Shown: piece by piece, positions 1-34,474 of the stretch
Position numbering within the stretch: the first letter of the stretch is position 1
Layout of the letters: each line of letters opens with the position of its first letter
From: Bacteroidales bacterium
Lineage (GTDB): Bacteria > Bacteroidota > Bacteroidia > Bacteroidales > Dysgonomonadaceae
Length of the DNA: 34,474 nt
Reading direction: 5' to 3'
Assembly: GCA_012798745.1 (NCBI GenBank)
Contig: JAAZMQ010000125.1
Coordinates: 1 to 34,474 of the forward strand
Notes under the pieces: model-generated
Databases searched by the model: none
Seen by the model: the letters and a program-made list of their open reading frames with translations, nothing else
Told to the model about the DNA's origin: nothing
Position numbers and translations under genes: made by a program

Positions 1-350
1 GATTGTCGTTCAAACCCGAAACGGACGATATGCGCGAAGCACCTTCATTGACCCTTATTCGTAGTTTGTTGGATGCCGGTGTGAATGTGCGTGCTTATGA
101 TCCGGCGGCGATGAATGAGGCTAAGCGTTATTTAGGCGAGAGCATTTACTATGCCAACGATATTTACGATGCAGCTAATGATGCCGATGCTCTGATTGTG
201 CCTACAGAATGGAAAGAATTTCGTTTACCCAATTGGGGAATTTTGCGTAAGATCATGAACAATCATCTCGTGGTGGACGGAAGGAACATTTACAATCGCA
301 GTGAACTTGAATCTTACGGATTTGAATACCGCGGAATAGGGCAAAAATAA
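1..350 (+). CDS. UDP-glucose 6-dehydrogenase, C-terminal fragment (5' end outside window)
   Basis: The enzyme oxidises UDP-glucose to UDP-glucuronate with NAD+, in the cytoplasm, for polysaccharide synthesis. Only the last 115 or so codons are present, and the reading frame is open to the left edge. The TTG that the ORF track uses as a start is really an internal Leu in the family motif LSFKPETDDMREAPS, which begins the UDP-binding C-terminal domain. Further family signatures are AYDPAAMNEAK and the VPTEWKEF segment, which matches the usual EW-x-F motif near the C-terminus. The gene runs convergently to proS with 32 bp between the stop codons, and I see no clear terminator hairpin there. Other UDP/GDP-sugar dehydrogenases share the fold, but the motifs fit the UDP-glucose type best. 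Confidence 0.88.
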   Translation, partial: LSFKPETDDMREAPSLTLIRSLLDAGVNVRAYDPAAMNEAKRYLGESIYYANDIYDAANDADALIVPTEWKEFRLPNWGILRKIMNNHLVVDGRNIYNRSELESYGFEYRGIGQK

Positions 351-382
351 ATTTAATGCGTCTTTATTGCTGAAATGAACCT

Positions 383-1864
383 TTAATAGGCCCGGGCAAA
401 GATAACGCGTTGAACCGAGGGTTTTCCTGTAACCATGCATTTACCCGGAGTTTTATCTTCTTCCAAGGGGATGCATCGGATGGTAGCTTTGGTTTCGTTT
501 TTTACGAGCTCCTCTGTTTCTGGAGTACCGTCCCAATGGCAGAGCAGGAAACCGCCTTTCTCGATTTCCACTTTAAACTCGTCATATGAATTCACTTCGC
601 GTATCTGCGAAACCCTGAAATCGAATGCCTTTTGATAGATGTTTTGCTGAATCTCGTCGAGAAGATTTTTCACGCGATGGGCAATTCCTTCGCAAGAAAC
701 GGTTTCTTTGGTCAGCGTGTCGCGACGCGCAACCTCTATTGTGTTGTTCTCCAAATCGCGTCCTCCCATAGCCAACCGTACCGGAACACCTTTCAATTCA
801 TATTCCGAGAACTTCCATCCCGGTTTTTTGTTGTCGGCGTTATCGTACTTCACACTGATGCCCAACGCTTTTAATTGTTGCATTATTTTTTCGGCCTTTT
901 CATCGATTTGCCGGAGTTGCTCTTCGTTTTTGTATATTGGCACAATCACCACTTGCAGGGGTGCAAGAGTAGGGGGCAGAACCAGCCCGTTGTCGTCGGA
1001 GTGCGACATAATGAGGGCTCCGATCAACCGCGTGGAAACCCCCCACGAGGTAGCCCATACGTAATCGCGATTGCCGTTTTGGTCGGTAAACTGCACGTCG
1101 AATGCTTTGGCAAAGTTTTGCCCCAGGAAATGCGACGTACCTGCCTGCAATGCCTTTCCGTCCTGCATCATGGCTTCAATGGTGTAGGTTTCTTCTGCAC
1201 CGGCAAACCGTTCGGAGGCCGACTTAACTCCTTTGATAACCGGCATGGCCATGTATTTTTCGGCAAATTCGGTATAAATTTCCAAAATTTTTTTGGCTTC
1301 TTCTTCTGCTTCCTCTCGGGTTGCATGGGCAGTATGGCCTTCTTGCCACAAAAATTCGGCGGTACGCAAGAAAAGGCGTGTACGCATCTCCCAGCGAACC
1401 ACGTTTGCCCATTGATTGATTAACAGCGGCAAATCGCGATACGAGTGTATCCAGTTTTTGTATGTATTCCAGATAATGGTTTCGGATGTGGGGCGGACGA
1501 TCAGTTCCTCTTCGAGTTTTGCATCGGGATCCACTACCAAACCGTCTCCTTTGGGGTCGTTTTTCAACCGGTAATGCGTCACCACAGCACACTCTTTGGC
1601 AAAACCCTCCACATGCTCGGCCTCCCTGCTCATAAATGATTTTGGAATAAAAAGCGGGAAATAAGCATTCACATGGCCCGTTTCTTTAAACATCCGGTCG
1701 AGCTGCTGTTGCATTTTTTCCCAGATTGCATAACCATAGGGTTTAATTACCATGCAACCTCTGACAGCTGAATTTTCAGCCAAATTAGCTTTGATAACCA
1801 AATCGTTATACCATTGTGCGTAATTTTCGCTTCGCGGGGTAAGTTCTTTCAATTCCTTTGCCAT
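383..1864 (-). CDS. proS: Prolyl-tRNA synthetase, type 3 (archaeal/eukaryote-like)
   Basis: Charges tRNA-Pro with proline using ATP; cytoplasmic class II synthetase. The ORF track begins 19 codons upstream, but that stretch ([13 protein letters not shown]...) covers the promoter-like region. The family start is MAKELKEL at 1864, giving 493 aa, normal for the short form without the bacterial editing insertion. Visible parts are the N-terminal catalytic domain with [16 protein letters not shown] and the motif 2 region [20 protein letters not shown], the motif 3 region around [17 protein letters not shown], an anticodon-binding domain ([10 protein letters not shown] onward), and the C-terminal domain ending VIFARAY. 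Type 3 ProRS is usual in Bacteroidetes. A tRNA-Pro(GGG) lies in the same window at about 26.6 kb. No operon partner is evident. Confidence 0.96.
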
Positions 1865-1899
1865 ACTGTTGTTTACTCGTTGTTTTCTCTTTAAGGATG

Positions 1900-1907
1900 C
1901 AAAATTA
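1900..1907 (-). promoter_or_regulatory. Candidate -7 box for proS
   Basis: Read on the minus strand this is TAATTTTG, matching the Bacteroidetes consensus TAnnTTTG about 36 bp before the proS ATG. A -33 TTTG at the usual spacing is not evident, so this is a moderate call. Confidence 0.4.
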
Positions 1908-1978
1908 CACAAAATCTTCAAATTTGGGAAGTTATTCTGTATAAATAAGTTTTAGTGGATTTAATTTTCTTCTTTTCT

Positions 1979-3457
1979 TCACTTGCCGATACAGAAGTGG
2001 CTGAAGATGTTGCTCAGGATTTCGTCGGTGGTTATCTGACCGGTGATTTCGCCGAGATAGAACATACATTCGCGGATATCTTGCGAAAGAAAGTCGCTCG
2101 ATATGCCTGCATTCAGTCCTTTTTTTACTCTACGAATGGCTTCCAGTGCTTTTTTTAGTGCTTCGTAGTGGCGGAGGTTGGTAACGATGACATCGTTCTC
2201 GCCGATTTGCGGAATGTGTGCCATTTCCACTAAGAGCGCGCGCAGTTGGTCGATGTTTTGTTGCGTTTTTGCGGAAATAAACAACCGCTCTGCTTTTAAT
2301 TCGGGCAGCAGGTGCTGTTTTAGGGCCGCTTTTTGAGGCGAGAGAAAAGAAGCATCTTCATCCGTTGCTTCTTGAAAAGAAGTGAGATAAGATTGTTTTT
2401 GATTCGATTCTTCCGGTGAGATGAGGTCGGCTTTATTGAAAAGCAAAATGACCTGTTTTTTGTTTAGCTTAGGGATAAGGGTTTCGGCTGTTTGTTGGAG
2501 GCTTTCTTCCGGTGATGTCAGATCGATAACCCACAAAACAATAGAAGCCTGTTCAATTTTCTTGAACGTGCGCTCAATACCGATGCTTTCGAGTGTATCG
2601 GTGGTTTGGCGTATACCTGCGGTATCGATGAAGCGAAACAAAATTCCGCCAATGTTTACCGTATCTTCTATGGTGTCGCGTGTGGTGCCGTGAATATCGG
2701 AAACAATGGCTTTTTCTTCGTTCAAGAGCACGTTGAGCAAGGTAGATTTTCCGGCATTGGTTTCGCCGATGATGGCAACGGGGATGCCCTTTTTGATGAC
2801 ATTGCCCAACTTGAACGAGTTGGCCAGTTTTTCGATGTCGCTCTCAATTTTTTCTGTCAGCTTATAGAGTTGTTGACGGTCGGCAAATTCTACATCTTCT
2901 TCCGAAAAATCGAGTTCGAGCTCAATCAGTGAAACAAACTGGAGCAATTCTTCGCGTAGCTTGTTCAGTTGTTGTGCAAATCCGCCGCGCATTTGATTCA
3001 TTGCTACCCGATGCGAAACTTGCGATGTGGAGGTAATCAGATCGGCTACGGCTTCGGCCTGACTTAAATCGAATTTTCCGTTTCGGAATGCACGTCGAGT
3101 AAACTCTCCCGGCTGTGCCATACGTGCTCCGTGCGAAAGAAGCAATTCAACGATTTTCTGCTGGATATAGAGCGATCCGTGGCACGAAATTTCAACACTT
3201 TCTTCGCCCGTAAAGGAATGAGGTGCATGAAAAATGGTGACTAACACTTCATCGATAAGCTCGTCGCCTTCGTAAATCCTTCCGAAGTGCACGGTATTGG
3301 GCTGTTGTGATATCAGTTTTTTTCCTGACGGCGATTTGAAAATACTGTCGGTGAGAGCAATTGCTCCTTCACCCGATAGTCTGACAACAGCTATTGCTCC
3401 CATCCCGGGAGGGGTGGATATGGCACAAATCACATCTTCGTTCATTTCTTCATTCAT
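1979..3457 (-). CDS. mnmE: tRNA modification GTPase MnmE
   Basis: With MnmG it installs the 5-carboxymethylaminomethyl group on wobble uridine of tRNAs, using GTP, a folate derivative and glycine. The 492-aa protein has the N-terminal folate-binding domain (IAVVRLSGEGA, residues 21-32), the helical domain with SQAEAVADLI (about 132-141), and an inserted G domain: P-loop GETNAGKST (231-239), DTAGIR (278-283), NKAD (341-344) and a G5-like SAK (about 395). It ends with the essential FCIGK, whose Cys is conserved. The stretch between NKAD and SAK is about 50 residues, longer than in E. coli. The gene starts one base after the stop of the uridine kinase gene, so the two are surely co-transcribed. 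A second Met four codons in (MNED) is an alternative start. Confidence 0.97.
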   Translation of the reverse strand: MNEEMNEDVICAISTPPGMGAIAVVRLSGEGAIALTDSIFKSPSGKKLISQQPNTVHFGRIYEGDELIDEVLVTIFHAPHSFTGEESVEISCHGSLYIQQKIVELLLSHGARMAQPGEFTRRAFRNGKFDLSQAEAVADLITSTSQVSHRVAMNQMRGGFAQQLNKLREELLQFVSLIELELDFSEEDVEFADRQQLYKLTEKIESDIEKLANSFKLGNVIKKGIPVAIIGETNAGKSTLLNVLLNEEKAIVSDIHGTTRDTIEDTVNIGGILFRFIDTAGIRQTTDTLESIGIERTFKKIEQASIVLWVIDLTSPEESLQQTAETLIPKLNKKQVILLFNKADLISPEESNQKQSYLTSFQEATDEDASFLSPQKAALKQHLLPELKAERLFISAKTQQNIDQLRALLVEMAHIPQIGENDVIVTNLRHYEALKKALEAIRRVKKGLNAGISSDFLSQDIRECMFYLGEITGQITTDEILSNIFSHFCIGK

Positions 3458-3458
3458 T

Positions 3459-5126
3459 TTAATATCGGAAACTACTTCCGCCGAGAAATTCGCGCAACAG
3501 CGATGTCGGAGGCATTTCGCGGTCGGTGATATAGTTGAAATAACTCAGAAACTTCAGTAAACGGTACGCTTCGGCATATTCGGGTGCCGTACGTGGCACT
3601 TTGGTCAAAATAGGCTCGGCATGACGGCGTATAGCAGCCAATTCGTATATCATGGCCGAATTGAACATCACGTCGGCATATTCCTGAAAAGGGAAAATCC
3701 ATTTATCTTCGCCCCGTCGCACGCTTTCCCAGCGTGCGATGGTTTCCTGAGCAGAATAGCCGCGGTAACGGTAATCACGAACAAGTCGCCGAAGCAATCG
3801 ATTGTCGGCAGTGGGAATCCAGTTGTGGTCGTCCAGTGAGATGGAGGTGAGCGCCGATACATAAATCTTAAATTTGCTATTTTCGGGAATATGTGCCGTA
3901 AGTTCCGGATTCAGTGCGTGAATCCCTTCGATGATAAGTACGCTGTTTGGATCTGTTTTGAGTTTATTGTTTCGGTATTCGCGTTTTCCTGTGATGAAAT
4001 TATACGACGGCACGTTTATTTCCTTGCCTTGTATCAGTGCTAATAAATGTTCCTCCAGCAACTCGAGATCGAGCGCATACAGCGATTCGTAATCTTTTTC
4101 ACCGAATTCGTCCAAAGGCGTTTTGTCGCGATCCACAAAATAGTTATCGAGCGACACCCCTACCGGTTTCAGTAAATTTACGAAAAGGAAAATTTCCAGT
4201 CGTTTACGAAACGTCGTTTTTCCGGAAGAGGATGGGCCGGCAATCAATACCAGACGGACCCCATCATCGAATTTTCGACTAATTTGAGCGGCAAATTCCG
4301 CAATTTGTTTGGATTGATATGCTTCGGATATCTGAATAATTACCGATGCTCGTTTCTCTTGTATGGCTTTGTTTAGATCGCCCACATTGTTCAGTCCACT
4401 TATTTCCAAAAAATGGAGATGTTCACGGAAAACATTCAATAATTTTTCCTGTTTTACTACGGGAGCCAATCGTGTTGGGTTGTTTTTATCGGGAATGCGC
4501 AGCAAGTATCCACCATTATACTCCTGAATATCGAATAATTGGATATATCCGGTGGAAGGGGTCAGGCAACCGTAATAGTAATCGACGTAATTATCCAAAA
4601 TGAGGTAATGAGCATACAGAAAATCGGATGTTTCCAATAGCAAGGCTTTGTCTTCCATACCCCGTTGGCGAAAAAGTTGTACAACTTTGGGTGTTTCTTC
4701 TTCGATGGAAATAAACGGCAGATCGGCATCCACAATTTCGCGCATTCGGGCACGAATCATCTGCAGTTTCTCAGGCGTTATCTCTTCATCGGCTTTTATT
4801 TGAAAATAATAACCGTTCGATATGGAATGTTCGATAAATATTTCCGCATTGGGTATGATATCGTCCACCGCTTTTGCCAGAATAAAGCACAGCGATCGGG
4901 TATACGTGCGCATCGCCGACGAGTCGCTTATATCCACATATTCTACCCTCTTCGGTCGGTAAACCCGGTATGCCAGCGATTCCGTCTTGTTGTTTACTTT
5001 TGCATTGGCAATAAGATAAGGTTTTTTTACCCCAAAAACATCAATGAGTTCCTCTAGTGAGGAGCCCATAGGTACTTCTTTGTACTCACCTGTATTTAAG
5101 CAGTGAATTTTTACGGTTTCTATCAT
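3459..5126 (-). CDS. Uridine kinase-like nucleoside kinase with N-terminal TGS/threonyl-tRNA-synthetase-like domains
   Basis: Likely phosphorylates a nucleoside (uridine/cytidine by homology) with ATP. I start it at MIETVKIHCLNTG (5126, 555 aa); the upstream extension in the ORF track (MVSMYKKYCIL...) has no family resemblance. Residues 1-60 form a TGS domain. About 60-220 resemble the second additional domain of threonyl/alanyl-tRNA synthetases (HSISNGYYFQI; KALLLETSDFLYAH). From about 280 there is a P-loop kinase of the PRK/uridine kinase family: GPSSSGKTTF (297-306), VSLDNYFVDRDKTP, and IIEGIHALNP. This fused architecture recurs in Bacteroidetes and Firmicutes, where it is annotated as nucleoside kinase; what the synthetase-like half does is not known to me. 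The gene is directly upstream of mnmE with a one-base gap, a hint of a link to tRNA biology. Confidence 0.85.
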   Translation of the reverse strand: MIETVKIHCLNTGEYKEVPMGSSLEELIDVFGVKKPYLIANAKVNNKTESLAYRVYRPKRVEYVDISDSSAMRTYTRSLCFILAKAVDDIIPNAEIFIEHSISNGYYFQIKADEEITPEKLQMIRARMREIVDADLPFISIEEETPKVVQLFRQRGMEDKALLLETSDFLYAHYLILDNYVDYYYGCLTPSTGYIQLFDIQEYNGGYLLRIPDKNNPTRLAPVVKQEKLLNVFREHLHFLEISGLNNVGDLNKAIQEKRASVIIQISEAYQSKQIAEFAAQISRKFDDGVRLVLIAGPSSSGKTTFRKRLEIFLFVNLLKPVGVSLDNYFVDRDKTPLDEFGEKDYESLYALDLELLEEHLLALIQGKEINVPSYNFITGKREYRNNKLKTDPNSVLIIEGIHALNPELTAHIPENSKFKIYVSALTSISLDDHNWIPTADNRLLRRLVRDYRYRGYSAQETIARWESVRRGEDKWIFPFQEYADVMFNSAMIYELAAIRRHAEPILTKVPRTAPEYAEAYRLLKFLSYFNYITDREMPPTSLLREFLGGSSFRY

Positions 5127-5216
5127 TGTGGGTTTTTTAAAGGTTGTTTCAACTGCTAATATACAGTATTTTTTGTACATAGATACCATTTTCTTTAGCG
5201 TGTGAGCAAAAAATTC

Positions 5217-5224
5217 TATCTTTG
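5217..5224 (+). promoter_or_regulatory. Candidate -7 box for the SUI1/addA-like operon
   Basis: TATCTTTG is an exact match to the Bacteroidetes -7 consensus, 19 bp before the ATG of the SUI1-family gene. A TTTA about 20 bp further upstream could be a weak -33 element. Confidence 0.6.
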
Positions 5225-5243
5225 AAAAAACTTTTCATACAAA

Positions 5244-5585
5244 ATGAACGATTGGAAAAAACGATTGGGGATTGTGTATTCTACCAATCCCGATTATCAT
5301 TATCGGGAAGAAGAAGACAAAGTACAAGGGGAAGCGATTCCCAAAGAAAAGCAGCCCTTGCGTATTTATCTTGATAAACGAAACCGTAAAGGAAAGGCGG
5401 TTACTCTTGTTAACGGTTTTCGGGGGACAGAAGAGGAATTGCAAGCATTGGGAAGATTGCTGAAAATGCGATGTGGTGTGGGTGGATCGGTCAAGAACGG
5501 AGAAATCATCGTTCAGGGTGATCATCGCGAAAAAGTGTTGAATATTCTTCTACAGGAAGGCTATGCCAAAGCAACCATTCTCTGA
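5244..5585 (+). CDS. SUI1/eIF1-family translation factor (YciH-like)
   Basis: A 113-aa protein of the SUI1 family, the bacterial relatives of eukaryotic initiation factor 1, thought to bind the 30S subunit and influence start-codon fidelity. The SUI1 core spans about residues 38-113: RIYLDKRNRKGKAVTLVNGF, then LLKMRCGVGGSVKNGEIIVQGD, then VLNILLQEGY. The N-terminal 35 residues are charged and probably flexible. ATG at 5244 follows a good -7 box. The 3' end overlaps the next gene by 23 bp, which suggests coupled translation. The family assignment is firm; the cellular role in Bacteroidetes is not well settled. Confidence 0.92.
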   Translation: MNDWKKRLGIVYSTNPDYHYREEEDKVQGEAIPKEKQPLRIYLDKRNRKGKAVTLVNGFRGTEEELQALGRLLKMRCGVGGSVKNGEIIVQGDHREKVLNILLQEGYAKATIL

Positions 5586-8500
5586 CCGGCAGCAGGTGCA
5601 GCTTATCAAAGCCTCAGCCGGATCGGGGAAAACACACCGACTGACGGCGGAGTACCTTCGTTTGCTTTTTGCTTCGCCTTACAATTACCGTCATATTCTT
5701 GCTGTGACGTTCACCAACAAGGCCACCGACGAGATGAAATCGCGCATTGTGAAAGAGCTTCATCAACTCTCGACCGGAGGTAAATCGGATTACCGGTCGA
5801 TGCTGATGGAGAATTTCTCGTTGAGTGAAATGCGGGTCGACTTGCAGGCAAAGGAGATACTGGAGAGCATGTTGCACGATTATTCCGGTTTTTCGGTGAG
5901 TACCATCGACCGTTTTTTCCAGCAAATCATGCGCGCTTTTACGCGCGAAATGGGGTTAAACGGCGGATACAACATTGAAGTGGATGAAGAGATTTTTCTT
6001 TCGGAGATTATCGACATGATGATCTTTGAGTTGGATAAACCCGAGAACAAAGAGCTTGCCGGATGGTTGCTGGCTTTCATGCAAGACAAGATACAACAAA
6101 ACAAAAGCTGGTCTATAAAGGATGATATTCAGGAACTTGCTTCGGAATTGTTTAACGAAAAATACCGCTTGTTCTCGCAAAGCGACCGCGAACGGATTCA
6201 CGACAAGAAACATCTCGAATCGTATCATCAGAAGCTGATTGAGATAGTACGTGCGTTCGAGGATGAACTGAAAGCGATAGGGGAGAAGGGGGTGAATCTG
6301 ATGGAGCAGTTCGGCTTGCATTATTCCGACTTTAAATGGGGAAAAAAATCGCCTTTTTCGCATTTTGTTAAATGGGCAAACAGCGAAGTGAAAGAACCTT
6401 CTGCCACGTTTATTAAACTTGGCGACAATCCCGAAAACTGGACTACGAAAAACACGCCTTCCGAAAAGAAATCGCTTATCGAGGCGGCTTATATCGATGG
6501 ATTGAATTCCTGCGTGAAAGAGGCGGTATGTCTTTTCAATGATTCTCTTTTTTACTTTTCGGCCAAAACCATTCTCACCTATTATTATACATTGGGTATT
6601 CTCAACGATATTCGAAACCGGCTGACGAAACAACAGCGCGAAACCGGCATATTGTTTCTTTCGGATGTTACCGAGTTGCTCAACAAGATAATCGACGACA
6701 GCGATACGCCTTTCATTTACGAAAAAACAGGCACATTGCTTAAACATTATATGATCGACGAATTTCAGGATACGTCTATTATGCAGTGGCAGAATTTTCG
6801 TCCGTTGATGCAAGAAAGCCTTGCCGCCGGTAATTTCAATCTCGTGGTTGGGGATGTAAAACAGAGCATTTATCGGTGGCGTAATTCCGATTGGCGCTTG
6901 CTCGAAGAGCGAATTGTGCACGATTTTGGGTCGGAAAATGTTTCTATGCATTCGCTTGATACCAACTGGCGAAGCGATGCAAAAATTGTGTATTTCAACA
7001 ATTCGCTTTTTCGTAGTGCTGCTGCACTTTTGCAGGACGACTACAACCGTTCGTTTGAGGCGATGCCCGAAAGTGATTTTGTGCATTATGCGCAGACAAA
7101 AATAACGGAAGTATATACGCACGTTTGTCAGCAAGTTCCTCCCCATAAAAACCCGGAAGAAGGATTTGTCCGTCTTACTTTTCTGAATGCCGAAGATAGG
7201 GATGACGATTGGAGATCGCAGGCATTGGCTCGGCTTCCGAAGGAGATTGAATCGCTGCAGGATCAGGGTTTTGCGTTAAAGGATATCGCTATCCTGGTGC
7301 GTACCAATGCTGAAGCGGTTGAAGTTGCCGAGACGTTGCTTGCCTATGCCGATGCACATCATGATTCGGGATACCGTTACGACATCATTTCCAACGAGGC
7401 GCTTCTGATTGGTAATGCTCAGAGTGTAAAGGCTATGGTGGCACTGCTGCGTTATTTTCAAAACAAGGACGACCGTACCGGGCGATTTCTTGCCGTTTAC
7501 GAATTTTACCGTTTTCATCGGAAATATTTTCCCGATGGGGCGCTGCAGGCCGCTTTCGCCAATGGCGATATAGATTTCCCGCAAGAGATGAGCGAACGCA
7601 TCGAGCAGTTGAGTTCGCTTCCTCTGTACGAAATGGTAGAGGCATTTTTTGCCTTATCGGATGATGCACTCGATGAGAAAGAGAATGCCTATGTGCAGGC
7701 ATTTCTGGATATCGTGCTGAAGTTCAGTACCGATGCTTCGTCGGATGTGAACAGTTTCCTGGAGTGGTGGGATGATAAGGGATATAAGAAAGCCCTTTTC
7801 TCGCCCGATGATCAGGATGCCATCCGACTGCTTACCATTCATAAATCCAAAGGATTGGGTTTTGGTGCGGTCATCATGCCTTTTGTTGATTGGGAAGTGG
7901 ATCATAATCCCAACCATACTACGATCATTTGGTGTCGTTCCAAGATGTCGCCTTTCGACGAGCTGAGTGTTGTTCCGTTGCGCTATTCGAGTGGTCTTAA
8001 AAATACCATTTTCAGGGAAGATTATTTAGAGGAAAAGCTCTTTGCGTACATCGACAACCTGAACCTGCTGTATGTGGCTTTTTCACGTGCAAGGCATCGG
8101 ATTATTGTTTTTGCTCCTAAACCGAAGGATAAAAAGAAAAAGGACGGGATATCAGTAAAAAGTGTGGCCGATCTGTTGTGGTTGAGCGTGACTGAAGAAG
8201 ATATTTTCGATGCCGGCGTCGAGAAAAATGGGTTGACAATTGCATTGAACGATTATTTTAGGTTGGAAGATGAGAACGGTATAGTTGAATTTGGAAACCC
8301 CGACCCGCTTACTTTATCTTCAACGAAAGCGGTTGCAACCACCTATAAGACCGGCAAGTGGCAGTCGGTTCCGTTTTCCGATCGGCTGAGACTCCGCTTA
8401 AACAGTATCGGCTATTTTACCGACGATGGCAGCCGTAATTACGGCATGCTGATGCATGAGATCATTAGCCGGGTGGAAACATTGGAGGATCTGGATAAAG

Positions 8501-8859
8501 CCGTGGAGAAGAAATATCTTGCCGGAGAGATTACCGAAGAAAAGAAAAATGAACTTCTTGTTTCGCTTCGCGAATGGTTGTCAATTTCGGAGGTAAAAGA
8601 ATGGTATTCGGGTAAATACCAAATTCTAAACGAAACACACGTATTGCATCCTGCTTTTGGTTTTAGTCGCCCCGATAGGGTAATGATTAATGACGACGAG
8701 GTGATTGTGGTTGATTATAAGTTTGGAGAGGTAGAAGAGTCGGGATACCTTCGCCAAGTGCGCTATTATGTGCAGCATATTCGAGAAATGGGCTACAACA
8801 ATGTTTCGGGATACGTTTTTTATGTTCGGCTGAAAAAAGTTGTAAAAGTAAACGGTTAA
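5563..8859 (+). CDS. UvrD/AddA-like ATP-dependent helicase-nuclease (exonuclease V beta/AddA type)
   Basis: Predicted helicase-nuclease that processes double-strand DNA ends for recombination. The 1098-aa protein carries the full SF1A motif set in order: KASAGSGKTHRLT (I, about residue 14), AVTFTNKATDEM (Ia), MIDEFQDTS (II), VVGDVKQSIYRWR (III), TNWRSD (IV), RLLTIHKSKGLGF (V) and LLYVAFSRARHRI (VI). The C-terminal 150 residues contain a RecB/AddA-type PD-(D/E)XK nuclease: HPAFGFSRPDRV, IVVDYKFGE and RQVRYYVQHI. Its start lies inside the SUI1 gene. AddA normally works with an AddB partner, but no AddB-like gene is adjacent; the next gene is a convergent esterase. The partner may lie elsewhere. 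Long antisense ORFs opposite this gene are shadows. Confidence 0.92.
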   Translation: MPKQPFSDRQQVQLIKASAGSGKTHRLTAEYLRLLFASPYNYRHILAVTFTNKATDEMKSRIVKELHQLSTGGKSDYRSMLMENFSLSEMRVDLQAKEILESMLHDYSGFSVSTIDRFFQQIMRAFTREMGLNGGYNIEVDEEIFLSEIIDMMIFELDKPENKELAGWLLAFMQDKIQQNKSWSIKDDIQELASELFNEKYRLFSQSDRERIHDKKHLESYHQKLIEIVRAFEDELKAIGEKGVNLMEQFGLHYSDFKWGKKSPFSHFVKWANSEVKEPSATFIKLGDNPENWTTKNTPSEKKSLIEAAYIDGLNSCVKEAVCLFNDSLFYFSAKTILTYYYTLGILNDIRNRLTKQQRETGILFLSDVTELLNKIIDDSDTPFIYEKTGTLLKHYMIDEFQDTSIMQWQNFRPLMQESLAAGNFNLVVGDVKQSIYRWRNSDWRLLEERIVHDFGSENVSMHSLDTNWRSDAKIVYFNNSLFRSAAALLQDDYNRSFEAMPESDFVHYAQTKITEVYTHVCQQVPPHKNPEEGFVRLTFLNAEDRDDDWRSQALARLPKEIESLQDQGFALKDIAILVRTNAEAVEVAETLLAYADAHHDSGYRYDIISNEALLIGNAQSVKAMVALLRYFQNKDDRTGRFLAVYEFYRFHRKYFPDGALQAAFANGDIDFPQEMSERIEQLSSLPLYEMVEAFFALSDDALDEKENAYVQAFLDIVLKFSTDASSDVNSFLEWWDDKGYKKALFSPDDQDAIRLLTIHKSKGLGFGAVIMPFVDWEVDHNPNHTTIIWCRSKMSPFDELSVVPLRYSSGLKNTIFREDYLEEKLFAYIDNLNLLYVAFSRARHRIIVFAPKPKDKKKKDGISVKSVADLLWLSVTEEDIFDAGVEKNGLTIALNDYFRLEDENGIVEFGNPDPLTLSSTKAVATTYKTGKWQSVPFSDRLRLRLNSIGYFTDDGSRNYGMLMHEIISRVETLEDLDKAVEKKYLAGEITEEKKNELLVSLREWLSISEVKEWYSGKYQILNETHVLHPAFGFSRPDRVMINDDEVIVVDYKFGEVEESGYLRQVRYYVQHIREMGYNNVSGYVFYVRLKKVVKVNG

Positions 8860-8877
8860 TTTATTCCCCGTCGTTTT

Positions 8878-9717
8878 TTAAACTGTGGATGGACGAATTT
8901 TATTTGTTTCGAAATAATTATAGAAAAATAAGACTTGATATTTTATGGCATTTCCCCAATAATCCCAATTGTGCACACCGGGGCGGGAGATGAAGTCGTG
9001 AGGAATGTTTCGGTAAAGAAGTTCTTCATGCAGTTTTTTATTGACTTCATAAAAGAAGTCTTCTGTTCCGCAATCGATGATAAGTTTAAGCGAATTGGGG
9101 GTGAGTAGATGCAACAGCCCTATCACGGTGTTCTGTTCCCATCGTTCGGGATGTTCACTTTGTTTTCCTAATCGTTTTGCCAGATCCCAATTGTTAGGGA
9201 AGGGCCTGATATCTACCCCTCCGCTCATGCTGCCGGCTGCACCGAAGATATTCTGATGTCGGAATGCCAGGTATAATGCGCCATGACCTCCCATACTCAA
9301 TCCGGTAATGGCTCTGCCTGATCGTGAGGGGATAGTTTTATAGTTTTTGTCAATCCAATTGACTAGTTCGGCAGCGATGTAGGTTTCATATTGAAATTCG
9401 GGGTCAATCGGACTGTCGAGATACCAACTTCCATACGCACCGTCGGGACAAACGATTATCATATCGTAAAGGTCGGCAAGGTCTTTTATGGCAGGTACTT
9501 TGGTTAACCAGCCGTCGTATCGGTCGCTATAACCGTGAAGAAGATAAAGTACAGGAAAGGGTTCATGATGAGAATATAAGTCGGGTGTAATTACCACGGC
9601 TTTTATGTCTTTTTGCATTTTTTGGCTGTGCGTAACAACAGTATCGACTTTTGCTGCTTGGATGCCAAAAGACGCTAAAAAGAACAGGAAAAAAAAGAAA
9701 ACAATTTTAGATTTCAT
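8878..9717 (-). CDS. Secreted alpha/beta-hydrolase esterase (esterase D / feruloyl-esterase-like)
   Basis: Predicted periplasmic or exported esterase. An N-terminal hydrophobic signal peptide ([21 protein letters not shown], cleavage near residue 21) is clear. The mature part is a 'putative esterase' family domain: [15 protein letters not shown] with the oxyanion-side HG, the nucleophile elbow GLSMGG with Ser141, the acid probably Asp220 (DCGTEDFF), and His249 (GVHNWDYW). The 279-aa length is normal for the family. Relatives cut acetyl or feruloyl esters from plant polysaccharides, or act as S-formylglutathione hydrolases; the signal peptide favours carbohydrate esters. It sits where era or fabH would be expected after rpmF, directly behind the fabH relic, and its start overlaps the relic's frame. 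It converges on the addA-like gene with only 18 bp between. Confidence 0.9.
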
Positions 9718-10061
9718 ATTTTTTTGTTTTGTTCCCGTCGTAGCCCCATTTTAGGTAAACGGCATCCCACGTGAATCCGGTGCCGAAAGCCATCAGGATA
9801 ATATTATCACATTGCGGCAGCAGCATCCCCAAAAAGTGGACACATATTGCGATCTTTATAGTTTACGATAGCCGATATTTTTTCGCCTGCTACCAGAATC
9901 ACTTTTTTGTAACGTCTGGTTTTAAGATGAAACCACTACATGCCCCCCATATCGAAGCAGAATGCGTTTTTGTTGTGATTTTGTTCAGCAACAATGGATG
10001 CAGTGGAGGGGAGAGGATGATCGGGTGTGCTTGCCGCAATTCCGGTAATAATCGCATTCAT
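9707..10061 (-). pseudogene. Degraded fabH (beta-ketoacyl-ACP synthase III) relic
   Basis: No intact gene is called here, but the minus strand preserves colinear pieces of FabH. It opens ATG with MNAIITGIAAS, the FabH N-terminus, then jumps to STPDHPLPSTASIVAE and NAFCFDMGGM. An in-frame TAG follows, then [22 protein letters not shown] and LFGDAAAA. After a frameshift comes the C-terminal signature [20 protein letters not shown]. About 113 codons remain of roughly 335. Missing pieces include the N-terminal helices, the active-site Cys segment (AACSG), and the entire middle to C-terminal part holding the catalytic His and Asn, so it cannot be active. It lies just behind rpmF, where fabH normally stands in this phylum, and beyond the rpmF terminator. 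The plus-strand ORF at 9771-10082 is a shadow. Confidence 0.88.
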
Positions 10062-10085
10062 TTTGATTTGTTGTTGATGTGATAA

Positions 10086-10128
10086 GAAAAAAAAGTCCCT
10101 TGAAAACATGTGTTTCTTGGGATTTTTT
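10086..10128 (-). terminator. Bidirectional rho-independent terminator after rpmF
   Basis: A hairpin with TCCC/GGGA outer stem (10096-10099 with 10119-10122), inner GAAAAC/GTTTC pairing and an ATGT loop. It is flanked by an A-run on the left and a T-run on the right, so either transcript ends in U residues. It closes the yceD-rpmF transcript and cuts the fabH relic off from it. Confidence 0.75.
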
Positions 10129-10152
10129 CATTAAACCTTGTTTTGGGAAAAT

Positions 10153-10338
10153 TTATATTGTCGTTCTTTTTTCAATAGCAAGTTTTCCTCTGTAGTAGCC
10201 ACATTCGTTACATACCCTATGATAAATGTGCCACGCACCACAGTTGGGACAAATTGCCAAAGTAGGCATTTTTGCATGATCGTGGGAGCGTCTTTTCCCT
10301 TGTCTTGCTGATGATTGTCTTCTTTTTGGATGTGCCAT
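10153..10338 (-). CDS. rpmF: Large ribosomal subunit protein bL32
   Basis: Ribosomal protein L32, 61 aa, with the basic N-terminus MAHPKRRQSSARQGKRRSH and an intact zinc ribbon, CPNCGAWHIYHRVCNECG, so this is the zinc-binding (four-Cys) form. The length is typical for Bacteroidetes. It follows yceD with a 27-bp gap; that pairing is widely conserved. The terminator downstream ends the operon, so fabH is no longer a functional member. Confidence 0.98.
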   Translation of the reverse strand: MAHPKRRQSSARQGKRRSHDHAKMPTLAICPNCGAWHIYHRVCNECGYYRGKLAIEKRTTI

Positions 10339-10365
10339 TTTTATATTTGTTTATTTAATTAATGA

Positions 10366-10950
10366 TTATTCGTCTAACTCCAATCCTTTCAGGATATCCC
10401 ATCGTGGATCGGTTGTTTCTTGTTGATTTTCTTCGAAATCCGTATCATCTTCGACGAGCGGCTCTTTTTCTTCTTCTCCTCCTTCTTCTTCGATGGGTAT
10501 TACAGTATGTTTCCGAAGTTTTTTAGTCATTGTGCGATTGCATTTTCCGGGTTCATGCACATGTTTTATTGGGATGTTTAACGCAATGAATTCGTACAAG
10601 AACCACGCGATATTAATTTCCCCTTCTTCCTCCGGGATGACAACAATTTCGTCACTTTCTTCCGAGTATTCTTTTCCCATTTTTACAATGAGTCGGTTGT
10701 GGGTGTCGATTTCCTGATCCATTTCGTCGAGGCAACGATCGCAAGGAATTTGCACTATTCCATGAATATCGAAGTCGAATTCATAGGTTGCTGCAACCTT
10801 TCTCACTTTCAGCTCAACTTTCAGCGTTCCTTTTCTCACCTCCTCTTCATCAATTGCATCAAAGAATTTTTTATCCAAGGCAAAGGAATAGGAGTGAACT
10901 CCCGGAGAAAAGTTTTTAAGGGATATATTGTATAGACTAAATTTTGCCAC
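10366..10950 (-). CDS. DUF177 / YceD family protein
   Basis: YceD-family protein, linked to ribosome and rRNA accumulation and nearly always next to rpmF. I place the start at the GTG at 10950 (VAKFSLYNISLKNF, 194 aa). The ORF track's start at 10977 is a TTG that lies within the -7 promoter box TATCTTTG, so it cannot be the first codon of a transcript from that promoter. Family features are the C-x2-C motif IPCDRCLDEM, a third Cys in GKCNRTM, an acidic low-complexity stretch (EEEGGEEEKEPLVEDD), and the C-terminal DPRWDILKGL. The protein is probably cytoplasmic. Confidence 0.88.
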   Translation of the reverse strand: MAKFSLYNISLKNFSPGVHSYSFALDKKFFDAIDEEEVRKGTLKVELKVRKVAATYEFDFDIHGIVQIPCDRCLDEMDQEIDTHNRLIVKMGKEYSEESDEIVVIPEEEGEINIAWFLYEFIALNIPIKHVHEPGKCNRTMTKKLRKHTVIPIEEEGGEEEKEPLVEDDTDFEENQQETTDPRWDILKGLELDE

Positions 10951-10974
10951 GATTGTCTCAAAAAATAAGCGGTG

Positions 10975-10982
10975 CAAAGATA
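10975..10982 (-). promoter_or_regulatory. Candidate -7 box for yceD-rpmF
   Basis: TATCTTTG on the minus strand, an exact Bacteroidetes -7 box 24 bp before the GTG start. It decides the start codon of yceD, as the upstream TTG falls inside it. No clear -33 TTTG is seen. Confidence 0.6.
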
Positions 10983-11035
10983 CTATTTTTTCTTTACATA
11001 ATTTTTATTTTAGCTTTTATTATTATGAGTTTTGG

Positions 11036-12139
11036 TTACCGCTTGTATTTGGCGGCTGTATCAAGGACAATTTGCTGCATTTGATCGAAATTTTCTTCCA
11101 TACTCAGTAACAATTTGAATTGAGCAAGCGAACGCACCAGATTGTGATTACCATAGTTTATTTTATAATAGGTGTCGCCATCGAGATAATCGGTAAGGAA
11201 ACGCACCGTTTGCATGTATGTGAGTAATTTGGCTCCAAAAGCAAGGTTCTCGATTTCCGTGTCGGTAAGAAACTCCGAAGCTTTTTCCAAATAACCTTTT
11301 GTGTATGCTTCAAAAATATCCAAATCGATGTTTACGTTGTCGAGATTTCTGTCGTCCTCGGCTCCCGTATTTGCGCCGGTGCGGATGAAATCGCCGAAGT
11401 CGGAAAGAACATAGCCGGGCATTACCGTATCCAAGTCTACTACACACAGCACTTGATCGTTGCTGTCGAAAAGAACGTTATTCACTTTGGTGTCGCAATG
11501 GTTAATGCGTTTGGGTAGTTTTCCTTCGCGATGGAGCCGTTCGGCGCGACACATATCGTCGGCGCGGGCTTCTATTTCCTTGATCAGATCAGATACCTCC
11601 ATGACCCGTCCAACTCGGTCTCTTTTTACAGATTCTCGAAATGTTTCCAATCGTGCTTCCATATTGTGGAAGTTGGGAATGATTTCGTATAAGGGTTCAC
11701 CGGGGAGGTCAGACAGCATCCGTTGAAAATCGCCGAATGCCAGTCCGGCACGATAGGCCAACTCAGGATTGATATCGTCGTAACTTTTGCTGTCTTTGAT
11801 AAATAATGTCATTCGCCAGTAATTTCCATCGGGATCTTGGTAGTACAATTTTCCGTCGTGCGTGGGAATTAATGTCAGCACTTTTCGGTCAATGTCTGTT
11901 TCCCCTGCTTCTTCTAGTTTTTTACGAATGTGTGAAGTTACACGGAAAATATTGTTTTGTAATTGATCTACATTTTTGAAAATAGAGTGGTTGATCCGTT
12001 GCAGAACATATTCGTCGTTGCCGTTGATTACTTTAAACGAATCGTTAATATGACCTGCTCCCAGTGGTTTAATCTCAATCGTATCGATGGGAGTAATAAA
12101 ATGGGATACAACTTCTACTAATTTCTGATTGTCTTGCAT
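11036..12139 (-). CDS. Phosphotransferase-family sugar kinase (NahK / N-acetylhexosamine 1-kinase-like)
   Basis: A 367-aa protein with the aminoglycoside-phosphotransferase/choline-kinase fold. The N-terminal lobe has PLGAGHINDSFKV (residues 25-37) and YVLQRIN with the nucleotide-side Gln/Arg. The catalytic loop is HCDTKVNNVLF (214-224, Asp216 as base, Asn221), and the metal-binding motif is VVDLDTVMPG (233-242). These exact motifs resemble bifidobacterial N-acetylhexosamine 1-kinase rather than drug-resistance enzymes. A role in anomeric phosphorylation of a hexosamine or hexose is therefore likely, but the substrate is inference. It follows the CBM9-like gene by 32 bp in one operon, next to a glucanotransferase gene, which fits sugar salvage. 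Confidence 0.8.
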   Translation of the reverse strand: MQDNQKLVEVVSHFITPIDTIEIKPLGAGHINDSFKVINGNDEYVLQRINHSIFKNVDQLQNNIFRVTSHIRKKLEEAGETDIDRKVLTLIPTHDGKLYYQDPDGNYWRMTLFIKDSKSYDDINPELAYRAGLAFGDFQRMLSDLPGEPLYEIIPNFHNMEARLETFRESVKRDRVGRVMEVSDLIKEIEARADDMCRAERLHREGKLPKRINHCDTKVNNVLFDSNDQVLCVVDLDTVMPGYVLSDFGDFIRTGANTGAEDDRNLDNVNIDLDIFEAYTKGYLEKASEFLTDTEIENLAFGAKLLTYMQTVRFLTDYLDGDTYYKINYGNHNLVRSLAQFKLLLSMEENFDQMQQIVLDTAAKYKR

Positions 12140-12171
12140 GGGAATGTATGTTTTTTTAATTGTTAAGTATA

Positions 12172-12822
12172 TTATTCCAATTCGAGTAATCCAAAAAATG
12201 AAGGAACGTGAAAGTCGGGTTCAGGTGTAGCAATTGGGTTCCAGCTCAGGTAGTGAGGCTCTTCTGTTTTGTCGCCACATTTATAAAAATTGGCCTTGAT
12301 TTTTTTTCCCGAGAGGGTTTCTTCAGCTGAAAATCCCATTGTTTGTTTGGGAATTTCGAGGTACAATGTCCAGTCACTTACTTCTTTTTCCCCTTCGTAG
12401 CGGTGCTGTATGGAAGAAAATCTTATGATACTTGCCATTTCATTCGGCGACAATTTTTTTTCCTTTTCACGGGTTTCATGTACAGCTGCCAGTAATACGC
12501 CGTTAGCATTACATTCAAAATTTCGGTATGTTTTTTCGTCTTGACGTTGCATGAAAAATTCTACGCAGCTATCTTCCCACACCGGCATGAAGTCTTTATT
12601 GTTAACTGTTCTCAAGATCTCTCCTTTCACATGATAAAGCAGATACAGATAATTGTTATCGTGCGCTGCGCGAACGGTAACGGGCAGATATTTCGGGAAA
12701 GCCTCTTTCCAATTGACTTGATCAATTGCAGCTTCGGCACCCGCTTCATTAAGATACTGAATTCGGTCAAAAAGCGTTTCGTAATGCGAAATGTTTTGTA
12801 GAGGAACTTTCAGCGTTTTCAT
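12172..12822 (-). CDS. CBM9-like carbohydrate-binding domain protein
   Basis: A 216-aa single-domain protein without signal peptide. It shows the CBM9-like pattern of Bacteroidetes: TVRAAHDNNYLYLLYHVKG near residue 50, VWEDSCVEFFMQ near 82, a central NFECNANGVLLAAVHETRE, then WTLYLEIPKQTMGF and GKKIKANFYKCGD, ending HVPSFFGLLELE. Family members bind sugars or are appended to glycosidases; this free cytosolic form has no known activity. It shares an operon with the NahK-like kinase downstream, and malQ lies upstream, so a role in handling an intracellular saccharide is plausible but unproven. Confidence 0.72.
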   Translation of the reverse strand: MKTLKVPLQNISHYETLFDRIQYLNEAGAEAAIDQVNWKEAFPKYLPVTVRAAHDNNYLYLLYHVKGEILRTVNNKDFMPVWEDSCVEFFMQRQDEKTYRNFECNANGVLLAAVHETREKEKKLSPNEMASIIRFSSIQHRYEGEKEVSDWTLYLEIPKQTMGFSAEETLSGKKIKANFYKCGDKTEEPHYLSWNPIATPEPDFHVPSFFGLLELE

Positions 12823-12866
12823 TTAAATAAGTTTGTATTTAAGCGTGTTCATTTGTTTCAGTTGCA

Positions 12867-12874
12867 CAAAAATA
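12867..12874 (-). promoter_or_regulatory. Candidate -7 box for the CBM9-like/kinase operon
   Basis: TATTTTTG on the minus strand fits TAnnTTTG, about 45 bp upstream of the CBM9-like ATG. The region is AT-rich, so chance matches are likelier. Confidence 0.4.
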
Positions 12875-12915
12875 AGCAATTTCAAATAAAAAATAAAACT
12901 ATCGTTATGGAACGA

Positions 12916-15606
12916 TTATTTTTTTCTTCGGGCCATTTCTTTTATTTCTGTGTTGAGATGATCTTCTTTCAGTAAATTATCCAAGGGAATATGCATGCGG
13001 TATCGCCAGTAATGTTTTGGGTTTGCCGGAATGTTGATACGTTCGGCATATGGATCGGGATAACGGAGATTACCATCGATCGTCATCCAGTCTTGCCACG
13101 GTATGATTACCCACAGCGATGATGATTGAAGGTGCAATTCCAAAATTTCGCGGCACAACTGTGGTGTACATTCATCGGGAGCCTCGCCCTCATGACCAAG
13201 AACATGGTTGTAATAGTACTGCGTTAATTCCTTGTTCTCTTCCCACCATGCCCGTATGGGTGACATATCGTGGGTGGATGTGGTACAAACCGAGAGGTAG
13301 GGCAGACGGCTGAGATCGGCAAAAAGCACGAAAGGTGTTTTCGGCATCCGTTGAATTTCGAGACTCAATATTTGTAATTCCTGCATCACAGTTGGGACGC
13401 ATTGAGGAACCATTCCCAGGTCTTCGCCGCAAGCCATCATTGATGTGGTGGAGATAAGCGGAGGAAGTTTTTTCATTGCCTGCTCGCGCCAAAATTCATT
13501 GTGTTTGTTGTAAAAAAAATCGTCGTAAAGCCGATTGAATGCTTGTTTTACCGAATCATCGAGATAACGATACGAGTAGGTAAATTGTGCTGCAATTCGT
13601 GGATGAAATTTGTTTTGTTCCATGCGGTCTTTTACGAACAATACTTCGGTGCACAATTCCATCAGTCCTTTTCTGATCCGATTGTTTTTTACGTCGGTTT
13701 TATCCTTAAATAAATTTTTTATTTTCACTTGAGTATTGCAAAACGGCTTCAATTGGTACCGTTCTTTTTCGATGCTGTCCAAATAAAGCCGAATGACTTC
13801 CTTTGTGTATGTTCCAAAAAGAACCGGAAGAAAATTTTCGTGGATAAAAGGTTTTACCATTCTCTCTTCATCGAAAGGGATTCCTGCTGCAACGAGTTCT
13901 TCGGGAGTGTAGGGAAGGGCAGGACTAAATTGTCCGAGTAATCCTTGAACGGCATCGATAGGTATTTCCCATATACGGAAAAAACCAAGAATGTGATCGA
14001 TGCGGTATGCATCAAAGTAGTATGCCATTTTTTGAAAACGTCGTTTCCACCATGCATAATTTTCTTTCTCCATTGCATGCCAATTGTAGGTGGGGAAACC
14101 CCAGTTTTGTCCGAATACCGAAAAAGCATCGGGTGGGGCACCCATTTGTGCATCTAGATTGAATAATTCGGGATTTGTCCATACATCCACGCTGTGGCGA
14201 TTGACGCCGATAGGAATATCGCCCTTCAAAGCCACACCCTTTTCGTGAGCATATTCTTTTATTTTGGAAAGCTGACAATGGAGTAAATATTGCATGAAAC
14301 TGTAGAAATTGGTTTCCTGCTTAGCGATTTTATCCTTTTTCAATATGTGCCGGAGTTGCGCTTTATCATAGTGTGCAAATTCTCCCCACTCTTCGAAATG
14401 CGTTGTATTGTTTTTATCCCGTAAATAACAAAAGTAGCAATAAGGGAAAAGCCAGGACTCGTTTTCCTTGCAAAATGCGAGATATGCTGCTGAATTGAGG
14501 ATGTTCTCCGCTTCCTGATCAAATAAATCGCGGCAGTATTTTAGTTTCAGGTGCAAAGCCTTTTCATAATCGACACTTTTCAGATCGTTTAGTTTTTTTG
14601 CTTCCGACAAATATGCTGCCTGCTTTTGGGAATCTTTAAGCGGAAAATCGTTAAGACCAAGATAAATGGGATGCAGTGCAAAAACGGAAATCGCCGAATA
14701 GGGATACGAGTCGCGCCAGGTTTTGGTGGTGGTAGTATCGTTTATCGGCAGAAGCTGGACAATGTGTTGTCCGGTAGTTGCTGCCCAGTTGATCATTTTT
14801 TTCAGGTCGTTGAAATCGCCTATCCCATAACTTTCATCCGAACGAAGCGAAAAAACGGGTATGGCAACTCCGCACCCTTTCCACACATAGTAAGCATATC
14901 GGAAAGGGATGGCCATTTCAATATACATCACTTCATCTTTCTCTTCCTTTTGAAAATTCGGAAAATTCAGTATGCGATTATCGCCATCTTCCCACCGGAT
15001 TGCTTTTTTTGTGGGAGCGTCGATGATGACGAATTTATAGTCCGTTGGAGGATGTATTTTGTCGGCATCCAATACAATCTCCCACTCTCCCTTACCCACA
15101 TAAGTCAACGGCAGCGCTTTGGCCAAATCCCAATTGCCCAATTCTTCGCTTTCTCCACTGATAACCAGTTGCATGTTTTTCTCCACATAAGGACAAAGTA
15201 CGTTGAGCAATATATTGCCGTTTTTGTATGCAGATGTGGAATTGTTTTTTTTGTGGGCAAACACGCTTTCGATGAAAACCGATGAATAGAGGTATTGGTG
15301 AGCAGGTTTATCTTTCCAGTAATCTTTAATGGAGAATGCTTTCTTGTTTCCGGTTTTTAGCATGCGGCATTTTCCCCATTCGCGGCGAACAGTAGTTTCT
15401 CCTTCTCTAATGAAATAGTAATACTCGATCGCTTTTGTTTTTTTCAGTGTAATTTGTGCACCCCAATTGTGGCCGTCTGCTGTGGATAATTCGAGTGCTT
15501 TATTTTCATCTCCTTTTCCCAGTTCGGGGATAGATCCGCAGATACACACCTGCTGTCCCCAGCGGGTATAGTACTCTATGTTAAAGTTTATACGGATTAT
15601 CGACAT
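12916..15606 (-). CDS. malQ: 4-alpha-glucanotransferase with two N-terminal CBM20 starch-binding domains (DPE2-like)
   Basis: GH77 amylomaltase: moves glucan chains between maltodextrin or glycogen molecules and releases glucose. The 896-aa protein begins with two CBM20 starch-binding modules (about 1-105 and 120-235; SIPELGKGDENKALEL and SGESEELGNWDLAKALPL). The long catalytic part follows, with GCGVAIPVFSLRSDESYGIG at its start. The nucleophile is Asp537 (YRIDHILGFF), the acid/base Glu728 (GEDLGMVP), and the third acid lies in TSTHDMSPIR. The double CBM20 and long insert resemble plant DPE2, a form common in Bacteroides-type bacteria. No signal peptide, so it is cytoplasmic. It has its own promoter-like box and lies upstream of the CBM9/kinase pair on the same strand. 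Confidence 0.95.
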   Translation of the reverse strand: MSIIRINFNIEYYTRWGQQVCICGSIPELGKGDENKALELSTADGHNWGAQITLKKTKAIEYYYFIREGETTVRREWGKCRMLKTGNKKAFSIKDYWKDKPAHQYLYSSVFIESVFAHKKNNSTSAYKNGNILLNVLCPYVEKNMQLVISGESEELGNWDLAKALPLTYVGKGEWEIVLDADKIHPPTDYKFVIIDAPTKKAIRWEDGDNRILNFPNFQKEEKDEVMYIEMAIPFRYAYYVWKGCGVAIPVFSLRSDESYGIGDFNDLKKMINWAATTGQHIVQLLPINDTTTTKTWRDSYPYSAISVFALHPIYLGLNDFPLKDSQKQAAYLSEAKKLNDLKSVDYEKALHLKLKYCRDLFDQEAENILNSAAYLAFCKENESWLFPYCYFCYLRDKNNTTHFEEWGEFAHYDKAQLRHILKKDKIAKQETNFYSFMQYLLHCQLSKIKEYAHEKGVALKGDIPIGVNRHSVDVWTNPELFNLDAQMGAPPDAFSVFGQNWGFPTYNWHAMEKENYAWWKRRFQKMAYYFDAYRIDHILGFFRIWEIPIDAVQGLLGQFSPALPYTPEELVAAGIPFDEERMVKPFIHENFLPVLFGTYTKEVIRLYLDSIEKERYQLKPFCNTQVKIKNLFKDKTDVKNNRIRKGLMELCTEVLFVKDRMEQNKFHPRIAAQFTYSYRYLDDSVKQAFNRLYDDFFYNKHNEFWREQAMKKLPPLISTTSMMACGEDLGMVPQCVPTVMQELQILSLEIQRMPKTPFVLFADLSRLPYLSVCTTSTHDMSPIRAWWEENKELTQYYYNHVLGHEGEAPDECTPQLCREILELHLQSSSLWVIIPWQDWMTIDGNLRYPDPYAERINIPANPKHYWRYRMHIPLDNLLKEDHLNTEIKEMARRKK

Positions 15607-15634
15607 AGATAAATTGTAAATAAATGAATCACAA

Positions 15635-15642
15635 CAAAGCTA
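15635..15642 (-). promoter_or_regulatory. Candidate -7 box for malQ
   Basis: TAGCTTTG on the minus strand, an exact TAnnTTTG match 28 bp before the malQ ATG. No -33 TTTG at about 20 bp spacing was found. Confidence 0.5.
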
Positions 15643-15728
15643 CATTATTTTTTTGATTCGAGGTGCACAATACCGCTGTTTTTTACTGAGACGACATTGC
15701 GATCGATTATAAAATCACGAATGATTTT

Positions 15729-17399
15729 TTACAGAAAAATAAGAATCATGAGTTGTGCCGTAATCACACGCAGAAACATAACCAATGGATAAACCGTTGC
15801 ATAACTTACCGCCGGTACATCGTTTCCTGCCACAGCATTCGAATAGGACAAAGCAGGGGGATCGGTCATACTTCCCGAAATCAACCCCATCAATGTAAAA
15901 TAATTCAACTTAAAACCTTTACGTCCGATAATGCCGACAATAAACAACGGAACCATTGTAATGATTACTCCATACCCTATCCATTTGTAACCACCATTTA
16001 CTATAGTTTCCACAAACCCTTCGCCGGCGCTAAGCCCCACACAGGCGAGAAATATAGCGATGCCGATTTCGCGCAACATCAGGTTGGCGCTCATGGTTGT
16101 ATAGGTGACAAGTTTAAATTTCGGGCCAAATTTGCTAAGAAGAATAGAAACAATCAATGGTCCTCCGGCAAGGCCGAGTTTGACCGGTTGAGGGATTCCG
16201 GGAATCATGAAAGGGATACTACCAAGAAGAACACCCAGAGCGATACCGATAAAAATGGCAACCAGGTTAGGTTCTCTTAACCGCTTCAGCGAATTTCCCA
16301 ATAGTTGTTCTACATTGGCAATAGCTGCTTCAGAACCCACCACGGTTACACGGTCTCCCAACTGCAATCGCAATCCTGCATCGGCAACCAAGTCTACTCC
16401 TGCTCTGTTGACGCGTGTGATATTTACTCCGTATATATTTCTGAGTTGAAGCTGTCCGATAGACTTGCCATTGATTTCCGGTTTGGTAATGACGATTCTG
16501 CGAGAAACCAATTGAGAATCCAGTTTATCCCACTCACTTTTGCCCATATCGATTCGTTTCCCGATAAAAGCTTCAATGACGCCGATGTTTTTTAAATTGG
16601 AAACAATCAACACTTTATCGTTTTCGAAGAGACGGGTGTCGGGTCGGGGAATTTCCAATGCTTCTGTGTCGGCGTGCAATACACGAGAAATAACGAATTC
16701 GCAGTCGATGAGACGCTTTATCTCTTGAATGGTTTTTCCGAAAATAGCAGGATTCTGTACTTGCAGAGAAAACATACGGGCTTCGGTCAGTTTCGAAGCG
16801 TTTATGTCCTCGAGCTCTTTGCTCTCTTTCTCAAAGTCAATGCGAAACAAATACCTTAAAATGATTAATGTTAAAATGATACCTACAACTCCCAGTGGAT
16901 AGGCCACGGCATATCCCATTGCGATGGAAGGATCGTGTTGGCCTGTCATGTCGAAATAGGTTTGTTGTGCCGCTCCGAGTCCGGGAGTATTGGTAACGGC
17001 ACCCGAAAGAATGCCCACCATAGTAGGAATAGGTACACCGGTTATCAAATGAATGACATAAGCTGTGATTACTCCCAAGAAAACAATCGCTGTTGCAAGC
17101 AGATTAAGCGTTAACCCTTCTTGTTTGAAAGACGAAAAAAAGCTGGGCCCTACTTGCATTCCTATGGAGTAAATAAACAGAATTAATCCGAATTCTTTTA
17201 AAAACTGAAGAACATTTTCATCGATTCCTAAACCGAGATGCCCAAAGAAAATGCCAATGAACAAAATCCATGTTATTCCTAGCGATACGCCGAAAATTTT
17301 TACTTTACCTAGTAAAATGCCTATCGAAATTGCCAGTGCCAATATAAGAATTGAATGCGCAACCCCGGTTCCGAAAATCAGTTCATGTAACCATTCCAT
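15729..17399 (-). CDS. Putative transporter of the aspartate:alanine exchanger (AAE) family with two RCK_C domains
   Basis: Integral inner-membrane protein, 556 aa, related to AspT and YidE/YbjL. There are two membrane halves, each with the repeated family motif: [13 protein letters not shown] followed by [11 protein letters not shown] in the first, and [14 protein letters not shown] followed by [11 protein letters not shown] in the second. Between them lie two soluble TrkA-C/RCK_C domains (about 205-385; [17 protein letters not shown] and [14 protein letters not shown]). The N-terminal half shows at least five hydrophobic helices. AspT exchanges aspartate for alanine; for this branch the substrate is unknown and the call stays at family level. 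It is transcribed divergently from the GH51 gene and appears monocistronic. Confidence 0.87.
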
Positions 17400-17496
17400 A
17401 TAATAAATATAATAAAAGAAAATTTATAACCTAAAATAAAATACTTGGGTGTTATCTTGCAGATGTGCTGCTCTTTTTGTTTTTTATCCTAAGTTG

Positions 17497-17504
17497 CAAA
17501 GATA
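17497..17504 (-). promoter_or_regulatory. Candidate -7 box for the AAE transporter gene
   Basis: TATCTTTG on the minus strand, an exact consensus match, leaving a leader of about 90 nt before the ATG at 17399. It lies 22 bp from the divergent GH51 box, so the two promoters share a compact control region. Confidence 0.5.
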
Positions 17505-17526
17505 ACATTTATTTCATGAATTTCTC

Positions 17527-17534
17527 TATCTTTG
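17527..17534 (+). promoter_or_regulatory. Candidate -7 box for the GH51 arabinofuranosidase gene
   Basis: TATCTTTG on the plus strand, exact consensus, 68 bp before the ATG at 17603, placed back to back with the transporter box. Confidence 0.55.
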
Positions 17535-17602
17535 TGAAACGGGTGGAAGAATTTACCGATAGAAATAGAAAAATAGGAGATTACTGATCAATTATTTTCA
17601 AG

Positions 17603-19591
17603 ATGAGAAATTACAAAAAATTATTCGTTATTTTATTGAATGTTATATTTGCATATTCGCTTTATGCTCAAACCAACGAAATGGTTGTTCGAACCAATAA
17701 ATCCGGCGCCGAGATTCAACCTACCATGTACGGTCTTTTCTTTGAAGACATCAATTATGGAGCTGATGGAGGATTGTATGCCGAATTAGTTAAAAATCGT
17801 TCCTTTGAGTTTCCTGACCCTCTGATGGGATGGAAGCCGTTTGGTAAGGTGTTTGTTCGTAACGATGGGCCTTTTGAAAGGAATCCGCATTACGTAAGAT
17901 TGGAATATGCAGCTCATCCGCATAAACATACGGGATTGGATAACGAAGGTTATTTCGGGATTGGCGTTAAACAGGGTGAAGAATACCGTTTTTCGGTGTG
18001 GGCTCGAACGGTAGATGATGCAAAAAATGCAAAAATCAGGGTCGAACTGGTAGATGTTTCTTCCAATGGTGAACGACAGGCTTTTGCTTCGCAAGAACTT
18101 ACGATAAATTCTTCGGAATGGGAAAAATATCGGGTCATTTTGAAACCCGATAAAACGTTTGGTAAATCCGTTTTGCGAATTTTTTTGACTTCACGTGAGG
18201 GGGTCGATTTGGAACATGTTTCGCTCTTTCCCGTAGATACATGGAAAGGTCATGAAAATGGACTTCGCAAGGATTTGGCTCAGGCACTTTACGACATGCA
18301 TCCCGGTGTTTTTCGTTTTCCGGGCGGGTGTATTGTCGAGGGAACCGATTTGGCAACCCGGTACAACTGGAAAAACAGTGTGGGTCCTGTAGAAAACCGA
18401 CCGTTGAACGAAAACCGTTGGCAATATACCTTTACCCATCGTTTCTACCCCGATTACTATCAGAGTTACGGTCTCGGGTTTTATGAATATTTTCTTTTAA
18501 GCGAAGAAATCGGCGCTGAACCTCTTCCGGTGGTCAGTTGCGGTCTTGCATGTCAGTTTCAAAACGATGATCCGGCAGCCCATGTATCTGTGAGCGAGTT
18601 GGGAAGCTACATTCAGGATGCGCTGGATCTGATTGAATTTGCCAATGGCGATACCACGACCACATGGGGCAAATTACGCGCAGAGATGGGTCATCCCGCT
18701 CCGTTTCATCTGAAATTTATCGGTATAGGCAACGAACAGTGGGGACCCGAGTATCCCGAACGGCTCGAGTCTTTTGTCAAGGCCATTCGTAAGGCTTATC
18801 CCGACATAAAAATCATTGGTAGTTCGGGTCCTTCATCCGAAGGGGAACAATTTGAATACCTTTGGCCTGAGATGAAACGTATCAACGTGGATTTGGTGGA
18901 TGAACATTTTTATCGCCCCGAAAGCTGGTTCCTAAAACAAGGTTCACGCTACGATAATTATGACCGCAAAGGGCCTAAGGTTTTTGCAGGGGAATATGCG
19001 TGTCACGGTGAAGGCAAGAAATGGAACCATTTTTATACCTCCCTGCTCGAAGCTGCTTTCATGACCGGAATGGAACGCAATGCCGATGTAGTACACATGG
19101 CAACCTATGCTCCTCTTTTTGCTCATACAGAAGGTTGGCAATGGCGGCCGGATCTGATCTGGTTCGATAATTTACGCTCGATGAAAACGGTCAGTTATTA
19201 CGTGCAGCAGCTTTATTCGCTGAATAAAGGTACGCACGTGCTTCCACTTACCATGAATAACCGTCCGGTGGCAGGGGCTGATGGACAAAACGGCTTGTTT
19301 GCGAGTGCCGTATGGGATAAAAACCAACAGCAGGTGATTGTGAAAATTGTGAATACTTCGGAAAAGGAACAGCCGGTTAAACTGAATTTCAGCGGATTGA
19401 AGAAATCCGAAAAATTAACCGACGGAAAACTCATCACGTTGAAGTCGGACGATTTGGATGCCAAAAATACCTTGGAAAATCCTTTCCTTATTGTTCCGGA
19501 AGAAAAAGATGTTTCCGTTGAAGGAAATGTGTTGGAATCGCATATCGAGCCCTATTCGTTTTACATTTATGAATTTGTGTTAAGCCGATAA
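17603..19591 (+). CDS. Secreted alpha-L-arabinofuranosidase, GH51
   Basis: Releases terminal L-arabinofuranose from arabinan or arabinoxylan by a retaining mechanism. The 662-aa protein has a signal peptide (MRNYKKLFVILLNVIFAYSLYAQ, cleavage near residue 22), a GH51 start (MYGLFFEDINYGADGGLYAE), and a CBM4/9-like insert (about 75-205; YFGIGVKQGEEYRFSVWART). The catalytic barrel follows with RFPGGCIVEGTDL. The acid/base is Glu378 (GIGNEQWGPE) and the nucleophile Glu464 (VFAGEYACHG). A C-terminal beta-sandwich ends in PYSFYIYEFVLSR. Everything needed for activity is present. No SusC/SusD pair is nearby, so it is an orphan enzyme rather than part of a visible utilisation locus; the esterase near 9 kb may act on related polymers. 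Confidence 0.95.
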   Translation: MRNYKKLFVILLNVIFAYSLYAQTNEMVVRTNKSGAEIQPTMYGLFFEDINYGADGGLYAELVKNRSFEFPDPLMGWKPFGKVFVRNDGPFERNPHYVRLEYAAHPHKHTGLDNEGYFGIGVKQGEEYRFSVWARTVDDAKNAKIRVELVDVSSNGERQAFASQELTINSSEWEKYRVILKPDKTFGKSVLRIFLTSREGVDLEHVSLFPVDTWKGHENGLRKDLAQALYDMHPGVFRFPGGCIVEGTDLATRYNWKNSVGPVENRPLNENRWQYTFTHRFYPDYYQSYGLGFYEYFLLSEEIGAEPLPVVSCGLACQFQNDDPAAHVSVSELGSYIQDALDLIEFANGDTTTTWGKLRAEMGHPAPFHLKFIGIGNEQWGPEYPERLESFVKAIRKAYPDIKIIGSSGPSSEGEQFEYLWPEMKRINVDLVDEHFYRPESWFLKQGSRYDNYDRKGPKVFAGEYACHGEGKKWNHFYTSLLEAAFMTGMERNADVVHMATYAPLFAHTEGWQWRPDLIWFDNLRSMKTVSYYVQQLYSLNKGTHVLPLTMNNRPVAGADGQNGLFASAVWDKNQQQVIVKIVNTSEKEQPVKLNFSGLKKSEKLTDGKLITLKSDDLDAKNTLENPFLIVPEEKDVSVEGNVLESHIEPYSFYIYEFVLSR

Positions 19592-19595
19592 CCTG

Positions 19596-19651
19596 TTTTA
19601 TCTGTATTTAGCAGCATGAGATATATTAAATAATACTAAATACAGGTAAAA
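19596..19651. repeat. 16-bp inverted repeat (24-bp spacer) downstream of GH51
   Basis: Arms TTTTATCTGTATTTAG (19596-19611) and CTAAATACAGGTAAAA (19636-19651) match at 15 of 16 positions, and the odd pair would be U-G in RNA, so the stem is complete. Only a short, mixed T-rich stretch follows on the right, so it is a poor classical terminator. It may still end the GH51 transcript or act as a regulatory site for the fimbrial operon. Confidence 0.75.
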
Positions 19652-19672
19652 AGAATTATTTTTACATTAAAT

Positions 19673-19696
19673 CCTATTATTTGTGAAAATAATAGG
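19673..19696. repeat. Perfect 10-bp inverted repeat abutting the fimbrial operon -7 box
   Basis: CCTATTATTT and AAATAATAGG are perfect inverted copies with a GTGA loop. The right arm ends one base before the candidate -7 box, so this could be an operator or the stem of a small hairpin. Confidence 0.75.
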
Positions 19697-19697
19697 G

Positions 19698-19705
19698 TAC
19701 GTTTG
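19698..19705 (+). promoter_or_regulatory. Candidate -7 box for the fimbrial operon
   Basis: TACGTTTG fits TAnnTTTG, 77 bp before the first ATG of the fimbrial operon. A TTTG lies upstream at 19680-19683, but the 14-bp spacing is shorter than usual. Confidence 0.4.
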
Positions 19706-19709
19706 TACT

Positions 19710-19740
19710 ATCAAAACATCGATTGGGAAAGGGTTTTGAT
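19710..19740. repeat. 8-bp inverted repeat in the fimbrial operon leader
   Basis: ATCAAAAC (19710-19717) and GTTTTGAT (19733-19740) are perfect inverted copies with a 15-bp spacer. They lie just downstream of the expected transcription start, so they may form a leader hairpin. Confidence 0.55.
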
Positions 19741-19781
19741 TTATCTTAGTTTTTTCATGTAACGAACACAATTTATAATTA

Positions 19782-20804
19782 ATGATAAAACGGACAATTT
19801 ATACTCAATCGCATCAGTTATTTGTTTTTTTATTATTGCCTCTTCTGTTGGGGTTTGGGAGTTGCAACACCGATGGTGAAAAGGTAGATAATTTATCGAT
19901 TTATGTTCGTTATTGTCGGGAGACATTCAAAGACGATTTTCAACGGTACATTACCCAAATCCGGTATTTACTCTTCGATGAAGACGGAGTTTTGCAACAC
20001 GTTTCATCGCTGCAACGTGGAGTAAATCCCGATCTTCAACATCTTTCACCCGCATTGCCTTACGGTCGTTATACCTTGATTGCAATTGGCAATTATGATG
20101 AGCACACAGCATGCGATTATGAAGTGGGTGCTACTCGTTTGGAGGAGCTGACGTTGGCAATTCGTCTTCAGCAGCCGGACGTTCTGCAAGGCGATTGCGA
20201 TCCGATATACTGGGGAATACTTCCTTTTGAATATACCGCAAATAAAGCGAATGACTATATCTGCGACATGAGCAATATTCATTGTCGGTTGCGCGTTACT
20301 GTGAGATGGGCAAATCATTTGCCCGAATATCGACAAGGATATTCGTTGCATCTCTATAATGTACCCGGCGTGTACGGCTTATCACCCGCATATCGCATAA
20401 AACTTTTGTCCGATGCGAATGCCGATCCTTATGACAGTACACTGTCGCAAATTGTCCACAGTTTTCCGGAAACCGACGATACACGTTTGCTTCATCACGG
20501 CAAAAAGGTCGATATGTATTATGCAGAACTCGATGCCGAATTTGTCACCTATCGTTATACGGATGACCGGATACCTTCTTTCCGCATGTATCACGGGGAA
20601 GAGGCCATGATGAAAGAAATTGACCTGACGCGATTTTTTCGCATTCAAGGATGGCAACCTTCGCGTATTGCAGAGCAAAATTTCCATGTGTTGGTGGTCA
20701 TCCATCCGCAAACAGATAAAGTCACCGTTTCTTCTTTTCCGCAATCGGATGTGGCGGGTTGGCACGACGGCGGATCCATCTCGGTAAATAGACAATGGGA
20801 ATAA
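19782..20804 (+). CDS. FimB/Mfa2-family fimbrial anchor lipoprotein
   Basis: Predicted outer-membrane lipoprotein that anchors a fimbrial shaft and limits its length, by analogy with Porphyromonas FimB/Mfa2. The 340-aa protein starts with a lipoprotein signal ending in LLLGFGSC, lipid-bearing Cys28, followed by acidic residues that fit surface export. The next part has the Mfa2-like pattern: LSIYVRYCRETF, YITQIRYLLFDEDGVLQH, and LPYGRYTLIAIGNYD, which is the beta-sandwich core. A second sandwich occupies the C-terminal half and ends in FHVLVVIHPQTDKV. It is the first gene of a four-gene lipoprotein operon, with 16 bp to the next gene. The family assignment rests on layout and motif pattern. 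Confidence 0.8.
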   Translation: MIKRTIYTQSHQLFVFLLLPLLLGFGSCNTDGEKVDNLSIYVRYCRETFKDDFQRYITQIRYLLFDEDGVLQHVSSLQRGVNPDLQHLSPALPYGRYTLIAIGNYDEHTACDYEVGATRLEELTLAIRLQQPDVLQGDCDPIYWGILPFEYTANKANDYICDMSNIHCRLRVTVRWANHLPEYRQGYSLHLYNVPGVYGLSPAYRIKLLSDANADPYDSTLSQIVHSFPETDDTRLLHHGKKVDMYYAELDAEFVTYRYTDDRIPSFRMYHGEEAMMKEIDLTRFFRIQGWQPSRIAEQNFHVLVVIHPQTDKVTVSSFPQSDVAGWHDGGSISVNRQWE

Positions 20805-20820
20805 TTTATAAATCAATGAT

Positions 20821-22431
20821 ATGGTTAAAAAGTTGGTTCTTATGTATGAAAAAAATTATGTTTTGCTTGTTGCGTTTGTTTTTTTGATGATGGCGTCATG
20901 TAGCGATGAATCCCTTGTTCCCGATTCGTCTGCAACCGATAGGAATATGCATTCCATCGTATTCACGATTGCTCCGCCCTCTGCTGAGCCGGTAACGTAT
21001 GCGATGGAGCAGGATTTGAATGAATGCAGGATCGAAACGCTTGATGTTTATGAATTTGATTGCGACGAGATATTTTCCCTCGATGAGGCTGTATTGCATG
21101 CGGTTTATACTGCGGATACGGAAGGGTATGAATGGAGTGATTCTCAAACAGGGGGTTCAAACGGTCTTCGATTGGTTTTGAAGCCGGATTTGTCCGATAC
21201 CGGTGAGCGTATTTTCCTGTTCGTGGCTAATGCCGGTTGTGCAACCAATGGTGGAACGTCCGAAGATTTAACCCAACTGACCTCGGGAAGTATAACGATG
21301 GGAGCATTTATCCGGAAATTGACCCAAGAGCTTGCGGATGAGGGTCCGGCGTCGCCTTTTGTGATGACGGGATTTTCTGAGCAGATTAAAATAGTACACG
21401 AAATGCAGTATTCCGGTCACATTGCGATGACCCGGGCTGTGGCACGTATAGACCTGTGTACGGTGCTTACGAATGCCAATGATTTGTTGGCAATTACTTC
21501 CATCACATTGAAAAACGTGCCGAAATCGTCCTGTCTTTTCCCCATGCCGAAGCTGACAAAAACAGAAACGGAAATCACCTATGAAAATCCTTCCGATGCG
21601 CTAACGTATAAAACGAAAACGGCAGCCGCTTTGGATTATACTTTTGAAACAGAAGAGCCCGGAAAACAACGAACAAAGCGTTTGTTTTATCTCTATGAAC
21701 GGGCACAGAGTCAGTTTGAGGAAAAAGGAACTCCAACTCTCTCCATCGAAGGAGAATATACGCCCGAGAATGCCGATCGGGCAGTTAAAGTGTACTACGA
21801 AATTCCGTTCGACCGATCTGTGAAGCGCAATTATCTTTATACTGTGCAACTGGGTGTGGAAAACGATTTGGAGGGTTACAAAGGACGTGTTTGCGGTATA
21901 ACGGTAGAAAAATGGCAAGGTGAAACGGAAGTGTCCGGGGACATTGCTTTGTTAACGGTGGCGGCTAATGAGAAGGACGAAATCTATATGTATGATGAAA
22001 CTACCCATACGCTGACCATTACGTTGCCCGTGGCACAGTCGCTTACCGATGTATTTACCGTCGTGAGTGCTTTCAAGGACGATGTTTTCACGTTTGAAAC
22101 AGAAGATCCCAATACTGCGAAAACCATTGTGAACCCCAACAACGGTTGGATAACCAACGGCACAATTGTGGACGGCAAGGTTTCGTTTGATGTGGCCGAA
22201 AATACGTTGGGCCTTTCCCGTGAGGGAGTGATATGGATTAAGAGCAGCAAAGATGCCACCGGTGCCGATGCATACGGCATTAAGATTGTTCAGCAAGGCG
22301 AAACGGGGGTTTCACAAAACGGTCTTCTTTCTTTTTCGTCTTTCTTCGACAGGTACGTGCAAAACCATAGGGAAGAAAACTCTTTTTTAACTATTCAGGT
22401 GCTAGGGCACAGAAACGAAATAATCGGATAA
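20821..22431 (+). CDS. Fimbrillin-like lipoprotein
   Basis: A 536-aa surface lipoprotein, probably a structural or tip subunit of the fimbria. The signal peptide ends LMMASC (Cys27), followed by SDES, which resembles the Bacteroidetes surface-export signal. Met8 at 20842 is an alternative start. The first about 350 residues have fimbrillin-like features: IETLDVYEFDCDE, ERIFLFVANAG, MTRAVARIDL, LTIEGEYTP-type strands and VKRNYLYTVQLGV near the end of the second sandwich. From about 375 a BACON-like module occurs (SREGVIWIKSS ... IKIVQQG). The final 45 residues (after VSQNG) match nothing I recognise and end abruptly, so the C-terminus may be worn. I cannot say whether it is the main shaft subunit. 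Confidence 0.72.
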   Translation: MVKKLVLMYEKNYVLLVAFVFLMMASCSDESLVPDSSATDRNMHSIVFTIAPPSAEPVTYAMEQDLNECRIETLDVYEFDCDEIFSLDEAVLHAVYTADTEGYEWSDSQTGGSNGLRLVLKPDLSDTGERIFLFVANAGCATNGGTSEDLTQLTSGSITMGAFIRKLTQELADEGPASPFVMTGFSEQIKIVHEMQYSGHIAMTRAVARIDLCTVLTNANDLLAITSITLKNVPKSSCLFPMPKLTKTETEITYENPSDALTYKTKTAAALDYTFETEEPGKQRTKRLFYLYERAQSQFEEKGTPTLSIEGEYTPENADRAVKVYYEIPFDRSVKRNYLYTVQLGVENDLEGYKGRVCGITVEKWQGETEVSGDIALLTVAANEKDEIYMYDETTHTLTITLPVAQSLTDVFTVVSAFKDDVFTFETEDPNTAKTIVNPNNGWITNGTIVDGKVSFDVAENTLGLSREGVIWIKSSKDATGADAYGIKIVQQGETGVSQNGLLSFSSFFDRYVQNHREENSFLTIQVLGHRNEIIG

Positions 22432-22461
22432 TGGTTGAACCGGATTTAAATTGATAGAAAC

Positions 22462-24861
22462 ATGAAGATACGAACATTTAATGCATTATTTACCCTTGTT
22501 TTAGCTTTTGCTCTATTGGTGATCGCAGGATGTGATAGAGAGAATCAACGCATATCCGATATCGATTTGGACGGAAAAAATTCCTATTCGCTCAGGTTGC
22601 ATTTGAAAGGGGTTTCCGCTCCCTTAACGACGTATGCCGTGGATGTTTCGGCAGAGGAACACGAAAAGACGGTGAGCAATCTTTCGGTTGTCTTTTTCGA
22701 TCCATCCGATCAAACCTATTTGGGTACCGTTGCCGCAACGGTAATTGCGTCGGATAATCCCGAAGAGGGTATCTCTGCATGCTTCGATGCACGGCCGGTT
22801 ATTCAGGATCATCCTGTCACGGCGGAAGTGGCGTTTATGCTGATCGCTAATATGACGGTTGAAGAGGTAAATGCAGTCGTGGAGGCAGTTAAATCGAAAA
22901 TAGAAGCGGTAGCGCTTACCGATCTTACCTATACCGATATCAAAACGCATGCAGTGGTGACAGCTCATGCACCCGACAACTTTTATCATTTTGTGATGGT
23001 AAGTAACGAGAAAAGCACTACGCCGGGTGACGAACTTTACGGCGTAACCCTGACAAAAGGCGTGCAGCAGGAGATAAGCAGCAGCATCACGCTGAGTCGT
23101 CTTTCGGCACGTATCGACGTGGAACTGGTTGGTGTCGATACGGAAGGGGAGATGGAAGATTTTGTGTTGTCTAACGTAACAGTGAAGAATCGGCAGACGC
23201 AGAGCAACCTCTTTGAGCTGGCAACGGCATCCATTACGGCGGGAAGTGAAGATAAAGAGTATACAACAGATATAGCCGAACCATATACCTCGCTTAAGCA
23301 TGCAATTTATACCTATGAAAATTCGACCGACGGGGGAACCTATCTCGAAGTAAACATGAAATACCGGGATATCGAGTTGACGCCGGTAATTGTTCCTTTT
23401 ACGGGAAAGGCTATTCGACGCAACCATATATATAAGGTAAAACTATCGCGTGCGGCAGGTGATGATTACGACCCCGAGCAGCCTACGGAACCGAATATCA
23501 ATATGCCTGAATTTACGTGGACTATTGATGTGAACGACTGGGATACAGATGATACAGAGGTATCGGATGACCATCGTTTGACGGGTGCACCTGTGATAAC
23601 GAATATTTCGAAAGCGGATGGAGTTATCGTCGACGAAACCCTGCAACAGGTGTATTTGACCGGCAATAATACCTCCGCAGTTTTTACTGTGGAAACCGAA
23701 AGCAATTCGGTGGAAGCCGACGTCGATGAATGGCTGCTGCCTTCATGGTTGCATAAAACGGGCATGACCATTGTACCGGGTTCCATGAAGCAGATTTTCG
23801 AGTTTTCGGCCGACGAGAATCCGTCGGAAAACAGAAGAGATGGTACGATTCGGTTGATCAATAAACTGGATGCGGACAGTTATGTGGATCTGACTGTGAC
23901 GCAGGGTGTTTACTATCTTGTGGACTACACTTTTGAGGCGTCGGAAAGCGCACTGAATTTTGAAAGTGTTCCTACATGTTCGGTGCAGATTACTTCCCGG
24001 AAAACAATGGAGGCGTATACTCATGAGGATGGGGAACGACTGCCGGAATGCGACGGTATCATTGCAGATCTTCCGTTTACGGCAACCGTAACGGGCGAGG
24101 GCTTTTCGGTAACAACCGAAGGACAAACGGTAACGGTGATGGCAGAGCCGGGTGCCGTGGAAGGGATACTTACTATTATGTTGGATGAGAATGCGGCATA
24201 TCAAATCGCAATTCCGCTGACGAAAGCATCGGTAGCCGAATATGTTGCTTTTCCGGATACGCACGTCTTTGCGCGGCTGGCAGAATATAATGTAAGTGAC
24301 ATACACGGAGCGTTTACCGACAGTCACAAAAATAACAGCAGCGGATACTATACGTGGGAAGAAGCAAAAACAGCTTGTCCGCCGGGATATCACTTGCCGT
24401 CTAAAGAGGAGTTTAACAGGTTTATTCCGGATATCGAAGTAATTGCTTTCACAGATAAAGTGGCTTATCGGATTGTTGGCGATGGTGTGGCTCGTGCGGC
24501 GTATCGGTACGAATTGGTGGGAAATTTTGGTGATGGTTATGAAGAGGAGTTGACTTCTCATTTGAAAATTACCGGTCGGTATTTGGGTACTAATTATCCG
24601 GAGGAAGTATCAGATAGTACGATTTCCAACGAATCGTGGTGGAACGATCATAATGGAAATGATGTCGTTCGAAGTTTCCCGGCAGCCGGTAAGTGCAATA
24701 TTGATGGGAACACGAAATTAGTGGGCTTTCGAGGTTTTTGTTGGGCTTCAGATTCTGCTGAAACCAATCCGTGGCATATGTTCTTCGATAGCGAAAAGGT
24801 TAAAATAGCGAATAACATTGGTAAATCGGAAAAGTTTACGGTGCGTTGTGTGAAGGATTGA
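22462..24861 (+). CDS. Large fimbrillin-like lipoprotein with BACON-like and C-terminal FISUMP-like domains
   Basis: A 799-aa surface lipoprotein, a good candidate for a fimbrial tip adhesin. The lipobox is LLVIAGC with Cys24. Residues about 40-340 are a fimbrillin-like double sandwich (VSNLSVVFFDPSDQ; TLSRLSARIDVELVG; RRNHIYKVKLSRA). About 375-485 resembles a BACON domain (LLPSWLHKTG ... RRDGTIRLINK ... DLTVTQGV). A third beta domain follows at about 485-590. Residues about 590-799 look like the Fibrobacter major paralogous (FISUMP, TIGR02145-type) domain: ACPPGYHLPSKEEF, SFPAAGKCN, GFRGFCWASDSA and the terminal KFTVRCVKD. The two Cys pairs may form disulfides. It lies 30 bp after the preceding fimbrillin gene. 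The ligand is unknown. Confidence 0.77.
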   Translation: MKIRTFNALFTLVLAFALLVIAGCDRENQRISDIDLDGKNSYSLRLHLKGVSAPLTTYAVDVSAEEHEKTVSNLSVVFFDPSDQTYLGTVAATVIASDNPEEGISACFDARPVIQDHPVTAEVAFMLIANMTVEEVNAVVEAVKSKIEAVALTDLTYTDIKTHAVVTAHAPDNFYHFVMVSNEKSTTPGDELYGVTLTKGVQQEISSSITLSRLSARIDVELVGVDTEGEMEDFVLSNVTVKNRQTQSNLFELATASITAGSEDKEYTTDIAEPYTSLKHAIYTYENSTDGGTYLEVNMKYRDIELTPVIVPFTGKAIRRNHIYKVKLSRAAGDDYDPEQPTEPNINMPEFTWTIDVNDWDTDDTEVSDDHRLTGAPVITNISKADGVIVDETLQQVYLTGNNTSAVFTVETESNSVEADVDEWLLPSWLHKTGMTIVPGSMKQIFEFSADENPSENRRDGTIRLINKLDADSYVDLTVTQGVYYLVDYTFEASESALNFESVPTCSVQITSRKTMEAYTHEDGERLPECDGIIADLPFTATVTGEGFSVTTEGQTVTVMAEPGAVEGILTIMLDENAAYQIAIPLTKASVAEYVAFPDTHVFARLAEYNVSDIHGAFTDSHKNNSSGYYTWEEAKTACPPGYHLPSKEEFNRFIPDIEVIAFTDKVAYRIVGDGVARAAYRYELVGNFGDGYEEELTSHLKITGRYLGTNYPEEVSDSTISNESWWNDHNGNDVVRSFPAAGKCNIDGNTKLVGFRGFCWASDSAETNPWHMFFDSEKVKIANNIGKSEKFTVRCVKD

Positions 24862-24920
24862 AGAATATAAGGATGGGTTGGCAATAAGTTGGAGTCTTGA
24901 GGCATGAAAACAGGGGACGG

Positions 24921-26240
24921 ATGACAAGAAGCCGTTTGTCAGTTGCGTTGCTTTTGCTGTTATTACTCGGCTGTTCACATGAGGAGAATAGCGAATGGCA
25001 GGAGGGACGCCGCACGGTATTGGTTTATTTGGCGGGCGACAACAGCCTTTCGGAGGAGGTGGTAGCGAAGCGTGCAGCGCTGGTTCAGGCATGGTGTCCC
25101 GAGAGGAAAGGGGCGCTGCTCATCTTTACCGACCACAAGGGAGGGGTGCCTGTGTTGGAACGGGTGAGTGCACTCAACGGAGTACTGTTTAGCGATACGC
25201 TGCGCGTATATGCCAACGACAATTCCGCATCGGCAGAACTTTTGAGCGAGGTGATCGCCGATATGCAGTTGTTGGCGCCTGCCCGTTCCTATGGATTGTG
25301 GCTGTTCAGTCACGGCACGGGTTGGTTGCCCGCGGGTTTTTTCGAAAATCCTTACGGCATGGTTGTATTCACCACGCCGCAAGTATGCTTGGAGGCTTAT
25401 CGCCGACCGGCTGTTTCTACACGTTCTTTTGCCCGCGACGGCAATCGCGAAATGGAAATTGCCGATTTGAAAGCTGCGCTTCCCAACGGGCTTTTCGACT
25501 TTATCGTTTTTGAGTCCTGTTTTATGGGAAATGTCGAAGCGATATATGCCTTGCGAAACAAAGCACCTTGGATGCTGGTTTCGCCCACCGAAATCATCAG
25601 TCCGGGTTTTGCACCTATTTACGATAAAGTCTTACCGGAACTTTACGAAGCGAAACCCGATTTGCAGGCGGTAGCCGAGTTATTTTACCGCTATTTTGAT
25701 GCACAAGAGGGGGTATATCGCGGTGCGGCCATCACGTTGGTAAATACTGCCGGAATGGCGTCGCTGGTCCACGTTTGTCGACCTGTGTTGCAACGCGTGG
25801 CGCGCGAAAGCATAATGGCTTCGACCGGCCGCCCGTTCGCGCGCGACCGCTTCCTTTCGTCGAAGCCGTTGTTTTCCCTCGGTTCCATACTTTCGCAGGA
25901 CTCACTGTTTCTGGCAGACTCGCTGCTCCCCATCGACCAATTGTTTCCCCTTGACCCATTGCTTTTTTCTGGCCCTTTGCTTCCTCTCGACCGCTTGGAT
26001 AAACATCTCTTTTTCGATTTTCGTCACTATTTTTCTCTTATTTCCGATCCATCCGAAATGGATGCGATTGATGCAGCTCTTAACCAAGTTGTTGCGTGCT
26101 ACTATCACACGCCGAAGATGATATCTGTTTCGCTCGAAAACACTTCAGGTTTGTCGGTTTATGGCGAACAGCCCGACCTAAAAACCCTCAACAGCCTCTA
26201 TCGGCAAACGGAATGGTGGACAGACTTGATTGGTCGATGA
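24921..26240 (+). CDS. Clostripain-family (C11) cysteine protease, lipoprotein
   Basis: Predicted surface protease of MEROPS family C11, relatives of clostripain and fragipain, which usually cut after Arg or Lys. The ORF track starts at a TTG (24897); I choose ATG 24921, which follows AGGGGACGG, a Shine-Dalgarno-like run, and gives 439 aa. The lipoprotein signal is LLLLLLLGC (Cys18). The caspase-like core has TVLVYLAGDNSLS, catalytic His131 in LFSHGTG and catalytic Cys200 in VFESCFMGN, followed by VSPTEI and PGFAPIYDKVL. Residues about 312-358 form an odd Leu/Pro/Asp-rich stretch of near-repeats (LLPIDQLFPLDPLL). It sits 59 bp after the fimbrial tip-like gene and is likely part of the operon, which points to processing of fimbrial subunits. 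Confidence 0.88.
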   Translation: MTRSRLSVALLLLLLLGCSHEENSEWQEGRRTVLVYLAGDNSLSEEVVAKRAALVQAWCPERKGALLIFTDHKGGVPVLERVSALNGVLFSDTLRVYANDNSASAELLSEVIADMQLLAPARSYGLWLFSHGTGWLPAGFFENPYGMVVFTTPQVCLEAYRRPAVSTRSFARDGNREMEIADLKAALPNGLFDFIVFESCFMGNVEAIYALRNKAPWMLVSPTEIISPGFAPIYDKVLPELYEAKPDLQAVAELFYRYFDAQEGVYRGAAITLVNTAGMASLVHVCRPVLQRVARESIMASTGRPFARDRFLSSKPLFSLGSILSQDSLFLADSLLPIDQLFPLDPLLFSGPLLPLDRLDKHLFFDFRHYFSLISDPSEMDAIDAALNQVVACYYHTPKMISVSLENTSGLSVYGEQPDLKTLNSLYRQTEWWTDLIGR

Positions 26241-26538
26241 AACCAATTTATCTCAGGTTGTCCTGTTATTATGTTGTCGTTTTTTCTCGATACCGAATGT
26301 AATGTAATATTACCGGAAATGACATTTTATACGACGGGACAAAAGGGTTTTCGTGTTTTTTTAAAAATAAAAAAGTGCTCTCCAAATCCAGGTAAGCACT
26401 TTTTGTATTTTATTGTCTTGAAAATCGGTTGTTCCCAAAGCAGGGAAAAACAAATCTTTCGTGTCCCGTTTTTATCCCTTCATTATCATGCGACCATGCA
26501 GAAAATCGTTTACTAATGCGGGTTTCGGACAAAATTTG
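26241..26538. other. Intergenic region between the C11 protease gene and tRNA-Pro
   Basis: About 300 bp with no convincing ORF. It contains a palindrome GTAATATTAC near 26305, a loose inverted repeat TTGTCCTG/CGGGACAA, and a clear bidirectional terminator (listed separately). Confidence 0.6.
26370..26404. terminator. Bidirectional rho-independent terminator between the fimbrial operon and tRNA-Pro
   Basis: AAAAAGTGCT (26370-26379) and AGCACTTTTT (26395-26404) form a perfect 10-bp stem, giving a U-run on either strand. It can end the plus-strand protease transcript and the minus-strand tRNA transcript. Confidence 0.85.
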
Positions 26539-26614
26539 TCGGGATGACTGGATTCGAACCAGCGACCACACGCCCCCCAGACGCGTACTCTAAACCGGAC
26601 TGAGCTACATCCCG
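26539..26614 (-). tRNA. tRNA-Pro (anticodon GGG)
   Basis: The minus strand folds as a complete cloverleaf: acceptor stem CGGGATG/CATCCCG with discriminator A, D arm with GCTC...GAGT, anticodon loop CTGGGGG with anticodon GGG behind U33, and T arm with GGTTCGAATCC. The anticodon stem has two G-U pairs. CCA is not encoded. GGG reads CCC and CCU proline codons. Confidence 0.95.
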
Positions 26615-26625
26615 AAAAGCGATTG

Positions 26626-26657
26626 CAAAATTAGCTTTTTATTTTTATTCCGGCAAA
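26626..26657 (-). promoter_or_regulatory. Promoter of tRNA-Pro with both -33 and -7 elements
   Basis: On the minus strand TTTG (26657-26654), a 20-bp spacer, then TAATTTTG (26633-26626), which match the Bacteroidetes -33/-7 consensus and spacing. Transcription would begin only a few bases before the mature tRNA. Confidence 0.75.
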
Positions 26658-26680
26658 TTTTGTGCGTTGTATTTTCCATT

Positions 26681-26787
26681 TGTAGAGTCAACCGGCAAGT
26701 GCGAATTTACACTAATTGTTTGTAAAACTCATTTTTTGGTGATTTAAAATCTAATTTTTCCGTTGGTGTAGATTCAACCGACAAGTG
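26681..26787. repeat. 21-bp direct repeat pair near tRNA-Pro
   Basis: TGTAGAGTCAACCGGCAAGTG at 26681-26701 and TGTAGATTCAACCGACAAGTG at 26767-26787 agree at 19 of 21 positions, with starts 86 bp apart. Between them is AT-rich sequence with no gene. Confidence 0.8.
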
Positions 26788-27049
26788 TAGCCCGTGCAAA
26801 ACGATATGCATTCGGCTCTTCTGATAGCCGAGCGTACTTTATGATTGCTTAATAGTTGTTGATTCTCTGATCGATATTCGATAAAAAAATGCTCAAAAAA
26901 CATAGAAAATCGTTTTCCGGCGACAGCGAAAAGTTTTTTTATCATCCATAGAATTTTCAGATGGACGTAAAAAACATTGTTTTTCCTATTTAAGGTAACA
27001 TTCTTTAACAAATAAAGACGATTTACCCTCAAAACACCGCTGTTTTTGC

Positions 27050-27187
27050 ACATAAAGGGTTAAAGTGTGCATGCCGGATTTTCCGATAAGGGGTTAAATT
27101 TTCTGTTTAAGCTTGTTAGATTTTCCGAAGAGGGATATAAGTTAGTTATTGTTAATAAAGTTCTTCTGAAAAGGGATAAAATTTTTG
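27050..27187. repeat. Degenerate repeats with about 41-bp period
   Basis: Four related segments share the core A(A/G)GGG(A/T)TA-like sequence, and the last three are preceded by TTTTCCGA or TTCTGA. Copies lie at 27076-27102, 27118-27145 and 27159-27185, with a shorter one at 27052-27068. The GGG cores are 34, 41 and 41 bp apart. Confidence 0.6.
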
Positions 27188-27189
27188 CC

Positions 27190-27249
27190 CCCGCTCATCC
27201 TGTTTTCCGCCTGAAGAATTCTTTTTAAATTGTTCTCAGCGGGTTTTTT
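27190..27249 (+). terminator. Terminator-like stem with long loop and T-run
   Basis: CCCGCT (27190-27195) can pair with AGCGGG (27238-27243), which runs straight into TTTTTT. The 42-nt loop includes the palindrome AAGAATTCTT. No plus-strand gene lies upstream, so either it ends an unseen short RNA or the pairing is chance. Confidence 0.35.
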
Positions 27250-27344
27250 CGTAAGAACGAAATAATTTGTATTGCTATAATCCTATGTTGCGATAGCAGT
27301 TGATTTTCATACGATCTCGGGAAGATTTTCACAAGAAAGGAAAT

Positions 27345-28220
27345 TTAATCTCTGAATCTTTTGGTGAGATCTCCGTAGGCATCGATTCGGCGGTCGCGAA
27401 GAAACGGCCATATCCTGCGGATGTGTTCGGTGCGGTGGGTGTCGATCTCGACGATTTCGGCTACCTCCTTATCTGCCGGTGCGCAGAAAAGCATTTCGCC
27501 CTGAGGCCCGCAAACAAAACTGTTTCCCCAAAACCGGATGCCGTGCGTCTGACTGGAAGGATCGGGTTCGTAGCCTGTGCGATTTACCGAAATAACGGGG
27601 AGGGCGTTGGCCACGGCATGCCCACGCTGTACGGTTATCCACGCATCGAGCTGGCGCTGTTGCTCTTCTTCGGTATCGGTCAGTTCCCGGCCGATGGCGG
27701 TCGGGTAGATCAGCAGATCGGCACCGGCCAGTGTCATCAATCGTGCAGCCTCGGGGAACCATTGATCCCAGCAGACCAATACACCCAATTTTCCGACGGA
27801 GGTGGAAATAGGGGTAAATCCCAGATCGCCCGGGGTGAAGTAGAATTTCTCGTAATATCCCGGATCGTCGGGGATGTGCATTTTACGGTATTTCCCCGCA
27901 ATGGTGCCGTCTTTTTCGATCACGACGGCAGTGTTGTGGTAAAGGCCGGCAGCACGTTTCTCGAAAAGCGAAAGCACGATGACAACCCCCAGCTCGTTGG
28001 CCAATGTTCCGAACAAGGCAGTGGAGGGACCGGGGATGGTTTCGGCTAGTTCGAAAACGTGCGGGTCTTCCGTTTGGCAAAAATACAAACCGTTATGCAG
28101 CTCCTGCATCACAATGAGTTCTGCCCCTTGGCGGGCAAGTGTGCGGATGGCGGTTTGCAGTCGCGAAACGTTTTCCTGTATATCGGCGGTGTTGGCTTGT
28201 TGTATGATTCCTGCTTTCAT
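27345..28220 (-). CDS. aguB: N-carbamoylputrescine amidase
   Basis: Hydrolyses N-carbamoylputrescine to putrescine, CO2 and ammonia; cytoplasmic nitrilase-superfamily enzyme. The 291-aa length is typical. The catalytic triad is visible as Glu40 (VMQELHNG), Lys113 (KYRKMHIPDD) and Cys150 (VLVCWDQWFPEAAR). Family-specific segments include YYEKFYFTPGD, AIGRE and NGYE-like RTGYEPD. The start MKAGIIQQAN is the family start. It lies 138 bp downstream of aguA on the same strand, completing the agmatine-to-putrescine route. I see no -7 box in the gap, so read-through from aguA is likely. Confidence 0.95.
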   Translation of the reverse strand: MKAGIIQQANTADIQENVSRLQTAIRTLARQGAELIVMQELHNGLYFCQTEDPHVFELAETIPGPSTALFGTLANELGVVIVLSLFEKRAAGLYHNTAVVIEKDGTIAGKYRKMHIPDDPGYYEKFYFTPGDLGFTPISTSVGKLGVLVCWDQWFPEAARLMTLAGADLLIYPTAIGRELTDTEEEQQRQLDAWITVQRGHAVANALPVISVNRTGYEPDPSSQTHGIRFWGNSFVCGPQGEMLFCAPADKEVAEIVEIDTHRTEHIRRIWPFLRDRRIDAYGDLTKRFRD

Positions 28221-28358
28221 TGTTTTATATATGCTGTAAAAATTCGGGTTCGAAAAATTTCTTTGGCAAGGTTGATAATCGATATGTTTTTATGGTTTTA
28301 ACGAAACTTGGTGGATATCGCATGTTTACTTGTTGACTTTGTTTTTTGCGCACTCCGT

Positions 28359-29384
28359 TTAAAGAAAACCTCGCGGATATTGCATAGCGATGCAATGCAG
28401 TGATCCATACTGTAGGATGAGCGGGCGGCAGTCGATACCGATGATTTCTCTGTCGGGAAAGGCTTTCCGCAGTCGTTGTTTGGCCGTTTCGTCTTTCGGC
28501 GTGCCATAGAAAGGCATGAGCACTGCTCCGTTGACGATGAGAAAATTGGCATAGGTGGCGGGCAGCCGATAGCCTTTGGCATAGACGGCATCGGCCATGG
28601 GAAGAGGAATCAAGGTGTAGGGTTTACCGTCGGTCGTAACAAACGACTGAAGTTCTTTTTCCATTGCTTTTAGTTCGTCGAAATGTTCGTCGTTCTTGTC
28701 GGTACATTGCACGTAAGCAATGGTGTGTTCGTTGCAGAAACGGGCTAGCGTATCGATGTGGTGGTCGGTGTCGTCGCCTTCCAAATAGCCGTGATTGAGC
28801 CAAAGTACCCGTTCTGCTCCCAATGTTTTTTTTAGATACTGCTCGATATCGTCGAGCTCCATCGGTTGGTTGCGATTGGGCGAGGTGTGACATTCCGAGG
28901 TGGCAAGGAGGGTCCCTTTGCCATCCGACTCTATCGAACCTCCTTCAAGAATGAAATTGAGATGGCAGCGGTATTTCACTTCGGGTTGAAAAATGTCTTG
29001 GTCGTAAAGTATGTTTGTGATTTGATTGTCGTAATTTGCTGCAAATTTCAGCCCCCAGGCATTGAATCCGAAGTCGAGAATCACGGGTTTTCCATCGATA
29101 AAGACCGAAAGTGCACCATGATCGCGTGCCCAGGTATCGTTGCTTCTGACTACTGCCAAGAGCAGGTTTCTTTGTTCTTCTTTATTAAAATGACAGAGCA
29201 CTTCGTCCTCATCGGGACAAACGATAAGCAGTTTTTCGCGTTTCAGGATTTCTTTTGCAATTGCAACGTAGCATGTCGTTACTTCGACGAGTATGTCGAA
29301 CCAGTCGGTGCCGGCATGTGGCCATGTCAGTTGCACACCGCTCTGCGGATACCATTCGGCCGGAAATACCGTGCGTGACATCAT
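28359..29384 (-). CDS. aguA: Agmatine deiminase
   Basis: Converts agmatine to N-carbamoylputrescine and ammonia; peptidyl-arginine-deiminase superfamily, cytoplasmic. The 341-aa protein shows FPAEWYPQSGVQLTWPH at the start, the substrate-binding segments NDTWARDHG and ILEGGSIESDGKGTLL, HGYLEGDDTDHHID with the catalytic His/Asp, and the nucleophile Cys331 in GSLHCIAMQYP. The start codon follows the lpxA stop with no spacer (TAAATGATG), and lpxA's last codons contain GGAGGT, a Shine-Dalgarno sequence rare in this phylum. The second ATG (29381, MSRTVF) is better spaced from it and may be the true start. Co-transcription with the lipid A genes is therefore likely. Confidence 0.95.
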   Translation of the reverse strand: MMSRTVFPAEWYPQSGVQLTWPHAGTDWFDILVEVTTCYVAIAKEILKREKLLIVCPDEDEVLCHFNKEEQRNLLLAVVRSNDTWARDHGALSVFIDGKPVILDFGFNAWGLKFAANYDNQITNILYDQDIFQPEVKYRCHLNFILEGGSIESDGKGTLLATSECHTSPNRNQPMELDDIEQYLKKTLGAERVLWLNHGYLEGDDTDHHIDTLARFCNEHTIAYVQCTDKNDEHFDELKAMEKELQSFVTTDGKPYTLIPLPMADAVYAKGYRLPATYANFLIVNGAVLMPFYGTPKDETAKQRLRKAFPDREIIGIDCRPLILQYGSLHCIAMQYPRGFL

Positions 29385-30173
29385 TTATACCTCCATGTTG
29401 CCTCGAACGATTCCTCGGGACGAATTACGAACAAAATCGAGAATATACTCGCGGTCGTCAGAAACAGGAAGCTCTCTTTCTATCCTTTCCATTGCCTGCG
29501 TGGTGTTGTATCCCGATTGGTACAGGTAGCGGTATATTTCTTGGATAGAATTGATTCTTTCACTGGTAAATCCTCTTCTGCGAAGCCCAACAACATTCAA
29601 TCCCACATAAGAAATGGGTTCGCGACCTACCATTACATAAGGGGGAATGTCTTTGGGAATTTTTGAGCCGCCTTGAATCATGACATGAGCCCCTATACGG
29701 GTAAACTGGTGGATTAATGTGCCGCCGCTTACGTTGGCATAGTCGTCAATTTCTATTTCGCCGGCCAGTTGCGCGGCATTGCCAAGAATGACATGATTTT
29801 TAAGAACACAATCGTGTGCAACATGGCTGTAAGCCATAATGAGACAATCTTCCCCAACAATTGTGTGTCCTTTTGATGCTGTACCCCGATTTACGGTAGC
29901 ACATTCGCGGATAACGGTTCTGTCTCCGATAATAGCAACCGTTTCTTCTCCTTTAAATTTCAAATCTTGGGGGATGGCGGATATGGTCGCATGGGGGAAT
30001 ATGGTACAATTTTTTCCGATGCGTGCGCCATAGAGAATGGTTGCTTGAGTCATAATGCGTGTTCCATCTCCGATTTTCACATTTCTGTCGACGTAAGCAA
30101 AGGGTTCGATAATCACATTACTCCCGATTATCGCTTCGGGATGCACAAATGCCAAAGAAGAAATTAATTTCAT
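29385..30173 (-). CDS. lpxA: UDP-N-acetylglucosamine acyltransferase LpxA
   Basis: First step of lipid A synthesis: transfers a 3-hydroxyacyl chain from ACP to the 3-OH of UDP-GlcNAc. The 262-aa protein is a left-handed beta-helix built of hexapeptide repeats (IGSNVIIEPFAYVDRNVKIG). Catalytic His120 lies in YSHVAHDC. Substrate-contact motifs NRGT, GNAAQLAG and HQFTRIG are present, and the C-terminal helical domain (about 190-262) follows VGLNVVGLRRRGF. It is 18 bp behind lpxC-fabZ and its stop abuts the aguA start. Confidence 0.97.
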   Translation of the reverse strand: MKLISSLAFVHPEAIIGSNVIIEPFAYVDRNVKIGDGTRIMTQATILYGARIGKNCTIFPHATISAIPQDLKFKGEETVAIIGDRTVIRECATVNRGTASKGHTIVGEDCLIMAYSHVAHDCVLKNHVILGNAAQLAGEIEIDDYANVSGGTLIHQFTRIGAHVMIQGGSKIPKDIPPYVMVGREPISYVGLNVVGLRRRGFTSERINSIQEIYRYLYQSGYNTTQAMERIERELPVSDDREYILDFVRNSSRGIVRGNMEV

Positions 30174-30191
30174 GTTTTCAGCCTGTTATGT

Positions 30192-31574
30192 TTATTTGTT
30201 TTTTATGACCTGAGCCGTGAAATCGGCTTCAGAAACTACTCTGTCGCCTTTGAAAGCAAGTCCCCGCATGGTGGCGATGCCTCTTCTGATTTCACTCGTT
30301 AATTCTACCCTGAAAACAAGCGTATCGCCCGGAACTACTTTCTGACGAAATTTCACATTGTCGATTTTCAGAAAATAGGTCGAGTATCTTTCCGGTTCAT
30401 CCAGCCCCGATAGAACAAGTACCCCGCCTGTTTGTGCCATTGCTTCTACTTGCAAAACGCCCGGCATGACGGGTTCTTCGGGAAAATGTCCGAGGAAAAA
30501 GGGCTCGTTGGCCGTGATATTTTTTATACCCACAATATACCTGTCGGTTTTATCAATGATTTTGTCTACTAACAAAAACGGATAGCGATGGGGAAGAATT
30601 TGCCGGATACGATTGATATCCATAAGAGGTTCTTTGTCGGGCTCATAAAGAGGCGGTTGCACTTCGTTTAACCGGATATCTTTGCGAATGAGTCTCGCTA
30701 ATTGGTTATTGATGTGATGGCCGGGACGTTTGGCGATGATTCTTCCTTTCAGTGGTTTCCCGATGAGTGCCAGATCGCCAATGAGATCAAGAATTTTATG
30801 CCGTGCCGGTTCGTTAGGGAAAATAAGTCCCCCCTCATTTAAATATCCGAGTTCTTCTGCATTGTGACGGGGAGCGTTCATTAAATCGGCCAGTTTGTTA
30901 AGCTCTTCCTGTGGAATTTTGTGTTCGTAAATCACAACAGCATTATTCAGATTCCCCCCTTTTATTAATCCTGCCTTGTGTAAATTCAGTACATCACGAA
31001 CAAAAACGAACGTACGTGCAGGGGCAATTTCTTTTTCGAACTCCTCTAGTCCTTCCATCGAAGCCGACTGGTTGGGAATATATTGCGAATCGAATTCAAT
31101 AAATGAATGGATACACAGATAATCGTCGGGAAGCAGAGTAAGCTTTGACCCGGTTTCCGGATCGGAAACTTCTATCTTTTTCCTTACGATATAATAGTCT
31201 TTATCTCTTTCTTGATCAATAATTCCTGCTTCTTTTATTGCTTTCACGTATTCAATAGCGCTACCATCAAGATTGGGAAATTCCGGTGCATTCACCTCAA
31301 TCAGGCAATTGTCGATTTCAAGACCATACAATGCCGATAAGCCATGCTCTACCGTACCAACAGTTACGTCGTCTTTTCCGAGAATAGTTTCGCGTTGCGT
31401 ATTGACCACATTTTCGGCCAGCGCTTCGATAATGGGTTGATTCTCCAAATCAACACGCTTAATCTTATACCCATGATCTACAGGCGCAGGGTGAAATGTT
31501 ATTTCAATATCCAAACCCGTATGTAATCCTACACCCCTGAGGGTAAAACTTTTTTTTAACGTTTTCTGTTTCAC
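30192..31574 (-). CDS. lpxC/fabZ: Bifunctional LpxC deacetylase / FabZ 3-hydroxyacyl-ACP dehydratase
   Basis: A fusion typical of Bacteroidetes and Chlorobi, 460 aa. Residues 1-300 are LpxC, which removes the acetyl group from UDP-3-acyl-GlcNAc. Zn ligands are His77 (TVEHGLSAL), His259 and Asp263 (ARHKILDLIGD), and the catalytic His is in RPGHHINN. Residues about 318-460 are FabZ, which dehydrates 3-hydroxyacyl-ACP: QILPHRYPFLLVDKI, GHFPEEPVMPG with His363, and VEAMAQTGG with Glu377. The fusion places the enzyme competing for 3-hydroxyacyl-ACP in the same polypeptide as the committed lipid A step. It lies between lpxD (61 bp) and lpxA (18 bp). Confidence 0.97.
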   Translation of the reverse strand: MKQKTLKKSFTLRGVGLHTGLDIEITFHPAPVDHGYKIKRVDLENQPIIEALAENVVNTQRETILGKDDVTVGTVEHGLSALYGLEIDNCLIEVNAPEFPNLDGSAIEYVKAIKEAGIIDQERDKDYYIVRKKIEVSDPETGSKLTLLPDDYLCIHSFIEFDSQYIPNQSASMEGLEEFEKEIAPARTFVFVRDVLNLHKAGLIKGGNLNNAVVIYEHKIPQEELNKLADLMNAPRHNAEELGYLNEGGLIFPNEPARHKILDLIGDLALIGKPLKGRIIAKRPGHHINNQLARLIRKDIRLNEVQPPLYEPDKEPLMDINRIRQILPHRYPFLLVDKIIDKTDRYIVGIKNITANEPFFLGHFPEEPVMPGVLQVEAMAQTGGVLVLSGLDEPERYSTYFLKIDNVKFRQKVVPGDTLVFRVELTSEIRRGIATMRGLAFKGDRVVSEADFTAQVIKNK

Positions 31575-31635
31575 TATTTTTTTAATTATTAAAATTCCAC
31601 AAAAGAGACATTGTTTGTTTCACGTAAAAGGAAGG

Positions 31636-32679
31636 TTATTTTTCCGCCAATTTCTTCTTCAATTCTTCAATTTCTTTTTCAAGAGATCTTAATTGGCGAT
31701 CCATGTCGGGTAATCTGGCGAAAAGAACACTCGAGCGAAAGTAGTTCTTAACAGGAATGGCAGGGGTTCCGATGATGCGGGAACCTTTTTTGGTGTTGCT
31801 GAGGATACCCGATTGGGCACCGATTTGCGAATCGTCGCCAATGGTTACATGACCACTAACACCTACCTGACCGCCGAAAACGCAGTTTTCTCCTATCTTG
31901 GACGAACCCGCAATACCCACTTGAGCTGCCATAGCGGTATTTTTTCCTATTTCGCAATTGTGGGCAATATGGATAAGGTTATCGAGTTTGACACCCTGAT
32001 GAATAATGGTTGATCCCATGACCGACCGGTCGATGGTGGTGTTTGCTCCGATTTCAACATCGTCTTCGATGACCACATTCCCTGTTTGGGGAATTTTTCG
32101 ATAACCGTCTTTTTCGCGACTAAAACCGAAACCTTCGGCGCCGATAACGGCTCCGGAATGAATAATGCAATTGTTTCCGATAATGCAATCCTTATATATT
32201 TTTACACCGGGATAAATAATGGTGTTTTCTCCAATTTTTACATTGTCACCAATATAAACTTGGGGATAAATTTGACAATTATCGCCTATTTCAGCATTTT
32301 CTTCTACTACGGTGAAAGCACCAATATAAACATTTTTACCCAATTGAGCCGATGAGGCTACGGCACTTTGAACATCGATCCCTGTTTTTTTCGGGGTGTT
32401 TTTTTCTACCATTTCCAACAAAGCGGCAAGTGCTGTGTAAGCATTGGGAACTTTAATAAGTGTGGCTTTTATGGGTTTTTCGGGAACAAAATTACCATTG
32501 ACTAAAACAATATCGGCTTGAGTTTCATAAATATAACGTGTATATTTTGGGTTAGATAAAAATGTGATGGTCCCCGGTTTCCCTTCTTCTATTTTGGCAA
32601 ATGAATGAACCTGTACATTTGGATTGCCAATCACTTCACCTTGCAAATAATCAGCAATTTGTTTCGCAGAAAAAGTCAT
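31636..32679 (-). CDS. lpxD: UDP-3-O-acylglucosamine N-acyltransferase LpxD
   Basis: Third step of lipid A synthesis: N-acylates UDP-3-O-acylglucosamine from acyl-ACP. The 347-aa protein has the N-terminal uridine-binding domain (residues 1-100, with [10 protein letters not shown]), a long hexapeptide-repeat beta-helix with GAEGFGF, catalytic His240 in LIHIAHNC, and the acyl-binding segment [10 protein letters not shown] charged C-terminal coiled helix ([17 protein letters not shown]) ends it. It is first in the minus-strand lipid A operon and divergent from the KASIII gene. A near-match -7 box (TTAATTTG, minus strand, about 32722-32729) precedes it. Confidence 0.97.
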
Positions 32680-32828
32680 TATGTATTTCTTTAACTTTAA
32701 AGTGAGTGTTATTTATTTTTGCAAATTAACGAATAAATTTTGATTGTACGAAGAAATGGTGTCATAAAAATAATCAATAAGTTTGTAAAATTTTCGTCCG
32801 ATTACCTGGTTTTTCGGTATATATTTCC

Positions 32829-32836
32829 TACATTTG
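32829..32836 (+). promoter_or_regulatory. Candidate -7 box for the KASIII gene
   Basis: TACATTTG fits TAnnTTTG, 53 bp before the ATG at 32890. It supports starting the protein at that ATG rather than at 32740 as in the ORF track. Confidence 0.5.
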
Positions 32837-32889
32837 CACGGAGTTTTGTGAGAATTAAAAATAGAAAAATCGAAAAAATTGCGTATTTT

Positions 32890-33972
32890 ATGAAAAAAAC
32901 ATACAGCGTGATTACGGGAACGGGGAGTTGTGTGCCTACAAAACGAATGACGAATAACGATTTTCTTTCGTATGAATTTTATGATGCGAATGGACAAAAA
33001 TTTCCTATTCCCAATGAAGAAATTGTACGAAAATTTGAAGAAATCACTACTATTTCTGAAAGGCGTTATGCTGAAGACGACCAAGTTACTTCCGACCTGG
33101 CACTTATTGCTGCTCAGCAGGCAATAGAAGCTGCAGGGATTGACAAGGAGGAGCTTGATTATATTATTGTTGCACATAACTTTGGTGAGACACGGGTAGA
33201 TAATATCCGTATAGATATTTTACCCACGCTTGCTTCACGTACAAAACAAAAACTCGGAATTGCTAATCCGTTTACGGTTGCTTACGACGTTTTGTTTGGA
33301 TGTCCGGGATGGATTCAGGCCATTATTCAGGCCGATTATTATATACGTTCGGGAGATGCTAAAAAAGTGCTGGTGATTGGAGCCGATGTATTGTCGCGTA
33401 TATCCGATCCTCATGATCGCGACAGCATGATTTATGCCGACGGAGCCGGTGCCGCCATTTTGGAGCCTTACGAGAGCGATACGCCGGTGGGTATTTTGGG
33501 ACACAATAGCCGCACCGATGCGCTTAATTACGCTCATTTGCTTCATATGGGATATTCATACAATCCCGAATTGGCAAAAAACAAGGATTATTATTTGAAA
33601 ATGAATGGACGCCGATTATACCAATATGCTTTGGAAAATGTGCCATCGACCATCAAAGCCGGACTCGATAAATTGAATATGGGTATTGAACAGATAAAGA
33701 AAATACTCATTCATCAGGCTAATGGCAAAATGGATGAGGCTATTCTTAAACGGTTATATAAACTATATAATATAAATGAAGTACCTCGTGAAGTAATGCC
33801 AATGACCGTTTCATGGTTAGGAAATTCTTCGGTGGCTACGGTCCCTACTTTGTTGGATATGATTGTTCGTGGTGAATTGGATAATCATGATTTGGCGAGC
33901 GGAGATGCGGTGGTTATGGCTTCGGTTGGTGCAGGAATGAATATTAACAGCGTGGTTTATCGTTTTCCGTAA
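32890..33972 (+). CDS. 3-oxoacyl-ACP synthase III (KASIII) family protein, divergent subtype
   Basis: Condensing enzyme of the thiolase fold. I start it at MKKTYSVITGTGS (32890, 360 aa); the 50 upstream codons in the ORF track cover the promoter region and are Lys/Phe-rich junk. The catalytic triad is complete: Cys138 (YDVLFGCPGWIQA), His275 (ILIHQANGKM) and Asn312 (WLGNSSVATV). It differs from housekeeping FabH in having GCPGW around the Cys instead of ACSG, a longer N-terminal insert (about 20-50), and a distinct C-terminus (VGAGMNINSVVYRF). Such proteins are common in Bacteroidetes beside or in place of FabH; the acyl substrate is unknown. It is divergent from lpxD. The housekeeping-type fabH in this window is a relic. 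Confidence 0.9.
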   Translation: MKKTYSVITGTGSCVPTKRMTNNDFLSYEFYDANGQKFPIPNEEIVRKFEEITTISERRYAEDDQVTSDLALIAAQQAIEAAGIDKEELDYIIVAHNFGETRVDNIRIDILPTLASRTKQKLGIANPFTVAYDVLFGCPGWIQAIIQADYYIRSGDAKKVLVIGADVLSRISDPHDRDSMIYADGAGAAILEPYESDTPVGILGHNSRTDALNYAHLLHMGYSYNPELAKNKDYYLKMNGRRLYQYALENVPSTIKAGLDKLNMGIEQIKKILIHQANGKMDEAILKRLYKLYNINEVPREVMPMTVSWLGNSSVATVPTLLDMIVRGELDNHDLASGDAVVMASVGAGMNINSVVYRFP

Positions 33973-34005
33973 ATTCGCTTTTCAGAAAAATACCAATATA
34001 AAGAG

Positions 34006-34032
34006 ACCCGGGCGAGTTCGCTCGGGTTTTTT
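34006..34032 (+). terminator. Rho-independent terminator of the KASIII gene
   Basis: A 9-bp GC-rich stem, ACCCGGGCG with CGCTCGGGT and an AGTT loop, is followed by TTTTTT. It lies 34 bp after the KASIII stop codon and is a strong classical terminator for the plus strand. Confidence 0.9.
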
Positions 34033-34065
34033 ATTGGTGAAAAGGGGATTCTTTGAGGTGTAAAA

Positions 34066-34474
34066 TCAGTTGAATCTATACCTTAAACTTAATGCAAACC
34101 CGGCGTACCAGTAGTCGTTGTAGTCGTTGACAAAGTTAACGGCTGGTTTCCAGTCAAGCGAAAGGGCAAAAGGAGCTTGCGGAAAAATATATTCGACACC
34201 CCAGATAATATCTGCTCCCAAAAGAAAGCCGTTGCTCCGATGGCCTTTATCGTAAAGACCTCCTAAATGAGCACCAAGACCCAGATACCAGTCCAGGTTG
34301 GGAGCCCCCGGCACGGGTTTCTGGTATTCATACAACCCCGTTAATTGGAAATGATGGGGCGATGCGCTCAGAATTCCCTCAAAAGCATTTCCTAGGGAAA
34401 AGAAATTCTTATATGTCAGACCACTGTCGTAACCTAATCTGACCCCGAAAGCAGATTGATAATTCTGCGCTTGA
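34066..34474 (-). CDS. Outer-membrane beta-barrel protein, partial (5' end outside window)
   Basis: The ORF track gives only 89 aa from an internal TTG, but the frame is open to the window edge, adding about 46 codons (AQNYQSAFGVRLGYDSGLTY...). The first visible residues, AQ followed by NYQ, look like a signal-peptide cleavage site just at the edge. The 135 visible residues alternate short aromatic-rich strands (GVRLGYD, HHFQLTGLYEY, DWYLGLGAHLGG, LLGADIIWGVEY, FALSLDWKPAVNF, WYAGFALSLRYRFN) and end in an aromatic-basic strand, as outer-membrane barrels do. Size suggests a small eight-stranded porin-like or OmpA-like barrel. Function unknown. Confidence 0.78.
   Translation of the reverse strand, partial: QAQNYQSAFGVRLGYDSGLTYKNFFSLGNAFEGILSASPHHFQLTGLYEYQKPVPGAPNLDWYLGLGAHLGGLYDKGHRSNGFLLGADIIWGVEYIFPQAPFALSLDWKPAVNFVNDYNDYWYAGFALSLRYRFN

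Follow-up and report, generated by a model that had tools for sequence, protein, structure and literature searches.

We analyzed a 34,474-nucleotide contig of a Bacteroidales bacterium assigned to the Dysgonomonadaceae (JAAZMQ010000125.1), referred to here as the window. Four open reading frames, all on the forward strand, span positions 19782 to 26240 with intergenic gaps of 16, 30, and 35 to 59 nucleotides, and all four encode a signal peptide and a lipobox cysteine. The first (ORF1; 19782 to 20804, 340 amino acids) encodes a FimB/Mfa2-type anchor lipoprotein, matching Pfam Mfa2 (PF08842) with 60.5 bits against a cutoff of 21.2 and, weakly, the PDB entry 5nfi of Mfa2. The next two, ORF2 (20821 to 22431, 536 amino acids) and ORF3 (22462 to 24861, 799 amino acids), encode fimbrillin-like lipoproteins 1 and 2, which match the NCBIfam fimbrial tip model FimD with 67.8 and 68.1 bits, respectively (E values of about 1e-18), below the model cutoff; fimbrillin 1 also aligns with other fimbrillins. 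The C terminus of fimbrillin 2 is a FISUMP domain (TIGR02145; Pfam Fib_succ_major), and the protein is a probable tip adhesin. Sequence searches of the PDB with the fimbrillins gave no matches for three queries, and the AlphaFold2 model of fimbrillin 1 is poor (pLDDT of 43) and lends weak support at most. As candidate type V precursors, the two proteins have the lipoboxes and an aligned maturation site, with profile scores under the curated cutoffs and a low-confidence model of fimbrillin 1.

The fourth gene (ORF4; 24921 to 26240, 439 amino acids) encodes a C11 clostripain-like lipoprotein protease (Pfam Peptidase_C11, PF03415; 62.9 bits, above the cutoff). The ATG at 24921 is the likely start, with the lipobox LLGC; translation could alternatively begin upstream, at a TTG (24897). 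Counted from this ATG, the numbering of the catalytic residues His131 (25311 to 25313) and Cys200 (25518 to 25520) agrees with that of the original prediction made from this DNA. The anchor, the two fimbrillin-like lipoproteins, and the C11 protease form one operon-like unit. The set of four same-strand lipoprotein genes that had been predicted is confirmed by the open reading frames, lipoboxes, and Pfam and NCBIfam matches, as is the intact dyad; neither residue varies across the aligned subfamily.

Upstream of the anchor gene, TACGTTTG (19698 to 19705, forward strand) matches the pattern of a candidate Bacteroidales -7 box; the pattern occurs 39 times in the window against 31.5 expected, so chance matches are common and the match alone is weak evidence. 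A strong terminator-like hairpin follows the protease gene on the same strand (26362 to 26412; -16.3 kcal/mol, z score of -5.6), with a tRNA-Pro downstream. We ruled out the C11 gene as an independent unit because it has no promoter-like gap before it and disappears together with the operon. A horizontal island signature was also rejected, as all four genes fall within the base-composition range of their neighbors. Neither Rfam, in which the tRNA-Pro was the sole match, nor PADLOC, which gave no matches, provided a further lead.

Comparison with sister species shows that the four genes form a discrete block. In genome G001, the tRNA-Pro region comes directly after the flanking arabinofuranosidase gene, and window positions 19591 to 26534 have no counterpart. 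In genome G003, the anchor, fimbrillin 2, and protease genes survive at the same place as remnants with deletions between them (junctions joining window positions 20614 to 24403, 24689 to 25580, and 25760 to 26128), which indicates that the unit decayed as a whole. Besides these remnants, G003 has retained an ordinary Arg-type fimbrial operon (L067), and it has an Asp-type C11 at another location (L048).

C11 genes beside fimbrial genes in the Bacteroidales

Among more than 100 related genomes, we found 11 intact operons in the window's family (the window, L039, L040, L041, L042, L054, L056, L057, L059, L062, and L064) in which a C11 gene lies about 3 to 6 kb from an Mfa2 anchor gene on the same strand. 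Two more cases are apparently split by contig ends (L066 with L052, and L075 with L043), and C11 genes also lie beside fimbrial genes in families f30 (L128) and f105. The co-occurrence of C11 and Mfa2-like genes, which had been proposed as a check on the original prediction, is thus a real association in at least three Bacteroidales families, and its recurrence across genera and families places the arrangement beyond chance.

Several of these operons contain further genes. Uncharacterized lipoproteins of about 280 to 340 amino acids, which are absent from the window, are encoded just before the C11 gene in L041 (8972 to 9862), L054 (8274 to 9197), and L057 (8695 to 9543), and just downstream of it in L039 (at 10899), L041 (at 11330), and L052 (at 5007). 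In the f105 operons L209, L210, L211, L216, and L217, genes for very large proteins (about 1200 to 2250 amino acids) separate the fimbrillin genes from the C11 gene.

Altered S1 pocket of the fimbria-linked proteases

The window protease is a member of peptidase family C11 by sequence, fold, and His/Cys dyad. ORF4 matches the PDB entries 6mzo, 6n9j, and 3uws, and a Foldseek search with the AlphaFold2 core found 6mzo with a TM score of 0.85 by target length (E value of 1.8e-28). Specificity for Arg/Lys is considered to be caused by an S1 Asp (PmC11 Asp177, clostripain Asp229), with PmC11 Asp207 assisting (PMC4850288; PMC11296011), and Asp177 is said to be conserved throughout C11. By alignment, the window enzyme has Glu198 (25512 to 25514) in place of the first Asp and Pro228 (25602 to 25604) in place of the second. 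We therefore treat it as a C11 homologue and do not file it as an Arg/Lys-specific clostripain; with both residues replaced, the earlier expectation of a typically Arg-specific enzyme is not supported.

Every fimbria-linked C11 combines Glu at the Asp177 position with Pro at the Asp207 position. Across the 94 C11s that we collected, Pro accompanies Glu in 54 of 54 Glu-type sequences (one further Glu-type sequence, in which the second column is missing, was left out) and occurs in 6 of 38 Asp-type sequences. The Glu-type C11s form one group on the tree, except for one Asp member (L034) beside the window enzyme, and the S1 change essentially arose once. Because of this single origin, genome counts share ancestry and are not independent; independent evidence comes from contrasts inside single genomes and from the repeated gain or loss of the fimbrial linkage. 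High-scoring matches in a class-wide search were confined to the window's order, and a genome-contig scan with the window protease found one distant Asp-type C11 and nothing else. The nearest relatives of the window C11 (L034, L035, L037, and L038 of genus g14; 45% identity) are mixed for Asp and Glu at S1 and keep the Pro; no Mfa2 anchor was found in the g14 genomes that bear them.

Tyrosine at the maturation site of the fimbrillins

The cut in type V pilins falls at an Arg or Lys of the beta1-beta2 loop, a site that is missing from the anchor (PMC5789003; PMC5954841). A check for conserved Arg/Lys sites had been proposed for the N-terminal parts of the fimbrillins; in the window, we found no Arg or Lys at the usual loop position and T-Y-A in both proteins. 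Tyr60 of V-T-Y-A in fimbrillin 1 (20998 to 21000) falls in the column occupied by Arg/Lys in ordinary type V pilins and sits in the beta1-beta2 loop of the low-confidence model. Its counterpart by alignment in fimbrillin 2 is Tyr58 of T-T-Y-A (22633 to 22635), and we propose both as maturation sites.

Site calls relied on sequence patterns and visual inspection near the lipobox. In the window's family, the 11 intact operons with a C11 gene encode 24 fimbrillins, of which 22 have Tyr; the remaining two, from the sister pair L054/L059, have Lys. Tyr was found at the site in none of the 25 C11-free anchor operons of the family (Fisher P = 1.7e-9 at the operon level). It was likewise absent from all 36 fimbrillins of family genomes without a detected C11, where two pattern matches fall outside the site; the absence of C11 was called for 72 genomes from a search with one protein, by which distant members can be overlooked. 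In a hand-made table at the genome level, 11 genomes of the family have both features, 1 has C11 only, 2 have Tyr only, and 30 have neither (P = 1.2e-7). The genomes with Tyr pilins in which no Glu-type C11 was found (G018, G086, and G984) are all incomplete assemblies.

In homologous subunits, Tyr aligns with Lys or Arg. Genome G024 encodes one tip protein with PKTYALDENDENEV (L041) and another with PKTKSLTENNENEV (L077), in which the Tyr aligns with a basic residue. A shaft pair with SPATYAEG (L042) and SSLRSVG (L077) is 50% identical over the whole protein. The consensus over 51 Tyr sites is P-[SKT]-T-Y-A, in which the flanks of T-[RK]-A are kept. Together, these comparisons suggest that the protease and the pilin cut site changed in concert from Arg/Lys to Tyr.

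Family f105 was sampled after this idea had been formed. The predicted pairing of a Glu-type C11 with a Tyr fimbrillin was seen in L208, L209, L210, L217, L221, L225, and L228, and G920 has three Tyr fimbrillins and a C11 on one contig; the same pairing occurs in L129, which was examined before this sampling. However, the prediction failed for many Glu-type C11s of this family, which have no fimbrial neighbor. In G921, G874, G872, G919, G890, and G911, such a C11 is accompanied by Tyr pilins elsewhere, and in G937 on another contig. No Tyr pilins were found in the f105 genomes G907, G892, G885, G889, G903, and G883, nor in G013, which also have a Glu-type C11 without a fimbrial neighbor; the readable loci cover part of the anchors.

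Tyr and Arg/Lys subunits are mixed in operons L054, L059, L129, L225, and L228. In the last three, from genus g119, a Glu-type C11 (LEACLM variant) is accompanied by one fimbrillin with P-Y-A and one with [ST]-[RK]-A. Another residue is found in two shaft subunits (L085:5837 and L089:8587) from C11-free operons of G009 and G023, which have T-H-S or P-H-S at the site.

A putative dedicated pilin protease and alternative explanations

The best explanation of these observations, which we judge to be on balance somewhat probable, is a type V fimbrial operon with a built-in, dedicated pilin maturase that cuts TY|A. The subunits would arrive at the surface as lipoproteins. Ordinarily, an Arg/Lys protease cuts the beta1-beta2 loop of type V pilins, removing the first strand and opening the groove for strand exchange; here, the operon C11 would take the place of this general protease, and a cut at T-Y|A would free the subunit from both its lipid anchor and its first strand. 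The anchor protein, which lacks the site, would remain lipid-anchored. Judging from sequence comparisons, it is quite likely that the operon C11 cuts the pilins, and TY|A is a slightly favored position for the cut. The original proposal that the protease processes pilins locally stands in its operon membership, with maturation as the best reading of its role, but not in the Arg-specific cutting that it assumed. We further consider it plausible, though short of probable, that Tyr specificity replaced Arg/Lys specificity in this clade of clostripains, which co-evolved with the pilins it matures, such that an orthogonal maturation system (T-R/K-A to T-Y-A) could operate in the same cell as ordinary type V pili without cross-processing.

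No C25 protease (PF01364) was matched in the window genome, G000, which is about 80% complete, and C25 is absent as a general pilin processor from most genomes of the family. In most of the family's genomes with a Glu-type C11, a single-protein search found no other C11. Genomes G004 to G099 (loci L147 to L176) have no detected C11 and, where tested, mostly no C25, yet they encode Arg/Lys pilins; if the standard model holds, a further basic-specific protease is needed there in any case.

An alternative is that the C11 has remained specific for Arg/Lys and processes the fimbrillins at a basic residue, while T-Y-A has another role, such as packing or shielding from other proteases. In its favor, Arg168 of the window enzyme (25422 to 25424) aligns with the C11 zymogen cleavage site between the light and heavy chains (PmC11 Lys147), and Arg or Lys occupies this column in 52 of 54 readable Glu-type C11s, which counts against a full switch of specificity and would be odd for a self-activating Tyr-specific enzyme. 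In addition, Glu at S1 is still acidic, and a basic residue lies two positions before the Tyr at 13 of 51 sites. However, 30 of the 51 Tyr fimbrillins, including both from the window, have no Arg or Lys at a distance of up to 6 residues from the site, Tyr takes the very column of Lys/Arg in paralogues, and both S1 acids are altered together. We therefore regard continued Arg/Lys cutting of these pilins as unlikely. Under the dedicated Tyr-cutting maturase, the basic residue at the zymogen site would probably reflect activation by another Arg/Lys protease, or else some retained basic specificity; as a step in its own right, activation of the zymogen in trans is a doubtful suggestion from the alignment.

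The C11 could also be a general surface lipoprotein-releasing protease, like the fragipain of Bacteroides fragilis, that is co-inherited with pilins matured by something else. Clostripains of the fragipain type have numerous surface lipoproteins as substrates (PMC12632263), and Glu-type C11s occur apart from fimbriae in many f105 genomes. Against this, the linkage with Tyr-type fimbrillins is repeated, Tyr fimbrillins are nearly absent where no Glu-type C11 was found, and the genes were lost or decayed as a single block in sister species, which makes a purely general role quite unlikely. The Glu/Pro subfamily may nevertheless act on other surface lipoproteins too. Its members without fimbrial neighbors include L206, L207, L212 to L215, L218 to L220, L222 to L224, and L227, as well as L036 and L063 in family f1.

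A lineage effect, in which an ancestral cluster had Tyr pilins and a Glu-type C11 with no functional coupling, would suit the essentially single origin of the S1 change but is very improbable, as Tyr and Arg/Lys operons share a genome with the C11 in the Tyr operon only, the operon-link label changes 11 times on the tree (5 or more of the changes being required by well-supported branches) with Tyr still present, and Tyr persists across 51 sites despite high sequence divergence.

Relation to known type V pili and C11 proteases

As in the Mfa1 and FimA systems of Porphyromonas gingivalis, the window clusters genes for a lipoprotein shaft, anchor, and tip (PMC5789003; PMC5954841). There, a clan CD surface cysteine protease (RgpA/B, C25) removes the N-terminal strand and leaves the anchor uncut (PMC5789003; PMC5954841), and we propose the window enzyme as the counterpart. 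It differs in being encoded within the operon, in belonging to C11 rather than C25, and in the Tyr that replaces Arg at the site. Another parallel is the surface clostripain fragipain (Fpn) of Bacteroides, also a C11 surface lipoprotein tied to type V pilins, which a 2025 review states to cleave them, with no mention of operon linkage or a Tyr site (PMC12632263). Unlike the window enzyme, fragipain is a general clostripain that acts on many surface lipoproteins, has not been described within a pilus operon, and is paired with Arg/Lys pilins. The original prediction knew of no description of this arrangement as a system; pilin cleavage by a surface clostripain as such is on record in that review, but in the open literature on C11 or clostripain with fimbriae or pilins we found no description of an operon-borne, site-matched version, although an earlier one is possible.

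Outside Porphyromonas, few details are available on the protease responsible for type V pilin maturation, and this operon sets a candidate enzyme beside its substrates and pinpoints the residue and the pocket positions at which specificity could be examined. If the proposed maturase is real, it would represent a natural specificity switch, matched in its substrates, within a family described so far as basic-specific.

The C11 enzymes characterized so far have Asp at S1 and cut after Arg/Lys, in contrast to the Glu/Pro pair of the window enzyme. PmC11 of Parabacteroides merdae (3UWS/4YEC) and distapain (6MZO) share the fold, the His/Cys dyad, and the basic zymogen site with it. Ac-VLTK-AMC is a good substrate of PmC11 (PMC10315481), and its Thr at P2 is shared with the T-Y-A of the window. 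Besides the Asp177-to-Glu and Asp207-to-Pro replacements, the window enzyme differs from PmC11 and distapain by an extra linker and an insert. The activation linker before the heavy chain is about 25 residues longer than in relatives. The insert (25837 to 25995), in which we found no tandem repeat, comprises about 52 residues after about residue 306, is absent from relatives, is rich in Ser, Leu, and Asp, and is modeled with low confidence.
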